DNA of 64,000 bases from Candidatus Aegiribacteria sp. (lineage in GTDB: Bacteria > Fermentibacterota > Fermentibacteria > Fermentibacterales > JCC-6): NCBI GenBank assembly GCA_030594645.1, contig JAUVEU010000004.1, positions 1 through 64,000 on the forward strand. Direction: 5' to 3'. Shown piece after piece: positions 1-64,000 of the stretch. The translations under genes and the position numbers were made by a program. The notes beneath the pieces are model-generated. The model searched no databases. It had not been told where the DNA came from and saw only the letters and a program-made list of their open reading frames with translations. Each line of letters begins with the position of its first letter. Positions within the stretch are counted from its first letter, which is position 1.

Positions 1-2
1 AA

Positions 3-872
3 CTGTTCATTTTGAGGAAACCTGTTTGCAGAATTGCTTCTCCAGCTATTCATCTTGAACGCAGCATCAACAAAGATGGATTCAAGATCAATCCGGAAGA
101 TAATACTCCACTGCTTATGTCTACTTCAGGCTCAGGTTTTCAGGAACTGCTTGATCTTGCCTGTGATTCAGCCGATCTGAGAAAAGAAGATGTCTCCGGA
201 TGGTCGATGGAAGTCTGGGATCCTCAGCCAGCGGTCACAGGGGGTATTGATGATGACTTCATCTTTTCCGGCAGGCTGGACAATCTGACTATGTGTCATG
301 CCGCGGTGGAAGCAATTCTTAGAACAGAGGAAACACCCCATACACGGATGATAAGTCTATTCAACAGCGAAGAAGTTGGTTCGAAAACTCTTAACGGAGC
401 CAATTCATCTTTTCTCGATTCAGTGATAGAGAGATTGTCGGGAAGCAGGGAAGAGTACTTCAGATGCCTTTCAAACAGTGTGCTTGTGTCGGCTGATGGC
501 GCTCATGGTGTACATCCCAATTACCCCGGCAAGCATGATTCCGAATGCCGTCCCGTACTGAACGGCGGTCCTGTTATCAAGGTAAACGCCAGTAACAAAT
601 ACACATCCTCTGATATTTCTTCTTCATATTTCTCCCGCTGTGCGAGTGCAGCAGGCGTGAATGTTCAGCATTATGTGAGCAGGAACGATATACTCTGTGG
701 AAGCACTATAGGACCAATAACATCATCCAGAACAGGAATTAAAAGCGTGGATGTCGGCAACGCAATGCTGTCGATGCATTCAATCAGAGAAATGGCAGGT
801 ACATCTGATCACGAAGATATGATCAAGGTTTTTGTTGAACATATGATGGGTACGGTCAGTATTTCTGATTAA
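3..872 (+). CDS. M18 family aminopeptidase, C-terminal part (5' truncated by window edge)
   Basis: This is the C-terminal two thirds of a zinc aminopeptidase of family M18 (aspartyl aminopeptidase type), a cytoplasmic enzyme that removes N-terminal residues from peptides. The frame is open to the first base of the window, so the TTG at 12 is not the true start; about 290 residues are visible against roughly 430 for the family. Family motifs occur in order: SGRLDNL, NSEEVGS followed by GA.SSF, SADGAHGVHPNY with KHD (metal and active-site region), and GSTIGPI with DVG and the MHSIRE signature near the C terminus. It converges on the VOC gene with only 2 bases between the stop codons, leaving no room for a separate terminator. 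Family assignment is firm; substrate preference cannot be read from the sequence. Confidence 0.93.
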   Translation: MFILRKPVCRIASPAIHLERSINKDGFKINPEDNTPLLMSTSGSGFQELLDLACDSADLRKEDVSGWSMEVWDPQPAVTGGIDDDFIFSGRLDNLTMCHAAVEAILRTEETPHTRMISLFNSEEVGSKTLNGANSSFLDSVIERLSGSREEYFRCLSNSVLVSADGAHGVHPNYPGKHDSECRPVLNGGPVIKVNASNKYTSSDISSSYFSRCASAAGVNVQHYVSRNDILCGSTIGPITSSRTGIKSVDVGNAMLSMHSIREMAGTSDHEDMIKVFVEHMMGTVSISD

Positions 873-874
873 CC

Positions 875-1240
875 CTAATTACCGAACTCAACAAGACAGA
901 TGGTGTTCCTGTCAGGATCCTGGCAATAAAGATATGTGTTCCCGAAAGCATGTATTTTGTCATGCATTATTTTGCCGCCGGCTTTTATGATTCGATCTGC
1001 TGTTTCTGCAATTGAAGATACAGATATTGCTATCGAAAGATGTTTATCAAGGGGTGAGTCTTCACTTCTGTAAACAGTGCAATTTACTCCAAACCCTTTA
1101 CCTGAATCCATTTTCCAGCCATCCGGCGGATCCGGGAATTTCTCAATTTTCCAGTTGAATGCTTCCCCATAGAACTCCGCAATATCTTCAGGGTCGTCTG
1201 ATGTGATCTTTACATGGATAATTCTATTCATTCTTTCCAC
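875..1240 (-). CDS. VOC (glyoxalase/bleomycin-resistance fold) family protein
   Basis: A 121-residue protein of the vicinal oxygen chelate superfamily. It shows the two beta-alpha-beta-beta-beta modules of that fold: an N-terminal module (IIHVKI, then AEFYGEAFNWKIEKF) and a C-terminal one ending in YCQDPDRNTICLVEF, the usual end of single-domain VOC proteins. The initiator may be either of two nearby methionines (residues 1 and 4). Such proteins bind a divalent metal and act as isomerases, dioxygenases or binding proteins. No substrate can be inferred here and the neighbours give no pathway context. It converges with the M18 peptidase gene and is separated from the ABC transporter genes by about 130 bases. 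Confidence 0.82.
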   Translation of the reverse strand: MERMNRIIHVKITSDDPEDIAEFYGEAFNWKIEKFPDPPDGWKMDSGKGFGVNCTVYRSEDSPLDKHLSIAISVSSIAETADRIIKAGGKIMHDKIHAFGNTYLYCQDPDRNTICLVEFGN

Positions 1241-1370
1241 AATCCTTCCGAATTGGTATTTATCCTTTCATCTTCATTCATAAGTAGAATAACTATTGAA
1301 CAATATTCGAGTCAAGCTGAATGAATGAATGATAATGGAACTCAGTACAGCTGGTAAGAGGAGGGAGGCG

Positions 1371-2225
1371 TCAGAAATCCATACTCCTGAACTTCCAGTA
1401 ACCCAATCCCACCAATACAATGCTCCAGCATACAGCATAGATGAGATGAGCAGGAGGGACATTAGCGGTTACTCCGAAAAAAGCAAGGTTCTCGGTAATT
1501 GTTGCGTTCTTTGGAATCAGTCCGTATATGACTCCTCTGTAACCCCTGTCAGCAGGGAAGACATACATGATAACTCTTGTGACTGTAAAAAGAGCATCAG
1601 GCGCATCTCCAGGGAACATCTGCATCATTTCATAGATACCCCCGAACATTGAAGCAACAGCGGCAAGGAAGAAAGTAATAAGCATGGAAGCCACTTTTTT
1701 GACGATGAGGGATAGGAATGTTACTGAAGCCCATACTGCAGCAAGCCAGATGAGCATTGATATCAGAACAAGCGGGATGCTGCGAGGGGAAAACGGAAAA
1801 TATATCCGTGTAATTACAAATATACCAGTAAAAAGTACCAGCGATAAAGCGAAAGACACCGCCAGTGGAGCAAGACTCGTTGAAAGAAAAACTCTCAGCC
1901 TGGATTGGGGCAGTGATAACCAGAACGGCATTCGTCCCTGCCCTATCTCCTCCGGAAGCATCGTCGAACCAATCACGATTATCAATGCCGTAAGTAAAGT
2001 TGCAGCGAGAGGACCGGCTGTGATTATCGCTGCAAGAGCCGCATCGGCTGGCCCCAGCATACTCATAACAGGATCACTCGAATCGTTTCCGGGATTGAAT
2101 TCAATGGATGAAGCAGCAGAAACGCCCCACCAGTAAAAACCAAGGAAAACAACTGTTGCGACGAAGGCAGTCAGAACGATTTTTCTTCTAAGCAGCTGTT
2201 CAATACAGTTAAGAAACAATGTCAT
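1371..2225 (-). CDS. ABC-2 type transporter permease
   Basis: A 284-residue integral membrane protein with about six hydrophobic segments: one near residues 16-36 (FVATVVFLGFYWW), a cluster in the middle (AIITAGPLAATLLTALIIVIG; LAPLAVSFALSLVLFTGIFV; LVLISMLIWLAAVWASVTFLSL) and one near the C terminus (LIYAVCWSIVLVGLGYW). The EEIGQGRMPFWLSLPQSR stretch is a cytoplasmic loop typical of ABC-2 permeases. Its start overlaps the end of the upstream ATP-binding subunit gene by 17 bases, so the two are translationally coupled and should form one exporter. The substrate is unknown; this subfamily includes drug, lipid and polysaccharide exporters. Confidence 0.85.
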   Translation of the reverse strand: MTLFLNCIEQLLRRKIVLTAFVATVVFLGFYWWGVSAASSIEFNPGNDSSDPVMSMLGPADAALAAIITAGPLAATLLTALIIVIGSTMLPEEIGQGRMPFWLSLPQSRLRVFLSTSLAPLAVSFALSLVLFTGIFVITRIYFPFSPRSIPLVLISMLIWLAAVWASVTFLSLIVKKVASMLITFFLAAVASMFGGIYEMMQMFPGDAPDALFTVTRVIMYVFPADRGYRGVIYGLIPKNATITENLAFFGVTANVPPAHLIYAVCWSIVLVGLGYWKFRSMDF

Positions 2226-3132
2226 CCTCCAGATTCGAGTGTTCCATTATTCTGAGAAAGACATCCTCAAGGCTTTCCCTCTTCAGACTGAGTGCTGTGA
2301 AGACAATTCCCGTGGCCAGTACTATCTCGGTGAATTTTCTGAAAGCAGTCGGGTCAGCAAGCTGTACGAGTATACCTTTATCCTCTGTTCTGCAGGAGTA
2401 ACCGGCATTCTCAAGAGTACCCTTAATTTCAGCTGTTTGTTCTGTCTCAACGAATGCAAGTCCGGTCTGCTTTGAAAGAGAGTCAATTCCGCCTTCTGCT
2501 ATCAGCCGGCCTTTATTGATGAATGCAGCTGTATCGCAAACCCGTTCAACCTCACCCAGCAGGTGAGAGTTAATCAATATCGTTGAACCGTTTGAGGCAA
2601 GGTCCTTTATCAGATTTCGAACCATTATCCGTCCGGTGGGATCAAGACCTGTAGAAGGTTCATCAAGAAGTACAAGTGCAGGTTCTCCTGTAGTAACGAG
2701 CGAGAGGGCAACCCTTTGCTTCTGTCCTCTGGACATTTTTCCCATCGGTCTGTTCATCAGATCAACGCAGTCAAGTTCTGCGCAGCGACTAATGAAATCG
2801 TGCATGCTGGATTCATGCCTGATGCGCTCCAACTGACGCATAAGCGATTTTGGAGTGGCCCAGGATGGGAAGGTCAAATATTCCGGAAGGTACCTTACAC
2901 CTTTTCTGGAGAGTGGTGAAGATACAGGAAGATTCAAGACATGAACCGTTCCAAGGTCATATTTAACAACTCCAAGAAGTATTTTCATCAGGGTAGTCTT
3001 TCCTGCTCCATTGGGACCAAGGAGAGAAAATATCATGCCCGGATTGATGGAAAGGCTGAATTCTCGAAGGGCTTGCACTTTTCGATAGGATTTGAATAAT
3101 CTGCTTACCTGAACGAGCGGTTCCTTATTCAC
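2209..3132 (-). CDS. ABC transporter ATP-binding protein
   Basis: A 307-residue nucleotide-binding subunit of an ABC-2 type exporter. Walker A is GPNGAGKTT near residue 40, the signature is MSRGQKQR, Walker B is LVLLDEPSTGLDP and the switch histidine is in INSHLLGEVERV. The C-terminal ~80 residues after the ATPase core form the accessory domain common in exporters of the CcmA/NatA type. The start is GTG at 3130-3132 (MNKEPL), preceded by AAGGAAA at good spacing. It is first in a two-gene operon with the permease and is divergent from the flippase-like gene; that gene's likely -35 box overlaps this start codon. Confidence 0.92.
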   Translation of the reverse strand: MNKEPLVQVSRLFKSYRKVQALREFSLSINPGMIFSLLGPNGAGKTTLMKILLGVVKYDLGTVHVLNLPVSSPLSRKGVRYLPEYLTFPSWATPKSLMRQLERIRHESSMHDFISRCAELDCVDLMNRPMGKMSRGQKQRVALSLVTTGEPALVLLDEPSTGLDPTGRIMVRNLIKDLASNGSTILINSHLLGEVERVCDTAAFINKGRLIAEGGIDSLSKQTGLAFVETEQTAEIKGTLENAGYSCRTEDKGILVQLADPTAFRKFTEIVLATGIVFTALSLKRESLEDVFLRIMEHSNLEDDIVS

Positions 3133-3156
3133 AGAGTCTTTCCTTAGTAGTATAAT
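3128..3156 (+). promoter_or_regulatory. Probable sigma-70 type promoter for the flippase/FAD oxidoreductase pair
   Basis: TTCACA at 3128-3133 and a perfect TATAAT at 3151-3156 are separated by exactly 17 bases. The predicted start of transcription near 3163 leaves a leader of about 35 bases before the TTG start at 3198, which has AGGAG at 3189-3193. A second TATAAT at 3178-3183 lies too close to the start codon to serve this gene. The -35 box overlaps the GTG start of the divergent ABC gene. Confidence 0.6.
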
Positions 3157-3197
3157 AGATTCTTAATTCACTCAGAATATAATAGAACAGGAGACTA

Positions 3198-4232
3198 TTG
3201 AGACTCAGCAGAAAATTCGCAAGTGTAGCCTTTGGAATTATCCTTGGGCTATTGCTTTCCTGGCTGCTTCTCAGTAAATCCGGTTCAACCGGAGGTATCT
3301 TTTCAGCGCTGAACAGCATTGAAAAGAAAGTAGCTGATGCTGACACAGGTTTGTTCATAGGGGCATTTGCTCTATTCTTTCTCAGTCAGGTACTCAGAGC
3401 ATTCAGGTGGACAATACTCAGCTTCAACAGTAAAATCCCGTTTACACTATCCATGCCTGTTACATCCATTCATATAGGGCTTGGACATCTGCTTCCTGTA
3501 AGGCTGACGGATATTGCTTTTGTAGGTCTTCTCAGACGCTTCGGCGCGATACCTGTTGGATATGGAACAGCTACTGTCGTTCAGGCAAAACTGCTTGATC
3601 TTATCGCTATGGGGATTGTTATCGGTTCTGCGGTTGCTGCAGGAGTTGGAGAAATGGCTTTTGTAGCGCCCATCCTTGTATTAATCGGATTCCTCGGGAT
3701 CATCTTCATGGTTCCACTGCTTAGAACTGTAAGGAAACCCGCTGTATGGATCCTTCAAAAATTAGTACCGGGAGGAAAACCTCACTGGTTCGATGATCTT
3801 CTGAAGGCATCTGCCATAAAGGGAAGAAAAGGAAAGATCACATCTGCGTTCTTTGTTTCACTTGCAGCCTGGATATGCAAACTCATGATGTTCTGTCTAT
3901 TACTTGAATCTCTCGGAATCACTGGAATTCCCAGATGGAAAATCTTCTTCGCATGCGGAGTTACGGATCTTGTTGTAGCTTTACCTTTACATGGTCTGCT
4001 GAATATGGGAACCCTTGAAGCCGGATGGGCAGCAGGGTTTGCCATGGTGGGAATTGAGGGTATTATTGCTTCCGGAACAAACGTAATTGAACTGGGTTTC
4101 AGTGTACATCTGCTCTGGATGTTCATGGCTGTTTTTCTGATGATTCTTGCTTTTCCCTGGCTCTGGTTCCTTTCATATAGGAATAATAGACGCAATCTTT
4201 CTGTGAAAACGGATTTTAAGGATACAAATTGA
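3198..4232 (+). CDS. Lysylphosphatidylglycerol synthase transmembrane-like (flippase-like) protein
   Basis: A 344-residue polytopic membrane protein of the UPF0104 / LPG synthase TM-region family. Hydrophobic segments run through the whole length. Characteristic stretches are RAFRWTILS near residue 65, HIGLGHLLPVRLTD followed by an arginine-rich segment, a long VVQAKLLDLIAMGIVIGSAVAAG helix pair, and LPLHGLLNMGTLEAGWAAG near residue 265. The TTG start has AGGAG 5 bases upstream. Its stop overlaps the TTG start of the next gene by 4 bases (TTGA), indicating coupling with the FAD oxidoreductase. Members of this family move or modify lipids or lipid-linked sugars; the pairing here hints at envelope glycolipid metabolism, which is inference. 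Confidence 0.82.
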   Translation: MRLSRKFASVAFGIILGLLLSWLLLSKSGSTGGIFSALNSIEKKVADADTGLFIGAFALFFLSQVLRAFRWTILSFNSKIPFTLSMPVTSIHIGLGHLLPVRLTDIAFVGLLRRFGAIPVGYGTATVVQAKLLDLIAMGIVIGSAVAAGVGEMAFVAPILVLIGFLGIIFMVPLLRTVRKPAVWILQKLVPGGKPHWFDDLLKASAIKGRKGKITSAFFVSLAAWICKLMMFCLLLESLGITGIPRWKIFFACGVTDLVVALPLHGLLNMGTLEAGWAAGFAMVGIEGIIASGTNVIELGFSVHLLWMFMAVFLMILAFPWLWFLSYRNNRRNLSVKTDFKDTN

Positions 4233-5536
4233 ACAATACTACCGTTATAGTTGGAGCAGGAATAGCCGGTTTAACACTTGCTGAGCGTCTGACTGCAAAT
4301 GGTGAAAACACCCATGTTACTATCATTGAACGGAATAGCACTCCGGGAGGATTAGCTGGGACCTTTGAAAGAAACGATTATCTTTTTGACATTGGTCCTC
4401 ATCGTTTTCATACATCTGATCCTGTAGTAGAGGAATACCTTCTTAATATCCTGGGCGATGATCACATAGCTATAAAGCGTGCAAGCAGTGTCTACATGAA
4501 TGGCAAATATAAATACTGGCCTCTTACCCTTGGAGCAGTCATCAGCTTGCCCTTCCCGGTACTCTTCAGAAGTTTTCTCGATCTTTTCCGCCGATCAAAA
4601 GATGAGGGAATTCATAATTTCGCTGATTTCATCATAGCAAAGTATGGGAATAATCTCTACGATTTCTTTTTCAGCGGTTACACAAAAAAATTCACTGGAA
4701 TGGATTCTGACAATCTGCATGTGGATTGGGCTGCTGCAGGAGTGAATCGAGCTGTAATTGACAAGAAAGTAAAGGCTGACAGCCTTTTCTCCCTTTTTAA
4801 AAGCTTACTATTACCGAAACCTGTCTCAACTACCTTCTACTATCCTTCCACAGGAGGAATACAGACATTCTGCGATATGCAAATTGCCAGGATCAAAAAC
4901 AACGGGGGGGAAGTTCTTTTCAACTCAAGTGCTGCAGGGATAGTAACTTCTGAAGACACTGTAACAGGTGTTAAATTGAGTAATGGAGAGGTGATTCCAG
5001 CGGATAAGGTATTCTGGTCAGCTCCAATTTCTATTCTGTATCCTGAATCAGGATTCCGATTCATGAACACACTCATCTGCAATATTGCTCTCTCGGAAAA
5101 GCAGCAGAATACGTATCAATGGTGTTACTTCGGTCAGGAAGATGTAATTTTCAGTAGACTCACCGTTCCGCGCAATTTCAGAAAGGACACTGTGCCTGAA
5201 GGGTGTGACAGCCTTATCGCGGAGATAACAGCAGGAAAAGACAGCGAACTCTGGAGGAATCCGGAGTCATGCAGGGATAAACTGATATCCGATCTAAAAA
5301 AGGTCAGCGCTTTGAATCCTGAAGATATCGTTTTTCTTGACTGGCAGAGAATTCCCGAAACATACCCTCTCTACGATCTTGAATACAGAAATCGTCTTTC
5401 TGAAATCGAACTTCCTGAAGGTCTGGAACTGCTTGGCCGGTGTGGTTCTTTCTGGTACAACAATATGGATCATTCTATCGGTCAGGCCCTTGCCATTGCA
5501 GAAGGCAAATCTTTCGAAAAGGATTTCTGGAAATAA
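4229..5536 (+). CDS. FAD-dependent amine-oxidase/protoporphyrinogen-oxidase-like oxidoreductase
   Basis: A 435-residue flavoprotein. The N-terminal dinucleotide-binding motif is VIVGAGIAGLTLAERL, followed by an acidic strand end (IIERNSTPGGLAG) and DIGPHRFHT, the pattern seen in HemY-like and UDP-galactopyranose-mutase-like oxidoreductases. The middle motif YTKKFTGMDSDNLHVDW and the C-terminal GRCGSFWYNNMDHSIGQALAIAEG, which closes the FAD site, match the branch that acts on sugars or isoprenoid-linked substrates in envelope gene clusters. A TTG start is taken because it overlaps the preceding stop by 4 bases. A function in haem synthesis is unlikely because no other haem gene is near; a glycan or lipid substrate is more plausible but not shown. 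Confidence 0.8.
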   Translation: MNNTTVIVGAGIAGLTLAERLTANGENTHVTIIERNSTPGGLAGTFERNDYLFDIGPHRFHTSDPVVEEYLLNILGDDHIAIKRASSVYMNGKYKYWPLTLGAVISLPFPVLFRSFLDLFRRSKDEGIHNFADFIIAKYGNNLYDFFFSGYTKKFTGMDSDNLHVDWAAAGVNRAVIDKKVKADSLFSLFKSLLLPKPVSTTFYYPSTGGIQTFCDMQIARIKNNGGEVLFNSSAAGIVTSEDTVTGVKLSNGEVIPADKVFWSAPISILYPESGFRFMNTLICNIALSEKQQNTYQWCYFGQEDVIFSRLTVPRNFRKDTVPEGCDSLIAEITAGKDSELWRNPESCRDKLISDLKKVSALNPEDIVFLDWQRIPETYPLYDLEYRNRLSEIELPEGLELLGRCGSFWYNNMDHSIGQALAIAEGKSFEKDFWK

Positions 5537-5539
5537 TAC

Positions 5540-5562
5540 TGATAGCCGATTTTCGTTATCAG
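5540..5562 (+). terminator. Possible hairpin after the FAD oxidoreductase gene
   Basis: CTGATA at 5540-5545 pairs with TATCAG at 5557-5562, extended inward by a G-T wobble and one G-C pair, only a few bases past the stop codon. There is no run of T after it, so it is a weak terminator or merely an RNA 3'-end structure. The remaining ~100 bases up to the riboswitch show no gene. Confidence 0.3.
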
Positions 5563-5661
5563 GGAAGCCGTTTCATCTTTTATCCGTTCAATTCTGATTA
5601 TTCCGGAAGGAAAGCTGGCCATTATCTTGCAGACGATTCTATCACGTAGTATAGTCGTTTA

Positions 5662-5816
5662 AATAATTGGTCGCGGGGTGCAGGAAGGCGGTGAGAATCC
5701 GCCACGGTAGCGCCACTGTAACCGGGAACTTACCTCCACTGGCCACTGTCATAAGAAGTCGGGAAGGCGGAGGAAGGGATGATCCGGAAGTCAGGATATT
5801 GCACCGCGGCCTGGAG
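5662..5816 (+). promoter_or_regulatory. Cobalamin (adenosylcobalamin-type) riboswitch
   Basis: The block has the conserved parts of the B12 riboswitch in order: a leading stem opening with GGTCGCGGGGTGC, GGAAGGCGGTGAGAATCCGCC, the highly conserved CGCCACTGTAACCGGGAA (the B12 box region), GCCACTG, GGGAAGGCGG and finally GATGATCCGGAAGTCAGGA. It stands directly ahead of a TonB-dependent receptor gene, the classical BtuB arrangement in Gram-negative bacteria. Ligand binding is expected to switch off the downstream receptor and lipoprotein genes. The platform appears to be translational, because a hairpin that masks the ribosome binding site lies between the aptamer and the start codon. Confidence 0.95.
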
Positions 5817-5853
5817 CTTCATTCCCCGCTTAAGGGAGTGAGTTCCGGCCTGA

Positions 5854-5883
5854 ACCTCCGCGGCTTCATCAGTCGCAGGAGGT
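5854..5883 (+). promoter_or_regulatory. Ribosome-site-masking hairpin (riboswitch expression platform)
   Basis: ACCTCC at 5854-5859 is perfectly complementary to GGAGGT at 5878-5883, which contains most of the AGGAGG ribosome binding site of the receptor gene (start TTG at 5889). The intervening loop is 18 bases. Formation of this stem would block translation and fits a riboswitch that acts on translation initiation. The palindrome CCGCGG occurs at 5804-5809 and again at 5858-5863, overlapping the left arm, so an alternative antisequestering pairing with the 3' end of the aptamer is available. Confidence 0.6.
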
Positions 5884-5888
5884 ATTTT

Positions 5889-7862
5889 TTGTTTCAGGTA
5901 CTTCTTTTGATTTCCGCTGTTTCTCAGACTGCTCTGTCAATCAGCGATACAGCCGGTTTCCCGGTCATTGCAGCATCAGTATTCTCAGACAGTATAATGA
6001 TTGGTATTACTGACTCTGAAGGCACAGTTCTACTCACATCTGAACCGGATTCAATTGAAGTACATGTGATAGGATACAACACATGGCAGGGACCGATGCC
6101 GCCATCCGGACATTTAGTACTTGTATCTGTGCCGGTTCCTTCAGGCGTGGTCATTTCAGTAACCGCATCACGTAGAGGGTTCAGAGACCGCTTTCCCTCT
6201 ACTACAGTACTTAATCGACATGATATCGAATTCATTGCCAGCGCAGGACTCCGAAGTCTTAACAGCCGCTGCAGCGGTATTTACGTAAGAGAATACGGCG
6301 GTGCTATGCCTGTTATATCGGTTTCACTCAGAGGAAGTGATCCGGGTCATTCAGGATATTATGTGGATGGTCATGATATTGGCAGCTCTATGGATGGTCT
6401 TCCAGGCCTGACACTTAATCCAATTGTTTTCAGCGGAGTTGAAATAGCCAGGGGAGGAGGTTCCGGTTTCCTGAAAGGCGGAATTGCAGGAGCGCTTAAT
6501 TTCCTGCCTGAATCGACAGAACTGCCTTCAAGAGCATCTCTTTCAATAAGTAATGAAGGTGCATTGAGTGTGTCCTGCGGTATCACGACCGGCAGGAATC
6601 GACTGGGTTTAAGTGTCAGGAGGCTTGTTGGAATAGAAAGCACCGTAGCGCACGACGGGGTAGTCCTCTTCAACGGGAGCACGGACGGATTCAGATATGG
6701 TTTTATGGCAGCAGCTTCAGGGGGAGAGACTGAGAGTCCTGACTGGAGTCCACCCACTGACGGAATAAGACAGAGGTATTCTTTTGATGGCTGGATAAGA
6801 TGGATACTGAACAATTACACTCTTTCCTCCGACTTCAGGACAGGAAGACATATATACAGCTCAACAACTCCGACAGTCATTGATGATACCCACGATGAAT
6901 TGAGAGGATCGGTTACAGTTGAATGCGGCATGCCATTCATGTGTTTTGAAACTCATCTGGCAGGAAGGACCGTATTTGAGCAAGTATGGAGTACTTCTCT
7001 TGGAGAGAGAGACAGGCTGACAGGTGATCTATCTTTCTCATCCGGATATACCGACGCGATATCAATAACAGGATCGACAAGATTGAACATTATATCGAAA
7101 GGAGATACGAAGTTTGGAGCAGTACTCTCCGCAGGAGCACCTGTGTTTGATTCTCTTTTCATTATTCATGCAAGTGGATCCAGAGGATTCAGAAGACCAA
7201 CCATCAACGATCTGTACTGGCCTGAGGACACTTTCGCCAGAGGGAATCCAGATCTGAAATCGGAGAACTCTCTGGAAACCGAGATTGGACTATCACTCAT
7301 CGGATGTGAGTTTATGAAACTGTCCACAACCGGATTCCTGGCCATTACTGATGATCTCATTCGATGGGAACCAGGGAGCGATGGAAAGTGGTCACCTGTT
7401 AATATCTCAGAAGCATTAAGAAAAGGTATTGAAACCGAGGTTTTATTCAGGTACAGATCACTGACAGTCAGAGGCAGCTTTACTCTTCTCAGCGTTACCG
7501 ATGACTCACCGGAATCAACGAATTACGGCAGTGTTCTTCCGTATACACCTGATTATACATTCGGAGTTGAGTCCGGTCTTGATATCTTCAGCGGAATTCG
7601 CTGTTCGGTGTCTTTAAGCGGTATGGGGATAAGATTCAAGAACTACAGCGAGACTTCCTGGCTTCCTGCTTATTCAATCATCTCGGCCGGACTGGATATG
7701 CCTCTACCGTTTACAAGTAACTTCTCTATAGGAACATCGGTAGATAACATGTTCGACGAGGAATACCAGGAAACAAGCGGTTTCAGAGGAAAACCAAGAA
7801 CTTTCAGCTTCACCATCAAATGGAGCGGACATGCACTCTCTGGTGCGTGTCCCGGAAAATAA
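5889..7862 (+). CDS. btuB: TonB-dependent outer membrane receptor, BtuB-like (cobalamin uptake)
   Basis: A 657-residue outer-membrane receptor expected to import cobalamin or corrinoids with TonB energy. The start is placed at TTG 5889, with AGGAGG 6 bases upstream, because the frame farther upstream runs through the riboswitch; this gives a clean signal peptide (MFQVLLLISAVSQTALS). A short beta-rich N-terminal domain comes first. The plug domain follows (IEFIASAGLRSLNSRCSGIYVREYG region, SLRGSDPGHSGYYVDGHDI, then ARGGGSGFLKGGIAGALNF), then a 22-strand type barrel ending in aromatic-rich strands (RTFSFTIKW). The barrel-type C terminus has a short tail past the last strand. The B12 riboswitch sets the likely substrate; the protein sequence alone would not. 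Confidence 0.9.
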   Translation: MFQVLLLISAVSQTALSISDTAGFPVIAASVFSDSIMIGITDSEGTVLLTSEPDSIEVHVIGYNTWQGPMPPSGHLVLVSVPVPSGVVISVTASRRGFRDRFPSTTVLNRHDIEFIASAGLRSLNSRCSGIYVREYGGAMPVISVSLRGSDPGHSGYYVDGHDIGSSMDGLPGLTLNPIVFSGVEIARGGGSGFLKGGIAGALNFLPESTELPSRASLSISNEGALSVSCGITTGRNRLGLSVRRLVGIESTVAHDGVVLFNGSTDGFRYGFMAAASGGETESPDWSPPTDGIRQRYSFDGWIRWILNNYTLSSDFRTGRHIYSSTTPTVIDDTHDELRGSVTVECGMPFMCFETHLAGRTVFEQVWSTSLGERDRLTGDLSFSSGYTDAISITGSTRLNIISKGDTKFGAVLSAGAPVFDSLFIIHASGSRGFRRPTINDLYWPEDTFARGNPDLKSENSLETEIGLSLIGCEFMKLSTTGFLAITDDLIRWEPGSDGKWSPVNISEALRKGIETEVLFRYRSLTVRGSFTLLSVTDDSPESTNYGSVLPYTPDYTFGVESGLDIFSGIRCSVSLSGMGIRFKNYSETSWLPAYSIISAGLDMPLPFTSNFSIGTSVDNMFDEEYQETSGFRGKPRTFSFTIKWSGHALSGACPGK

Positions 7863-7909
7863 GACATTCACTCTATGCTGCGTGTACCGGAGGCAAGAAA
7901 GGACAAAAT

Positions 7910-8920
7910 ATGAAAATAGACCATCTCAATGCTCTCACTCTCACTTGTATTGCATTGATACTGTTCCTCGCGATATCCTGCAACTCTCCAGCGGAACCGG
8001 ATACTGGAACCAATCCCAGCGGGAATGTGGTTGCGTGGTTCAACGGGCTGGCTAATACCGTTGATCTATACTTCCCCGAAAGCGATTTGCTGGTATCTAC
8101 AGCCTACATTACCGGAAATGCACCAAATGATCTGCTTTACCTGGGCTCAGACATGCTGGCAGTTCTGAGCTCCCTTTCCTCTGTTCTCCAGGTCGTCGAT
8201 CTGTCCGTATCGGGATCACTCCTTCACGAGATTACCTTTCCAGGAGGCAGCAATCCGTGGGCTATGGCTTACGGCTACGATAAAATCTGGGTAACTCTTC
8301 TTCTCACCGGACAGATAGTGAACGTGTCAACTGAGAGCTGGACAATTGGTGAAACGGTGGATGTCAACGACTATCCTTACGGAATCGCCATTGCATCCGG
8401 TAGCATATTCGTCAGCCACGGCGATTATACCGAACCAAATCCTCCAGGCGGTGTAACCGTGTTAGATGCAGTGACTCTTGAGGAAACCGGCTGGATCGAT
8501 ACAGGGCAGAACACAATCGATCTGTGGTATTGCACTGAAACGGGCAACATCCACGCATTCTCTTATACCTACACAGATGACGGTGTTGTTTCCATTATTG
8601 ATCCTGCCACTGCAACAATTTTATCTCAGATTATTACAGGAGGATGCCCACAATCACCAGTTAGACTGGGTACTTCCTTCGCCTGCTGTGATGGATTTGG
8701 ATCTTCAATATTCTTCTATGACGAATCAGGAACACTTCTTTCAACATGGATTCCCGATTCATCGATTACTCTTGCAGGTCTGGCAGTCAGCGGGGACACT
8801 CTCTATATGACCGACTTTGAAGCGGATAAGGTTTATCGTGCTCTCTTGGAGTCTCAGGTCCTTCTTGGCTCTCTCACTGCCGGAGACGGTCCTCAGGGTA
8901 TAACAGCTATAGATCGGTAA
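7910..8920 (+). CDS. Beta-propeller surface lipoprotein, BtuG-like
   Basis: A 336-residue lipoprotein with signal MKIDHLNALTLTCIALILFLAISC and lipid attachment at the Cys of the LAISC lipobox. The start is ATG 7910, just after AAAGGA; the longer open frame overlapping btuB is not needed. The mature part is built of repeated ~40-residue blade-like units (for example DLLYLGSDMLAVLSS, GSNPWAMAYGYDKIWVTL, DYPYGIAIASGSIFVSHG, GLAVSGDTLYMTDFEADKVY), the pattern of YncE/DUF5074-type seven-bladed propellers. It lies 47 bases after a BtuB-type receptor under a cobalamin riboswitch. In Bacteroides the lipoprotein BtuG is a beta-propeller that binds B12 and caps BtuB, so the same role is the best hypothesis here. 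Orthology is inferred from fold and context only. Confidence 0.8.
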   Translation: MKIDHLNALTLTCIALILFLAISCNSPAEPDTGTNPSGNVVAWFNGLANTVDLYFPESDLLVSTAYITGNAPNDLLYLGSDMLAVLSSLSSVLQVVDLSVSGSLLHEITFPGGSNPWAMAYGYDKIWVTLLLTGQIVNVSTESWTIGETVDVNDYPYGIAIASGSIFVSHGDYTEPNPPGGVTVLDAVTLEETGWIDTGQNTIDLWYCTETGNIHAFSYTYTDDGVVSIIDPATATILSQIITGGCPQSPVRLGTSFACCDGFGSSIFFYDESGTLLSTWIPDSSITLAGLAVSGDTLYMTDFEADKVYRALLESQVLLGSLTAGDGPQGITAIDR

Positions 8921-8977
8921 AGAATTTGCCTGTATATGAGTTTCTTATGATATTCACCTGTTTCAACAGGAGGTATC

Positions 8978-11371
8978 ATGTCCGCTTCTTCTTGTGATTT
9001 GCACGTACACTCTAAGTATTCAAAAGAATCGGGAAGATGGATTCTCAGAGCGCTTAAAGCGCCTGAGTGTTTTACACCGCCTGAATTGATCTATGAGCTT
9101 GCTAAAAAGCGGGGAATGACTTTTGTTACTATTACAGATATTAACACAATTGATGGCTGTCTGAGCATTTCTCACCTTCCTGATACTTTCCTCAGCGAGG
9201 AAGTAAGAACATTTCTGCCCGGCAGAAGAGCTGCTTTACATATCCTGGTGTTCGATCTGACTCCTGAGCAGCATGAAGAAATTATCCTTTTGAGAGATTC
9301 ATTCCCTGGGCTCATGGAATACCTGACCGACCAGGAACTTTCTCATTCACTTGCGCACCCATTCTATTTCCCTGGAACTGACCTGACTACCGAAGAATTC
9401 AAAATGGTCATTAATAACGTCGATCTTGTGGAATCTCTTAACGGCGTAAGATCACGAGATGAAAATATCTCCGTGGCTCCAATTGTAAGATCAATCAGAA
9501 ATGATCCTGACTTCAATGGTTTTACAGGCGGATCAGACGATCACTGCGGAAGGTTCATGGGGCTCACATATACTGAAGTAAAAGATGCAACTAATTTAGA
9601 AGAATACCTGCACGGTGTGAGAAATGGAAAAGGTATCCCGAAGGGTGAGGATGGCAGCGCTATTCGTTCGGCATACTCTGTATACTCCATTGCCTATTCA
9701 TTCTACAGAGACCGCCTTACTGCTAAGAAAATGCCGACCATTGCGACTCTTGCAGCAGACAGGTTTTTCAGGCCATCTATTTCTTCCGATGAACCGACCG
9801 TCTGGCACAAAGCTGATTTCCTTTTCCATCAGGTTATCAAGAAAGCCAGGAAAACCGGCGAATCGGATTTCGAGACGATTTTTGCGGATCAGCTGATAGA
9901 GATAGGAAAGGATCTCAATCTGAGATCGGGCAGTCCAGAACTCGAAGCGGAAGGAATTGACGAAAGAACTTACGAAATACTCAACAGGCTCAGCAATAGC
10001 CTTCTTAAGCACTATTCTTCTCTTCTGATCAAGAGGATTTCGGATGGCAGATTCCTTGATGCTCTTGAAGCATTTACTGCTCTTATTCCTGTTGTCCTGC
10101 TCAATATACCGTATCCTCTAGCTTATCTTAACAGAAAAAAGGGGAGAGAGGCTGTTGAAACCGTATCAGCAGAGTTATGTCCCGAGATATTCAACAATCT
10201 CAGAGATCCCTTTAAAAGGGTATGGTTCACCGATACGATCGACGACCTTAACGGAGTCTCCCGAACAATCCAGAAATATAGCAGGCTGGCTATTGATACG
10301 GGAAAGGATATGGCAGTAATCGCATCGCAGAGCAGACCGCTTTCTTTCCCCGGATGGGTGGTGAATTTCCCTCCGCTCCGCGAATTCCCTGTTCCTGATT
10401 ATCAATCAAAGCTTCTTTCTATCCCTCCATTTCTTGAAATGCTTCGATTTGTTGAGGAGGAAGGTTTCGGGATGATGTACATTTCTACGCCGGGTCCGGT
10501 AGGATTCGCCGCTCTGGGCATATCGCGTCTTCTTGGAATCCCTGCGGCAGGCATATATCACACCGATTACCCGAGGCATGTTAATCATATTGTTCAGGAT
10601 GGTAAAATGGGAGAATTCGCGGGAACAGCTGCTGCATGGTTTTATAACAGTGTTGATACAGTACTTGTTCCCAGCAGATTCTACATGAATGACCTTGAAG
10701 CTATGGGCATTCCAAGAGAGAGGATGGAACTGTTTCCAAGAGGAACAGACTGCGATCTGTTCTCACCTGTTTGGAGATCTGATGAGTTTTTAAGCAAATA
10801 CGGTGGGAATCCGGGATCTATCCGTCTTGTATATGCTGGCAGAGTTTCAAGGGAAAAGGATCTTGATATACTTGCCAGAGCATTCCTTGCAGCGAAGAAT
10901 TCACTGCCTTCTCTTGAACTCTACATACTGGGAGATGGGCCTTACCTTGGAGAGCTTGTTAACGAACTCAGCGGTATGGGCTGCTACTTCTGCGGAGAGC
11001 TGAACGGGGAGGACCTATCGATAGCTTATGCCTCAGGGGATATTTTTGTTTTCCCAAGTTCTACGGATACTTTCGGTAACTCGGTGCTTGAAGCGCAGGC
11101 TTCAGGCCTTCCGGCTATAGTCAGTGACAGAGGGGGACCTCAGGAGATCATTCAACCCGGAAAGACCGGACTTGTTTTCGAAAGCCATAATCCCGAATCC
11201 CTTGCTGAAGCGATTCTTCGGATCGCTTCAGATAAAGAACTGCTGAAATCCATGAGCACGAAAGCAAGAAAGATGGCAATGTCCAGAACCTGGGAAGAAG
11301 CGTTCGATGAATTATGGAACATATCACCTGCAAAACTCAGGACAACAAAAAGAAATGGATCCAGTAAATAG
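8978..11371 (+). CDS. PHP-domain / GT4 glycosyltransferase fusion protein
   Basis: A 797-residue two-part enzyme with a strong AGGAGGT site before its ATG. Residues 1-230 are a PHP phosphoesterase-like domain: DLHVHSKYS (metal ligands), ITDINTIDG, SHSLAHPFYFPG and GGSDDHCGRFMG. Residues ~230-390 are a helical linker. Residues ~390-790 are a family 4 glycosyltransferase: the N-terminal half has a glycine-rich segment GPVGFAALGISRLLGIPAAG and YHTDYPRHV; the C-terminal half has AGRVSREKDLDIL, YILGDGPY and the donor-binding FPSSTDTFGNSVLEAQASGLPAIVSDRGG. It likely transfers a sugar from a nucleotide donor while the PHP domain hydrolyses a phosphoester, perhaps on a lipid or sugar intermediate. 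The substrate is unknown. Its stop overlaps the next start by 1 base. Confidence 0.85.
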   Translation: MSASSCDLHVHSKYSKESGRWILRALKAPECFTPPELIYELAKKRGMTFVTITDINTIDGCLSISHLPDTFLSEEVRTFLPGRRAALHILVFDLTPEQHEEIILLRDSFPGLMEYLTDQELSHSLAHPFYFPGTDLTTEEFKMVINNVDLVESLNGVRSRDENISVAPIVRSIRNDPDFNGFTGGSDDHCGRFMGLTYTEVKDATNLEEYLHGVRNGKGIPKGEDGSAIRSAYSVYSIAYSFYRDRLTAKKMPTIATLAADRFFRPSISSDEPTVWHKADFLFHQVIKKARKTGESDFETIFADQLIEIGKDLNLRSGSPELEAEGIDERTYEILNRLSNSLLKHYSSLLIKRISDGRFLDALEAFTALIPVVLLNIPYPLAYLNRKKGREAVETVSAELCPEIFNNLRDPFKRVWFTDTIDDLNGVSRTIQKYSRLAIDTGKDMAVIASQSRPLSFPGWVVNFPPLREFPVPDYQSKLLSIPPFLEMLRFVEEEGFGMMYISTPGPVGFAALGISRLLGIPAAGIYHTDYPRHVNHIVQDGKMGEFAGTAAAWFYNSVDTVLVPSRFYMNDLEAMGIPRERMELFPRGTDCDLFSPVWRSDEFLSKYGGNPGSIRLVYAGRVSREKDLDILARAFLAAKNSLPSLELYILGDGPYLGELVNELSGMGCYFCGELNGEDLSIAYASGDIFVFPSSTDTFGNSVLEAQASGLPAIVSDRGGPQEIIQPGKTGLVFESHNPESLAEAILRIASDKELLKSMSTKARKMAMSRTWEEAFDELWNISPAKLRTTKRNGSSK

Positions 11372-12636
11372 TGTTCAGCTGGAAGAAACAACATCGTTCT
11401 CCGCATTTATTCAGAAAACTTACAAGGGGAGGCGGTTTCGCTGTATTTCTTTCCAGCAAGATCGCCGTAGCCCTTACACTTTTTGTTTTAGTTATGAGTA
11501 CCGGTATAACCGGATTTCTTATTTTCGCTTCACATAAAACAGGGGTAGTTAAGACAGGCCTTTCGAACAGGCTCGAAGAACTTCAGGCTGTGGATATACC
11601 TACCGAGGAACAACTCTTCGAAAAAGCTCAGATCGAAATGATGCTTGATGAAGACACATTCCTGGGTGAGGTGATACTTGCTGGATACATGACCTCCATC
11701 ACTATAACCACAGTTGGATTCGATGATGTTGTTCGCGATTATGCCTACGAATTCATGAGTGAAAAGTGGAGAAGAGCTTACAATCTATGGGTAACCCTTT
11801 TCGTAATCCTCGCGTACATGGTTATCCTTTATGTGAATGCTAATTTTGTAGCTTACCTTGTCGGTTCACGCCTGGCTGAAACCATGAAGCGACGCTCTCT
11901 TCTAAAGAGGATATCAAAGCTGAACGAACATTACATTGTTTGTGGCTGCACAGGTACTGGATCAGTAGTTATCAACGAATTTCTTCGTGTAGGTATACCT
12001 GTTGTCGGTATAGATACCGATGACAAGCCTTCCCCTGATCTAAGAAGAAAGAAGGGGTTTTACTATTTGTCCCAGGATCGTTCAGACGAGATTATGCTTA
12101 ACGATGCCGGAATCCATAGGGCAATAGGATTTGTCTCTGTACTTTCTGACGCAAGTTCGAATCTTTACCTGACGCTCTCCGCACATCTTCAGAATGATAA
12201 TCTCAAAATTGTCAGCAGGGCAGTAGGAAGCGATAGCGAAGAAAAACTTGCTCTTGTCGGCGCGGATTCCTCATTTGCGCCTTCCGTTGCTGTTGGGAAA
12301 ACTCTTGTAGCTGATCTTCTGAATCAGGATACAATGGATTTCCTTGATAGAATGGTCGAGGATCCGGAGCATAACTGCAGGATGGAGGAATACACAGTTG
12401 AAAAAGGATGTTCATCCATTGGAGCAACTTTTGGTGAACTTGATCTGGGACGGATTTCCGGAGTAAGGATTTTTGCTGTGATGAAAGCTGATAAAAATGT
12501 GATCTACAATCCGGGATTCGAATATACACTGGAAGAGGGGGATATCCTGCTGACAATTGAGTCTCCCGAGCAGCTTCAGGCTCTTGCCCGATTGCTGGAA
12601 CGAGGCAAGCGTCGAAGAAGGAGAAATAGACAGTGA
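11371..12636 (+). CDS. Two-TM potassium channel with RCK (TrkA-N/TrkA-C) domains
   Basis: A 421-residue channel subunit. Hydrophobic segments lie near residues 28-53 and 138-163, with the pore loop between them carrying TSITITTVGFDD, a variant of the TVGYGD potassium selectivity filter in which the second glycine is replaced by Asp. The cytoplasmic part has an RCK-N Rossmann domain (EHYIVCGCTGTGSVVINEFL, then GIDTDD) and an RCK-C domain (SIGATFGELDLGRISGVRIFAVMK). About 50 residues between the first TM and pore loop (EELQAVDIPTEEQLFEKAQ) are longer than in minimal channels. The GTG start overlaps the previous stop by 1 base and the stop overlaps the next GTG start by 4, so this and the following RCK protein are probably made together. 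Confidence 0.85.
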   Translation: MFSWKKQHRSPHLFRKLTRGGGFAVFLSSKIAVALTLFVLVMSTGITGFLIFASHKTGVVKTGLSNRLEELQAVDIPTEEQLFEKAQIEMMLDEDTFLGEVILAGYMTSITITTVGFDDVVRDYAYEFMSEKWRRAYNLWVTLFVILAYMVILYVNANFVAYLVGSRLAETMKRRSLLKRISKLNEHYIVCGCTGTGSVVINEFLRVGIPVVGIDTDDKPSPDLRRKKGFYYLSQDRSDEIMLNDAGIHRAIGFVSVLSDASSNLYLTLSAHLQNDNLKIVSRAVGSDSEEKLALVGADSSFAPSVAVGKTLVADLLNQDTMDFLDRMVEDPEHNCRMEEYTVEKGCSSIGATFGELDLGRISGVRIFAVMKADKNVIYNPGFEYTLEEGDILLTIESPEQLQALARLLERGKRRRRRNRQ

Positions 12637-13415
12637 CTGCAACTGATCACAGATCTACGAAGTGCGTCGTTTGCGGCATTGGTGAAACAGGATTCTGTGT
12701 AGTCAGAGAACTCCTTGAACATGATTTCATTGTATCTGTTATTGATCGCGATACTGAAGCCCTTAAGAGAGTTCAGGAATTGAAACAGAGTATTGCTGTG
12801 ACAGAGGGTAATTGCCTGCTTGACATCACGTTGCAGAATGCTGGTGTTTCAGACGCTGATGTTCTGTATTCCATACTTCCTGATGATAGAAGTAATGTTT
12901 TCCTTTGCCTGTCAGCCAGGAGAATCAATTCGCAATTAACTATCTATTCAATAGCTTCTAATCCTTCCGCAGAGAAAAAACTGGAACTTGTAGGAGCAAG
13001 AAAAACGGTTAACCCGAATAACGCCGAAGGGTTCAGAATATCAAACGAAATGCTCAGACCTAATGTAGTAGCTTTTCTTGATCAGATTGTTTACGCCCGT
13101 AAGCAGACCGCTGGATATCTTAGTATCACCATACCTGAGGGTGGTCCATCTTCCGGATTGTCTCTTTCAAAACTTGAAATACAGAAAATGACCGGACTCG
13201 TAATTATTGCTGTCAGCAGGATAGATAGAAGTATGGTATACAGCCCCTCTGGAGACTTTCGAGCGAATGCGGGAGACTCTCTCATTGCCTTTGGGACAAA
13301 GGAGGATGAAGATGCTCTTCGAAAACTTCTTTCCGATACACCGGAAAGAAAGCACAGATGGGATGGTGTCAGGAATGTATTTCGGTCAAAGAATGGTCGG
13401 GGCGGCCGGATTTGA
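12633..13415 (+). CDS. TrkA-N/RCK regulatory protein; 3' end overlaps a tRNA gene
   Basis: A 260-residue soluble protein with the RCK-N nucleotide-binding motif [18 protein letters not shown], a following acidic strand end ([12 protein letters not shown]), and an RCK-C domain ([23 protein letters not shown] ... [20 protein letters not shown]). No membrane segment is present, so it probably pairs with the channel encoded just upstream, sensing NAD(H) or ATP. The last eight codons (encoding the KNGRGGRI tail and stop) lie in the 3' part of the tRNA-Pro gene on the other strand, and the TGA stop is formed by the T-loop sequence. The conserved domain ends about 20 residues before that overlap. 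Confidence 0.85.
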
Positions 13416-13470
13416 ACCGGCGACCCCCTGCTCCCAAAGCAGGTGCGCTACCGAACTGCGCCACGCCCCG
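13394..13470 (-). tRNA. tRNA-Pro (anticodon TGG)
   Basis: On the minus strand the 77-base gene folds into a full cloverleaf. The acceptor stem is CGGGGCG (13464-13470) with CGCCCCG (13398-13404). The D-arm contains GCGCAGTTCGGTAGCGC. The anticodon stem-loop is CTGCTTTGGGAGCAG with anticodon TGG. The T-arm is CCGGTTCAAATCCGG. The discriminator base is A, and the CCA tail is encoded (13394-13396). Its 3' 22 bases overlap the end of the RCK gene on the opposite strand. Confidence 0.97.
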
Positions 13471-13538
13471 ATTTACCGAAGGCAATATACTACAAATTCA
13501 AAGTACGTTCCCGCAAGAGGCAAATCACTGAAATAGAC

Positions 13539-13568
13539 TTGACTTACATGGCAATATTGTAGCATAAT
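13539..13568 (+). promoter_or_regulatory. Probable promoter of the secreted carboxypeptidase gene
   Basis: TTGACT at 13539-13544 and CATAAT at 13563-13568 are 18 bases apart, about 60 bases before the start codon at 13628. The surrounding 157-base gap between the tRNA and this gene is AT-rich and holds no other coding signal. Confidence 0.5.
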
Positions 13569-13627
13569 ATGTTTCTAAATAGATATATTGCTATGGATTA
13601 GTGCATTTCTGAATTTCTTGAAACGAG

Positions 13628-15316
13628 ATGAGCATTATGTTAAGATTCGCCCTTCTCATTCCCATGATTATTATTAGTGTGTCATCTGCCGGAGACACGA
13701 TGATTGCTGACGATTTCAGTTACTCCATTCCCCATTACTCCGTCAGGCTTGGAAATATAAATCAGATTGACATTAAAATACTTGAGGAACAGGGATTTCT
13801 TATCGAATGGGCTCACGGCGACAAAGCTACTCTTTATGTTAATGCCGATCAGGAGGAGTTTCTGCGGTACCTTGGTTTCATGCCGAGACATGTCCCGATT
13901 CCCGAACCGCTCATTCCTTATCCGTCACTTTTTGATATTTACGATTCTGCTGCGCAAATAGCTTCAAACCATTCTGACATTTGTATTCTTGATACAATCG
14001 GGGTGAGTGTACAACTCAGACCCATTGTAGCTGTTATCGTATCGGATAACCCCGGCGTAGAGGAAATTGAACCGGAGTTGAGAATCCACGGAGGCATTCA
14101 CGGTAATGAGAAGATAGCAACCACTGTAACACTATGTTATCTGAATAAACTCACTGAAGGCTACTCAAGCGACCCTGAATGCCAATACATTGTCAACAAC
14201 AGTGAAACCTGGATAATCCCTGTCCTAAATCCGGACGGATACTACAGCACCAGCAGATACAATGCGAATGGTATCGATCTCAACAGGAACCTCAGCTATA
14301 TGTGGACTCCAGGGGCTTCACATGGAACAAGTCCTTTCTGCGAACCTGAAACGGCTGCTCTTCGTGACCTCACTATGCAGAACTGGCCTGATATAAAAAA
14401 TTTCACAAATCCATTTTCTACCGGTCTTTCACTTCATAGCGGAGCACAATGCATAAACACTGTCTGGAACTACACGGCAAACCCTCTACCAGAGGATTAT
14501 GATCTTCTCGATGCCCAATGCAACAGTTATGCCAATGATCCCGGAATAATCAACTATTTCGGGAGCGGCGGAGCTTTCTGGATAGCTCTCCCAGGTGCAA
14601 GCTGGTATGCCATAAATGGCGATGTTAACGACTGGAGCTACGGCGAGTGCGGTACTATTGATCATACAATCGAGACACATGATATTTTTATGCCACGCGA
14701 CTGGACTGACGTAAACATGGCTCATTACCATGCAATACTGGACTTCTTCACAACCAGCACCTACGGCATCTGGGGAACTGTAACGAACATTTACGGCGAT
14801 CCTATCGATGCCATGATAGCTATAGGAATTTCCGATGGAAGCGATTCAGAAGTCCTTCGATTCTGCCGCACCGATGTTACTCTCGGAGATTACCACAAAA
14901 CCCTTGTGCCGGGCACATACGATATCGAAGTAAGCGCTGATGGTTACATTCCTCAGACTGTTACTGGTGTTGCAGCAGGTTCAGAGGAAAGAGTAGAAGT
15001 TAGTTTTGTTCTATATAATGTAGGTATAGAAGATTCCGAAGTGGGGAATATCGGAACAGGAAGGCTCGTTATATACCCTAATCCTGCGCACGGAGCCCTT
15101 AATATTTCAATCCCTGTTACAGGGGTTGGAGGAACCGTCGCGATTTACGATATTACAGGCCGTTCCGTGTATTTACAGGATATTTCTGCCGAAGCCGAAA
15201 CTCTCCTGTGGAACTGCACTGGACGCAACGGTTCAGAAGTACCTTCCGGTATGTACACTGCGCGATACAACAGCGGAAATTCTTCCTGGACTACAAGATT
15301 CATTGTAAACAGGTAA
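13628..15316 (+). CDS. Secreted M14 zinc carboxypeptidase with C-terminal type IX-like sorting domain
   Basis: A 562-residue exported metallopeptidase. A Sec signal peptide occupies residues 1-21 (ends SVSSAG). The M14 catalytic domain carries the zinc ligands H158 and E161 (GIHGNEK), PVLNPDGY and GIDLNRN for substrate binding, H270 (LSLHSGAQ) as third ligand, and a candidate catalytic Glu in IDHTIETHD near residue 349. A carboxypeptidase-regulatory-like beta sandwich follows ([10 protein letters not shown] ... [18 protein letters not shown]). The last ~85 residues ([41 protein letters not shown]) match the pattern of type IX secretion C-terminal sorting domains, suggesting surface display or release. 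An alternative ATG lies at 13637. It is monocistronic or leads the rpmA-hutI group. Confidence 0.88.
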
Positions 15317-15344
15317 AACGATAATTGGAAAGGTTCTTTTAACA

Positions 15345-15602
15345 ATGGCACATAAGAAATCATCAAGCAGTTCTCGTAATGGTCGGGACAGTGCCGGAAG
15401 ACGGCTTGGGGTTAAAGCCGCCGCTGGTTCACTGGTGTCCGCTGGAACCATCATAATTAGACAGCGCGGAACAAGGATACATCCCGGTGTAAACGTTGGA
15501 AAAGGTAACGACGATACTCTGTTTGCTAAAATAGACGGCAGGTTGAAGTTCCACAGCATGGGCGGCAGAAAGGTTGCCTCTATAATCACTGAACAGGCAT
15601 AA
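15345..15602 (+). CDS. rpmA: 50S ribosomal protein L27
   Basis: An 85-residue ribosomal protein L27 with the diagnostic N terminus [18 protein letters not shown] and the central [28 protein letters not shown] motif. The protein extends its N-terminal tail toward the peptidyl-transferase centre of the large subunit. The usual partner gene rplU (L21) is not adjacent: a peptidase gene lies upstream and hutI downstream. The N terminus is of the uncleaved type, without the short leader peptide seen in Firmicutes. Confidence 0.96.
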
Positions 15603-15612
15603 AAAATTCTTG

Positions 15613-16881
15613 ATGAAGATTCATGCTGATTCACTTATAAGTAATATCGGGGAGCTGGTTACAATGGCCGGCTCCCCGTGTTTACGCAGGGGAGAGGATG
15701 CACTAAATCTTTCCATCATCAACAGTGGAGCGGTTGCTGCACAGAACGGGAGAGTAGTCTGGACTGGTAATTCATCAGATATCTCAGCCAGCATTGAGCT
15801 GGAGCAGGATGCTTTCGAGATGGATGCCGCCGGCAGAGTTGTAACTCCTGGTTTTGTTGATTCACATACTCATCCGCTCTATTCCGGAACCAGACAGGCT
15901 GAGTTTGCTCTCAGAGCTTCTGGCGCGGATTATGAGGAAATCGCCAGTGCAGGAGGAGGAATACTTAACAGTGTTGCAAGAACAAGGATTGCCGTTTCCG
16001 CTCAGATTAAGGAAACACTTTTAAAACATCTCGGAACCATGCTTCAGCTTGGAACAACTACTGTCGAGGTAAAAAGCGGTTATGGGCTTGATTCTGATAC
16101 CGAGCTGAGATGCCTACAGATCGCTTCTGATGTCGCCGAAGGGTGGCCTCAGTCAATGCTGATGACTTTTCTCGGAGCGCATGAAGTCCCGCTTGAGTTC
16201 CTTGATCATCCTGATCAGTACCTTGATTACCTGATTAAAGAAGTTCTGCCTGTTATCAGAGATAGGAAATTAGCCGATTTCGTCGATATATTCTGTGAAA
16301 AAGGAGTTTTCACAGCCGACCAATCAGCTCGCTATCTCAAAGCAGCAGCTGAAATGGGGTTCAAGCTTAAAATTCATGCTGATGAATTCCATGATACTGA
16401 TGGCGCAGCTGTAGCCATCGAAGCTGATGCTTTAAGCGCAGATCACCTCCTGTCAATTTCGAAGAAAAACATAGAACGGATTGCTGCCAGCAATACTGTC
16501 GCAACTCTTCTTCCCGGGACGGCACTCTTTCTCGGAAAACCATTCCCCCCTGGCAGAGAACTGCTTGACGCTGGAGCATGTGTTGCCATTGCAACAGATT
16601 TCAATCCTGGAAGCTGTTTTTGTGAATCAATGCCTTTCATGATCAACCTTGCTGTATGTCAGTGTGGATTTACAATAGAAGAAGCGGTAACCGCCGCCAC
16701 GATTAACGGAGCATCTGCCCTTGGTGTGGCAGATCGCAAAGGTGCACTTGCTCCTGGAATGGATGCGGATATGATACTATGGGATCTTGATGATTACCGT
16801 GGTATTGCTTATCACCTGGCTGTGCCAGATATTGCAGGGGTCATTATTAATGGACACTTGGTTCCCACCATGTTTGATTGA
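15613..16881 (+). CDS. hutI: Imidazolonepropionase
   Basis: A 422-residue amidohydrolase of histidine degradation that opens 4-imidazolone-5-propanoate to N-formimino-L-glutamate in the cytoplasm. Recognisable features are VTPGFVDSHTHPLYSGTRQAEF (metal-binding HxH), GASADYEE-like region ASGADYEEIASAGGGI typical of HutI, TTVEVKSGYGLD, FLGAHEVP, KIHADEF, SADHLLSIS and ATDFNPGSC. An in-frame TTG precedes the ATG by one codon; ATG 15613 is preferred, although neither has a strong ribosome site. No other hut gene is in the window, so histidine catabolism genes are scattered or the pathway is partial. Confidence 0.94.
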   Translation: MKIHADSLISNIGELVTMAGSPCLRRGEDALNLSIINSGAVAAQNGRVVWTGNSSDISASIELEQDAFEMDAAGRVVTPGFVDSHTHPLYSGTRQAEFALRASGADYEEIASAGGGILNSVARTRIAVSAQIKETLLKHLGTMLQLGTTTVEVKSGYGLDSDTELRCLQIASDVAEGWPQSMLMTFLGAHEVPLEFLDHPDQYLDYLIKEVLPVIRDRKLADFVDIFCEKGVFTADQSARYLKAAAEMGFKLKIHADEFHDTDGAAVAIEADALSADHLLSISKKNIERIAASNTVATLLPGTALFLGKPFPPGRELLDAGACVAIATDFNPGSCFCESMPFMINLAVCQCGFTIEEAVTAATINGASALGVADRKGALAPGMDADMILWDLDDYRGIAYHLAVPDIAGVIINGHLVPTMFD

Positions 16882-16892
16882 TGCATTTAGTG

Positions 16893-16898
16893 TATAAT
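16893..16898 (+). promoter_or_regulatory. Possible -10 box before the TPR protein gene
   Basis: A perfect TATAAT lies 20 bases before the ATG at 16918, in the 36-base gap after hutI. No convincing -35 box is seen at normal spacing, and the leader would be very short, so the call is weak. Confidence 0.3.
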
Positions 16899-16917
16899 GT
16901 ATTCAAGAGGATGAAAC

Positions 16918-19038
16918 ATGATTGATATAGAACAACGACGCAAAGCACAGGAACTGATCCAAAAGGGAAAGTATGACAGTGCTGAGAAGGTACTGAATCA
17001 TTTAATGAATCAGGATGCCGAAGAACCATCGATTCACAATTCTCTAGGTGATGTTCTCATAAAACTGAATCAACTTGACAAGGCACTCGAACACTTCTGT
17101 ATAGCGGGAGAATTATACTGCAATAACGGCCTTCATTCAGCTTCGTTATCAGTTGCGAGAAAAGCCCTGCGAATCAATGATAATTTTGCAAAAGCTCACT
17201 ACCTGAAAGCAATTAACCTTGATAAACAGGAAAAGTCTGATGAAGCAGAAAAGGAATTCATACTCTATCTTAAATCAAAGCCAGCTATAAAAGATCCAGC
17301 TGTTCTCCGTTCCTGCATGGCCATGACAAGGCTTAAACCGAATGATGATAAATGGGTAGTCCGGCTCGCTAAAATCGCTGCATCACTTGAAGATCTTGAA
17401 AATCTGGAGTATTCTGTACTACTTGCACGTGACCGGGGCATTAAACAACTCGATCAGCTCGAACTAAAACTTGAACAATTGGAAAAGACACTTGGAATCG
17501 GTGAATCTCCACTACCTGAAAAGACTGAATTTGAAGAAACTCCTTTAACAACACCCTCACTTGAAAAAGCCGAATTTGAAGAAGTTCTATTAACGCCCGC
17601 ACCTGAGAAGACCGAATTCGAAGAAATTCCTTTAACAACACCCTCACTTGAAAAAGCCAAGTTCGAAGAAACTCCTTTAACGCCCGAACCTGAAAAAGCC
17701 AAATTCGAAGAAACCCTTTTAACGCCCGAACCTGAAAAAACAAAATTCGAAGAAACTCTTTTAACAACACCCACGCTTGAAAAGACCGAATTGGACGAAG
17801 CTGCTTTATCATCCTCACTTGAAAAAGCCGAAATCGAAGAAACTCCTTTAACACCCACGCTTGAAGAAGTAGAATTCAAAGATACTACTTTATCATCTTC
17901 GCTCGAGGAGGTTGGATACGTAGAATCGGATATTTTTGTAAATTCTCAGGATGATGAAGAAGATGTTGTAACAAAAAGAAAACGTATCGGCGAATATTTC
18001 ATTGCAGAAGGATTACTGGAAGCTGATGATGTTCTGAACGCTCTGGAAATCCAGAGGGATTCGGACGACGATCGCAAACTCGGAGACATACTCGTAAGTC
18101 TGAGCCTTGTATCTAAAAGACAGCTTCAGGAAGCTCTCTCTCTCCAGGTTGATGATATGAGAGACAATCTGGATCGCTCCCGTGGAGATGGGCTCGGATT
18201 TGTGGAACTTGGAAACCTCCTGCTTGAAGTAGGTGATTTTTACGGATCAATTGACGCATACCTTAGGGCCTGCACGATCTACCGCGCTAATGAGCGGGAG
18301 TATATGGTTTTCGAATTGCTTGAGGGTGTTCTTGATATCTGCCCTGAATCCCTGAGTGCGGCAAAAGAGGTTGTTAGAATCAGAAAATCGATGAATGCTG
18401 AAGGGCAGGCCAGAGCATTCTACAGACTGGCAGTAGCTTACCTTCTTAACGACAGTCCTCACGAAGCCCTTGCCGCTCTTGAAAAATCTGTTGCTGTCGA
18501 TTCGAATTTCGAAATGGCAAGAACACTGATGGACGGTATTCGCCCTGGTCTTGTCGACAGTGATGACTACGCTGATATCGCAATGATACTTGCAGACATA
18601 GATCGCAGATTTGACAGGACTACAGCTACCGCGCTCGCAGGAATAATCCGGGAGTTCCAGGATGGTATTGATTCAGCTGTTTCACAGGATGATTACTCAA
18701 CACATTATGATCTTGGAATAGCATACATGGAAATGGGACTCTATCGTGAAGCTCACTCCGAATTTGAACAGGTTATCAACAGTCCTGAATACCGCATGAA
18801 GGCAAGAGAAATGCTTGGCAGATGCTGCCTTCTACTCGAGAGATACGATGAAGCTGAGGATAATTTCAGAAAGGGACTCACTATTACAGCTGGGAATAAG
18901 AAAGCAGCGGTTGGATTTCATCTCGCTATAGCGGATGTTTATGAAGCAACAGGTCGAAATTCTCAGGCAAAGCGCGAACTCAAGATTGCATCCAAACTTG
19001 ATTCAAATTTAGTCAAGATGCGGCACTCGCTGGACTGA
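16918..19038 (+). CDS. Tetratricopeptide-repeat protein with a central acidic tandem-repeat linker
   Basis: A 706-residue soluble protein. Residues 1-190 are TPR-like helical pairs (AQELIQKGKYDSAEKVL; PSIHNSLGDVLIKLNQLDKALEHF). Residues ~200-330 form a low-complexity acidic linker of tandem units (see repeat entry). Residues ~350-415 form a compact domain (KRIGEYFIAEGLLEADDVLNALEIQ, then KLGDILVSLSLVSKRQLQEAL) resembling the MshEN / GspE N-terminal domain. The rest is TPR again (THYDLGIAYMEMGLYREAHSEFEQVI). The mixture suggests a scaffold for a surface machine such as type IV pili, for which a PilB/GspE-like ATPase is encoded at 34.0 kb; that link is inference. GAGGATG precedes the ATG. Confidence 0.75.
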   Translation: MIDIEQRRKAQELIQKGKYDSAEKVLNHLMNQDAEEPSIHNSLGDVLIKLNQLDKALEHFCIAGELYCNNGLHSASLSVARKALRINDNFAKAHYLKAINLDKQEKSDEAEKEFILYLKSKPAIKDPAVLRSCMAMTRLKPNDDKWVVRLAKIAASLEDLENLEYSVLLARDRGIKQLDQLELKLEQLEKTLGIGESPLPEKTEFEETPLTTPSLEKAEFEEVLLTPAPEKTEFEEIPLTTPSLEKAKFEETPLTPEPEKAKFEETLLTPEPEKTKFEETLLTTPTLEKTELDEAALSSSLEKAEIEETPLTPTLEEVEFKDTTLSSSLEEVGYVESDIFVNSQDDEEDVVTKRKRIGEYFIAEGLLEADDVLNALEIQRDSDDDRKLGDILVSLSLVSKRQLQEALSLQVDDMRDNLDRSRGDGLGFVELGNLLLEVGDFYGSIDAYLRACTIYRANEREYMVFELLEGVLDICPESLSAAKEVVRIRKSMNAEGQARAFYRLAVAYLLNDSPHEALAALEKSVAVDSNFEMARTLMDGIRPGLVDSDDYADIAMILADIDRRFDRTTATALAGIIREFQDGIDSAVSQDDYSTHYDLGIAYMEMGLYREAHSEFEQVINSPEYRMKAREMLGRCCLLLERYDEAEDNFRKGLTITAGNKKAAVGFHLAIADVYEATGRNSQAKRELKIASKLDSNLVKMRHSLD
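17515..17910 (+). repeat. In-frame tandem repeats of 13-16 codons inside the TPR protein gene
   Basis: About nine consecutive units begin with PEK or LEK and follow the pattern EK(A/T)xFEExxLTxP, for example EKAEFEEVLLTPA, EKAKFEETPLTPE and EKTKFEETLLTTP. Units alternate between shorter and longer forms and end in more diverged ones (EKTELDEAALSSSL, EEVEFKDTTLSSSL). At DNA level neighbouring units share long identical stretches, so the array probably expands and contracts by slippage or recombination. No unit causes a frame shift. Confidence 0.9.
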
Positions 19039-19041
19039 CTC

Positions 19042-20253
19042 TTGCTCAAAATCCGCTCTATTCACCCCGGCTCTCCTGCTTCAAGAACAGGTTTGAAAAA
19101 GACTGATATTCTCATTGCATGTAACGGTGAACCACTGGATGACTGGTTTGATTTCGTATACAACGCAACTGGAACATTAATCATTATTGAATACAAACGG
19201 GGAATTCAGAAAAGGGACATTACAATTCGGAGAATTCCGGGAATGGAATGGGGACTTGAATTCGTAGGACAGTCACCAAGAATCTGCAGACGAAAATGCG
19301 TATTCTGTTTTATCGATCAACTTCCTCCCGGTGTCAGACCTTCACTTCTCGTTAAGGATGATGATATCCGGTACTCTTTCCTTCACGGAACTTACGTCAC
19401 GCTCGATCAGAACGACGTCAGTATTGCAATTAATAAAAATTTGTCGTCGGTCCATGTTTCAGTTCATGTGTCCGATCCTGTTCAAAGAGGCAGATTGCTC
19501 GGAACGGGAAAGGAAGAACCTATTATTCCTCTCCTGCAAACACTCTCCAATGCCGGTATTTCAGTAGAAACTCAGATCGTTATCGTGCCTGAGTGGAATA
19601 ACGGAATGATTCTTGAACAAACCCTCATGGATCTGTTGAATATCCCCTCTGTAATATCTGTTGGTGTAGTACCGGTTGGAATTACATCATTCAGAGAAGG
19701 ACTGCAGGATATCAGACGACCAACAGCATCAGAAGCTGCAGAAATAATTCATCAGTGTGATAACTGGAGAAGGAAAGCTTTGAGAACAAGAGGAACGCCA
19801 TGGGTCTATCCCGCAGATGAGTTATTCTCTCTCTCTGGGAAGGATGTTCCAGACACTGCATATTACAAGGAATGTACACTGAGGGAGAACGGAATAGGGC
19901 TTCTTTCAAACCTTCTTCAGTATGTGAACAGAGATTTCTCCGGCAGGGGGCTTATATGCACAGGAACTCTTGCAGCGCCATTCATGAAACGCGTTCTTGC
20001 AGGATCAGAATATCAGATTCTAGCTGTGAACAACACCTTCTTCGGTCCTGAAGTGGGAGTTTCAGGATTGCTGGCAGGAAATGATATTGTTAAATCAGTC
20101 AAAGCGGAAAATTACAGCCGTGAACCTGTCTTTTTACCTCGTGTTATGTTCAACCATGATATGTTAACACTTGATGATCTGTCACCTGGGGATATCGAAC
20201 AGCTGACCGGTCGCGAAATTAAAATTGCATGTGGGGTGGAGGATCTGATCTGA
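19042..20253 (+). CDS. PDZ / radical-SAM-like DUF512 family protein
   Basis: A 403-residue protein of the DUF512 family. An N-terminal PDZ-like domain (IHPGSPASRTGLKKTDILIACNGEPL) is followed by a CX3CX2C cluster motif (C82, C86, C89 in ICRRKCVFCFIDQLP), then the family hallmarks DDDIRYSFLHGTYVTL and GNDIV. The cysteine motif should bind a [4Fe-4S] cluster and S-adenosylmethionine; the reaction is not established for the family. The TTG start has no strong ribosome site but lies 3 bases after the preceding stop, and the next gene follows after 4 bases, so it belongs to a tight operon. Confidence 0.85.
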   Translation: MLKIRSIHPGSPASRTGLKKTDILIACNGEPLDDWFDFVYNATGTLIIIEYKRGIQKRDITIRRIPGMEWGLEFVGQSPRICRRKCVFCFIDQLPPGVRPSLLVKDDDIRYSFLHGTYVTLDQNDVSIAINKNLSSVHVSVHVSDPVQRGRLLGTGKEEPIIPLLQTLSNAGISVETQIVIVPEWNNGMILEQTLMDLLNIPSVISVGVVPVGITSFREGLQDIRRPTASEAAEIIHQCDNWRRKALRTRGTPWVYPADELFSLSGKDVPDTAYYKECTLRENGIGLLSNLLQYVNRDFSGRGLICTGTLAAPFMKRVLAGSEYQILAVNNTFFGPEVGVSGLLAGNDIVKSVKAENYSREPVFLPRVMFNHDMLTLDDLSPGDIEQLTGREIKIACGVEDLI

Positions 20254-20257
20254 TATT

Positions 20258-21067
20258 ATGAATTTACCAATATCTGCAATATTTCTGGCATGTGTTTGTC
20301 TGTTTCTTTTTCTGGAAATGAACAGAAGAAAATACGTTGCGCTGAAAAGAAAGAACAAACTCCTCGTTAATAAGCTCAAGGCACTGACAAAAGAATTGGA
20401 TGAGCTGGGAAAACTGAAATCTGATATGCTGTCCAGAATAGGAATCTCCTTGAGAAAACCTCTTGAATCAGTCCGAGAAACAGCTATCGAGCTTTCCCAA
20501 CCATCTGACAGATCACCCGGTGTGAAAGAACATCTCACAAGACTGACAAATGAGATAACTGAGATTGAGAACTTCCTTGATGTAATGAAAGAACTCGCTT
20601 TTCTTGAAAGGATGGATCTGTCAGGCAGTTCACAATTCCCCGATGAATCCGGTTCTTCTTCCGTTTCTCTTGATAATTTACTTTTTGATACTCTTAACGA
20701 GTGGAATGATGAGTTTTCATCCAGAGGTGTTTCTCTTGCCATGTCCATCGATGAAAACGTCATGGTTACCGGTAGCAGGCATTACCTTAAGCATGCGCTT
20801 GAGAATATTTTATCAGAGATCTCACGCATAATGGTGTCCGGATCTCTGGTTCATATCGTACTCTTTAATGACGAAGGATCTGTAAGAATGAAAATCGCAT
20901 ACAAGGGTGAAACTGCAAATACTGTGAAGCAATCAGCTTTCGGTGTTGAACTGGCACGACAAATTATTAGCATCCACGATGGATGGCTTACGAGCGATTC
21001 AAAAATTGGACAATATGTGATTGAATTACCCGCTCTGAATCAGAAAATGGAGAGTCATACAAAGTGA
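20258..21067 (+). CDS. Membrane-anchored degenerate histidine-kinase-like protein
   Basis: A 269-residue protein with one N-terminal membrane helix (residues 3-20) and a coiled coil (KRKNKLLVNKLKALTKELDELGKL). Next is a HisKA-like segment in which the usual SHELRTPL is replaced by GISLRKPL: the phospho-accepting His has become Ile. The C-terminal HATPase-like domain keeps an N-box-like ENILSE and a diverged G2-box (FGVELARQIISIHDG), but lacks a clear DxGxG motif. It is therefore probably a pseudokinase that senses or scaffolds rather than phosphorylates. It overlaps the phosphohexomutase gene by 4 bases. No response regulator is adjacent. Confidence 0.7.
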   Translation: MNLPISAIFLACVCLFLFLEMNRRKYVALKRKNKLLVNKLKALTKELDELGKLKSDMLSRIGISLRKPLESVRETAIELSQPSDRSPGVKEHLTRLTNEITEIENFLDVMKELAFLERMDLSGSSQFPDESGSSSVSLDNLLFDTLNEWNDEFSSRGVSLAMSIDENVMVTGSRHYLKHALENILSEISRIMVSGSLVHIVLFNDEGSVRMKIAYKGETANTVKQSAFGVELARQIISIHDGWLTSDSKIGQYVIELPALNQKMESHTK

Positions 21068-22434
21068 ATAACAGGGTCTTCAGAAAATATGACATAAGAG
21101 GAGTTTTTCCCTCGGATCTTGATGAGCATCTTGTAATAAATCTGGGCAGAGTTCTTGGAAGAATCGCCGGAAATGTTGTAGCTGTCGGAAGGGATTGCAG
21201 ACCGTCAGGTACTACTCTATGCCGCTGGCTGACAGATGGAATTCTCGCTTCAGGATCAGATGTTATTGATCTTGGAGTACAGACAACACCAATGACTTAT
21301 TTTGCTGCGTATACTTTAAATCCGGATGTTACAGTGATGATTACAGGCAGTCACAATCCCCCGGAATACAATGGATTCAAAATCATGTTCGGACATGAAA
21401 CTATATGGGGTGAGGGTATCCGGAAACTCCAAAAAGCAATGGAGGATATATCATCAATGCCCCCTGTTGCATCAAAAGCAAGAGTGATAAGTAAATCCAT
21501 TACGAAACCTTATACGAACAGGCTTCTTTCTGAATTCTGTTTCGATCGTTCTCTGAAAATTGCTGTAGATGCGGGAAATGGCACCGGGGGAGAGATTGCG
21601 ATTAATGTTCTTAAAATCCTTGGATGCAGAGTTATTCCTCTTTACTGCGAAATGGATGGTTGCTTTCCAAATCATCATCCTGATCCAACCGTAGAGGATA
21701 ACCTGAAAGATCTCCGCAGGACAGTTCTGAGAGAAGGAGCTGACATAGGTCTTGCATTTGACGGTGATGCTGATAGACTTGGAATACTGGATGAAGAGGG
21801 AAACGTGATCAGGGGTGACAGAATTCTTATAATTCTGGCTAAATCACTTCTGAAGGTTAACCCTGGAGCAACAATTATTTCTGAAGTTAAGGCATCAGAA
21901 CTGTTTTTCTCTGAAATCAAAAAGGCTGGAGGGCGAGCTTTGATGTCACCCACAGGACACTCTCTTATCAAGAAAACCATGATTGAGGAGAATGCCCTGC
22001 TTGCAGGGGAGATGAGCGGACATATCTTTTTCAGGGACAGATACTACGGCTACGACGACGCACTCTATGCTGCTATGCGGCTGATTGAGATAATTGCGTC
22101 TGATGATATTCCTCTGAGTTCTTACCTCTCTGATCTTCCAGAGGTGTTCTCCACTCCAGAAATAAGGGAAGAATGCTCTGATGAAAGCAAATTCATCATT
22201 GTCGATACAGTAACAGATATGCTGAAAATGGCTGGATATCCCGTTGATACTACTGATGGAGCAAGAGTATCATTCCCTGACGGTTGGGGACTTATCCGTG
22301 CATCCAATACCCAGCCTGTCCTTGTTATGAGGTTTGAGGCTGGAACTTCACAGCAGCTGGCTGACTATGAAATTTTATTGCGTGAATACATTGAAAAAGC
22401 CGGGAGGGAACTGGATGTCAAGACAGCTGATTGA
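21064..22434 (+). CDS. Phosphomannomutase / phosphoglucomutase
   Basis: A 456-residue alpha-D-phosphohexomutase of the AlgC/ManB type that interconverts hexose 1- and 6-phosphates for polysaccharide precursors. The protein begins RKYDIRGVFPSDL as in PMM/PGM enzymes. The catalytic phosphoserine loop is TGSHNPPEYNGFKI, the metal-binding loop FDGDADRLG, the sugar-binding loop AGEMSGHIFF, and the phosphate-binding C-terminal loop is RASNTQPVLVMRFE. The GTG start overlaps the pseudokinase stop by 4 bases, and its end overlaps the MoxR gene by 20 bases. Confidence 0.93.
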   Translation: MNNRVFRKYDIRGVFPSDLDEHLVINLGRVLGRIAGNVVAVGRDCRPSGTTLCRWLTDGILASGSDVIDLGVQTTPMTYFAAYTLNPDVTVMITGSHNPPEYNGFKIMFGHETIWGEGIRKLQKAMEDISSMPPVASKARVISKSITKPYTNRLLSEFCFDRSLKIAVDAGNGTGGEIAINVLKILGCRVIPLYCEMDGCFPNHHPDPTVEDNLKDLRRTVLREGADIGLAFDGDADRLGILDEEGNVIRGDRILIILAKSLLKVNPGATIISEVKASELFFSEIKKAGGRALMSPTGHSLIKKTMIEENALLAGEMSGHIFFRDRYYGYDDALYAAMRLIEIIASDDIPLSSYLSDLPEVFSTPEIREECSDESKFIIVDTVTDMLKMAGYPVDTTDGARVSFPDGWGLIRASNTQPVLVMRFEAGTSQQLADYEILLREYIEKAGRELDVKTAD

Positions 22435-23407
22435 AGAACTCGAGAAACAGATTGAATCGGAAAAACCTCTGCTTGATAAACTGGAATCTGTATTTTCCAG
22501 TGTTATCGTTGGGCAGGACGAATTCCGGTTGGGACTGATGACTGCGCTCCTATGTGACGGTCATGTTCTTATTGAAGGTGTCCCCGGACTGGCGAAAACT
22601 CTTGCTGCCAGAACTCTCTCCAGGTGTGTAAAAGCGTCATTCTCAAGATTGCAGTTCACACCTGATCTTCTCCCTGCGGATCTTACAGGCACAATGATAT
22701 TTCAACCCGAGACAAGCACATTCACCGCAAGAAAAGGACCTCTTTTCGCGCAATTCATACTTGCTGATGAAATTAACAGGGCACCAGCCAAGGTCCAGAG
22801 CGCTCTGCTCGAGGCAATGCAGGAACGACAGGTTACATTCGGCGGCAAAACCTATCCTCTGCCGTCTCCATTCTTCGTTATGGCCACACAGAATCCGATT
22901 GAGCAGGAGGGTACGTATCCGCTGCCTGAAGCTCAGGTGGACAGATTCATAATGAAACTTAAAATCGACTATCCAACAGCTGTTGAGGAAGTCGAGATAC
23001 TGCGCAGGACAGGTGGAAAACCCGTTCCGGATATCGAACCGGTTCTATCAACTGAAAAGGTAGTGGAACTTCAGAAACTCTCCTCCGGGATAGTCGTCGA
23101 GGATGGAGTACTTGACTATATGGTCAGGCTGGTTTCCGCTACACGACACCCAAGACAGGCTGGATTGAAGGATATTGATGATCTCATCACCGTTGGAGCA
23201 AGTCCAAGAGGCTCACTTGGCCTTCTTGCAGCGTCAAGAGCGAGGTCATTCCTCAACGGATCGTCATTTGTTTCACCTTCTACAGTAAAAGAAGTTGCTC
23301 ATGATGTTCTCAGACACAGAATAATTCTCTCATTCGAAGCGGAAGCGGAAGAAGTGGGCGTAGAGGAAATAATAGACAGGATACTAAACAGGATTCCTGT
23401 CAAGTAA
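22415..23407 (+). CDS. MoxR-family AAA+ ATPase
   Basis: A 330-residue MoxR-type ATPase. The start is ATG 22415, preceded by GGGAGGGA and lying within the end of the mutase gene; the longer frame upstream is not homologous. Key parts are GQDEFRLGLMTALLCDGHVLIEG, Walker A GVPGLAKT, Walker B FILADEINRAPAKVQ, and sensor segment MATQNPIEQEGTYPLPEAQVDRF. MoxR proteins work as chaperone-like ATPases on partner VWA-domain proteins. The VWA-domain genes downstream (DUF58, two BatA-like proteins) are the obvious partners. Confidence 0.94.
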   Translation: MSRQLIEELEKQIESEKPLLDKLESVFSSVIVGQDEFRLGLMTALLCDGHVLIEGVPGLAKTLAARTLSRCVKASFSRLQFTPDLLPADLTGTMIFQPETSTFTARKGPLFAQFILADEINRAPAKVQSALLEAMQERQVTFGGKTYPLPSPFFVMATQNPIEQEGTYPLPEAQVDRFIMKLKIDYPTAVEEVEILRRTGGKPVPDIEPVLSTEKVVELQKLSSGIVVEDGVLDYMVRLVSATRHPRQAGLKDIDDLITVGASPRGSLGLLAASRARSFLNGSSFVSPSTVKEVAHDVLRHRIILSFEAEAEEVGVEEIIDRILNRIPVK

Positions 23408-23421
23408 CAGAGATTATCTTC

Positions 23422-24306
23422 ATGGAAAATGTGCACTCACTGTTCAAACGGGTAAGAAGAATAGAACTCCAGACAAGGAAGCTTGTTTCACAGCTTGTCG
23501 GGGGAGATTACTCATCAATCTTCCGAGGCCAGGGAATGGAGTTCTCTGATCTCAGACAATACTCTGAAGGCGATGATCCGAAACTCATCGATTGGAATGT
23601 CTATGCAAGAACAAGAATTCCATTTGTAAAAATATTCAGGGAGGAACGTGAATTACTGGTTCTTCTTGTTGTCGATCTCTCAGGCAGCCTTCGCTTCGGA
23701 TCACTTAATCTTACAAAAGCAGAACGTGTTGCCGAAGTAGCCGCGGTACTTGCACTTTCAGCCTCTCAAAGCAACGATCGAGTCGGAATGTTAACTTTTT
23801 CCGACCAGGTTCATGAATACGTCCCGCCAGACAAGGGACGAAGACACGCCCTCGGTCTTGTACGTCGGATTCTTCAGGTTCCTGACAGACAGGCACCGGC
23901 AGACCTTGATAAAGCTCTGAAGTATATGGGTCGCGTACTCAACAGAAGGGCTCTCGTATTCATCATCAGTGATTTTAGAATACCTGGAGGCAGCAAACTT
24001 CTTCATGCAACTGTACAGAAGCATGATGTTGTAGGAATACATGTCTTTGACCCCAGAGAACTTCACCTGCCGCCTATGGGACGCGTTCGATTCCGCTATC
24101 CGGAAACAGGGAAAGAACAGGTTGTGAATACAAGTTCCCTAACCTGGAGAGAAAAATTCGCTCAGCATGTTCGTCTTGTTCAGACAGAAAGAGAAATACT
24201 ATGCAAAGACAACAAGCTTGACCTTATAAGTATTTCAACAGCTGATAACCTTGTGCTGCCTCTCAGAAGATTCTTTGAACTCAGAAAAAAGCGGAGACGA
24301 CGTTGA
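23422..24306 (+). CDS. DUF58 family protein
   Basis: A 294-residue DUF58 protein. The family motif FRGQGMEFSDLRQYSEGDDPKLIDWNVYAR is nearly complete in residues 33-62, followed by a VWA-like strand with DLSGSL (a DxSxS metal site) and LVFIISDFR. It starts 14 bases after the MoxR gene and its stop overlaps the next gene by 4 bases. In many bacteria MoxR, DUF58 and Bat proteins form one operon linked to envelope stress or metal-centre assembly. Confidence 0.93.
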   Translation: MENVHSLFKRVRRIELQTRKLVSQLVGGDYSSIFRGQGMEFSDLRQYSEGDDPKLIDWNVYARTRIPFVKIFREERELLVLLVVDLSGSLRFGSLNLTKAERVAEVAAVLALSASQSNDRVGMLTFSDQVHEYVPPDKGRRHALGLVRRILQVPDRQAPADLDKALKYMGRVLNRRALVFIISDFRIPGGSKLLHATVQKHDVVGIHVFDPRELHLPPMGRVRFRYPETGKEQVVNTSSLTWREKFAQHVRLVQTEREILCKDNKLDLISISTADNLVLPLRRFFELRKKRRRR

Positions 24307-25160
24307 TTACAAATCTCCTTATGATGATTTCTCTTTTCTCCGGAAGCGAGACCCTTTCATGTTCTCTCGGAGTTCCCGTAAAAGTCGAGTACTCCATTCC
24401 GGATGGCTGGACAGTTGAATCGCTGGAATCCTCGGAGAGCTGGCGTGTCCTTGAACAGGATGGCGGCACTGTAACACTTGTCCCGCTTTCCCTTGACACG
24501 CTCATCCTTCCTTCACTTGGCGCGCATTCTGACTCTCTTGAAGAACTTTTTGCTCCCCCTGTTCTTCTGGTATCGCGAACCATGCCGGATTCGACCTGGA
24601 CAGTTTCGGTTTTTCCATCTCCTCTTACAATTGATATTCCTCCCGGATTTCCTGAAAATTACCTTTATCAGCATAGATTCTGGGAGGAATGGAAAAAGAC
24701 TCCTCCAACTCCATGGCTGTTTCCAATGCTGCTTATCAGTGTTATCACCATTATTGCTGTATTATCGTGGCTGTATTACAGAAAAAAGAAAAAGCTGTCA
24801 GGTTCAGAAGATATTCATGAGGAAGAAAAGAAACTTCTATCTCCTTTGGATGAAGTAAAAGCTCTGCTTGATTCACCGGCCTTCGCAAACGGCGACTGGA
24901 TAGCCTATTACAGGAATGTAGATGAATTACTCAGGAGCACCGTTTCATCCCGCTTCGGAATACTCAACCGTGCTCTTACCTGGAGACAGATTATTAGACT
25001 TATCCACTCAGAGGAGGATGGAAGAAAATTTACTGAAAACTCCACCGAACTCATCGGAGAGATCACTCTTCAAAGATACGCGTCATGGGGAGGGTCAAGA
25101 GAAAGAGCTGAGAGATTCACTAATAAGCTGGTTTCCATCAGAAGGGACTGGCACATTTGA
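24303..25160 (+). CDS. Bat-operon single-pass membrane protein (DUF4381/BatD-like layout)
   Basis: A 285-residue protein with a signal-like N terminus, a short periplasmic beta-rich domain (residues 20-135), one membrane helix near residues 139-157 (WLFPMLLISVITIIAVLSWLYY), a basic stop-transfer (RKKKK), and a cytoplasmic helical domain (VKALLDSPAFANGDWIAYYRNVDELLRSTVSSRFG) similar in layout to small membrane proteins that sit between DUF58 and VWA genes. The TTG start overlaps the DUF58 stop. It probably contributes to the MoxR-Bat membrane assembly; I cannot assign a more exact family. Confidence 0.7.
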   Translation: MITNLLMMISLFSGSETLSCSLGVPVKVEYSIPDGWTVESLESSESWRVLEQDGGTVTLVPLSLDTLILPSLGAHSDSLEELFAPPVLLVSRTMPDSTWTVSVFPSPLTIDIPPGFPENYLYQHRFWEEWKKTPPTPWLFPMLLISVITIIAVLSWLYYRKKKKLSGSEDIHEEEKKLLSPLDEVKALLDSPAFANGDWIAYYRNVDELLRSTVSSRFGILNRALTWRQIIRLIHSEEDGRKFTENSTELIGEITLQRYASWGGSRERAERFTNKLVSIRRDWHI

Positions 25161-26098
25161 TGAATTTCCAGTTTTTGCCGGCTTTGTTGGGATTTCCATT
25201 CCTTCTGATCATTCTGCAGTTTTTCTTCAGAAAGATTAAGACTCACTCTCAGACATATACTGGACCGTTTTCCTTTCCCTCTGTAAACAGCAATTCGGGA
25301 AATAGAGTGTCCAGCCTTCTGCAATGGATCGGGCTCGCGCTTCTATTCATCGCACTCGCACGCCCACAGTACGGCTTTGAGAGACTTCCAGAAGCTGGTG
25401 AGGGGCTGGATATCATCATAACTCTGGATGTTTCAGGAAGCATGACTCAAAATGATTACTATCCAAGCAGACTTGCCGCAGCTAAAAAAGCAGCTTTGAC
25501 ATTCATAAACGGGAGACCAAACGACAGAATAGGGCTGGTTATCTACGCAGAACAACCTAGAGCCATCTGTCCGCCGACTTTTGATCATTCGACGCTTGAG
25601 AGATTTATTCAGAGCGCTTCAATAGGTACCCTTCAGGATGGAACAGCTATCGGAGCAGGTCTTGCAGTAGCAGCAAGAGGTTTTGATTACTCACAGACTG
25701 AAAGGAGAGTGATCGTCCTCATATCAGACGGTGAAGACACCTCCTCCCGGATTGATCCAATTACTGTAGCGCAGGCGGTTAATACCATTCACGGGGACAG
25801 CCTGAGAGTATATACCGTTGCCATCGGTACTCCTTCTTCCGAAGAAGGCCTTGGAGTTGACAGGGAAACCCTCTCGGAGATAGCCAGATTGAATGGAGGG
25901 AGGCTTTTCAGTGTTGAATCACCACAGGAACTTGATGAGGTTTATTGCGCAATCGATTCACTTGAAGCTTCTACTCTTCCCCCAGAAGGTCTTTTCGTAT
26001 ACAGAGATTCTTATATGCAATTCCTTGTGTGGGGACTGATACTTCTTGCGGTTTCAAGTGTTCTTAAATGGCGCGTTTTCAAGGTTGTGGGTGACTAA
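25160..26098 (+). CDS. VWA-domain membrane protein, BatA-like
   Basis: A 312-residue protein with two N-terminal hydrophobic segments (LPALLGFPFLLIILQFF; LLQWIGLALLFIALARPQYG), a von Willebrand A domain (LDVSGSM with DxSxS metal site near residue 94; VLISDGEDTSS), and a C-terminal helix (FLVWGLILLAVSSVL). This is the standard BatA arrangement with the VWA domain in the periplasm. ATG 25160 shares one base with the preceding stop; a TTG one codon earlier is also possible. Confidence 0.92.
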   Translation: MNFQFLPALLGFPFLLIILQFFFRKIKTHSQTYTGPFSFPSVNSNSGNRVSSLLQWIGLALLFIALARPQYGFERLPEAGEGLDIIITLDVSGSMTQNDYYPSRLAAAKKAALTFINGRPNDRIGLVIYAEQPRAICPPTFDHSTLERFIQSASIGTLQDGTAIGAGLAVAARGFDYSQTERRVIVLISDGEDTSSRIDPITVAQAVNTIHGDSLRVYTVAIGTPSSEEGLGVDRETLSEIARLNGGRLFSVESPQELDEVYCAIDSLEASTLPPEGLFVYRDSYMQFLVWGLILLAVSSVLKWRVFKVVGD

Positions 26099-27084
26099 TG
26101 GGATTCCAGCACCCTTTCCTGCTTCTTCTACTCCTTCTGGCACCTGTTTACTGGTGGCTGAGGATGAAGTGGTTCAATTCTGAAATGAAGCTTTTAAGAG
26201 TCTTCGTCAGACCTGTCCTCTGGGACAGAGTCAGAATTCATCCCCCGCCACAGAGATCATTCTCACTTATCCTGTGGGTGACCGGTTTGATTCTTTCAAT
26301 CGTATCACTGAGTGGTCCAACCTGGGGTCAATCATCAGCCATAGTGTCTACAGGAGGAAAAAACCTCGTAATAGCTCTGGATATCTCTCAATCAATGTCA
26401 TCATTGGATGAGGTTCCATCCAGAATTCTCAGAGCTAATGCGGAAATAAGAAGGCTTGTAGAAGATCTTTATGATGTACGAATAGCGCTCGTGATATTTT
26501 CCGGAAGCTCAAGACTTGCTTCTCCTCTTACCCTGGACAGGGAATTCCTTCTCAGCAGACTTCCTGATGACACATGGAGCAACTCTGATCTTGTCCTCGG
26601 AACGCAGCTTGGGAACCTGGTTGACGTAATGGTTTCCGCGCTGCCCGAAATGGATCTTGAAACCCGCCTTGGATTAGTATTCAGTGATGGGGGGTTTCAT
26701 GATTATGCGACTGCAAGCGCTATAGAAACCGCAAAAGCAAACAATATGCGTCTATTAACGGTTGGTGTTGGAGGACCTGTTGAAATGACAATACCTCTTG
26801 AAAATGGAGGCATTCTCCTTGACGCGGCTGGAGATACAGTTAGAACAGTTCTCGAGGAAGAATCTCTTATGGAACTTGCTCTTGAAACAGGAGGCGTATA
26901 TCTCCCGCTATCTCAGACAGATGATCTTGCATCCATAATTCAGGTATTTCTGGAATACATCTCCGATGAAAACAGTGAGCTTGCGGCAGGTGGTTCTACT
27001 TCAACCAGGAGATATCAGTACTTCCTCGGAGCTGCTCTGATATTCTTCTTCCTCGCGATTGTTGCTGAGAGGAAGGGGAAATGA
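26098..27084 (+). CDS. VWA-domain membrane protein, second BatA/BatB-like
   Basis: A 328-residue paralogue of the preceding protein. It has an N-terminal hydrophobic region (PFLLLLLLLAPVYWW), a second helix (LILWVTGLILSIVSLSGPTWGQ), a VWA domain with LDISQSM as metal site and GLVFSDGG, and a C-terminal helix (YFLGAALIFFFLAIVAE). The start shares one base with the previous stop (TAATG). Two adjacent VWA genes of this type correspond to BatA and BatB in Bacteroidetes-type operons. Confidence 0.91.
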   Translation: MGFQHPFLLLLLLLAPVYWWLRMKWFNSEMKLLRVFVRPVLWDRVRIHPPPQRSFSLILWVTGLILSIVSLSGPTWGQSSAIVSTGGKNLVIALDISQSMSSLDEVPSRILRANAEIRRLVEDLYDVRIALVIFSGSSRLASPLTLDREFLLSRLPDDTWSNSDLVLGTQLGNLVDVMVSALPEMDLETRLGLVFSDGGFHDYATASAIETAKANNMRLLTVGVGGPVEMTIPLENGGILLDAAGDTVRTVLEEESLMELALETGGVYLPLSQTDDLASIIQVFLEYISDENSELAAGGSTSTRRYQYFLGAALIFFFLAIVAERKGK

Positions 27085-27746
27085 TTATCCTTCTCATGAT
27101 ACTGCAGCTTCAAAACGTCCTTGCACCTGCTGATCTTGCGGAGATTGCTGCACAGCACTTCCTTGATAATCAGTATTCCAGCGCGATCGGAGCATGGTCG
27201 GAATTATTTTCAAGGATGCCGGAAAGGGGAAGAATACTCTACAATCTTGCTTCATCTCATTTCATGGCAGATTCTATTTCAGTTGCTGATTCAATTCTTT
27301 TAGCGGATATCACTGATGTGGGAGAAGATACCCTGATGCTTGCAAGGGATATTACTTCGCTCGCACTTGCTATTCAGGAGAACGATTATGCCGGAGTGGA
27401 ATCATCAGTATACTCTCTTCGAATTGCTGTATCAGATGGTCTCTCCCCGCAATGCGGAAAGACCGGATTGGAAGCAGGGCTTAACTGGCTTGATAATCAT
27501 GACCCGCCTGAAGACCAGCAGGATCAGAACGAAGACCAGCAGGATCAGAATGAAGATCAGCAGGATCAGAACGAGGATCAGCAGGATCAGAATGAAGATC
27601 AACAGAATGAGCAGCAACCTCCGCAGATCAGTGAAATGACACCTGAACAGGCACAGGCCATTCTGGATCTGGTTGAAGACAGCAATCAGGCGGAGGATTC
27701 AACAGGGACGAAGAAAATGGGTCATCCAGCGGGACCAGTATGGTAA
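27081..27746 (+). CDS. BatC-like TPR protein with a DQQDQNE repeat tail
   Basis: A 221-residue exported protein. A short hydrophobic start (MIILLMILQLQNVLA) precedes one or two TPR-like repeats (IAAQHFLDNQYSSAIGAWSELF; GRILYNLASSHFMADS). Residues ~143-178 are a perfect run of seven-residue DQQDQNE units, then a Gln/Pro-rich segment and a short conserved end. BatC/BatE proteins in Bat operons are also TPR proteins with charged tails. It overlaps the preceding gene by 4 bases and the BatD gene by 7. Confidence 0.75.
   Translation: MIILLMILQLQNVLAPADLAEIAAQHFLDNQYSSAIGAWSELFSRMPERGRILYNLASSHFMADSISVADSILLADITDVGEDTLMLARDITSLALAIQENDYAGVESSVYSLRIAVSDGLSPQCGKTGLEAGLNWLDNHDPPEDQQDQNEDQQDQNEDQQDQNEDQQDQNEDQQNEQQPPQISEMTPEQAQAILDLVEDSNQAEDSTGTKKMGHPAGPVW
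27510..27608 (+). repeat. Four-and-a-half 21-bp direct repeats inside the BatC-like gene
   Basis: Units starting at 27510, 27531, 27552 and 27573 each encode EDQQDQN, with only third-position changes (AAC/AAT, GAC/GAT, GAA/GAG), and a fifth partial unit follows. Length is a multiple of 3, so changes in copy number would not break the frame. Confidence 0.92.
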
Positions 27747-29302
27747 TTCTGCTGTGGTTCCTGTCTCTTTTCTGTTTGCTTCCTGATATAGAAATATCTT
27801 TACCGGATTCTGTTCGAGCCGGCAATTCCTTCTCAGTTGATATCACACTCAACGGCATGGATATCAGAAATATTGAATGTTTTCCTGTATTTTCAAACGG
27901 ATTGAGATTTCAGGGAAGCAATACGATGCATTCATTCTCCAGTATAAGTACACCATCCGGGCGTTCCATGAACTCTGAAATTGTTCTGTCGATGAATTTC
28001 ATTGCGATTGTCGAGGGAATTCACACAGTTGGACCATTCATAATAACCTCCAATGGTACTCCAATCTGTGAAATCCCTGTTGATTCTATCAATGCTACCG
28101 CTTCAGCTCCGAATAGTGGAATCACATCTATCAACGCCGAATCTGAAGTACTTGCATGGGTAGAAATCGAGGTTGATACTGCAGGTCGAGTATATCCGGG
28201 ACAGTCTTTCCAGATCGATTACTATATCTACAAAACACAAAGAAACGTTGAAATTGTTGACCTCTATCTTGATGCAGCCGAGTACGCCTATTCCACACTT
28301 ATAGAGGACTCAAATGAGCTCAGCTGGGTCAGATGCAAGAACGGTCATTTCAAAACATGGCTTGCTACACTGGAAATAACTCCAGCTTTTGCCTGCACTC
28401 TGGAATTACCCGTCCTGAAGGGAAGAATCGGCATCCCTGGCGGATTCCACCGCAGATCCATCGAACATCAAATATCATCTGAAGGTTCATCTATTGATGT
28501 ATTTCCATTTCCTGATGAAGGACAACCTGCAAATTTCAGCGGAATAACCAGAGAGGTTTTCTTCAGCCTGAATGAAATCCTGAGTGGTTACAGTCAGGCT
28601 GGAGAAAAGTGTATTCTGATTTCCGCAACCGGTCCGGGTGCTGTACAGCTCGAGTCTTTTCCTTCTCTGACAATCAGCGGTCCGGCGTCAATGCTGCCCG
28701 GTCCATTGCTCAGAGAACCTGAAAGGGGAGAGGTAACATGCAGGATCCTTATTGAACCTGATGATGCAGGCATCGTTATCATCGGTCCGGATAGCCTCGC
28801 CTGGTTGGATACCGACTCTTCGCTTTACCGTCAATCATTTATTCCTCTATGTACGCTTTCTGTGGATGCTCCGCACCATCCGGCTATTATTGAAATGAAT
28901 TTTAGCGAGAATGATCGAAATTCCTCTTTATTGCTGATCCTTTCTTCTGTATTACTTGTAATCGCGATTGTATTTCTTTCAATAAGGAAAAAATTAACTC
29001 GAAACATTTTGATGAAGGATATCAATGATGCTCAAGATCCAGAAGAACTGCTCACAGCGCTTGAGTATGAGCTTTCTGAACTACTGACGGGTTCTCCATG
29101 CTATATGGGTTCTGAAGAGCTTGATGAAGCGCTTGAATCCAGAGATACTGACACTATTTTAAAAGGGAGACTTATTCGTCAATGGAAAGATATAGAACTC
29201 ATGCTGTCAGGAAGAAAGATATCCGCAGAACAGCTTGATCGCCTGAAAAGTACATGCATTGAACTCGTTCAGGAGCTGTCCACTGACCTGGATTCTCACT
29301 GA
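27740..29302 (+). CDS. BatD family protein (oxygen-tolerance/envelope)
   Basis: A 520-residue exported membrane protein. It has an N-terminal signal (MVILLWFLSLFCLLP), tandem beta-sandwich domains beginning with the BatD pattern ISLPDSVRAGNSFSVDITLNG, GPFIITSNGTPI and VYPGQSFQIDYYIYKTQRN, one membrane helix near residues 394-412 (SLLLILSSVLLVIAIVFLS), and a cytoplasmic helical end (ELLTALEYELSELLTGSP). It closes the operon that begins with the MoxR gene. Downstream is a 73-base gap with a possible hairpin. Confidence 0.86.
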   Translation: MVILLWFLSLFCLLPDIEISLPDSVRAGNSFSVDITLNGMDIRNIECFPVFSNGLRFQGSNTMHSFSSISTPSGRSMNSEIVLSMNFIAIVEGIHTVGPFIITSNGTPICEIPVDSINATASAPNSGITSINAESEVLAWVEIEVDTAGRVYPGQSFQIDYYIYKTQRNVEIVDLYLDAAEYAYSTLIEDSNELSWVRCKNGHFKTWLATLEITPAFACTLELPVLKGRIGIPGGFHRRSIEHQISSEGSSIDVFPFPDEGQPANFSGITREVFFSLNEILSGYSQAGEKCILISATGPGAVQLESFPSLTISGPASMLPGPLLREPERGEVTCRILIEPDDAGIVIIGPDSLAWLDTDSSLYRQSFIPLCTLSVDAPHHPAIIEMNFSENDRNSSLLLILSSVLLVIAIVFLSIRKKLTRNILMKDINDAQDPEELLTALEYELSELLTGSPCYMGSEELDEALESRDTDTILKGRLIRQWKDIELMLSGRKISAEQLDRLKSTCIELVQELSTDLDSH

Positions 29303-29329
29303 GGGGGTGTTCCGACAATTCTTCATGCC

Positions 29330-29352
29330 TATATTCAGAGATTGAATATAAT
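29330..29352 (+). promoter_or_regulatory. AT-rich hairpin with TATAAT between batD and the symporter gene
   Basis: TATATTCA at 29330-29337 pairs perfectly with TGAATATA at 29343-29350 around a 5-base loop. The right arm contains TATAAT (29347-29352), about 24 bases before the symporter ATG. It may be a weak terminator for the Bat operon, a promoter for the symporter, or both. The best -35 candidate (TTCATG, 19-base spacing) is poor. Confidence 0.35.
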
Positions 29353-29375
29353 CTTAACTTACAGGAGTATGAGGA

Positions 29376-30818
29376 ATGCTTGCTAATTACTTTGCTGTAG
29401 GCGCGTATGCGGTTCTTATTTTGATAATCGGTCTGCTGGGAATGCGGAAAACCCGTTCATACAACGATTTCCTTCTTGGAGGTGGTAATGTAGGGCCGTG
29501 GATGACTGCGTTCTCCTACGGAACTGCTTACTTTTCAGCGGTACTATTTATCGGTTTTGCAGGTAAACTTGGCTGGGGATTCGGTATCTCCGCACTCTGG
29601 ATTGCCCTTGGCAATTCATTGATCGGTGTACTTGGCGTCTGGCTTCTGCTTGGTCACAGGATAAAATCTGTGACTCATTCCCTCGGCGTCAAAACAATGC
29701 CTGAATATCTGGAAGCAAGATTCAATAGTCCATTTCTTAAAGCTTTCACTGCTGTAGCCATTTTTGTTTTCTTCATTCCTTACACAGCAGCGGTCTTCAT
29801 GGGTTTGAGCTACCTCTTCGAATCCACATTTCAGCTTCCGTATGCATGGATACTGCTTTTCATGGGACTGTTTACGGGCATATACCTTATTATGGGTGGA
29901 TATAAGTCCATTGCGATGATAGATGTTATCTTCGGAATCGTCATGACAATCGGCGTTCTCGTTCTTTTTCATTTCACTCTGGAAAAGGGGGGAGGCTTAC
30001 CGAACATAATCTCAAGCCTCAAAGCGATTGAACCAAAACTGGTTGGCTCTGTAGGACCACCTGGCATCATTCCTCTGCTCTCTCTGGTATTCCTGACCAG
30101 TGTAGCCCCGTTCGCTATGCCTCAGCTCGTTCAGAAATTTTACGCTATCCGTGATCGGAAAGCAGTCAGGATAGGAACTGTCGCTTCAACGATTTTCGCT
30201 CTTCTTGTAACAGGAACAGCCTACTTCACAGGAGCCCTGACCCGGATATTCCTTTCTCCCGCAACCACTCCAGATGCTTTTGGAGAAGGGGGAGCACCAA
30301 TATTTGACGCTCTCATGCCTGAACTTCTTACAACAGTAATTCCCGGAGCTCTTACGGTTATTATTCTCCTCCTTGTTCTTTCAGCATCAATGTCTACACT
30401 TGCAGCTCTCGTTCTGATATCAAGTTCAACTGTTACAAAGGATTTCTATCACGGTTTCATAAATAAGAATGCCTCAGACAGAACTCTTACAAAACTTGGC
30501 AGATTAAGCAGTGGATTCTTTATCATTCTCTCAATGATTCTGGCCTGGCAGAAACCCGCGGTAATAGTAACTATATTGTCAATATCTTGGGGCGCAATAG
30601 CTTCCGTATTCCTGGGACCATTTATCTGGGGACTGTTCTCTAAAAGATTGGGGAAAGCCGGTGCTATCACTGCCTCCACTACAGGACTTTCAGTTTGTCT
30701 AATCCTTTTCATCTTATGGGGGGCTAAAATGGTTCCCCAGGCTGCTTCCACAGGTATGCTCATATCCCTGATCATTCCTGCTCTGTTTGTCGGTTATCGA
30801 AAGCTCAGATCAACATGA
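29376..30818 (+). CDS. Sodium:solute symporter family transporter
   Basis: A 480-residue inner-membrane carrier of the SSS family with about 13 hydrophobic segments. Family features are the N-terminal helix followed by RKTRSYNDFLLGGGNVGPWMTAFSYGTAYFSAV, an unwound first core helix, the GGYKSIAMIDVIFG segment, and VAPFAMPQLVQKFYAIRD. It should import a small organic solute (amino acid, carboxylate, sugar or similar) with Na+; the substrate cannot be read from the sequence. It is followed after 15 bases by a hybrid histidine kinase, as happens where a symporter and sensor act together. Confidence 0.9.
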   Translation: MLANYFAVGAYAVLILIIGLLGMRKTRSYNDFLLGGGNVGPWMTAFSYGTAYFSAVLFIGFAGKLGWGFGISALWIALGNSLIGVLGVWLLLGHRIKSVTHSLGVKTMPEYLEARFNSPFLKAFTAVAIFVFFIPYTAAVFMGLSYLFESTFQLPYAWILLFMGLFTGIYLIMGGYKSIAMIDVIFGIVMTIGVLVLFHFTLEKGGGLPNIISSLKAIEPKLVGSVGPPGIIPLLSLVFLTSVAPFAMPQLVQKFYAIRDRKAVRIGTVASTIFALLVTGTAYFTGALTRIFLSPATTPDAFGEGGAPIFDALMPELLTTVIPGALTVIILLLVLSASMSTLAALVLISSSTVTKDFYHGFINKNASDRTLTKLGRLSSGFFIILSMILAWQKPAVIVTILSISWGAIASVFLGPFIWGLFSKRLGKAGAITASTTGLSVCLILFILWGAKMVPQAASTGMLISLIIPALFVGYRKLRST

Positions 30819-30833
30819 TAGAGAGGATATGTC

Positions 30834-33800
30834 ATGAAAAAGGATAATCTTTCTACAGATAAAGACACTATCAATAGTGCTGAGAATTCTTCATGGGATG
30901 ATGACATGCATATGGAAATTCTGAATTCCGTCATGGAGAGTATTCTTATTGTCAGTAACGATAACGTAATTTTATTCTGTAATCCGGTCCTTTATGATCT
31001 CTTCGAAGTTGAAATGAGTGAAAATCTCATTGGAAGATCTTTTCTTGACTTCGTCTCCAAAGACCAATGGGACATAGTTGTCACTCAGACTGAGAAAAGG
31101 AAAAAAGGCGAATCCTCAAGGTACGAACTTTCGATTGTCACAGAGAAGAATAACATTAAAACAGTGCTGCTTTCAGTCGTTCCGAGGAAAGATGAAAAGG
31201 GTGAAATAACAGGTTCTTTTGCCACAATAGCAGACATCACGGAAAGAAAACGGATCGAACTTGAACTTATCGATAGCGAGAACCGTTTCAGGGATGTAGC
31301 CCTCTGTAGCTCTGACTGGGTATGGGAAATAGATATTTCGAGCAAGTACACGTTCTGCTCTGATAATGTGATAAATCTTATTGGATTACCATCTTCTGAA
31401 GTACTCGGAAAAACACCGTACGATTTCATGACAACTGAGTCTGCTGAAGATACAGCCGCTCAACTACGCTCGATTACCATGAGAAAAATGAATATCGTTA
31501 ATATGGAAAACAGAATTATCGATAAAGATGGTAATATCCATGTCTTAATAACAAATGGAGTTCCTATCCTTGATGAAAACGGCGATCTCCTGGGTTATCG
31601 CGGAGTGGATAGAGATATTACTGAGCAGATAAAATCGGAAGAAGAACTGAATAAAGCGCTTGAAGCGAATGAATCCATTCTGAAATCGGTACCTTTTGGA
31701 ATAATGATAATCGGAAGAGACAAAAGAATAATCAGTGCAAACATCACCGCCCTGAAAATCCTTGGGCGAAGTAACGAAGAAATCTCTGGAAAAATCTGCC
31801 ATGACTTCATATGCCCTACAGAGGCTGGAAAATGCCCTATTCTTGACCTTGGTGAAAAAATTGATGATTCCGAAAAATTTCTCCTTACAAGAAATAAAAC
31901 GAGAGTACCTATAATCAAATCCGTCATTCCGATTGAACTTAACAACGAAAACGTCCTTCTTGAAGCTTTTGTTGATATTTCCAGACAGAAAAGAGCCGAG
32001 GAGGAAGCCCAAAAGGCCAGCAGCGTTAAAAGCGCATTTCTCGCGAACATGAGCCATGAGATCAGAACTCCCATGAACGGCGTCATAGGTATGACAGGAC
32101 TCCTGCTCGAAACTGAGCTGAATCCTGAACAGATGGATTTCACTCAGACGATACAGGAAAGCGCTGAATCACTCATGTCAATCATTAATGATATCCTTGA
32201 CTTCTCCAAGATGGAAGTCGGTAAGCTTGAACTTGAAGAACTGGATTTTGATCTTCGCACAATGCTCGGAAGCATTGCTGATCTTGCCGCTGTCCGCATA
32301 AGGGAAAAAAACATTGAATTATTGATCAATATTGATTCCGAAGTCCCATCACTTCTCAAAGGTGACCCCGGCAGGCTTAGACAGATAATCATCAATCTTC
32401 TTGGAAACGCGATTAAATTCACCTCGGAAGGGGAGATAGTACTTTCAGTAAATGTTTTGCGGGAAACCGAAAATAGGGTTCTTCTCAAATTCTCTCTTAC
32501 CGATACCGGAGTTGGTATTTCACAGGAGAAACTCCAGAATCTGTTCGATCCGTTTACTCAGGCGGATTCTTCAACAACACGGAAATATGGAGGCACCGGA
32601 CTTGGTCTGACAATTTCCAGCCAGATCGCTAGTCTGCTTGGAGGTGAAATAGGTGTTGAGAGTACTCCAGGAAAGGGCTCTACTTTCTGGTTCACTGCTG
32701 ATATGATAATCAGAAAACCCTCACAAATCTCCAGAAACGAAATGACTGATGAAACCGCTCTGCTGAATTCACTGAATATCCTTATTGTGGATGATAATCA
32801 GACAAACAGAGCCATTCTTGCCGGTATGATGAAAAACTGGGGCTGCAGGTACCAGGAAGCAGACTCGGGCGACACAGCGCTGCTTCTTCTGAGAGATGCC
32901 CTTTTGAAAGATGATCCATTTGACATAGCCGTTCTGGATATGCAGATGCCTGATATGGATGGTGAAACCCTGGGAAGGGTAATCAAGAGCGATCCGAATC
33001 TGAGAGATACTCTGCTTTTGATCATGTATACATCTATAGCAGCTCGCGGAGATGCCGCAAGGATGTTAAACGCAGGTTTTTCCGCCTATTTAACTAAACC
33101 TGTGAAAACATCCCAGTTTCGTGATTGCTTAATCAGCATGCACTCTAATAGTGATCAGATAAGTCCACGAATTGAGAGCAGGGGCATCATCACAAAGCAC
33201 TCTTTAGCTGAAATAAGAAAGGAAGAATTCAGAATCCTGCTCGCGGAAGATAATCCGGTAAATCAGAAAGTAGCTTTAAAAATACTCGAGAAACTCGGAT
33301 ACTCTGCAGTTTCCGTTGAAAACGGGCGGGAAGCTGTGCAGGAGCTTGAGAAATTTTCTTATGATCTTGTATTAATGGATATTCAGATGCCGGAAATGGA
33401 TGGATTTGAGGCAACAGACACTATCAGAGATCCACAATCATCTGTTCTGAATCATGATGTACCTGTTATAGCCATGACTGCTCACGCAATGGAGGGCGAC
33501 AGGAATAAGTGTATTCAGGCCGGAATGGATGATTATATCGCCAAACCGGTTAAACCAGAAATGCTTTCTAAGATTATTAAGAAAGTACTATCCAGGGAAT
33601 TCATTACTGAAAAAAGCCGGAAGACCTTAAAACCGAAAAAGAGACCAGCCGCATTTGACAGATCAGTTCTCAGAGAATCACTCGGAGATGACGATCAGCT
33701 TATTAAGGAGATTCTTGAACTTTTCAAGACTAATGCTGATGAAACCATGAATTTAATGAGGGATGCAGCTTTGAAGGATGATATCGAAACTGTCAGGAAC

Positions 33801-33971
33801 AGCGCTCATTCATTGAAGGGATCATCCGCTAATATCGGTGCAAAAGCCCTGCTGGAAGCAATGAAAAGCATTGAGAAGGCTTGCTCGGATTGTGATGTGA
33901 ATGTTATTAGAACCAGCATCAGACAATCAGAGGAAGATTTTACTGAACTTATGGAGGAACTTGAGAAGTAA
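30834..33971 (+). CDS. Hybrid histidine kinase: PAS x3 - HisKA - HATPase - REC - REC - HPt
   Basis: A 1045-residue soluble sensor kinase. Three PAS domains run through residues ~25-395; the second and third follow the typical PAS-PAC pattern, and each PAS/PAC unit ends in a segment like DITERKR, DITEQIK or DISRQKR. HisKA contains SHEIRTPMNGV with the phosphorylated His near residue 408. The HATPase domain has N-, G1- and G2-boxes (NLLGNAIKFT, DTGVGIS, GTGLGLTI). Receiver 1 has phosphoacceptor Asp near 702 (VLDMQMPDMDG), receiver 2 near 848 (LMDIQMPEMDG), and the C-terminal HPt has its His near 991 (AHSLKGSSANIG). It carries a complete internal phosphorelay, with output presumably to a separate regulator. 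It has no membrane helix, so its signal is cytoplasmic. Confidence 0.93.
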   Translation: MKKDNLSTDKDTINSAENSSWDDDMHMEILNSVMESILIVSNDNVILFCNPVLYDLFEVEMSENLIGRSFLDFVSKDQWDIVVTQTEKRKKGESSRYELSIVTEKNNIKTVLLSVVPRKDEKGEITGSFATIADITERKRIELELIDSENRFRDVALCSSDWVWEIDISSKYTFCSDNVINLIGLPSSEVLGKTPYDFMTTESAEDTAAQLRSITMRKMNIVNMENRIIDKDGNIHVLITNGVPILDENGDLLGYRGVDRDITEQIKSEEELNKALEANESILKSVPFGIMIIGRDKRIISANITALKILGRSNEEISGKICHDFICPTEAGKCPILDLGEKIDDSEKFLLTRNKTRVPIIKSVIPIELNNENVLLEAFVDISRQKRAEEEAQKASSVKSAFLANMSHEIRTPMNGVIGMTGLLLETELNPEQMDFTQTIQESAESLMSIINDILDFSKMEVGKLELEELDFDLRTMLGSIADLAAVRIREKNIELLINIDSEVPSLLKGDPGRLRQIIINLLGNAIKFTSEGEIVLSVNVLRETENRVLLKFSLTDTGVGISQEKLQNLFDPFTQADSSTTRKYGGTGLGLTISSQIASLLGGEIGVESTPGKGSTFWFTADMIIRKPSQISRNEMTDETALLNSLNILIVDDNQTNRAILAGMMKNWGCRYQEADSGDTALLLLRDALLKDDPFDIAVLDMQMPDMDGETLGRVIKSDPNLRDTLLLIMYTSIAARGDAARMLNAGFSAYLTKPVKTSQFRDCLISMHSNSDQISPRIESRGIITKHSLAEIRKEEFRILLAEDNPVNQKVALKILEKLGYSAVSVENGREAVQELEKFSYDLVLMDIQMPEMDGFEATDTIRDPQSSVLNHDVPVIAMTAHAMEGDRNKCIQAGMDDYIAKPVKPEMLSKIIKKVLSREFITEKSRKTLKPKKRPAAFDRSVLRESLGDDDQLIKEILELFKTNADETMNLMRDAALKDDIETVRNSAHSLKGSSANIGAKALLEAMKSIEKACSDCDVNVIRTSIRQSEEDFTELMEELEK

Positions 33972-34001
33972 GTTCCCCTTTCATTCGATGAATGCTGAAA
34001 G

Positions 34002-36665
34002 ATGAAACAGAAGAAACTGCCACTTGTGCTGATCATAAATGATAACGAATCTATGAGAAATCAGCTGATTGAATTACTTCAATTCAGCTGCAATTGCAGA
34101 GTAATCGAATCTGCAGGAGGCAGCACCGGTCTTGAGATCGCTGCTCTGGAACAACCTGATCTGATTATTGCTCCTTACAATATGTCCGGAATGAGTCTAT
34201 CTCAATTATGTTCCATATTGCAGGATAATCTTGAAACAGCATGTATTCCCACACTGGTTACATTCGAAACAGATGATCTGATAGATTCAAAAATTCCCGC
34301 CATACCGGCAGGTGTTGTAGAGAGCATTGTCTCTCCACTTTCGAATGCACAGGAATTTCTTAAAAAGATAACTCTTCATCTGGAGACAAAAGCTTACTGG
34401 TCGAAGGTCTACAAACCCGGAAAACATACCGCTTCGGATAAGATGCCATCAGATTACCTTGATTTTATTAAATACCTGAAGGATGCTCTGGATCTTGATG
34501 AAGAAATAGTCAGCAAAATGAAGTGTTTTGATCGATTGTTTCTATACAACTCCGCAAAAGACATTGGAGTTGATGAAGAGACTCTTGCTCGGAAACTGGC
34601 TGAATATTTCCAATTTGAATATTTCCCGTATATTGATCCTGAAAACATACTTACAGAGGTATTCCCGGCACCGTTCAGCAGATCAAAATTCGTTCTTGCA
34701 ATACGTGATTCTGATGAGGATACTACTTACGTTATAAGCAATCCTTTCAACCTTCAGCTCAGAGATACAATTGGCATGGTTTCCAGTGGGAAAGAACCCC
34801 GAATCGGAATTGCCCAGCCTGACAGCATTCTCGCTCTTTTGAAAACATACGCTCCGAATGAAGAGGAATTTAAGGTTCTATCCTCAAGAATTGAGGAGGA
34901 GAACGATTCAGATAATGAAGAAGACTTCGCGCTTGAGGTTAAACAGGGCAGTATACTGGAAATAGAGCATGAACCGGATAAGGATGATATCAGCACTTCT
35001 CCCATTAAGTACATAGCAGACAAAGTTATGTACACTGCTGTAAAAGATGGCGCAAGTGATATTCATATGGAACCGAAAGCCGATAAAGTAGCTGTCAGAT
35101 ATCGTATCGATGGTGATATGGTTGACAGATTTACTCTCAAACCAAAAACCGGTAAAACACTCCTCAGCAGATTTAAGGTCCTAGCGGATATGGATATCGC
35201 TGAAAGACGAAAACCCCAGGATGGATCTTTGGAAGCAAGAATTGGTGGAAAGTTCTTTAAAATGCGGCTTGCTACAACATCCACACCTTACGGGGAAAGT
35301 ATCATCATTCGTCTTCTGGACATGGATGCAAAGCCAATGGAGCTGGCTGAGCTTGGTATGACGGAGAATCAGGCTGAAACAATGTACGAAGTATCTCAAC
35401 AGCATACTGGAGCGATAATAGTCGTAGGGCCAACCGGTTCGGGTAAAAGCACAACTCTCTACAGTCTTATATCCAATATCGATATCAAGAACCGCAGCCT
35501 TATGACCATTGAGGATCCCGTAGAATACGAAATAGCATATGCCAATCAGCAGGAAGTCAATGAGAAAGCCGGTGTTACCTTTGAAGCGCTCCTCAAATCC
35601 GCAGTAAGACAGGATCCCGATATCATCTTTCTTGGCGAGATCAGAGATCCGTTCACAGCAAAAACAGTTATGGATCTGACGAGCACAGGTCATATGACAT
35701 TCGGCACACTTCATTCAGCAAATACGACAACTTCCATAGGAAGACTTGAGCGCCTTGGTGTTACAAGAGCCGATCTGGCTGACTCTGTTCTTCTCATTTC
35801 ATCCCAGAGGCTGCTTAAACGTCTGTGTCCTGATTGCAGGATAATCAGATCAATAATACCTGAGGAGGCAGAAATGCTCAGCCTTTTTACTGATGATATT
35901 CCAGACACGGTTGCCGATCCTGTCGGATGCCCGAAGTGTAAAAACAGAGGGTACAAAGGGCGTCAGGGGATATACGAACTGCTCCGATTCAATCCTGAAG
36001 TGATAGATATCGTCAGGAGCGGTGAATCAGTATCTTCCATGCGGCAGAGGTTTCATGATAGCGGACAATATCTTATGAGTGATCATGCTATTGATAAACT
36101 CAGAAACTTCACTGTCTGCTATAATGATATTTATCATTCGATCCTTCTTGAGGAGAAAAGACTTACCGGTTCAATCAGAAAGAGAATAATAACAGTATCT
36201 TCTCCAGTTAATCAAATTGTTAATGAAATCTCAACATCCAGACCTTTCGAGAAACACGATAAACCTGTTACTGAAGATCGAAGAGGAGGGAAGTCTGAGA
36301 ATGGAGCCAGAATCCTGGTTGTAGATGATGATCCTGATCTTCGCGAGTTCATATCCTTTATCCTGTCTTCCAATGGATATGATGTAACTTCAACAGGTGA
36401 CGGAATTGATGCTATTGTAACGCTCAGCAAGCAAAGTTTCGATTTGATCCTTTCTGATGTCGATATGCCCAATCTTAACGGATTCAAACTGCTTGAGACT
36501 ATCATAAACAAAGGGATCGAAACTCCTGTTGTATTTCTCACTGGAAGAGATAATACCCAGGACGAAGTCAAGGGTTACGAATTAGGCGCTGAGGACTACA
36601 TAAGAAAACCAATTCACAAGAACACATTACTTCTGAGAATCAAGAAAATACTTAAACGTATTTAA
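34002..36665 (+). CDS. PilB/GspE-type secretion ATPase flanked by two receiver domains
   Basis: An 887-residue fusion. Residues 1-125 look like a receiver domain whose phosphoacceptor Asp is lost (LIIAPYNMSGM where D would follow the strand). Residues ~150-290 resemble the MshEN/GspE N-terminal domain. Residues ~320-760 are a type II secretion/type IV pilus ATPase: Walker A GPTGSGKSTTLYSLI at ~476-490, Asp-box LMTIEDPVEYE, Walker B IIFLGEIRDPFTA, His-box THMTFG-like HMTFGTLHSANT, and a zinc-type CPDC...CPKC pair. Residues ~767-887 are an intact receiver (ILVVDDDPDLR, LILSDVDMPNLNGF with Asp near 818, FLTGRD, KP at the end). It lies 30 bases after the hybrid kinase, the likely phosphoryl donor. 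Confidence 0.88.
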   Translation: MKQKKLPLVLIINDNESMRNQLIELLQFSCNCRVIESAGGSTGLEIAALEQPDLIIAPYNMSGMSLSQLCSILQDNLETACIPTLVTFETDDLIDSKIPAIPAGVVESIVSPLSNAQEFLKKITLHLETKAYWSKVYKPGKHTASDKMPSDYLDFIKYLKDALDLDEEIVSKMKCFDRLFLYNSAKDIGVDEETLARKLAEYFQFEYFPYIDPENILTEVFPAPFSRSKFVLAIRDSDEDTTYVISNPFNLQLRDTIGMVSSGKEPRIGIAQPDSILALLKTYAPNEEEFKVLSSRIEEENDSDNEEDFALEVKQGSILEIEHEPDKDDISTSPIKYIADKVMYTAVKDGASDIHMEPKADKVAVRYRIDGDMVDRFTLKPKTGKTLLSRFKVLADMDIAERRKPQDGSLEARIGGKFFKMRLATTSTPYGESIIIRLLDMDAKPMELAELGMTENQAETMYEVSQQHTGAIIVVGPTGSGKSTTLYSLISNIDIKNRSLMTIEDPVEYEIAYANQQEVNEKAGVTFEALLKSAVRQDPDIIFLGEIRDPFTAKTVMDLTSTGHMTFGTLHSANTTTSIGRLERLGVTRADLADSVLLISSQRLLKRLCPDCRIIRSIIPEEAEMLSLFTDDIPDTVADPVGCPKCKNRGYKGRQGIYELLRFNPEVIDIVRSGESVSSMRQRFHDSGQYLMSDHAIDKLRNFTVCYNDIYHSILLEEKRLTGSIRKRIITVSSPVNQIVNEISTSRPFEKHDKPVTEDRRGGKSENGARILVVDDDPDLREFISFILSSNGYDVTSTGDGIDAIVTLSKQSFDLILSDVDMPNLNGFKLLETIINKGIETPVVFLTGRDNTQDEVKGYELGAEDYIRKPIHKNTLLLRIKKILKRI

Positions 36666-36685
36666 ATAGTGACAGGGACTATTTA
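36663..36685 (+). terminator. Hairpin at the end of the secretion ATPase gene
   Basis: TAAATAGT (36663-36670, including the stop codon) pairs perfectly with ACTATTTA (36678-36685) around a 7-base loop GACAGGG. The stem is AT-rich and followed by only a short T-containing stretch. It is a plausible but weak terminator between convergent transcription units. Confidence 0.4.
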
Positions 36686-36978
36686 TTCAAAACAAGCACC
36701 AGTACAGAGGGTTGGACACAATTTAGTGAATATATGACGTCCGATAAGGGATATTATGTAAAGTCATATGTATTGATACCGCACAGGTCTCTTATGACTG
36801 TACATAATATCAGTAATTCCATTTATCCCCTTCTGGACAGTTTAGCACAAGAACAAATGGGATAGATCGTTTGAATGTCTTCTACATTACAGAAGAGAAA
36901 AACGGTGATGGCGGAAAATATTTTGATTCAAGATGCGTCGCCGAATGACTAAGAATGTCAAAATACAAGGTTTGACCC
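36686..36978. other. Gene-free spacer between convergent units
   Basis: About 290 AT-rich bases lie between the hairpin and the stop of the minus-strand TPR gene. A short plus-strand frame from ATG 36736 encodes 43 residues (ends LLDSLAQEQMG), without a ribosome site or recognisable family. It could be a remnant of a lost gene. No repeat, tRNA or riboswitch is seen. Confidence 0.5.
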
Positions 36979-37710
36979 CTATTGTGGCACCATATCCAGG
37001 CGGGCAAGCTGGTAATACATGAATTCTGTTGTATCCCTTGAAATCTCAAGGGCTGAATGCAGATACTCTCTTGAAGTTTCATAATCGTTGGATCTGAAGG
37101 ATATCCTGGAAAGTCCGTAATTTGATTCCCATGCAATCTGCGAATTAGCCGGAGAGAAATTGAGAATCTCCAGATACAGTTCCTGAGCAATGATAAGATC
37201 GTTCTCTCCCCCCCTGTTTTCAAGAGCGATTGCCAGGTGTAAACGGGCGGAATTTTCTATGTCATCACCGGGATCAGAAGCAATGAATGATTGCAGCGAC
37301 GGAATTACTTCACTTTCCATGCTGAGCATTATCCCGATTTTAGCAGCAAGAATCGCTGATCTTTTTCCTGAAATTCTTCCCGGAAATGCCCTGAAATTGT
37401 TAGAGGCAATCTGTCGCGCTGTTTGAAGTTGTCCTATTGCCATTTCATACTGACCGTAACGGAAACTGTTCATGCCCATATCATAAAGCTGTCCCGCAAG
37501 GTAATACTGAGCGGAGGCATCATCTGCCTGTCTACCAGCGTTTTGTGAAACCGACTGAACAACAAGTACAATTACTACAAGGATTGCAGCGCCGATAATA
37601 AACTGCTTCAGGTGGTCCTGCAAATATGTAATACTATTCATAATACCATCATTTATGGGATCTTTCTTAAGTTCTGTTTTTGTCAATCTTTTTCTTGTTC
37701 TATGCGCCAT
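36979..37710 (-). CDS. Membrane-anchored TPR protein (YfgM/ancillary translocon-like layout)
   Basis: A 243-residue protein with a basic cytoplasmic N terminus (MAHRTRKRLTKTELKKD), one membrane helix (residues 35-54, QFIIGAAILVVIVLVVQSVS), and a TPR-type helical domain outside (YYLAGQLYDMGMNSFRYGQYEMAIGQLQTA; RLHLAIALENRG; YGLSRISFRSNDYETSREYL). The layout matches YfgM-like proteins that associate with the Sec translocon or the BAM pathway. Sequence similarity strong enough for a firm assignment is not evident. It starts 18 bases after coaE. Confidence 0.65.
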   Translation of the reverse strand: MAHRTRKRLTKTELKKDPINDGIMNSITYLQDHLKQFIIGAAILVVIVLVVQSVSQNAGRQADDASAQYYLAGQLYDMGMNSFRYGQYEMAIGQLQTARQIASNNFRAFPGRISGKRSAILAAKIGIMLSMESEVIPSLQSFIASDPGDDIENSARLHLAIALENRGGENDLIIAQELYLEILNFSPANSQIAWESNYGLSRISFRSNDYETSREYLHSALEISRDTTEFMYYQLARLDMVPQ

Positions 37711-37728
37711 TGTTTACTCACTTTCAAA

Positions 37729-38349
37729 TCAGTTCATCAGGTTTTTCTTAATACGATGAAATATAGTAAGAATTTGCTGCTTCATGTTATCCAGGTCCTC
37801 CGAGTTATTTACAACCCCGTCTGCCATTGTCGACTTCTTATCAATTGGTAATTGTACTTCCCACCGCTTTGCTGCCTCTTGTAATGATATCTTATCCCTT
37901 GCTGCAACACGACTTATGCATCTACTTTCAGAATCCTGTATTACAATCAGATAATCAAGATATTCATGAATTCCAAGTTCGCAGATGAGAGCTCCCTCAA
38001 GAATCCAAATTCCTTTCAGTTTTCTGAGAATTCGAGCGGAGTTTACAGCCCACCTGATCATTCTTGGATGAAGAACTGAATTCAGATTTGCATATGCCTT
38101 CGTATCATTGAGTACTATCTTTCTCAGCTCGTATCGGATACTCTTTCCATTCATATTATTGAAGTCAGGCCTTGAGAAAGAATCAGCCAGTTCTGAAATA
38201 ACATATTGACGGTCAAGCAGTCTGTGACCAACCTGGTCAAGAGAACATATTCCGGAACAATCATTGCTGATATACTCTGCGGCTGTAGTCTGGCCGCAGC
38301 CGCTGTTACCGGTTATTCCTATGAGGAATCCAATATTTCTATCTGTCAT
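37729..38349 (-). CDS. coaE: Dephospho-CoA kinase, with altered P-loop
   Basis: A 206-residue homologue of CoaE, which phosphorylates the 3'-hydroxyl of dephospho-CoA in the last step of coenzyme A synthesis. Start ATG 38349 follows AAGGTAG and lies 2 bases past the mtaB stop; a longer upstream frame is not conserved. Family marks are LDQVGHRLLD (normally the Asp-Ala region after the P-loop), LHPRMI, a long helix ILRKLKGIWILEGALICE, ISRVAARD, and QLPIDKKSTMADGVVNNSEDLDNM at the C terminus. The Walker A loop reads GNSGCGQTT: the invariant Lys of GxGKS/T is Gln (Q20, codon CAG). That residue normally contacts ATP phosphates, so activity is uncertain. Confidence 0.8.
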   Translation of the reverse strand: MTDRNIGFLIGITGNSGCGQTTAAEYISNDCSGICSLDQVGHRLLDRQYVISELADSFSRPDFNNMNGKSIRYELRKIVLNDTKAYANLNSVLHPRMIRWAVNSARILRKLKGIWILEGALICELGIHEYLDYLIVIQDSESRCISRVAARDKISLQEAAKRWEVQLPIDKKSTMADGVVNNSEDLDNMKQQILTIFHRIKKNLMN

Positions 38350-38350
38350 T

Positions 38351-39646
38351 CTACCTTGTATCCCAGCAGATATTCTCATCCGTTATTGTCATCGAAACCA
38401 GTTCCCCCTCCCTGCTGCCATCAGGAGTGATAACCGGTATATAGTTATCGGTCATACCTATATACCTTCCAGATTTCTCATCAATTCTGGCTTCCACCAG
38501 AGCAAGAACACTTTCTCCAATCTGAGATTTCCTGAAACTGCGTTTGATTTCATCAGAATATGATCGAAGGTGAACAGCTCTTTCAGTAATCGTCTCAGCA
38601 TGTATCATATCCTCTTTATACGAAGCAGCGAGAGTTCCAGGTCTTGCGGAAAATGGAAATACATGAAGATAAGTTACTGCAGGATGTGATATAAGGTCAA
38701 GAGTATCTTGAAAATCTTCTGTAGTCTCTCCTGGAAACCCGACAATTATATCCGCTCCAAGAGCAAGCCCTGGAAACAGTTCCATGCATTTGTCGAGAAG
38801 TTCCACAATATCCTGTTTTGAATACATTCTTTGCATTCGACTTAGAATTCTATCTGACCCGCTCTGAATAGGTATATGCATATGCCTGCAGACACCCGGC
38901 AGGGCAATACCCTCAATCATGCTTGTTGATAATCCAATTGGTTCCATCGAACTCAGTCGGACACGAAACCCTCCTATCGAAAGAAGATCACGCACCAGGT
39001 TCACCAGATCATAATCTTCTCCGTACAGATCGTTACCGTACCTGACAAGATCCACTCCTGTCAGCAGAATTTCTCTGAATCCTGCTGATGCAAGTTTTTC
39101 AGCCTGAGAAAGCACCAGTTCCCTTGGCTGACTTCTGGAACGGCCGCGCGCAAGAGGTACTATGCAGTAAGAGCAGTGATTATCGCATCCATCCTGAACC
39201 TTCAGGAAAGCTCTTGTTCGAGAGATTACTTCCGGAGCATGGACAGGGAACAGAGCACCGGAAGGAATGTCCTCTTCGATGCTGCCGGCGGAATATTCCA
39301 TATTAAGTATAGCAGCAATTGTCTCAACGAGATGGCTCTTGTCGGTATTTGGCACGATAATAGCATTCTGATCATCGAATTCTTCCGGTGCAACCTGGGC
39401 TACACATCCGGTTACGATAACAACTGCATTTGTTCTTCTTAGAAAATATCTTACTGCCTTTCGTGAGCGGGCAGTACTTCTTCCTGTAACAGCACAGGAA
39501 TTAACGAGTATAATTGAAGCATTCTCCGGTTCGTCAGCTCTTTCAATTCCACAATTGAGCCTGAACTCCTCGAGCAATGCTTCAGTTTCATACGCGTTCA
39601 AGCGGCATCCAAGCGTATGACCGTAAATAGTATGTTTTTTAATCAT
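38351..39646 (-). CDS. mtaB: tRNA (N6-threonylcarbamoyladenosine-37) C2-methylthiotransferase
   Basis: A 431-residue radical-SAM enzyme of the MtaB branch of the MiaB family, which adds a methylthio group to t6A37 of ANN-decoding tRNAs. The N-terminal UPF0004 domain begins TLGCRLNAYETEAL and contains cluster cysteines in NSCAVT and VTGCVAQ. The radical SAM motif is CDNHCSYCIVPLARGRSRS, followed by EILLTGVDLVRYG. The C-terminal TRAM-like domain (GESVLALVEARIDEKSGRYIGMTDNYIPV) closes the protein. It precedes coaE by 1 base and follows rpsA after a GC-rich hairpin. Confidence 0.93.
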   Translation of the reverse strand: MIKKHTIYGHTLGCRLNAYETEALLEEFRLNCGIERADEPENASIILVNSCAVTGRSTARSRKAVRYFLRRTNAVVIVTGCVAQVAPEEFDDQNAIIVPNTDKSHLVETIAAILNMEYSAGSIEEDIPSGALFPVHAPEVISRTRAFLKVQDGCDNHCSYCIVPLARGRSRSQPRELVLSQAEKLASAGFREILLTGVDLVRYGNDLYGEDYDLVNLVRDLLSIGGFRVRLSSMEPIGLSTSMIEGIALPGVCRHMHIPIQSGSDRILSRMQRMYSKQDIVELLDKCMELFPGLALGADIIVGFPGETTEDFQDTLDLISHPAVTYLHVFPFSARPGTLAASYKEDMIHAETITERAVHLRSYSDEIKRSFRKSQIGESVLALVEARIDEKSGRYIGMTDNYIPVITPDGSREGELVSMTITDENICWDTR

Positions 39647-39652
39647 TATTAT

Positions 39653-39682
39653 GCGGGAGGGAGTTGTTCTCCTCCCTCCCGC
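39653..39682 (-). terminator. GC-rich hairpin between rpsA and mtaB
   Basis: GCGGGAGGGAG (39653-39663) is perfectly complementary to CTCCCTCCCGC (39672-39682) with an 8-base loop, an 11-bp stem in the 56-base space between the two minus-strand genes. On the minus strand the stem is followed by ATAATAATGATT rather than a clean T run, so it may act as an attenuator or RNA stabiliser that sets S1 above MtaB expression rather than a full stop. Confidence 0.65.
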
Positions 39683-39702
39683 TTGTCTGTCAGAAAGAAA
39701 AC

Positions 39703-41688
39703 TCAGCCCTTTTCGGCTTCATCGTCTTCTGTGGTGCTATCCTCTTTACCTTTTTCAGTGTCTTCAGCAGATTCTTCTTTGACTTCCTCCACCGTTTCTT
39801 CAGCTTTTTCCACAGCCTCTTCTTCAGCGGCTTCTGCTACCTCTGAAGTATTTTCTGAGCTCTCGGGAACTTCGTCGGTTTCAGCAACTGCGGCAGCTTC
39901 CTCACCAGTATCTTCAAGGGCTTCTTCATCCGTAGACTCCTCAGATTCAACCTGTGAAGATTCGGATTCAACATCGGTAACCACCAGTTTTTCTCTGCCT
40001 TCAAGTCTCTCTCTGAAAGCGCTCAGTTCCTCCATCGGTCTTCCATTGAAATAGCTGCGAACGCTGAGAACGATTCTTCTGCTTGTTGGCTCAAGCTCAA
40101 TAATTCTGAGTGGAAGCTCGTCGCCAACACGGATGACATCTGAAGGGTCTTCGAGATTCTCCCATCCAAGCTGACTCTGTGGTACGAATCCTTCAATGTA
40201 ATCATCAAGGCGTACGACAACACCTCTGTCCAGAAGCTGTACAACCTCGCCCTTCGCGTCCTTGCCTACAGGATAACGTTCCTCCATCGAATTCCATGGA
40301 TTATCCTGCGTCTGTTTCAGACCCAGTGATATGCGATTGTTCTCGGTATCGATGTTCAGAACAACTACTTTGAGAACATCGCCTTTTGAGAGAATGTCGG
40401 AAGGGTGATTGATTCTTCTTGTCCAGCTCATATCACTTATATGAACAAGGCCATCAATTCCATCTTCAATTTCGACAAAAGCGCCGAATGATGTAAGATT
40501 GCGGATTTTTCCCTCAATTTCAGTACCGACAGGATAACGATCATTTATTGTATCCCATGGATTATCAAGAGTCTGCTTGAGCCCAAGAGATATCTTTTTC
40601 TCCTCTTCATCTACACTGAGAATCATTACTTCTATATCATCTCCAACCGTAAGAACTCTGGATGGATGTCTGATATGCTTCGTCCATGACATCTCGGAGA
40701 TGTGCACAAGCCCTTCAACACCGGGCTCCAGTTCAACAAATGCTCCGTAATCGGTAATGCTGGCTACTTTACCCATAATTATCGAGTCAATAGGGAATCT
40801 CTCCTGGACTCCCTCCCATGGGAATGGCTGCAACTGTTTAAGTCCTAAAGATATTCTTTCACGTTCCTGATCGAATTTCAGTATTTTAACTTCTATTTCA
40901 TCTCCAATTGCAAGAAGATGTGAAGGGTGACGGATACGTCCCCAGCTCATATCCGTGATATGAAGAAGCCCGTCTATTCCGCCAAGATCAACAAATGCTC
41001 CGAAATCCGTGATATTCTTGACGATTCCAACGCGAACCTGATCCTCTTCAAGTTCCTTGATGAGAGTATCTTTCTGTTCAGCTCTTGCCTCTTCGAGAAC
41101 CTGTCTCCTGCTTACAACAATATTCCGACGGCGCTTATTGAGTTTGATTACCCGGAAATTGTATTCATTACCCATGAAATTCTCGAGATTCGGGACCTGC
41201 CTCAGAGCAACCTGCGATCCCGGCAGGAAAGCTTCAACACCCATGATTCGCACCTTAAGGCCGCCTTTGATCCTGCGAATAACGGTTCCCATTATCTCGG
41301 AACCTGTATCGTACGCCTCCTTGATATCCTTCCATACCATGTGGAAGTGCGCCTTTTCCTTTGAAACGGAAACCCTTCCATCCTGATCTTCGAGTGATTC
41401 TATAAGAACATCAACGGATTCCCCAGGGATAATCTCCTCGTTCTTCCCGAATTCACTTATCGGAATGATGCCTTCACTTTTGTAGTTGATATCTACAATT
41501 ACTTCTTTTCCTACTCTTCTGAGCAGTTTTCCGCTAACAATAGCCCCCGGTTTAATATTTCGAGAACCAATATTTTCCTCGTACTTCTTCTCCATATCCT
41601 CGCGCTCAGCCAGGGAGTAGTCCTGTCCCTCTATTGTCTCTATCTCCTCAGGAGTGAGACCTACGATAAGCTCTTCTTTACCTGTCAC
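39703..41688 (-). CDS. rpsA: 30S ribosomal protein S1
   Basis: A 661-residue S1 protein with six S1 RNA-binding domains at about residues 46-112, 130-197, 218-284, 300-369, 386-455 and 473-540; domains 3-6 show the repeating GAFVDLGGIDGLLHITDMSW-type core. The last ~110 residues are a Glu/Ser/Thr/Ala-rich acidic tail not found in the Escherichia coli protein. S1 unfolds and docks mRNA on the small subunit. The GTG start overlaps the plsC stop by 4 bases, and AAAGGA in the end of plsC serves as ribosome site. The cmk-plsC-rpsA order is common in bacteria. Confidence 0.95.
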   Translation of the reverse strand: MTGKEELIVGLTPEEIETIEGQDYSLAEREDMEKKYEENIGSRNIKPGAIVSGKLLRRVGKEVIVDINYKSEGIIPISEFGKNEEIIPGESVDVLIESLEDQDGRVSVSKEKAHFHMVWKDIKEAYDTGSEIMGTVIRRIKGGLKVRIMGVEAFLPGSQVALRQVPNLENFMGNEYNFRVIKLNKRRRNIVVSRRQVLEEARAEQKDTLIKELEEDQVRVGIVKNITDFGAFVDLGGIDGLLHITDMSWGRIRHPSHLLAIGDEIEVKILKFDQERERISLGLKQLQPFPWEGVQERFPIDSIIMGKVASITDYGAFVELEPGVEGLVHISEMSWTKHIRHPSRVLTVGDDIEVMILSVDEEEKKISLGLKQTLDNPWDTINDRYPVGTEIEGKIRNLTSFGAFVEIEDGIDGLVHISDMSWTRRINHPSDILSKGDVLKVVVLNIDTENNRISLGLKQTQDNPWNSMEERYPVGKDAKGEVVQLLDRGVVVRLDDYIEGFVPQSQLGWENLEDPSDVIRVGDELPLRIIELEPTSRRIVLSVRSYFNGRPMEELSAFRERLEGREKLVVTDVESESSQVESEESTDEEALEDTGEEAAAVAETDEVPESSENTSEVAEAAEEEAVEKAEETVEEVKEESAEDTEKGKEDSTTEDDEAEKG

Positions 41689-42347
41689 TTTGTTCCTTTC
41701 ATTTGTTCCATTTTCTCATAACTATTAACGTATAATTTCGCACTAATACCTGTTTCAGCTATAGCGGACATCACTTTCTCCGCAACAGCTTTTGCTCCAT
41801 ATTTCTTCCTGATACTCATTATCCTGGTACTGGGAATCAGCTTTCCGAAATGTATGCTGAATGGATTCCCTGTTCTTGACATCGCCTTTCCAGGATGATC
41901 GGTTCCCCAGATGAACGCTGGAAGGATTGGAGCCCTGGATACTGATGCTATCAGGCTGATACCAGCCTTTCCAGGAAGAAGCCTGCCATCTCTGCTTCTT
42001 GTTCCCTCCGGAAAAATAACAACTGCTATCCCATTCTTTAAATGATCTACTGCTGATCTTATGGCATTTGTATCCACTCCTGATCTGTTAACAGAAATGG
42101 TATTAAGCTTCTTAAAAATAAAATCGCCGAGTCTATTCCTGAACAATTCATTTTTTGCCATGAATGCAATTGTTCTGGGAATCGCAAATCCAAGAACAGG
42201 AGGATCCATTTCGGAGATGTGATTGCAGGCAATAATAAGTCCGCCTTTCCTGGGTACCCTCTCAGATCCATGAACAGAGAGTCCAAAAAGCAATCGTGAG
42301 ATCAGACCACCATAGTACTGGATACGGATGAGAACGGATTCTTTCAT
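41685..42347 (-). CDS. plsC: 1-acyl-sn-glycerol-3-phosphate acyltransferase
   Basis: A 220-residue membrane-associated acyltransferase that makes phosphatidic acid. The catalytic HX4D motif is NHISEMDPP, the glycerophosphate-binding motif is FPEGTRSRDG, and a further block is IPAFIWGTD-like (PAFIWGTDHPGKAM). A hydrophobic N-terminal segment (YYGGLISRLLFGLSVHG) would anchor it to the membrane face. Its start overlaps the cmk stop by 4 bases (ATGA), indicating coupling. Confidence 0.93.
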   Translation of the reverse strand: MKESVLIRIQYYGGLISRLLFGLSVHGSERVPRKGGLIIACNHISEMDPPVLGFAIPRTIAFMAKNELFRNRLGDFIFKKLNTISVNRSGVDTNAIRSAVDHLKNGIAVVIFPEGTRSRDGRLLPGKAGISLIASVSRAPILPAFIWGTDHPGKAMSRTGNPFSIHFGKLIPSTRIMSIRKKYGAKAVAEKVMSAIAETGISAKLYVNSYEKMEQMKGTK

Positions 42348-43009
42348 TGTATCACACCCGTTCGCTCTCTGAAAAGTTTTATAACAGTAGATACCTGCTG
42401 GTTAATGGTCATCATGGTTGAATCAAGTATATAGGCTCCAGGTGCAATTCGGAGAGGACTGTCTGATCGGTTTCTGTCTCTGTAGTCTCTTGTAAGCTGA
42501 GATCTGAGCAATTCTTCATAATTGGCTTCATTCCCCAGCAGTTGCAGTTCTCTCCATCTCCTTAGAACACGGATTGCAACATCAGCAATTACATATATCT
42601 TCAATTCAGCATCCGGAAAGACAACTGTTCCCATATCCCTGCCTTCAGCGACAGTATTGTGAGATTTGCCGAATTTCTGCTGAATGATTACCATTTCTCT
42701 GCGTACGGCAGATTTGGAAGACACTATGCTCGCTGCGTCGCTAATCTCAGGAGTTCTTATTAAGGATGAAACATCCTCGTCATCAATGAACACAGCCCCA
42801 TTGCGTATATCAATGGAATGATTGTGAATATTTTCAGCAAGGAGAAGAGAATCGTCAAATGGTATTGAATTACGTATGAATAGAAGAGCTGAAGCCCTGT
42901 ACATGGCTCCGGTATCAAGATATGAATAACCAAGCGCATCAGCCACCAGGCGAGCTGTTGTGCTCTTCCCGGAAGCAGCCGGTCCGTCTATTGCGATAAT
43001 GCTAGTCAG
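42344..43009 (-). CDS. cmk: Cytidylate kinase, apparently with a non-AUG (CTG) start
   Basis: A 221-residue (d)CMP kinase. The conserved P-loop IIAIDGPAASGKSTTARLVADALGYSYLDTGAMYRAS is only encoded if the frame is read upstream of the first standard start (GTG 42946). Between that GTG and the in-frame TGA at 43016-43018 there is no ATG, GTG or TTG. Possible starts are CTG at 43007-43009, which has AAAGGG 11 bases upstream, or ATT at 42998-43000. Other motifs are the substrate-binding TVAEGRDMGTVVFPDAELKIYV and RDYRDRNRSDSPLRIAPGA. A promoter just upstream supports a start in this short interval. It catalyses CMP to CDP for RNA, DNA and phospholipid precursors. Confidence 0.88.
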   Translation of the reverse strand: MTSIIAIDGPAASGKSTTARLVADALGYSYLDTGAMYRASALLFIRNSIPFDDSLLLAENIHNHSIDIRNGAVFIDDEDVSSLIRTPEISDAASIVSSKSAVRREMVIIQQKFGKSHNTVAEGRDMGTVVFPDAELKIYVIADVAIRVLRRWRELQLLGNEANYEELLRSQLTRDYRDRNRSDSPLRIAPGAYILDSTMMTINQQVSTVIKLFRERTGVIQ

Positions 43010-43043
43010 GCAAAGTCACACCCTTTCGTTCAAGATGGCTGCA

Positions 43044-43072
43044 AATATCAGAATAATTATATGATACGTCAA
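43044..43072 (-). promoter_or_regulatory. Probable promoter of the cmk-plsC-rpsA operon
   Basis: On the minus strand TTGACG (43067-43072) and GATATT (43044-43049) are 17 bases apart. Transcription would begin near 43037, about 28 bases before the proposed CTG start of cmk. The 80-base gap after rluB is AT-rich. Confidence 0.55.
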
Positions 43073-43089
43073 GAGTTAATTAAAATCGG

Positions 43090-43815
43090 CTAATCCAGAT
43101 CAACAGCTGCTTTCAGTTTTTTGAGTTCTTCGGCACGAAGTATCCGCCATGAACCCCGTTCCAGTCCATCCAGAATTATGGGACCGTATCGAATTCTCTC
43201 CAGTCTTGAAAGATCAAGCTGGAATTTTTCCGCAAGGCGTCTGACTTCTTTGTTTTTCCCTGTATGCAGTACAATATTGACATTTTTCTTTCCGGATATT
43301 TTCACCGACACCGGGTTCGAAAATTCACCTCGACCCAGGTATGTCCCTTTTCTCAATTTTTTTATGATGTCAGGCTCAGGGGGAACTTTCAGCATCAATC
43401 TGTACTCACGCTCTACTTTCCATGATGGATGAGTAAGTCTGTGGACAAGATCACCATCATTACTCAGAAGCAGCAGACCTCCGGTGTTTATATCCAGTCG
43501 TCCGATGGGAACAGTTCCCTGAGGCAGTCCTTTAATCAGCTGCAGAACAGATCTCTGAGTATCGGGAGATAAAGTAGTCTCATAACCACAAGGTTTATTA
43601 AGAACTGCAGTTACAAATGGAAGAGGTTTTACTCTTCTTCCCTGACATACGACTTTGTCATCAGATGTGACTCTGAATCCCGGGATTTTGACAATCTTGT
43701 CGTTGACGGACACAAAACCATTCTGAATCAGTTCATCACATTTCCGCCGAGCGGCGATACCGGATCGCGCAAGATATCTGTTCAGCCTGAAACTGTTATT
43801 CACCTGCTTCACCAA
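43090..43815 (-). CDS. 23S/16S rRNA pseudouridine synthase, RsuA/RluB family
   Basis: A 241-residue pseudouridine synthase. An N-terminal S4 RNA-binding domain (RLNRYLARSGIAARRKCDELIQNGFVSVN) precedes the catalytic domain, which has LNKPCGYETTL, the catalytic-Asp motif GRLDINTGGLLLLSNDGDL, and the C-terminal LHTGKNKEVRRLAEKF, LSRLERIRYGPI end typical of RsuA/RluB/RluE. RluB is the most frequent form next to scpB, but specificity cannot be settled here. It overlaps scpB by 20 bases. Confidence 0.92.
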   Translation of the reverse strand: MVKQVNNSFRLNRYLARSGIAARRKCDELIQNGFVSVNDKIVKIPGFRVTSDDKVVCQGRRVKPLPFVTAVLNKPCGYETTLSPDTQRSVLQLIKGLPQGTVPIGRLDINTGGLLLLSNDGDLVHRLTHPSWKVEREYRLMLKVPPEPDIIKKLRKGTYLGRGEFSNPVSVKISGKKNVNIVLHTGKNKEVRRLAEKFQLDLSRLERIRYGPIILDGLERGSWRILRAEELKKLKAAVDLD

Positions 43816-44374
43816 ACAAATCCTTTTCCTCCATTTCAGATGAACTCATAGACAGCAACTCAGCAATTTCGGAAGATCTTGGCAGATGATCAAGGTCAGT
43901 CAGGCCGAAATATTCAAGAAATACTCTGGTTGTTGAATACAGAAGCGGTCTTCCCGGAGTCTCCATCCTGCCTGATATCCTGATCATATCTCTTTCCAGG
44001 AGTGTTCTGATGGCACTGTCGCAATTAACTCCTCTTATGGATTCTATCGCCATTCGCGTGCAGGGTTGACTGTATGCGATAACAGCAAGTGTTTCAAGTG
44101 CTGCTCTGGACAGTTTTCCCGGCTTCCGACCTTCGAAGAGCTGCGATACTATTGCGCCAAAGTCCTTATCCGTAGCAAGTCTGTATCCACCCGCAACTTC
44201 GATTATTGTCAATGCGTGCTGCTGATCGATAAATGCTTTGTTGAGCCTATCCAGTGCCTGATGGACTGAATCCTCACCACTTCCGGTAAATTCACACAGC
44301 TGCTCAATACTCAACGGGGTATCTGAAGCAAAGATTAAAGCTTCAACTTCCCTGGCCAGTCTGTCAAGAATCAA
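43796..44374 (-). CDS. scpB: Segregation and condensation protein B
   Basis: A 192-residue ScpB with two winged-helix domains: EVEALIFASDTPLSIEQLCEFTG in the first and the ScpB signature LSRAALETLAVIAYSQPCTRMAIESIRGVNCDSAIRTLLERDMI in the second. It dimerises and caps ScpA-SMC in chromosome condensation. The gene overlaps scpA by 11 bases upstream and the pseudouridine synthase gene downstream, the standard scpA-scpB-rluB order. Confidence 0.95.
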   Translation of the reverse strand: MILDRLAREVEALIFASDTPLSIEQLCEFTGSGEDSVHQALDRLNKAFIDQQHALTIIEVAGGYRLATDKDFGAIVSQLFEGRKPGKLSRAALETLAVIAYSQPCTRMAIESIRGVNCDSAIRTLLERDMIRISGRMETPGRPLLYSTTRVFLEYFGLTDLDHLPRSSEIAELLSMSSSEMEEKDLFGEAGE

Positions 44375-45101
44375 CAGTCCACCTTTCAGTACGTTTAAGT
44401 TCTATTTCCGAGAATGGATATGCCTGATGAAAGGAAACCCACCCTCTTCTTATAAGTTCCAGGATCGCAATAAAATAGGATACGATTTTCGTTCTGGATG
44501 CCTGAAGGCCTACAACTGATCTGAAAGAAATCTGATCACCGGTATGGAATACCTTATCAAGAGTCTGTATACATTCCGAAACTGTCAGCAGTTTACGCCG
44601 TATTCTCTGTGCCGGTAATTCAGTCTCACCCTCTGAAAGGTTATCCATAGCTCTCAGAAGATCCATTAAAGATGTCTGCCCCGGCTCGATAGAGGTGTTA
44701 CTTATTGACCATCTTTCACGCTCTCCGGGGGAAGTGTAAATATCAGTCCAGGTCTCTTCGCTCCTGTGGAGTTCTTTTGCAATCTCACGAAATGTTCTGT
44801 AGAGAATGAGTTGACGCCTGAGTTCTGCACCGGGATCTTCTTCCTCCTCCCCGTCAATTCTGTGAATCGGTAGAAGAGATTTACTTTTCATCCTGGTTAG
44901 AGTAGCAGCCATAACCAGATATTCACTTGCAATGTCGAGATTCAATTCCTTAGCTTCTCTGATATATTCAAGGTACTGATCCGCTACATGAGCCATCGGT
45001 ATATCGTAGATATCTATTTCATCTCTTCGAATAAGATAAAGCAGAAGGTCAAGAGGCCCTTCAAACGATTCGAGCTGTATACGGCAACTGCTGTTCAACA
45101 T
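44364..45101 (-). CDS. scpA: Segregation and condensation protein A
   Basis: A 245-residue kleisin. Its N-terminal signature FEGPLDLLLYLIRRDEIDIYDIPMAHVADQYLEYI and DIASEYLVMAATLTRMKSKSLLP binds the SMC neck; the C-terminal winged helix (VSYFIAILELIRRGWVSFHQAYPFSEIEL) binds the SMC head. The start is ATG 45101, 15 bases past the era-like gene stop. No smc gene is in the window. Confidence 0.94.
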   Translation of the reverse strand: MLNSSCRIQLESFEGPLDLLLYLIRRDEIDIYDIPMAHVADQYLEYIREAKELNLDIASEYLVMAATLTRMKSKSLLPIHRIDGEEEEDPGAELRRQLILYRTFREIAKELHRSEETWTDIYTSPGERERWSISNTSIEPGQTSLMDLLRAMDNLSEGETELPAQRIRRKLLTVSECIQTLDKVFHTGDQISFRSVVGLQASRTKIVSYFIAILELIRRGWVSFHQAYPFSEIELKRTERWTVDS

Positions 45102-45116
45102 AATAGTATTTGCGTG

Positions 45117-45989
45117 CTAGCAGACATATCCGAATTCAACCAGATCGCTATGATTGCCGGGCCAGGATTCTCTGACTTTAACCCATAGATCAAGATACAT
45201 TGGTCTCTCAAGAATCCTTGAAGCGCCCTCTGTCGCTATATCGGCTATGTTCTGAAGCATCGCCCCTTTTCTGCCGATAACCACACCTTTATTCGAATGT
45301 TTTGCAACATGCAGATTAGCTCTGACATATCTTTTCTCATCACGAATAGAAAATTCTTCGATCTGCACTGCTATGGTATTAGCAACATCAGAAGGAAGAA
45401 CACTGAAAAGGCTGATCCTGATCTGCTCGCTTACAAGGAATCTCTCCGAATGAAGAGATGTACACTTTTCAGGAAACAATCTGCCGCGAGCAGGAATGTA
45501 TCCTGCAATAACTTTCCGCAATCTGTATGTGCTTTCCAGGCATGGCGGGCAGACAGGTACAATTTCCTGAAAACTACCGAACATGGCGATCTGATTTATG
45601 AAAGCACTATGCAGAATTTTCGGAAAATAATCAATAAATGTTGGAGCAACGATTAATGGAATAGGGGCTATCTCGTCAATGAACTCTCTTATTCTTGCTG
45701 ATTTCAACTGAGAAGACAGATCTGTTGAATTTATTGTCAGGCAGATAGCATCCATTCCTCTGAAGAATTCTGCATCATCAAATACTTCAATCGGTGGTGT
45801 ATCAATAAAACATATCTGAGTGTCATCATTCATATATATGCTGGAGATCGGAACCCTGGTTGTTCCTTTGTGCCCGTGGGAAGGCGATATATTTCTGTTG
45901 GTAAGAGTGTTCAGGAGAGTCGATTTGCCGGAGTTCGCCAGACCAGCTATCGCGACATATCCTGCCCTGAATTCAGAATCGGATTTCAC
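45117..45989 (-). CDS. era: Era-like GTPase with degenerate NKxD motif
   Basis: A 290-residue protein with the Era architecture: a small GTPase domain and a C-terminal KH domain. G1 is GLANSGKST (normally GxPNxGKS), G2 lies in GTTRVP, and G3 is DTPP (normally DTPG). The position of the base-specifying G4 motif NKxD reads APTFID, so it is not conserved. The KH part is intact (VRANLHVAKHSNKGVVIGRKGAMLQNIADIA, then LDLWVKVRESW). Era binds the 3' end of 16S rRNA in ribosome assembly. Binding to RNA appears kept, while guanine specificity may be changed. The GTG start overlaps the propeller gene stop by 4 bases. Confidence 0.8.
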   Translation of the reverse strand: MKSDSEFRAGYVAIAGLANSGKSTLLNTLTNRNISPSHGHKGTTRVPISSIYMNDDTQICFIDTPPIEVFDDAEFFRGMDAICLTINSTDLSSQLKSARIREFIDEIAPIPLIVAPTFIDYFPKILHSAFINQIAMFGSFQEIVPVCPPCLESTYRLRKVIAGYIPARGRLFPEKCTSLHSERFLVSEQIRISLFSVLPSDVANTIAVQIEEFSIRDEKRYVRANLHVAKHSNKGVVIGRKGAMLQNIADIATEGASRILERPMYLDLWVKVRESWPGNHSDLVEFGYVC

Positions 45990-47347
45990 GGTTCTGTTAC
46001 CTCTGTTTCTGGAATTATCTCCTCAATCTCTTCTTCAATCTCTTCTTCTATCTCGGCACTTCCGGTAATTGCCAGAAAATCCCCTGATGAATTGCCATAA
46101 TACAGAATTGAATTCGCAAGCAGAGGAGCTGTACCGGAATAACCATTCATTTCCAGAGAATCCAGTTTTGTTCCTGTGTTCAGGTCAAGCAAGTGCAAGC
46201 GCTGATCGTCACAGGAAATGTATATACAGTTATTTCCAGCAACTGGTGGCAACTGCAGCCAGTTCTCAAATTCCTGCTCCCATAGCATATTACCGGTTGA
46301 TGAATTCAGTGCAACCAGTCTGCTGTCGTTCGTTCCGATAAGAACGATATTATTGCCTGCAACAACCGGACGTGCTAGAACACATCTCACGGAATTATCC
46401 ACAATATCAGTTTCCCAGATCAAATCTCCCCCTGTTATTGTCAATTTCCTGACATAACCATCAGAGAAGCCTGCATATATGCCCGTGCTGTCAGCAGATG
46501 GGGACGATGCCTGTCTGCCGTATTCTCTAATCCACAATCTATTGCCTTCAGTGTTAAACACTGCGATCTTCCCGCTCTCAGTTGAAAACACCGCAAGGGA
46601 ATCTATAATTGCCGGACCAAGCACTATCCCGCCAATTTCGCTGTCCCAGACAAGTTCCCCGTCATCCGAATGCAAAGCGCATATCTTACCCATCGAGTTT
46701 CCGGATAGTATCAGGGAATCGGCAAGTATGCCAACACTGCAGAAAACATGATAACCCAGCCCTGCTGACCAGCGTTTACTTCCCGATGCCCTGTCCAGGG
46801 CATAGATAATTCCATCCTGACCGCCAAAATACACCGATGTGGAATCAACCGCAGGTTCACCGCAGATTCCGCACGTTGTACTGAATGACCAGAGCGTTGC
46901 TCCATTCAAAGCATTTACTGCTCTTAAAAGCCCATCGTTACAGCCGAAATACAACACGTTTTCGTGAATTGCCGGAGAGGAAAAGAATTCCCTCCCCCCG
47001 TTTGACCGCAACCGCCACAGTGTATCAAACGGCGCAATGATATCCGGCCCCCATGCTGCATTACCATGAGATAATCCTCTTGCCTGCAGCCATAGATCAG
47101 GGAGCTCCATTACATCGTTCACACCAACAGGGGGAACCAAACTGTCAATCTGTGTTGAATCACCTGGAAGAACCTGTAATTCTTCATCGGGTTTTCCGCT
47201 GCCTCCTGAATAGAAAACGGTTGAAAACAGAAAAAGAATGATAAGAGTGAAAATCATAGTGATACCGATAATCATATTCTGTCTGCTGCCGCGATTCTCA
47301 ATAATGTGAGTATCGTTTTCAGTCTGAATATTCAATTTAACTATCAA
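45986..47347 (-). CDS. Membrane-anchored PQQ-type beta-propeller protein
   Basis: A 453-residue protein with a short cytoplasmic N terminus, one membrane helix at residues 25-46 (MIIGITMIFTLIILFLFSTVFY), then a beta-propeller of PQQ/pyrrolo-quinoline-like repeats such as GATLWSFSTTCGICGEPAVDSTSVYFGGQDGIIYALDRASGSKRWS and NMLWEQEFENWLQLPPVAGNNCIYISCDDQRLHLLDL. The fold is shared by BamB and by PQQ dehydrogenases; catalytic residues of the latter are not seen, so a binding or assembly role is more likely. The end is a Glu-rich tail (EEEIEEEIEEIIPE). It lies 10 bases from the L,D-transpeptidase gene, suggesting an envelope function. Confidence 0.78.
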   Translation of the reverse strand: MIVKLNIQTENDTHIIENRGSRQNMIIGITMIFTLIILFLFSTVFYSGGSGKPDEELQVLPGDSTQIDSLVPPVGVNDVMELPDLWLQARGLSHGNAAWGPDIIAPFDTLWRLRSNGGREFFSSPAIHENVLYFGCNDGLLRAVNALNGATLWSFSTTCGICGEPAVDSTSVYFGGQDGIIYALDRASGSKRWSAGLGYHVFCSVGILADSLILSGNSMGKICALHSDDGELVWDSEIGGIVLGPAIIDSLAVFSTESGKIAVFNTEGNRLWIREYGRQASSPSADSTGIYAGFSDGYVRKLTITGGDLIWETDIVDNSVRCVLARPVVAGNNIVLIGTNDSRLVALNSSTGNMLWEQEFENWLQLPPVAGNNCIYISCDDQRLHLLDLNTGTKLDSLEMNGYSGTAPLLANSILYYGNSSGDFLAITGSAEIEEEIEEEIEEIIPETEVTEP

Positions 47348-47357
47348 AACATACCTT

Positions 47358-48164
47358 TCAGTATATAATTACTGGAGCACCTACCGGAAGTGCTCTGTAT
47401 AAAGCCTCAAGATCAGCGTTGCCCATTCTGATGCACCCATGGCTTATATTCCTGCCTCTGCCGACACCATAATGAATCAGAATTCCTCCACCAAGATCGA
47501 TCTTGTACTCTCCCAGCACTCCAGGCACTTTCTGGACCCATATTCTCTCCTCTGATGTAAGAGAATCACGATAATATACTATCTGATCATCCCAGGATAA
47601 TGTATCGGGTATGACGACATACTCATCAGGCAAAGGTGGAGTGAGATTCATTTCCTGCCAGTACCAGTCCGGTCTGTACCAGTATGGATTCTCTCCGATT
47701 TTCACAACATATCTGAGACCTCTAGGTGTGTTGAAATTCCATACTGCTCCAGAATCATTGCTTGTCCAGCCTTTTCCGGTTCCGCAGTAACCGGATCTTA
47801 TCAGAATCTCTTCCCCATTGCCGAAACTCCATCTTAAATGAAATCTGTTCTGTCTGGTATCAATAAGAAGGTAGTGCCCGTAGTAGCTGTTCCTCAGTTC
47901 ATTTTCCCGCAGTCTGGCGTGAAGCGAATCCGCCCTTTGAATGAGTTCATCAAGGGAATGCTCCTTTGCCAGAAGAAAAGAGTTCACATCAGCCAGAGTA
48001 TCACGCTCAGAACTCACTCGCTGGAACTCGTTATCAGTAATATGAAATTCGTACTGGACTGTCTGCAATCTTTTGGAAAGCTGATCTGCGTTGATAAGAC
48101 TGACTGCGAATCCAACTGTCAGCACTCCTGCAAGTGACAATAGTGCCGTTTTAAGTGAATTCAT
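47358..48164 (-). CDS. L,D-transpeptidase (YkuD domain)
   Basis: A 268-residue envelope enzyme with an N-terminal helix (residues 6-24), a coiled-coil region of ~50 residues, and a C-terminal YkuD domain. The active-site signature HGCIRM lies at 242-247, with Cys 244 as nucleophile. Preceding blocks are YLLIDTRQNRFHLRWSFGNGEEILIRSG and TPRGLRYVVKIGENPYW. Such enzymes form 3-3 cross-links in peptidoglycan or attach proteins to it. The M15-type gene starts upstream with an 11-base gap, so the two wall enzymes are co-transcribed. Confidence 0.9.
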   Translation of the reverse strand: MNSLKTALLSLAGVLTVGFAVSLINADQLSKRLQTVQYEFHITDNEFQRVSSERDTLADVNSFLLAKEHSLDELIQRADSLHARLRENELRNSYYGHYLLIDTRQNRFHLRWSFGNGEEILIRSGYCGTGKGWTSNDSGAVWNFNTPRGLRYVVKIGENPYWYRPDWYWQEMNLTPPLPDEYVVIPDTLSWDDQIVYYRDSLTSEERIWVQKVPGVLGEYKIDLGGGILIHYGVGRGRNISHGCIRMGNADLEALYRALPVGAPVIIY

Positions 48165-48174
48165 CCATTCCCTC

Positions 48175-49104
48175 TCAGATTACCGGATCGGAAACAAGAG
48201 TTCTGTTTGTAGGCCAGGAAGCTCTGCTGCCCCGGATATCAATATGAACAAAAGGACCATGAGTAGAAATCCACCTGTATGCCGAAGCTCCACCAGTGAT
48301 AACTTCACCCTCAGCCTCGAGAATTCGGACGATTTCTACAAGATACTCACAGTCGTATACATCAACACGCTTGTTCCGGTCAATGTCATCCATAAGGTTA
48401 TTGGATGGCCAGCTCTCAATCCAGATATCAGCAGCCTGTCCGTAAAGATGAAGACTCTCGGTGGTTTCATTGCCGATCGAAGCATTATATGTCGGAGTTC
48501 TGAATCCGCTGATGTTATGTATGTCTGAAGCCTGCGGATAAACTTCCTTAACCGCAGCAAGCACCGCCTCGAGCTTATCGGCTAATCTAAGATCGAAAGC
48601 CATGTACTGCGGGTAATTACCCTCAACATGACAGAGAAACTGTCCTATTGTGAGATGTGTGGATATTCTGGCACCTGATGTTCCGGGTGTCAGCTCAATG
48701 AAATAGTCGGGTTTGCTTCTGCTGGAATTGCCGTCTCCATAGCTTCCAATAGGATAGGAATTCAGCGTTGTCGTTCTCCATCTGCATGATTCCACCGGAA
48801 CTATGATCGTATACTTCTCAGTAATACTGTCGCAGCTTATATCAATGTAATAAATCCCGTGACTTCTCGGAGCTTCCCAGCCAAACGTATTACCCTCTCC
48901 CCTTGCAGGCTCACCTACAGATGTATACCAGACCGCGCTTTCATATTTTGAAGAAAGCGTAACGGAATCTCCGGGCATGACTACGAAGGCCAGTCTGTTA
49001 TAAGGAAGATGTCTTCCATTTACTGACAGCCCGATTCCAGGGGATAATGGTGATGGATCATCAGATGTGGAAAACATCATCATCCATATTATCAGCCAGT
49101 GCAA
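48175..49104 (-). CDS. M15/DUF882-type zinc peptidase-like protein
   Basis: A 309-residue exported protein. An N-terminal signal-like helix (MHWLIIWMMMFS) precedes an Ig-like domain (residues ~25-105; VMPGDSVTLSS ... EKYTIIVPVE). The C-terminal domain carries metal-site motifs of the D-alanyl-D-alanine carboxypeptidase fold: ISGFRTPTYN, SLHLYGQAADIWI (SxHxxGxAxD) and GPFVHIDIRG (HxD region). It may trim peptide stems of peptidoglycan. It is co-directional with the L,D-transpeptidase. The start is the ATG at 49104. Confidence 0.8.
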   Translation of the reverse strand: MHWLIIWMMMFSTSDDPSPLSPGIGLSVNGRHLPYNRLAFVVMPGDSVTLSSKYESAVWYTSVGEPARGEGNTFGWEAPRSHGIYYIDISCDSITEKYTIIVPVESCRWRTTTLNSYPIGSYGDGNSSRSKPDYFIELTPGTSGARISTHLTIGQFLCHVEGNYPQYMAFDLRLADKLEAVLAAVKEVYPQASDIHNISGFRTPTYNASIGNETTESLHLYGQAADIWIESWPSNNLMDDIDRNKRVDVYDCEYLVEIVRILEAEGEVITGGASAYRWISTHGPFVHIDIRGSRASWPTNRTLVSDPVI

Positions 49105-49148
49105 TTCATTATCCTCCCGGTGTACTCTTCAATCTTTATTTTCATCAT

Positions 49149-49787
49149 TTACTTTTCTTTCCTTAATATACGTCTTCCATCGGCTGCGAGAACTCCCGAG
49201 CAGTACAATCTGACGGCTTCGGAATAAGCAATATGCTCCTGCGTGAGTATTCGAGCGGCAAGACTCTCTTCAGTATCATCATCCTTTACAGGTACAGTTC
49301 TCTGAAGAATCACCGGACCTGTGTCAGTTCCGGCATCAACATAATGAACAGTGCATCCGGATACTTTGACCCCGTAATCCAGAGCCTGTCTCTGGGAATT
49401 CAATCCGGGAAATGAAGGCAGCAGTGAAGGGTGAATGTTCATTATTCTTCCGGCATACGTTTCAAGAACAGGACCTTTCAGAATTCTCATGAGACCGGCA
49501 AGGCATACAAGTCCTATCCCTCTGTCAATCATCAGATCTGCCCATTGCTTCTCTTCATCCAGTCCGAATCTTGTACGGTAATTGCCAGGGTACATATACA
49601 GAGCCTCCACATCAAGTCCCGACGCTCTGTTCAAAACCGGTGCTTCCGGTCTGTCCGAAATAAGAAGTGTCACTCTTCCATTGCCTGTATTGCCTCTGCA
49701 GAGAGCTTCAAAATTAGATCCTCTTCCAGAAGCAAGAACAGCTATTCTCCGGATATCATTCCGATTATCCAATTCGCTCTGAATCAT
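49149..49787 (-). CDS. purN: Phosphoribosylglycinamide formyltransferase
   Basis: A 212-residue PurN, which transfers a formyl group from 10-formyltetrahydrofolate to glycinamide ribonucleotide in purine synthesis. Motifs are IAVLASGRGSNFEAL (phosphate-binding), CLAGLMRIL, the active-site region MNIHPSLLPSFPGLNSQRQALDYGVKVSGCTVHYVD and AGTDTGPVILQRTVPV. The catalytic His is in NIHPSLLP and the catalytic Asp in DTGP. The start shares one base with the upstream stop. Confidence 0.95.
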   Translation of the reverse strand: MIQSELDNRNDIRRIAVLASGRGSNFEALCRGNTGNGRVTLLISDRPEAPVLNRASGLDVEALYMYPGNYRTRFGLDEEKQWADLMIDRGIGLVCLAGLMRILKGPVLETYAGRIMNIHPSLLPSFPGLNSQRQALDYGVKVSGCTVHYVDAGTDTGPVILQRTVPVKDDDTEESLAARILTQEHIAYSEAVRLYCSGVLAADGRRILRKEK

Positions 49788-51028
49788 CAGTCTCCGTCCT
49801 CCTCTTCCACTGCTCTTCGGGGCGGCCTGTCATTGAATATCCAGGTGATTCCAAAAGTATAACTGCGATAATCATCAAGGATATCTTCAACTGCAAAAAT
49901 GAATGCAAAATTCCCCAATGTAAACAACGACTTAATATCCATTGTTCCGCTTGTATGATCATGAGCGTTAAGAAGATCCCATGTCACACCTCCATGAATC
50001 CTTCCGGAAGCTCCCCATCCAACGGACGGCATGACCGTACCAGCAAACCGAAGGGTGTCCTCTTTCAGTGATACTCCACTGTGAAGGTACCCGAATTCTC
50101 TTATTATAAGAGTCTGCAATCCACCTTCAATACAGTCAGAGTCAATGCTCAGATTCAATTCCGCGGGTCCTGCTCCAATAATTCCGATAAATGAAATATC
50201 TGAACCTGGTGGTAGAACGGCTCCCGCCTGAATATCAAGGAAACCATACCTGGCAGTAAGTCCTGCTGTGCCTCCAAGTGAAAATTCATCCTGCGATTCC
50301 GTGATGTCCGTCCTGAGTATCGCTGTCATTCCCTGAAATGGAAATTCCAGCCGCGTATGCCCTTCAACCATCTGCATTTCATTGTCTGAAAGGCTTCCTG
50401 CCGCACCGGTCTGGAACAGAACCTCACCAAACTGAGTGCTGTAGGAACCAAGAAGCTCCCATTGTCTTCCTCCTGTATTCAGGTGAACGAATGAAAATCG
50501 TGTCATGAAATTCGCAGGATTCCAGGAAGACCACAGTGTATAACCATCTTCAGTAGTCTGCCACCCTCTCCCTCCAAGAGCGATATTGCCCCTGCCAATT
50601 ACATATCTCTGGTTCCTCAGAGTATCCTCCCTGGAAAGGGAGAAATCCATAAACAGATCAGCTGGAAGAGGTCTCCTTAGATAAGCAGTGTACCTGTTCT
50701 GAAAAGAAGTGTTTTCCAGAAGACCAATACCGCTGGCATACGAACTGTCGGGAACCTCGCAGGATTCGAAATCGATTTCCCATTTTCCATTACCCCACAA
50801 TCCTGCTTCCAGAGGGCTTCGCATTTTTACTGATGAAAATGAGCCCCATCCGGGAAGGGGTTCATGACCCCATATCAATACCGGAACGCCGTCCCGCGTC
50901 AAACGCGAATGCCACCCTAGCAGTTCTGAGCATGTCCATGAATAGATGGATGAAGTCTCCAGGATATCCGCGGGAGCTGGCCACATAACAGGCAGAGCAA
51001 TCATTGAGGCAAGGATAATCGCGCTCAT
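49787..51028 (-). CDS. Predicted outer-membrane beta-barrel protein
   Basis: A 413-residue protein with a short signal peptide (IILASMIALPVMWPAPA). The mature sequence alternates short amphipathic strands and turns, rich in aromatic girdle residues (RYVIGRGNIALGGRGWQ; FSFVHLNTGGRQWELLGSYS; GSLSDNEMQMVEGHTRLEFPF; SYTFGITWIFNDRPP), which suggests a barrel of about 16 or more strands. A charged tail (RRAVEEEDGD) ends it. No family is recognised. It lies between pgi and purN with one-base overlaps on both sides and is most likely co-expressed with these housekeeping genes. Confidence 0.65.
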   Translation of the reverse strand: MSAIILASMIALPVMWPAPADILETSSIYSWTCSELLGWHSRLTRDGVPVLIWGHEPLPGWGSFSSVKMRSPLEAGLWGNGKWEIDFESCEVPDSSYASGIGLLENTSFQNRYTAYLRRPLPADLFMDFSLSREDTLRNQRYVIGRGNIALGGRGWQTTEDGYTLWSSWNPANFMTRFSFVHLNTGGRQWELLGSYSTQFGEVLFQTGAAGSLSDNEMQMVEGHTRLEFPFQGMTAILRTDITESQDEFSLGGTAGLTARYGFLDIQAGAVLPPGSDISFIGIIGAGPAELNLSIDSDCIEGGLQTLIIREFGYLHSGVSLKEDTLRFAGTVMPSVGWGASGRIHGGVTWDLLNAHDHTSGTMDIKSLFTLGNFAFIFAVEDILDDYRSYTFGITWIFNDRPPRRAVEEEDGD

Positions 51029-52287
51029 CAGATTTGATATCCCGGTCGGTTCATTGCTTTGTAAATCAGTACTTTACAGCGTTCAACCCCAGGTTGATCA
51101 AGAGGATTGATGTTAAGCGCGAGTCCGGTTAGTACAGTCGCTATCTCCAGGGACATTAAAAGCTCCCCGAGAGAATGAGCGTCAAGAGACCGCATCTCAA
51201 GATAGCTTACCGGAATGCCGGCCTCTCCAAGCGCTTTTCCTGTAGCTTCCGCTTCCGCAAGACGAAGTTCATCCGGAGTTCGACCCTCAAGGTACGCAAT
51301 GGAAGGGTAATCATTAAAACCACCTGGAATCCGTGCTGCACCAGTGTCTCCAGGAGTAGTTAGAATCGTTACTGTTTTGTCTCTCGGTCCCTCCGTAAAC
51401 AGCTGCAGCAGTGAATGCTGATCAGCAGGTCCCCGGCAGGCAAGAGGTGTCTGGCCAGTGAATACCTCATTCCCTGAGAGATCGGTTTTCTTGCCAAGGC
51501 TTTCAGCCCAGAGCTGAGCAAACCATAGTGCTGTATCATGCAGTCTATCATCATATGGGAAGAATACATGAACCGTATGGCTTCTGAAGTTATGCAGGTA
51601 TCCCGCAGCGATTCTTGCTGCTACACTTTCGGAGCCATTCTCGAAATAGTCTTCAGTGACAGTCAGAGCGCCTCGCATAAGAGATTTGACATCAATACCG
51701 GCAAATGCTGCCGGAAACAATCCAACAGGACTCAGAACGCTGAATCTGCCGCCTACTGATGGTGGCACAGGCAGTGAATTCCATTTTCTGTCCCGTGCAA
51801 GTTTCCGCAGGTCACCGTTGCAGGGATCCGTTATCGCGATTACCCTTCTGTCTGCATCCCTGGATTCACATAGCCACCTGTACAAGGTAAGGAATATTGC
51901 CATAGTCTCGGCAGTGCCACCGGACTTTGTTATCACAGAAAGAGCAGTTGAATCAGGATCAAAGCGGGATACGAGCTTTTCCAGCATACGTGAATCAGGT
52001 GAATCAACTACAGATACGCTGGATCGGGATATTTCCATTGCGCTCAGAAGGGCTCTCAGACCTAGTGATGATCCTCCGATTCCACACACGATCATCCTGT
52101 CAGAAGACTTATGTATATCATGGGCAAGTTCAAGAGTATCATTAAGAAGCGCCGTATCTTCCGGGAGTTCCACGAATCCTAGTTTTCCACCCTCTATCCA
52201 CTCGTTAAAACGTTTGAAAACGTTCTCAGGAAGGGGACTTGCGTCAAAAGATGTTCTGTAATCAAGCAGCGGTGTTCCGGTAGTCAA
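51028..52287 (-). CDS. pgi: Glucose-6-phosphate isomerase
   Basis: A 419-residue phosphoglucose isomerase interconverting glucose 6-phosphate and fructose 6-phosphate. Two SIS domains are present: VCGIGGSSLGLRALLSA and ALSVITKSGGTAETMAIF (phosphate-binding). The catalytic region near the end is GLALNINPLDQPGVERCK, containing the lysine expected in family motif QPGVE..K. The start is TTG 52287 with GGAG upstream. It is shorter than the Escherichia coli form but matches the bacterial short class. It is followed by the barrel gene with one base of overlap. Confidence 0.92.
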   Translation of the reverse strand: MTTGTPLLDYRTSFDASPLPENVFKRFNEWIEGGKLGFVELPEDTALLNDTLELAHDIHKSSDRMIVCGIGGSSLGLRALLSAMEISRSSVSVVDSPDSRMLEKLVSRFDPDSTALSVITKSGGTAETMAIFLTLYRWLCESRDADRRVIAITDPCNGDLRKLARDRKWNSLPVPPSVGGRFSVLSPVGLFPAAFAGIDVKSLMRGALTVTEDYFENGSESVAARIAAGYLHNFRSHTVHVFFPYDDRLHDTALWFAQLWAESLGKKTDLSGNEVFTGQTPLACRGPADQHSLLQLFTEGPRDKTVTILTTPGDTGAARIPGGFNDYPSIAYLEGRTPDELRLAEAEATGKALGEAGIPVSYLEMRSLDAHSLGELLMSLEIATVLTGLALNINPLDQPGVERCKVLIYKAMNRPGYQI

Positions 52288-52300
52288 GGATTATCTCCAA

Positions 52301-53167
52301 TCATATCTCAGCCCAGGTGACAAGTTCCGAGCAAACTGGTTCGTCCACCTGGATAATAATCAGTCCATTGGCCATAATTCCAGACCGCAATACTGAAATC
52401 GTATCATCATCAGCAGTTATAAGATAGCTATCCAGATCATTTTCAAATACAGTTTCTCTTGGAACAGCTGCATACATTGAAAATTCATCTTCACTTCCCG
52501 ACAGTACCCCCGAATATACAGCCAGGCAATCATGCTGTTCAACAAAGCTCATCCCCCCGGCGTTCAGCGGCCATCTGTCAATAATACAGTCATCCGGAGG
52601 GTATACAAGAAAAACGGAGCTGCTCTCAACGGATATTTCCGCAAGTACATCACCTGACCTGATATTCTGACCCTCGCTTACGCTGATATTAATCAATATT
52701 CCATCAAGAACTGACAGGAATACACTGTTTTCAAGCAATGAAATAGAGTCAAGCAGGAATGAAAGGCTGTCAACCCTATTCAGCAGCATTGTATCTAAAG
52801 GGCTTGAGTGGGAAAGCGCAAGGATAATATCAAGCTCCATCGACAGTCTTTCCCGCTCCACAACACGAAGTTCCTCAACAACATACAGTAAAGTATCACC
52901 TGCAGCAATTTCCTGTTCCACAAACACATGCAATTTCGAAATAACTGCGGACCCTTCACCGAACCAGCGAAGAGACAAAGTATCAGGAGGAGCACTCTTC
53001 ACAGTAAACCCGGTAACAGTATATACTTCAGCATAATCAGATTCACTTATAACCGAATCAACCGACTCTTCTGACTCGTCCTGACCTCCGCAACCCGCGA
53101 ACATGATCAGAAATAACGTAACTATTATCAGCTGCACCGGACAATCAGAAGAATCATTAGCCCGCAT
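52301..53167 (-). CDS. Adaptor-like (HlyD/biotinyl-lipoyl fold) lipoprotein
   Basis: A 288-residue lipoprotein. The lipobox is FAGC (signal VQLIIVTLFLIMFAGC). Two helical segments (ESALSHSSPLDTMLLNRVDSLSFLLDSI region) are flanked by halves of a lipoyl-like motif (ISVSEGQNIRSGDVLAEI), resembling periplasmic adaptor subunits of exporters. The ATG at 53165-53167 lies inside the left terminal repeat of the mobile element at 53161; an internal GTG (53135-53137, giving MQLIIV) would restore a shorter normal signal peptide and may be the older start. It opens the minus-strand run. No exporter permease is adjacent. Confidence 0.65.
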   Translation of the reverse strand: MRANDSSDCPVQLIIVTLFLIMFAGCGGQDESEESVDSVISESDYAEVYTVTGFTVKSAPPDTLSLRWFGEGSAVISKLHVFVEQEIAAGDTLLYVVEELRVVERERLSMELDIILALSHSSPLDTMLLNRVDSLSFLLDSISLLENSVFLSVLDGILINISVSEGQNIRSGDVLAEISVESSSVFLVYPPDDCIIDRWPLNAGGMSFVEQHDCLAVYSGVLSGSEDEFSMYAAVPRETVFENDLDSYLITADDDTISVLRSGIMANGLIIIQVDEPVCSELVTWAEI

Positions 53168-53426
53168 AAATCACCAGCTTTCCGAGCATCTGCTCGGGAC
53201 CGCAAAGGTACAATCAATTTGGTTTCGTTGCGAAACGTCGGAGATGCTGGTGACTACAAGGCTTGCGAGTGCAGACTCCGCAGGCGTACTTGAACAGTAC
53301 GTCGAGGACGGATGCATGAGCATAACGCAGTAGGTGCCTGCATACGTGGCGTTGTAGTAGAAACCAGCATGTCTGGAAACCTGCGGATCCTGGGGAAATC
53401 CACAGAAAGCTGGTGATTTATGCGGG
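53161..53426. mobile_element. 266-bp inverted-repeat mobile element (MITE-like) with TTAG target duplication
   Basis: The ends are perfect 22-bp inverted repeats: 53161-53182 begins CCCGCATAAATC, and 53405-53426 is its exact reverse complement. TTAG flanks both sides (53157-53160 and 53427-53430), consistent with a 4-bp target duplication. The interior codes for nothing convincing but is highly structured: a 7-bp stem at 53182-53197, a GTTTCG/CGAAAC stem at 53222-53236, ATGCTGGT (53244-53251) pairing with ACCAGCAT (53363-53370), and CGTACT/AGTACG (53285-53301). A second copy of the flanking sequence at 63221-63300 lacks the insert. No transposase is in the window, so it would be mobilised in trans. 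Confidence 0.85.
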
Positions 53427-53488
53427 TTAGTGCTTTTCACTGGTTCTATCTACTCCCCTTCGATAAACTCATTCAAGAAAGAAGAAAT

Positions 53489-54074
53489 ATGAAGTCCGGC
53501 TTCCTTAGTATCATCATATTGGCAGCGTCAATTGTCATGCTTTCGGTACAGGGTTGCGGAGAAAAACCAGAGCCTCTGAATTCTACGCTGGCAAAATTAC
53601 AACTCAAACCACTCCATGTTCTTGTTCACGGCAATTACATCAATTACATAGTAAATTGTCAGCTGATTCAGGTTGTACGGACTACATCACCGGCTCTGAG
53701 TCAGGGTGGTGTCGTTGTTAATGGATATTCTAACGCGTCCCTTGAGCAATGTGAATTTGGATTTTCCGTCGTTCCGGTAACATATCCCGAAGTAACTCAT
53801 CCGTTCCTGAATACCACAATATTCCTTCTGAAACTGAGCATACTTTCCGAATACACCCCACGTCAATCGAAAAACAGCAGATAACTCCTGGAACCACACA
53901 TCAGAGCACACCTCTCTCCTGAAGCCGACAACCAGCACCTACATTGTCCTGCCATGGAATGTAATCCGCATCGGGTTCATATACCAGTTCACAGCACTGT
54001 TCCTGATTACCTGGAGAACATTAACTGGAATTCACCCGAGGTGAAAGGAGCCTTAAACAATCTTGTGAACTGAG
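53489..54074 (+). pseudogene. Decayed lipoprotein gene, paralogue of the gene at 63357
   Basis: ATG 53489 (after AAGAAAGAAG) starts a lipoprotein signal (MKSGFLSIIILAASIVMLSVQGC) nearly identical in pattern to that of the gene at 63357. About 165 residues present in the intact copy are missing after GCGE; similarity resumes at VLVHGNYINYIVNCQLIQVVRTT. The first frame ends at 53884, but downstream DNA still reads as protein in other frames (PSETEHTFRIHPTSIEKQQ, then DYLENINWNSPEVKGALNNLVN with a stop at 54074), indicating at least two frameshifts. It is probably non-functional, although a 131-residue lipoprotein could still be made. Confidence 0.7.
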
Positions 54075-54405
54075 TTCTATCTGAGATTCCACCAGCGTAA
54101 CTATAATCAGCATAAGCATAGGCAACGAAACGGACCTGTTCCTTATCAGTTTCCTATTGCCAGTGTTCAGTATTTCTTTGAGGATTCTAAGCTGTCAGAC
54201 CTATTCTTTACTAATCGTAGGAATCGTTCTGTCTTACTTTTTCAGGATAGTCAAAATCTGCGTTAAAAGGATATTACAGTATGCCGATTAGAGGGACACT
54301 GGACAATCGTTTGCCGACAATGTAAGAATATACTGTAGGTATGAATCACTTACATAACATGCATTCAGCACGAAAAACTGTTATGCAATACAGAAGGGGT
54401 ATAAA
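54075..54405 (+). other. Non-coding stretch before the roadblock-MglA operon
   Basis: These 330 AT-rich bases hold no coding frame with a ribosome site. They must contain the promoter of the downstream operon, but I find no pair of boxes at good spacing; TATACT occurs near 54330 without a clear -35. GAAGGGG lies just before the ATG at 54406. Confidence 0.5.
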
Positions 54406-54759
54406 ATGGAAGATCTTCACAAGATCCTGGAGGGGCTCGTTGAAGTCAGCGGTATTGATGTTGCTGTCTGCGTAGGAAGAGATGGCTTTGTCATTGATGC
54501 TGCATCGACAGGTTCTTCTGATACTGAAGCCATAGGAGCAATGGTATCAACCGGTATGGGTTCCGCTGAAAGTGTTGGTCGTGAGCTTGGTCTCAAGGAA
54601 ATGGATCAGGCAATGATGGAGTACAAAGACGGTATAGTTATGATGACCGCACTGGGCAGCGAAGCTCTTCTTGTCATTGTTGCAGCCAAGGATGCCAATC
54701 TTGGTGGTATCCGTCTTCATGTAAGAAGAAACGCTCCCAAAATAGAGAAAGTACTGTAA
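54406..54759 (+). CDS. Roadblock/LC7 domain protein
   Basis: A 117-residue single-domain roadblock/LC7 protein: DLHKILEGLVEVSGIDVAVCVGRDGFVIDAAST, a central helix with MGSAESVGRELGLKEMDQAMMEY, and the final strands GIVMMTALGSEALLVIVAAKDANLGGIRLHVRRN. Proteins of this type (MglB-like) dimerise and act as GTPase-activating or localising partners of Ras-like GTPases. It opens the operon that contains an MglA-type GTPase. AGAAGGGG precedes the ATG. Confidence 0.9.
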   Translation: MEDLHKILEGLVEVSGIDVAVCVGRDGFVIDAASTGSSDTEAIGAMVSTGMGSAESVGRELGLKEMDQAMMEYKDGIVMMTALGSEALLVIVAAKDANLGGIRLHVRRNAPKIEKVL

Positions 54760-54792
54760 TTATCTCTTTTCTGGGAAGCGGGTATTCTGAAG

Positions 54793-55281
54793 ATGCAATT
54801 GCCAAGACGTGAAGATGCCGAGGCTCTTAAGGATCTTCTCTCCAAACTTGTAAAGCGTTCCGAAGCCGTTACGGCTCTGTTGATAAGCCATGAGGGCGTC
54901 TGCATCAGCAAGGCTGGCAACGTGGAAACACTGAACTCCACTGCCCTTGCCGCGCTTGTTGCGGGAATGTTTTCCGCTACAAGAGAAGTTGCAAACATTG
55001 TTGGTGAAGAAAAGTTCTCGATTCTTCTGCAGCAGGGTGAGAAGCGTCATATTCACATTTCTCTGATTGGTCAGAGAAACATGATGATAGTGGTTTTTGA
55101 AGATTACAGGAGAATAGGTCGTGTCCGGCACGAAGCCCGGTCAATAGGACCCGATATCCTCAGAATACTGGAGAGCAGAGACAAAAGCAGGAAGGAAGAT
55201 GCTGAGGACATTTCCGTTCCTGAGTTCAGGGAATATGCTCTGAATCTCATTGACAGGATATTTGTGGTTGGTGAAGATTAA
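54793..55281 (+). CDS. Roadblock/LC7-like protein, second copy, with C-terminal extension
   Basis: A 162-residue protein with the roadblock core (ALKDLLSKLVKRSEAVTALLISHEGVCISKAGNVETLN; LLQQGEKRHIHISLIGQRNMMIVVFEDYRRIGRVRHEA) and an extra ~45-residue C-terminal helix-rich tail. It is likely the second partner of the GTPase; MglB-type proteins often work as pairs. It begins 33 bases after the first roadblock gene and ends one base before the ATG of the GTPase gene. Confidence 0.85.
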   Translation: MQLPRREDAEALKDLLSKLVKRSEAVTALLISHEGVCISKAGNVETLNSTALAALVAGMFSATREVANIVGEEKFSILLQQGEKRHIHISLIGQRNMMIVVFEDYRRIGRVRHEARSIGPDILRILESRDKSRKEDAEDISVPEFREYALNLIDRIFVVGED

Positions 55282-55282
55282 T

Positions 55283-55867
55283 ATGCCTCACCTTGATCCG
55301 ATTGAAAAGCAGATTGTCTTCAAGATCGTTTACTTCGGTCCTGGAATGAGCGGTAAGACGACAAACCTGCTCTACATCCATAAAGCATTGAATGATAGAT
55401 ATAAGGGTGAGATGTTGGTTCTGGACACTGAAAAGGAGAGAACTCTGTTTTTTGACTTTTTCCCGGTTTCCCTCGGTACGGTTCAGGGTTATTCCCTAAA
55501 ATTCCACCTCTATACCATCCCGGGGCAGATCTTTTACGAAGCCAGTAGAAGGATCATACTCGAGGGAGCGGACGGTGTAGTATTTGTCGCTGATTCCTCA
55601 GCTGACAGGCTGGATGACAATACGGAAATGTTCAGGATGATGAACAAAAATCTCAGGAATATGGGAATAGATCCGTCACGCTTCCCGCTTGTACTTCAGT
55701 ACAACAAACGTGATCGTAATCCGAGGCTTGAAATCGGAGAGATAGAGAAAGAACTCGAAATAGATGAAATCCCGGTTACCGAATCCATAGCTACCGAAGG
55801 CAAGGGCGTTATGAAAACCCTTCAGGTTGTCAGTAAGGTGATTATAAGGCGTTTTCAGATAAGCTGA
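55283..55867 (+). CDS. mglA: MglA-type Ras-like GTPase
   Basis: A 194-residue small GTPase of the MglA family. G1 is GPGMSGKTT (K25, T26). The switch region has TEKERTLFFDFFP and the characteristic FHLYTIPGQ (G3-like; DxxG is replaced by PGQ as in MglA). G4 is NKRD, and the C terminus is a helix (VMKTLQVVSKVIIRRFQI). The start is ATG 55283 (MPHLDPIEKQIVFKIVYFGPG); the longer upstream frame lies in the roadblock gene. MglA sets cell polarity in Myxococcus and works with roadblock partners, both of which are encoded just upstream. Its effector here is unknown. Confidence 0.93.
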   Translation: MPHLDPIEKQIVFKIVYFGPGMSGKTTNLLYIHKALNDRYKGEMLVLDTEKERTLFFDFFPVSLGTVQGYSLKFHLYTIPGQIFYEASRRIILEGADGVVFVADSSADRLDDNTEMFRMMNKNLRNMGIDPSRFPLVLQYNKRDRNPRLEIGEIEKELEIDEIPVTESIATEGKGVMKTLQVVSKVIIRRFQIS

Positions 55868-55891
55868 TGTGGAAAGGATTGATAATCTTAT

Positions 55892-56581
55892 ATGACCATT
55901 AATGGTACACTAAGCGATATTGGTTTTGTTTCACTGCTTCAGTTCCCAAATTCCAGCAGGAAGACTGGTCTGCTCACAGTAATAACCAGTGATGGCAAGG
56001 CTGATTTCTATTACAGTAAGGGTGAACTCATACATGCAACCTTCGGTACTAAGACTGGCAGGGACGTTCTTGTGGATATTGTGGACTGGACAGAAGGACA
56101 GTTCACTTTCGAACCCGAACTGGAACCGGATAAAACAACCATTAAGGAAGATCTTCACCATGTTCTCATGTGGGCACTCAAGGAGAGAGACGAGAGGAAG
56201 AAGAATCAGCTGGAAGAATCAGATAGCCCTATAGAACTCGATCTTGAGCTTTCAGAAAAATTGGATGAACTGTTGAAATCAACCTCCTGTATCGATTATA
56301 TCTGCCTAATTTCCGCTTTCGGACAGCTCACAGCCAGATCAACATCAGAAAGTAATTTTCTGCAGGATATTGAACCACATATGAAATCCATAACATGCTT
56401 TATAACTGAATACCCCGGCAAGATAACTGGAAAAGCGTTTATAGAAGCAGTCAATTTATCAATCGCGATCTCCGGACTTGATGACGAACAGACCGTTGTC
56501 ATTGCTACTGGTCCCGAGGTAAAACTTGGAAGACTGGCCATGGCTCTAGGCAGAATAACAAGGGAGCTAAGTAAAGTGTAG
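55892..56581 (+). CDS. DUF4388 (PATAN) protein with C-terminal roadblock-like domain
   Basis: A 229-residue protein. The N-terminal ~100 residues match the DUF4388 pattern (GTLSDIGFVSLLQFPNSSRKTGLLTVITSDGKADFYYSKGELIHA; GRDVLVDIVDWTEGQFTFEPE), often seen with MglA and two-component systems. A linker (KERDERKKNQLEESD) leads to a C-terminal alpha/beta domain (DELLKSTSCIDYICLISAFGQLTARS ... VVIATGPEVKLGRLAMALGRITREL) with the size and strand order of a roadblock fold. It likely links GTPase output to partners. Confidence 0.8.
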   Translation: MTINGTLSDIGFVSLLQFPNSSRKTGLLTVITSDGKADFYYSKGELIHATFGTKTGRDVLVDIVDWTEGQFTFEPELEPDKTTIKEDLHHVLMWALKERDERKKNQLEESDSPIELDLELSEKLDELLKSTSCIDYICLISAFGQLTARSTSESNFLQDIEPHMKSITCFITEYPGKITGKAFIEAVNLSIAISGLDDEQTVVIATGPEVKLGRLAMALGRITRELSKV

Positions 56582-57969
56582 TGGATGTGAAGGATATGAA
56601 AGACAGAGAAAACCTTCAAGACAAAAAGAACCTTAATGAAATGCATTTCGAGGAATTTCTTGAAATATGTTCAGATTCAGGATTGATCAAGGATGAAATT
56701 GCCAGAGAGATCATTAATTTCGCCAAAGCCATTGGTGGAGTTGGAGCGGTTCCAAGACTTGACTGTGTTAAGCTGAATAATACATGTGATTTTGCAGCAT
56801 CTCTGGTCAGTGTCTATCCTGAAGACATGACCTTTAATAACTATGTAACAACTGCAGAAAATTATTACGCCACGGAAATAGCCAGGACAATCGCCCTTAT
56901 TCCCAGGGTATGGAAAAGTATTACTCCGGTAATGCTCCATGCCCATACAGGCCAGGGCAAGACTCACCTGCTTGCAGCTCTTACCAGGTCAACCCATAAA
57001 AGATCACTTATCCTTAACACTGTTGATCTGCACATTGAGTATCAGCATTGCCTGAAGGCGGGAATGGATAGAGAATTACGTTCCTGGATCACATCCTTTG
57101 ACCTCCTGATCCTGGATGATATTCAGTTCTCCCAGGGTAATCTCCAGTTCCAGCAATTCCTCATTTCCGTGATTAACCACATGCCCAGAGGTAAACATGG
57201 AATAATTACATCATCGGATGTTCATCCTGCGAAACTGCTTGATCTTGATTCCTCGTTCTATTCCAGACTGACCTCCGGACTTGTTATAAAGCTCGAGACA
57301 GTCGATTTAGAAGGCAGAATGAAGATCCTCCGGAATCTTTTCAGCCAGACGGGCATGATACCGGAAGATGAAATAATTGAATTTATTGCTACACATGTTA
57401 AAATGAATGTTAGACAAATGAAGGCTGCAGGGCGCATGGTCATTGCTCAGATGCTTGGACCCAGTCATATTGTAAACATCGATACAGCCAGAAGTATCCT
57501 CGGCTTCATGCAGATACTCAGGGAAGATGAACTCCGCCCGAAGGCTTCAGAAGTCAACGTTAATGAAGAAACAGATATTGAAACCACTGTTGATCCATCG
57601 CCATTTATTGTTGTTGATATCGACGAGGAAACAAAGATTCGAGAAACCGCACAGGAAGCAAGAACTGCAGCAGATCTCTCTGAAACTGTAGATCTGGACG
57701 ATGATGGCCACATTTATACAGAGGAAATAGCAGGTATACCTTCCCAGGAAGTTGAACCTTCAGATACTGCCAGATACAAAAGCATGGTTGAGTCGGCCGA
57801 GACGGTTGACCGTCAGATAGAAGCCCTGAAACAGGCAATTACTGATAGAATTAAGCAGCTTGAGGAAAGGAATGCTGATTCGCTAGAGATAGATAAACTA
57901 AGGTCTGCGTTAGTATGTCTGAATGAAGGTGATCTCGATTTGGCCATGTTCTCATTGAAACCTGATTGA
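56581..57969 (+). CDS. DnaA-like AAA+ ATPase lacking the DNA-binding domain
   Basis: A 462-residue protein. The central AAA+ module matches DnaA domain III: MTFNNYVTTAENYYATEIA, Walker A HTGQGKTHLLAAL (K127, T128), Walker B LLILDDIQF (~175-183), and sensor region GIITSSDVHPAKLLDLDSSFYSRLTSGLVIKL with SRL as in DnaA. The N-terminal 80 residues differ from DnaA domain I. The C-terminal ~140 residues (from ~325) are acidic and coiled (TVDRQIEALKQAITDRIKQLEERNADSLEIDKLRS) and do not contain the helix-turn-helix domain IV that binds DnaA boxes. Start GTG 56581 shares one base with the previous stop. It may act as an Hda-like regulator or a scaffold ATPase. Confidence 0.82.
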   Translation: MDVKDMKDRENLQDKKNLNEMHFEEFLEICSDSGLIKDEIAREIINFAKAIGGVGAVPRLDCVKLNNTCDFAASLVSVYPEDMTFNNYVTTAENYYATEIARTIALIPRVWKSITPVMLHAHTGQGKTHLLAALTRSTHKRSLILNTVDLHIEYQHCLKAGMDRELRSWITSFDLLILDDIQFSQGNLQFQQFLISVINHMPRGKHGIITSSDVHPAKLLDLDSSFYSRLTSGLVIKLETVDLEGRMKILRNLFSQTGMIPEDEIIEFIATHVKMNVRQMKAAGRMVIAQMLGPSHIVNIDTARSILGFMQILREDELRPKASEVNVNEETDIETTVDPSPFIVVDIDEETKIRETAQEARTAADLSETVDLDDDGHIYTEEIAGIPSQEVEPSDTARYKSMVESAETVDRQIEALKQAITDRIKQLEERNADSLEIDKLRSALVCLNEGDLDLAMFSLKPD

Positions 57970-58008
57970 GATGATCACAGTTATTTATAAACTAACCTGG
58001 GAGGTATT

Positions 58009-58494
58009 ATGGCTGAACAGAATGACCGCCTTCATGGCGTAGCATATCTGCTGGGTGCCCTAACCCATGCATCTGAAAAGAATCTGGGCCAGAGCAGCCA
58101 TTCGATATGCATGCTTGCGGGTAAGAAATTCGGCAGTGAAGCTGTTGAAAACGTGGAACAGACCGAAGACCCCGAGAAAGCTGTTGAACTGCTTAAAACA
58201 GCACTTGAGAAACGAGGGATAGTCTGGGATTTTGAACCCTTCACAGGTGATCGTGAAGAGCTCATGGAGAAACGGGACGGAGCGGAGGTCATGAGGCTTG
58301 TATTTCGAACCTGCATGGTCAGAAACGCACTTTTTCGCTATGCACATGAGCAGAAGGAATCAATGTGCTATATGGCTCATGGAGTGTTCGCCGGAGCCAT
58401 GGAGAAGGTCATGCCCGGTAAGAAAGTACATCTTGAGATACTTCATGCAGGTCCCAATTCCTGTCTGAAGGAAATGATTCTGGAGGATGCATGA
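58009..58494 (+). CDS. V4R-like, cysteine-containing protein in the hydrogenase operon
   Basis: A 161-residue protein with a good GGGAGGT site. The C-terminal half (MRLVFRTCMVRNALFRYAHEQ; MCYMAHGVFAGAMEKVM; LEILHAGPNSCLKEMIL) has the shape of a V4R (4-vinyl reductase/hydrocarbon-binding) domain, with cysteines at three fold-equivalent places. The same pattern is present in the C-terminal half of the ferredoxin encoded at 60850. It could bind a metal, a tetrapyrrole or an electron-transfer partner. It overlaps the small-subunit gene by 4 bases, so it is made with the hydrogenase. Exact family is not certain. Confidence 0.6.
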   Translation: MAEQNDRLHGVAYLLGALTHASEKNLGQSSHSICMLAGKKFGSEAVENVEQTEDPEKAVELLKTALEKRGIVWDFEPFTGDREELMEKRDGAEVMRLVFRTCMVRNALFRYAHEQKESMCYMAHGVFAGAMEKVMPGKKVHLEILHAGPNSCLKEMILEDA

Positions 58495-59405
58495 TGAAAA
58501 CCAGAATTTCAACCGAGTGGCTTTCAGGATGTTCAGGATGCCATATTGCCATTGTAGATCTTCATGAAAAACTTCTGAACCTGATCGATGATGTGGAGTT
58601 CGTGCGTATTCCTGTGCTTATGGATGAGAAGGAATATCCTGAAGCCGATGTAGGAATAGTAGAAGGAGCCATAAGAAGCGAACATGACAGGAAATGTCTC
58701 CTCCGAATGAGAGAAACCTGTAAAACGCTGGTAGCATTCGGTACATGCGCGGTATATGGTGGTCCCTCCGGTATTGGATGGCTCTACGGGAAAGATACTA
58801 TCCTGAATAAGATATACAAGGATACTGTAACAGCGACAGATGATGGAAAGCTTCCCGAAGGGGCACCAGAGCTGGAACAGAGTGTTATTCCTTTGAACGA
58901 AGTTGTAGATATCGATTTCTACATACCAGGCTGCCCACCTCATCCATATTTCATTGCCCTTTCCATAAAGACTCTGCTGGGTGCTTCAGTACCTGAAATA
59001 TCAATTAAAACCGTATGTTCCGCTTGCAAACGTCGAATGGAAAAACGTGAAGGCGTGAAGCTTCAGCGGGGAATGAGTACCGCTTCAGAGGAGGATATAT
59101 GTCTCCTGAGTCAGGGAATCATCTGCCTTGGATCAGTAACACTTGACCGCTGCCAGGCTCAGTGTCCAAACAAGGGAGTCGCATGCGCAGGATGTGCTGG
59201 ACCCTCCATTGATATCATTACCGAACCACATCTGGATATTCGAACCTTGATAGCCAAAAGAATGAGTTTGCTCACCGGAATTGATCGAATCGAGATACTG
59301 GATTATATGGAAAAGGAAGCTAAAACGTTTTACTCTTACGCAATCTCTTCACCGATAATCTATAAAAAGCCCACAGTTGAAATCAGGGAATGGGCAGGAA
59401 ATTGA
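58491..59405 (+). CDS. [NiFe] hydrogenase small subunit, MvhG/HoxY-like
   Basis: A 304-residue small subunit of a cytoplasmic group 3-type hydrogenase. Proximal-cluster cysteines are C14 and C17 (WLSGCSGCH), then the cysteine in AFGTCAVYGG and the one in IPGCPPHP. A C-terminal cysteine-rich stretch (VCSACKRRME; GSVTLDRCQAQCPNKGVACAGCAGPS) is typical of MvhG and of F420-non-reducing enzymes and can carry further [4Fe-4S] clusters. No twin-arginine signal is present. The start ATGATG overlaps the V4R-like gene by 4 bases. Confidence 0.9.
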   Translation: MMKTRISTEWLSGCSGCHIAIVDLHEKLLNLIDDVEFVRIPVLMDEKEYPEADVGIVEGAIRSEHDRKCLLRMRETCKTLVAFGTCAVYGGPSGIGWLYGKDTILNKIYKDTVTATDDGKLPEGAPELEQSVIPLNEVVDIDFYIPGCPPHPYFIALSIKTLLGASVPEISIKTVCSACKRRMEKREGVKLQRGMSTASEEDICLLSQGIICLGSVTLDRCQAQCPNKGVACAGCAGPSIDIITEPHLDIRTLIAKRMSLLTGIDRIEILDYMEKEAKTFYSYAISSPIIYKKPTVEIREWAGN

Positions 59406-59443
59406 AACACTCCAAAGTAGAGACAGGATTAAGAGGTTGAACC

Positions 59444-60853
59444 ATGACAACTAAAATAATTGTAGATCCGGTGACCCGAATAGAGGGTCATGCCAGAATA
59501 GTACTGGACATAAACGATTCGGGCGATGTATCCAGCGGACATCTGCAGGTTCTTGAAATAAGAGGATTCGAGAAACTGCTCGAGGGAATGGAGCTTTTCA
59601 AGCTTCCCCTGATAACGGGTCGGATTTGCGGCGTGTGTCCTGCTGCTCACCACCTGGCATCGGTAATCACCATAGAGAACGGTCTGGGTGTGAAAATCCC
59701 GACCGATGCAAAGCTGCTTCGGGAGCTGATGTATCTTGGGCATATTCTTCATTCTCATGCGCTAAGTACATTCGTGCTAACAGGTCCTGATGTCCTTGTA
59801 GGAATTGGAGCTCCACCTGCGCAGCGTAGTGTTCTTTCTCTGCTTGGTGTAAAGCCTGAAATTGTGAAGAAGGTTCTAAGACTCAGAAGTATCGGTCAGA
59901 AGATAGTTGAGATAGTCGGAGGCAGAGGAGTTCACCCAGTAACATCCGTTCCCGGAGGACAGGCTTCCCGGCCGGATTCTGATGAAATAGAAAATATAGG
60001 GAAATGGGGTGTGGAAGCCGGCTCCCTGGTTAAGGACCTTTCAGAGGTTTTTATGGAGAAGCTGGACAACATCTCAGATCTGAGAGAAATAGCAGAAATT
60101 CCCTTTCATTCAGTAGCCCTATCCGATAAAGGAAAGGTAACTTTCACACAGAATATCTGTAAAGTTGTTGATCCTTCAGGAGAAGAAGAAAGAACCTTCA
60201 CTGCAGACGAGTACGCGGACAACCTGGTTGAACACCCGATGCAGGGCTCATATATGAGGTCTGTAAGGCTCAGATCCGAAGGAGAGGAAAAGAAATACTT
60301 CGTTGGCCCCCTCGCAAGACTCAATGTGAACAGCAGTTTCTCAACTCCGGAAGCAAACCGTCTCCTTGCGGATTTCAAGAGTAAAGGCAACCCCAGGCTG
60401 TCTGCTGTTGATTACCTTGAAGCCAGACTCATTGAAATGACATACTGCACCGAGAGAATCATTGAGATCTGCGGAGGGGAACTGGGCGATGGTCCAATCA
60501 TTACCAATGCTTCTCCAGCTGGAGGCCGTTTCAGAGGTATCGTGGAAGCACCAAGAGGTATCCTGATTCATGATTATGAAGCTGATGATGAAGGCAAGAT
60601 TACCAGTGCGAACCTGATCGTCGCAACGCAGAACAACTATGATGCCATCGATTTTGCGATAACCGCCCTTGCAAAGCACTTCAAGCAGTCAGGTGATGAT
60701 AATATTCTGATGAACGGTGCTGAATTCGCACTCAGATGTTTTGACCCATGCCTTGCTTGCGCCACCCATGCAGCAGGCAGTATGCCGATGAAGATTGAAC
60801 TCAGGAGTAATGGCAAAACCTTCAAAGTGATCAGAAGGGAGGGTAGAGTATGA
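59444..60853 (+). CDS. [NiFe] hydrogenase large subunit, MvhA-like (group 3)
   Basis: A 469-residue catalytic subunit. It begins VDPVTRIEGHARI. The N-terminal nickel motif is RICGVCPAAH (C62, C65, H69), and the C-terminal one is DPCLACATH (C436, C439, H442), followed by a 27-residue tail (AAGSMPMKIELRSNG...) that a maturation endopeptidase would remove after His442. The protease is encoded two genes downstream. The lack of a signal peptide and the small-subunit type place it in the cytoplasmic group 3 (3c-like) hydrogenases, which usually pass electrons to MvhD-like or other partner subunits. None is in this window apart from the ferredoxin. Confidence 0.92.
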   Translation: MTTKIIVDPVTRIEGHARIVLDINDSGDVSSGHLQVLEIRGFEKLLEGMELFKLPLITGRICGVCPAAHHLASVITIENGLGVKIPTDAKLLRELMYLGHILHSHALSTFVLTGPDVLVGIGAPPAQRSVLSLLGVKPEIVKKVLRLRSIGQKIVEIVGGRGVHPVTSVPGGQASRPDSDEIENIGKWGVEAGSLVKDLSEVFMEKLDNISDLREIAEIPFHSVALSDKGKVTFTQNICKVVDPSGEEERTFTADEYADNLVEHPMQGSYMRSVRLRSEGEEKKYFVGPLARLNVNSSFSTPEANRLLADFKSKGNPRLSAVDYLEARLIEMTYCTERIIEICGGELGDGPIITNASPAGGRFRGIVEAPRGILIHDYEADDEGKITSANLIVATQNNYDAIDFAITALAKHFKQSGDDNILMNGAEFALRCFDPCLACATHAAGSMPMKIELRSNGKTFKVIRREGRV

Positions 60854-61572
60854 TAAAGATAACAATTGATGAAGATGCATGTGTAGGATGCGAACTATGC
60901 GTTGATGAATGTCCTACTGATGTGTTTGAATTCAACGAGGAAAAGTTGTTACCGAAGGTTGTTAGGGAAAAGGAGTGTTTCGGCTGCCTCAGTTGCAGTG
61001 AAATATGCCCTGCCTCTGCAATCACTCACGAGGATATTATATATTCTGAAGAATACTACCATGATAATGAAAATCTGGCACTCGCTTCCAGACTCGCAGT
61101 TGATGTCCCACTTCCCAATACACCATCCGATGATGCGCATAAAAAAGCCGCACTCGATGATCTGGGCATAAGACTGCTTTCGGTAGCTTCGATATTCCGC
61201 CAGACACTTGGAGGAAGCCTTCCAGCTGTTGGTACAATGGCCGGGAGAACGCTTGCCACACAGCTTCCAAGGTACAGGATTCCTGAATCCTTCAAGGAGG
61301 CTCTTGATATCGCAGTGCGGCAGTTCACTCCGGCATGGGATATCAAACCCGATTACGATGGAAGCTCGAAACTTGAGATAAAAGTAAAGAGCTGCTTTAT
61401 CCGTGAGTTGTGTAAAACGGAGGGGATAGAGCTGGGGGGCGACCTGTGTGTACTTTTTTATAATTACATGGCAGGATACATTGGAAAGCTTGCAAATGCC
61501 CGCCTGAAGCTTACTGAATCATGCCCCGGCAGCAAAGAATGCAAGTACGATATCGAGGTATTTGTTAAATAA
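60850..61572 (+). CDS. 2[4Fe-4S] ferredoxin fused to a V4R-like domain
   Basis: A 240-residue electron-transfer protein. The N-terminal 60 residues carry two [4Fe-4S] motifs: C11, C14, C17, C21 (CVGCELCVDEC) and C43, C46, C49, C53 (CFGCLSCSEIC). A linker of ~85 residues leads to a C-terminal domain (LEIKVKSCFIRELCKTEG; LCVLFYNYMAGYIGKLA; ESCPGSKECKYDIEV) with cysteines at places matching those of the protein encoded at 58009. It probably accepts electrons from the hydrogenase. The start overlaps the large-subunit stop by 4 bases. Confidence 0.82.
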   Translation: MIKITIDEDACVGCELCVDECPTDVFEFNEEKLLPKVVREKECFGCLSCSEICPASAITHEDIIYSEEYYHDNENLALASRLAVDVPLPNTPSDDAHKKAALDDLGIRLLSVASIFRQTLGGSLPAVGTMAGRTLATQLPRYRIPESFKEALDIAVRQFTPAWDIKPDYDGSSKLEIKVKSCFIRELCKTEGIELGGDLCVLFYNYMAGYIGKLANARLKLTESCPGSKECKYDIEVFVK

Positions 61573-62096
61573 TGAACGCTGATCAATCCTGTTTATACCC
61601 GCTGGGTATAATTGGTATCGGTAACACCCTGGCGGGAGACGACGGTGCTGGAAATACCGTTGTGAGCAGGCTTAAGGTGAAGTATCCTTCAAGGCCTGAT
61701 GTCTATCTGCACAATCTTGAGACCGACCCACTGGAACTCTGGGAAATACTTCCCTCCGCAAAGAGGTTCATCTTCGTAGATGCCGTCGCCGGGAAACCCA
61801 CCGGCAGGCTTGTCGCGGTAAAGAAAAGGGGGGTGAAAAGAGCCTGGGCACCCTCTATTCACAACATGGATCTGCCCACGGTAATAGAACAGCTTTGCCG
61901 CCTTCGGCAGGCTGCTGAACCTGAATGGAGTATCTGGGGGATTACTATAGATATTCCCAACTATTTGCAGGAAGGTTTGTCCGCAGAAGTATCCGAAGCT
62001 GTTGAGAACCTCGTCGAAATGCTGTCGGAAAGGATCGAATCAAAAGACTATAACATAGAAGCACCGGCTGCATTTGAACAATTTGGGAATACCTGA
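61572..62096 (+). CDS. Hydrogenase maturation protease (M52)
   Basis: A 174-residue endopeptidase of the HyaD/HycI family. It begins IIGIGNTLAGDDGAGNTVV (Ni-binding Glu replaced by Asp as in group 3 enzymes), followed by HNLETDPLELWEILPSAKRFIFVDAVAG with metal ligand Asp in VDAV and HNMDLPTVIEQL with a His. It should clip the 27-residue tail from the large subunit after nickel insertion. The ATG overlaps the preceding stop (TAATG). It is last in the hydrogenase block proper. Confidence 0.9.
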   Translation: MNADQSCLYPLGIIGIGNTLAGDDGAGNTVVSRLKVKYPSRPDVYLHNLETDPLELWEILPSAKRFIFVDAVAGKPTGRLVAVKKRGVKRAWAPSIHNMDLPTVIEQLCRLRQAAEPEWSIWGITIDIPNYLQEGLSAEVSEAVENLVEMLSERIESKDYNIEAPAAFEQFGNT

Positions 62097-62113
62097 CATG
62101 AAAGATTTGCTCA

Positions 62114-62614
62114 ATGTATCGTGATGAAATCTTTTTTAAGCCTGTGAGTTTTCTCGAAGAGGATAGATTTATTGATGCCTGCAGTTCGCGCGCCACAAAA
62201 GAACAGGAAGTAATATTCAACCAGGGAGCCTCCAGCAGCGACCTGTATGTGATCAAGAGCGGTAGTTTTGTGGTTAGTGATTCAAGAGGTAAAGAACTCG
62301 TTCTCGCTGCACTTAACAGAGGCGATGTGTTCGGCGAAATGGCCTTTTTCAGGAGTGGAATAAGATCTGCTGCCGTAACCTGTGTTACTCCCGGTGAAGT
62401 ACTTTCAATAAGCAGGAAATCCTTCAGAGAGTTTCATGATAATTATCCCGATCTGGCAATACGGGTTGCATGCACCCTGGCAGGAATGCTTTCAGATCGG
62501 CTTAAGCATGCTGATGCGACATTAAGTCTTTTATCAGATGACAGCGATCTGAGACAGCGTTACGAAATACGCAGACTTATAAAGGAACTCAAGGTATCTA
62601 TCCGAAAGCAATAG
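62114..62614 (+). CDS. Cyclic-nucleotide-binding-domain protein without helix-turn-helix
   Basis: A 166-residue protein with one Crp-type cNMP-binding domain (FNQGASSSDLYVIKSGSFVVSD; GRDVFGEMAFFRSGIRSAAV with the GEMA phosphate-binding cassette) and a C-terminal helical segment (LSDRLKHADATLSLLSDDSDLRQRYEIRRLI). The wing-helix of Crp/Fnr regulators is absent, so it cannot bind DNA by itself. It lies 17 bases after the protease gene and may signal the energy state to the hydrogenase or the MglA switch. The Arg that usually caps the phosphate pocket is at position of RSAAV. Confidence 0.8.
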   Translation: MYRDEIFFKPVSFLEEDRFIDACSSRATKEQEVIFNQGASSSDLYVIKSGSFVVSDSRGKELVLAALNRGDVFGEMAFFRSGIRSAAVTCVTPGEVLSISRKSFREFHDNYPDLAIRVACTLAGMLSDRLKHADATLSLLSDDSDLRQRYEIRRLIKELKVSIRKQ

Positions 62615-62650
62615 GAATTCGGATTTTCCGCCGTTCCGGTAACATCCTTA
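62612..62650 (+). repeat. Fragment of the lipoprotein-family 3' region
   Basis: Just past the cNMP gene, ~36 bases (GGATTTTCCG, GTTCCGGTAACAT) match DNA at 53746-53781 in the decayed lipoprotein gene, reading FGFS.VPVT in both. It is too short to code and is probably a relic of a third copy of that gene or of the duplication that spread it. Confidence 0.6.
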
Positions 62651-62656
62651 TCTTAC

Positions 62657-63079
62657 CTATACCAGGATACGTTTTATTCCCTCCACTGCTTGATCAGTCA
62701 GCTTACGATGCGGTGACTCTACACTGGCAATAACAATAAGAACAACAGGCTGATCCATAACTTCAAAGGATTGACAGATAACAGAATCACCAGATGGTCC
62801 ACTCATGGTTATTTGATCCAGTCCCCCAAATCCTGTCAAGTCAAGAACATTCATATTCACTGTCCAGATGAAACCAGCTAACGCGGCCAGTGAACTGGAA
62901 TCCAGTTCAGATTCTATATTAACCACAGAGAAACCATCTTCGGTAGTCAACAGAGCTGCCTTGAAGCCTCCTTTACGAGCAATATGTTCAAGCTGTATTT
63001 TGACAGCCTTCATTGGTATTTCTGAACGATTCTTGCGGCGATCTTTCCATAATCTCATACCAGATAAACCTCTTTTCAT
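62657..63079 (-). CDS. Roadblock/LC7-like protein, third copy in the region
   Basis: A 140-residue protein. A basic N terminus (MRLWKDRRKNRSEIPMK) precedes the roadblock-type core (IQLEHIARKGGFKAALLTTEDGFSVVNIESELDSSSLAALAGFIW; GDSVICQSFEVMDQPVVLIVIAS). The first ATG (63079) has GAAGG 6 bases upstream and is preferred over ATG 63058. It converges on the hydrogenase operon and is one more possible partner of the MglA-type GTPase. It is likely transcribed from the AT-rich gap that follows on the plus strand. Confidence 0.75.
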   Translation of the reverse strand: MKRGLSGMRLWKDRRKNRSEIPMKAVKIQLEHIARKGGFKAALLTTEDGFSVVNIESELDSSSLAALAGFIWTVNMNVLDLTGFGGLDQITMSGPSGDSVICQSFEVMDQPVVLIVIASVESPHRKLTDQAVEGIKRILV

Positions 63080-63119
63080 TTAGAGCCTTCTTGGGGAACA
63101 TTTTGCATAATTAGTTTCC

Positions 63120-63149
63120 TTGACTAATCTTCAAGTGAAAATATACAAT
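63120..63149 (+). promoter_or_regulatory. Possible promoter in the gap before the terminal lipoprotein gene
   Basis: TTGACT at 63120-63125 with TACAAT at 63144-63149 (18-base spacing; TATACA two bases earlier is an alternative). It lies about 200 bases before the lipoprotein start, ahead of an AAGGAG and a minute frame (ATG 63194, MTPAR). Confidence 0.4.
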
Positions 63150-63220
63150 TATCGGGGTAATTATTACAAGGAGAATAACCAGAGGATAGCATTATGACAC
63201 CAGCCCGTTAAGCATGATGC

Positions 63221-63300
63221 TGACCTCCGCAGCCGCGAGCATTATCAGAAGTAACGCCATTAATTTCAGCCGCACTGGACAATCGGAAGAATGAATAGTA
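63221..63300. repeat. Duplicated 5' flank (copy B) of the adaptor-like lipoprotein gene, element-free
   Basis: This segment matches 53082-53156 plus 53427-53436: shared words include TGACCTCCGCA, GACAATC.GAAGAAT and TAGT.CTTTTCA. It corresponds to the antisense start of the adaptor-like gene joined directly to the leader of the lipoprotein gene, without the 266-bp element. AATAG at 63294-63298 occupies the insertion site. Similarity continues into the signal peptide of the next gene. Confidence 0.8.
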
Positions 63301-63356
63301 CTTTTCAGTGGTTCTATCTGCTACCCTTCTATAAACTCTTTCAGGAAAGAAGAAAT

Positions 63357-64000
63357 ATGAAATCCTGGTTCCTTTGTGTCATCATATTGCTATTGGCAGC
63401 TGTCATGTTTTCAATACAGGGTTGCGGAGAAACCAGAACTTCCGGATTCTACTCCGGTCATGTAACAACTCAAACAACTCCACGAGATACAACCGTACTG
63501 AGCACCCAGGTATCTTACACAACATCACCACAACTCAATGATACACTGCTCAACTGTACTTTTGACGATGTGCTCACGAAACCTTTCGGTTCCTCCTGTC
63601 GTTATGAAGTCTACCACGGATCCATGCATATCGACAACTCCGTATTTCGTGATCCTGTTGTTCTCCTGTCTACAGCCGGTCTTCTGGACGATGGTCTTTG
63701 CGAAGCCCAGTTCGATCTTGTAGATGCCGCTTCTCACTGTATCGTGGGTATTGTCCTTGGAGCTGAATCAACAGGAGATTTAATTCTTCTCGGGGCAAAC
63801 TCAAGAGGTCAGTATACCATTCAAAAATGCATCAACGGACTCTGGCTTCCCATTATGGGAATGGAGGCTTTCGAATCAAGCAGACTCATGCCGTACAGTC
63901 TTCCCGGCATTGAAATATCAGCCCTTGTTCACGGTAACTACATTGATTTGAGAGTAAACGGTCAGCTGATCCAGGTTGTACGAACCACTTTACCGGCTCT
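63357..64000 (+). CDS. Lipoprotein of unknown function, 3' truncated by window edge
   Basis: ATG 63357 follows AGGAAAGAAG and opens a frame that stays open to the window end (215 residues seen). The signal is MKSWFLCVIILLLAAVMFSIQGC with lipobox SIQGC. A Ser/Thr-rich linker (residues ~27-55) leads to a beta-rich region (LLNCTFDDVLTKPFG; YEVYHGSMHIDNSVF; EAQFDLVDAASHCIVGIVLGAES; ISALVHGNYIDLRVNGQLIQVV) with the look of a concanavalin-type or DUF1080-like sandwich. It is the intact relative of the decayed gene at 53489. Function unknown; surface location likely. Confidence 0.8.
   Translation, partial: MKSWFLCVIILLLAAVMFSIQGCGETRTSGFYSGHVTTQTTPRDTTVLSTQVSYTTSPQLNDTLLNCTFDDVLTKPFGSSCRYEVYHGSMHIDNSVFRDPVVLLSTAGLLDDGLCEAQFDLVDAASHCIVGIVLGAESTGDLILLGANSRGQYTIQKCINGLWLPIMGMEAFESSRLMPYSLPGIEISALVHGNYIDLRVNGQLIQVVRTTLPA

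Follow-up and report, generated by a model that had tools for sequence, protein, structure and literature searches.

A candidate phosphorelay-controlled type IV filament motor with receiver domains at both ends in "Candidatus Aegiribacteria"

Results

Gene content and domain architecture of the locus

The window, a stretch of 64,000 nucleotides, comes from a "Candidatus Aegiribacteria" (Fermentibacterota) MAG of 3.07 Mb in 158 contigs that is 94% complete. Among named organisms, its nearest relatives are MAGs of "Candidatus Aegiribacteria" and "Candidatus Fermentibacteria". An open reading frame (ORF) with an ATG start, the frame and ends of which match positions 34002 to 36665 of the forward strand exactly, was annotated as a T2SSE-type ATPase with a receiver domain at each end (Table 1). 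It begins 30 bases after an ORF annotated as a hybrid histidine kinase, which in turn begins 15 bp after the end of an ORF annotated as a sodium:solute symporter. Given this proximity, the kinase might read solute flux via the symporter in the window genus. Directly upstream of these three ORFs lies a Bat-like operon (25157-29302; VWA proteins, a TPR protein, and a BatD-like protein), the order of which is conserved across the window genus and not in sister genera; a TPR/BatC-like ORF at 27081-27746 contains an in-frame tandem repeat of EDQQDQN. By eye, the intergenic stretch at 36700-36860 resembles the stretch after the kinase/HPt at another locus (L108), and a search with a 17-base exact-match probe gave no second copy.

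Table 1. Positions of the annotated features in the window
Feature	Position	Strand	Evidence
SSF sodium:solute symporter	29376-30818	+	Pfam PF00474, 1.3e-52; order kept in genus
Hybrid histidine kinase, 3 PAS-HisKA(H408)-HATPase-REC(D702)-REC(D849)-HPt(H992), 1045 aa	30834-33971	+	Pfam
Kinase HPt domain, residues 959-1030, probable phosphodonor to motor	33708-33923	+	Pfam, 1.7e-11
REC-N domain-T2SSE-REC ATPase, 887 aa	34002-36665	+	ORF, Pfam, orthologue alignment, tree
N-terminal pseudo-receiver, residues 9-113	34026-34340	+	Pfam Response_reg, 5.8e-7
MshEN-like N domain, residues 213-287, without RLG c-di-GMP-binding motif	34638-34862	+	Pfam, 7.7e-6, weak
T2SSE/GspE-PilB motor domain, residues 332-694	34995-36083	+	Pfam, 1.8e-103
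C-terminal intact receiver, residues 771-880	36312-36641	+	Pfam Response_reg

The T2SSE domain contained a Walker A motif (residues 476 to 484), an Asp box (504 to 508), the Walker B glutamate (Glu546), and a His box (H571), the set by which extension ATPases are recognized, together with two CxxC pairs of zinc residues (609/612 and 643/646). K482, E546, H571, and all four cysteines were invariant in an end-to-end alignment of 19 full-length orthologous motors of one family, the window's included. The Pfam Response_reg model matched the whole protein in two stretches (2.7e-36). The C-terminal receiver contained D775/D776/D777, D819 (36456-36458) at the phosphoacceptor position, T847, and K869, while the N-terminal receiver contained Pro58 (34173-34175) at the phospho-Asp position and Ser111 at the Lys position. 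Because the N-terminal domain, when scanned by itself, matched at 5.8e-7 with 30.1 bits (cut-off, 30.2), it is, as judged by these scores, a divergent yet genuine receiver. The initial annotation had described a PilB/GspE-like ATPase with an Asp-less receiver at the N terminus and an intact one at the C terminus, next to a hybrid kinase that ends in an HPt domain, and both descriptions agreed with the Pfam matches and the residues found. AlphaFold2 modeling of the motor from four sequences gave a mean pLDDT of 36.8 and a pTM of 0.26, a model too poor for any receiver-motor contact to be visible.

The motif RLGxx(L/I/V)2xxG was absent from the MshEN domain of all 19 dual-receiver motors, a finding on which c-di-GMP binding by this domain was rejected and which places the motor outside the MshE-type c-di-GMP-binding ATPases. 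The RLG motif was present in both PilB proteins encoded in the pil cluster of the window genome.

Conservation and history of the two receivers

In the C-terminal receiver, D819, T847, and K869 were invariant in 19/19 orthologues, and the acidic pair, Asp, Thr, and Lys of a response regulator were all present in each. The same Asp/Thr/Lys set was found in seven receiver-bearing motors outside the window family. A lack of conservation of this aspartate had been named beforehand as evidence against phospho-control. In the N-terminal receiver, the Asp and Lys were kept in 11 of the 19 orthologues (sister genera) and lost in 8 (the window genus and one neighboring genus), so that the response regulator residue set was incomplete in 8/19, all in the window lineage. 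The N-terminal receiver of the nearest outgroup, from another phylum, looked intact. Since sister genera and the outgroup retain both residues, the N-terminal loss is best read as derived; the ancestral motor likely had two live receivers, with the pseudo-receiver arising by later loss in the window lineage. A reading of the missing N-terminal Asp as a defining trait of the architecture was rejected because of the intact Asp in sister genera and the outgroup; the sister lineages keep two intact receivers. Identity within the genus was 0.86 for the C-terminal receiver, 0.85 for the motor domain, 0.63 for the REC-N region, and 0.37 for the variable linker of about 45 residues that tethers the C-terminal receiver.

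Placement among secretion and pilus ATPases

In a motor-domain tree, the REC-T2SSE-REC proteins and the outgroup from another phylum formed one clade (100/99) apart from PilB, GspE, and PilT. This clade fell on the PilB/GspE side of the tree, separated from three PilT-type paralogues at 100/100, with a stem branch of 1.49 between it and PilB/GspE. The motor scored 366 bits against the NCBIfam model for PilB (TIGR02538), far below the cut-off of 676 that the two pil-cluster PilBs of the same genome narrowly miss as well (635 and 669), and 365 bits against the model for GspE (TIGR02533; cut-off, 630); it is thus about equally far from both. Its match to GspE 1p9r reached 266 bits. Compared with PilB and GspE, the window motor shares their motor domain, down to every catalytic and zinc motif, but it adds receivers at both ends, lacks the c-di-GMP motif, and falls in its own clade. 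On this phylogenetic and profile evidence, the motor represents a third group alongside PilB and GspE. It had been proposed as a pilus or secretion motor; it is probably not one that drives a secretion system of its own.

Association of the kinase and HPt domain with the motor

The kinase contained the HisKA-HATPase-REC-HPt order and the conserved His and Asp residues of BarA/ArcB-like hybrid phosphorelay kinases, and it scored below the equivalog cut-offs for BarA and ArcB. Gene order was compared over 21 loci of the family. At 20 of these, including 2 at which the contig holds only the end of the kinase ORF, an HPt domain was encoded directly 5' of the motor and in the same orientation. At two loci (L051 and L050, the latter with the HPt ORF read from the third frame), the HPt domain was encoded by an ORF of its own that overlaps the end of the kinase ORF and still lies between kinase and motor. 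The one exception was a motor without an adjoining kinase or HPt domain (G021; L060). In a second candidate phylum, the ORF 5' of the motor was annotated as REC-HPt; Pfam did not report an HPt domain in this ORF, and its detection required a profile made from the HPt domains of the family (52.5 bits, with the His kept).

Close orthologues of the kinase were found in 8/8 genomes of the window genus that contain the motor and in 1/11 that do not. That single motor-less genome (G013; 61% complete) retained the kinase with its HPt domain. The window genome encoded numerous other receiver-bearing proteins.

Pilin, one-TM protein, and PilC platform

ORFs predicted to encode a protein with one transmembrane segment (one-TM protein) and then a pilin were found directly 3' of the motor in two genomes of the family (G026 and G031), and the same order of motor, one-TM protein, and pilin was found in two genomes of one family in the second phylum (G293 and G385); the third genome of that family lacked both the motor and the TM protein. 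In the window genome, a matching pilin/one-TM pair was encoded on a different contig (C105), and no pilin remnant was seen by eye 3' of the window motor (36666-36978). Close copies of the pilin (E below 1e-34) were present in 15 of the 17 motor-bearing genomes and in 1 of the 8 that lack the motor (Fisher test, P = 5e-4, a value that ignores shared ancestry and MAG incompleteness).

Several further arrangements were seen around these ORFs. The pilin/one-TM pair of the window genome follows an ORF whose large product has a weak type IX sorting tail (L076:615-4073), an order also present in G017 and G004. A 1.9-Mb genome (G005) kept the one-TM/pilin pair (L082:1359-1784), and neither PilC nor a dual-receiver motor was found there. 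In the second phylum, the pilin that follows the motor carried an extra C-terminal domain weakly similar to 3-keto-disaccharide hydrolase (L107:4780-5556), and the one-TM protein had a zinc-finger-like N terminus. In one sister genus, the ORF directly 3' of the motor encoded a peptidase of the C25 (gingipain-like) type that carries a Por secretion tail (L056:5940-8168); such a peptidase was absent from that position in the window and the outgroup, and it was therefore rejected as cargo of the motor.

A single PilC platform gene was found in the window genome (94% complete) and in most family relatives checked. In the window genome, the pil cluster comprised PilC, two PilB-like motors, PilT, a probable sensor kinase, a regulator, and a pilin. 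No platform gene was found beside the dual-receiver motor. Since a filament requires a pilin, a peptidase, a motor, and a platform (PMC10191384) and most of these genomes hold one PilC gene, the dual-receiver motor probably shares the cell's single PilC, the base of the housekeeping pilus. Several platform genes were present in the second phylum, so this argument rests on Fermentibacterota.

Receiver-fused motors in other families

Among 385 genomes surveyed at a strict threshold, T2SSE motors with a C-terminal receiver only were found in four further families (f64, f77, f101, and f182). In f77, the receiver-fused motor clusters with genes for a prepilin peptidase, GspF, and pseudopilins, and the GspF gene is the only platform gene of the genome. 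An operon of this make-up, with the receiver-fused motor, prepilin peptidase, pseudopilins, and sole platform gene, was seen in G115 and G256; motors of this kind thus do occur in filament-assembly operons. The ATPases of G139, G102, G256, G115, and G243 combined T2SSE with an intact C-terminal receiver, as does the window motor, but they had no N-terminal receiver and fell outside the window clade in the tree. One of these genomes (G139) encoded two separate C-terminal-receiver motors (L094 and L095), one of which follows two REC-PAS-GGDEF-EAL genes. The regulation proposed for the window motor had been called uncommon among such ATPases. Receiver-fused GspE-like ATPases are not unique, given the C-terminal-REC versions in at least four other families; none of those versions has an N-terminal receiver.

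No description of C-terminal-receiver GspE-like ATPases of other families was found in the freely readable literature. Nor was one found there of a double-receiver motor whose HPt and pilin partners are conserved, and this combination appears to be undescribed in the literature searched. An association of the MshEN domain with REC domains has been published (Wang et al. 2016, PMC5013675), and a receiver near such motors is for this reason not a new idea.

Discussion

In the reading favored here, at a probability of about 0.6, the ATPase serves as an auxiliary motor for the extension of type IV filaments, and its activity would be set posttranslationally by a His-Asp phosphorelay. The kinase would autophosphorylate at H408, the phosphate would pass to its own receivers (D702/D849) and then to H992 of the HPt domain, and from there it would be transferred to D819 in the C-terminal receiver of the motor. 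The phosphorylated, tethered receiver may then alter hexamer assembly or ATP turnover, or mediate docking of the motor at the platform. Acting on the cell's only PilC, the motor would polymerize the dedicated pilin made with the one-TM protein, and in the window genus the N-terminal pseudo-receiver, its phosphate input lost, may still serve in structure or docking. The direct phospho-control proposed in the initial annotation gains comparative support from the invariant C-terminal Asp and from the HPt domain that adjoins the motor at nearly all family loci and in the second phylum.

Phosphorylation might instead position the motor at a cell pole or on a partner, as with FrzS and SgmX in Myxococcus, rather than gate ATP turnover. 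The FrzS pseudo-receiver has a role in control of the Myxococcus type IV pilus (PMC12632262), a precedent that the N-terminal domain of the window motor resembles; FrzS differs in being a polar protein that recruits SgmX, with a receiver that is not fused to the motor. An N-terminal receiver that is decayed yet retained suggests a binding surface, and a linker that varies as much as this one within a genus fits a tethered docking module. Positioning is considered unlikely as the whole account, but it is compatible with phospho-control and would be a sub-case of it.

It is improbable that the ATPase has lost filament assembly and become a phosphate sink or a dedicated signaling output. The long stem branch that separates it from PilB and GspE, NCBIfam scores far under both cut-offs, and the lack of a platform gene alongside point that way; against this, every ATP-binding, catalytic, and zinc residue checked is invariant in the 19 orthologues, and pilin genes adjoin the motor in two lineages. 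Just as improbable is a kinase that signals mainly to other regulators, with the motor phosphorylated by other kinases or unphosphorylated: the many other receiver-bearing proteins of the genome, the kinase's own receivers, at which the relay could end, and the motor of G021 that has no kinase are consistent with it, but the HPt-motor adjacency, the HPt domain that was split off and kept in place, the absence of the kinase too from 10 of the 11 genomes of the genus that lack the motor, and, in another phylum, a REC-HPt gene of different build at the same position all argue against it.

A broader arrangement can be put forward more tentatively, at somewhat less than even odds. The HPt donor, dual-receiver motor, one-TM protein, and dedicated pilin would form a self-contained, phosphorelay-switched filament module that borrows PilC, so that one base could build different filaments according to which motor is phosphorylated, and this module would be common to Fermentibacterota and the second candidate phylum.

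In TadZ/CpaE, an Asp-less receiver-like domain is also linked to a pilus-system ATPase, but that ATPase is of the MinD/ParA type, serves localization, and is not an extension motor. MshE-type ATPases (PMC5013675) are likewise extension motors with a built-in signal-input domain; in the window motor, this input is a phospho-receiver in place of the c-di-GMP motif that all 19 orthologues lack.

Known means of tuning pilus motors are c-di-GMP binding, partner proteins, and transcription. The retention of this arrangement in many relatives and in a second candidate phylum suggests that there are bacteria in which phosphorylation acts directly on a pilus motor, in place of control through gene expression. 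If so, a receiver on the motor's own chain and an adjoining HPt domain would place filament assembly under a direct two-component switch. A natural comparison for the role of each receiver would come from the sister lineages, in which both receivers are live, and the window lineage, in which one has decayed. The conserved motor-pilin pair, which has no platform gene of its own, would likewise provide a case in which to examine whether motors are swapped on a shared pilus base.
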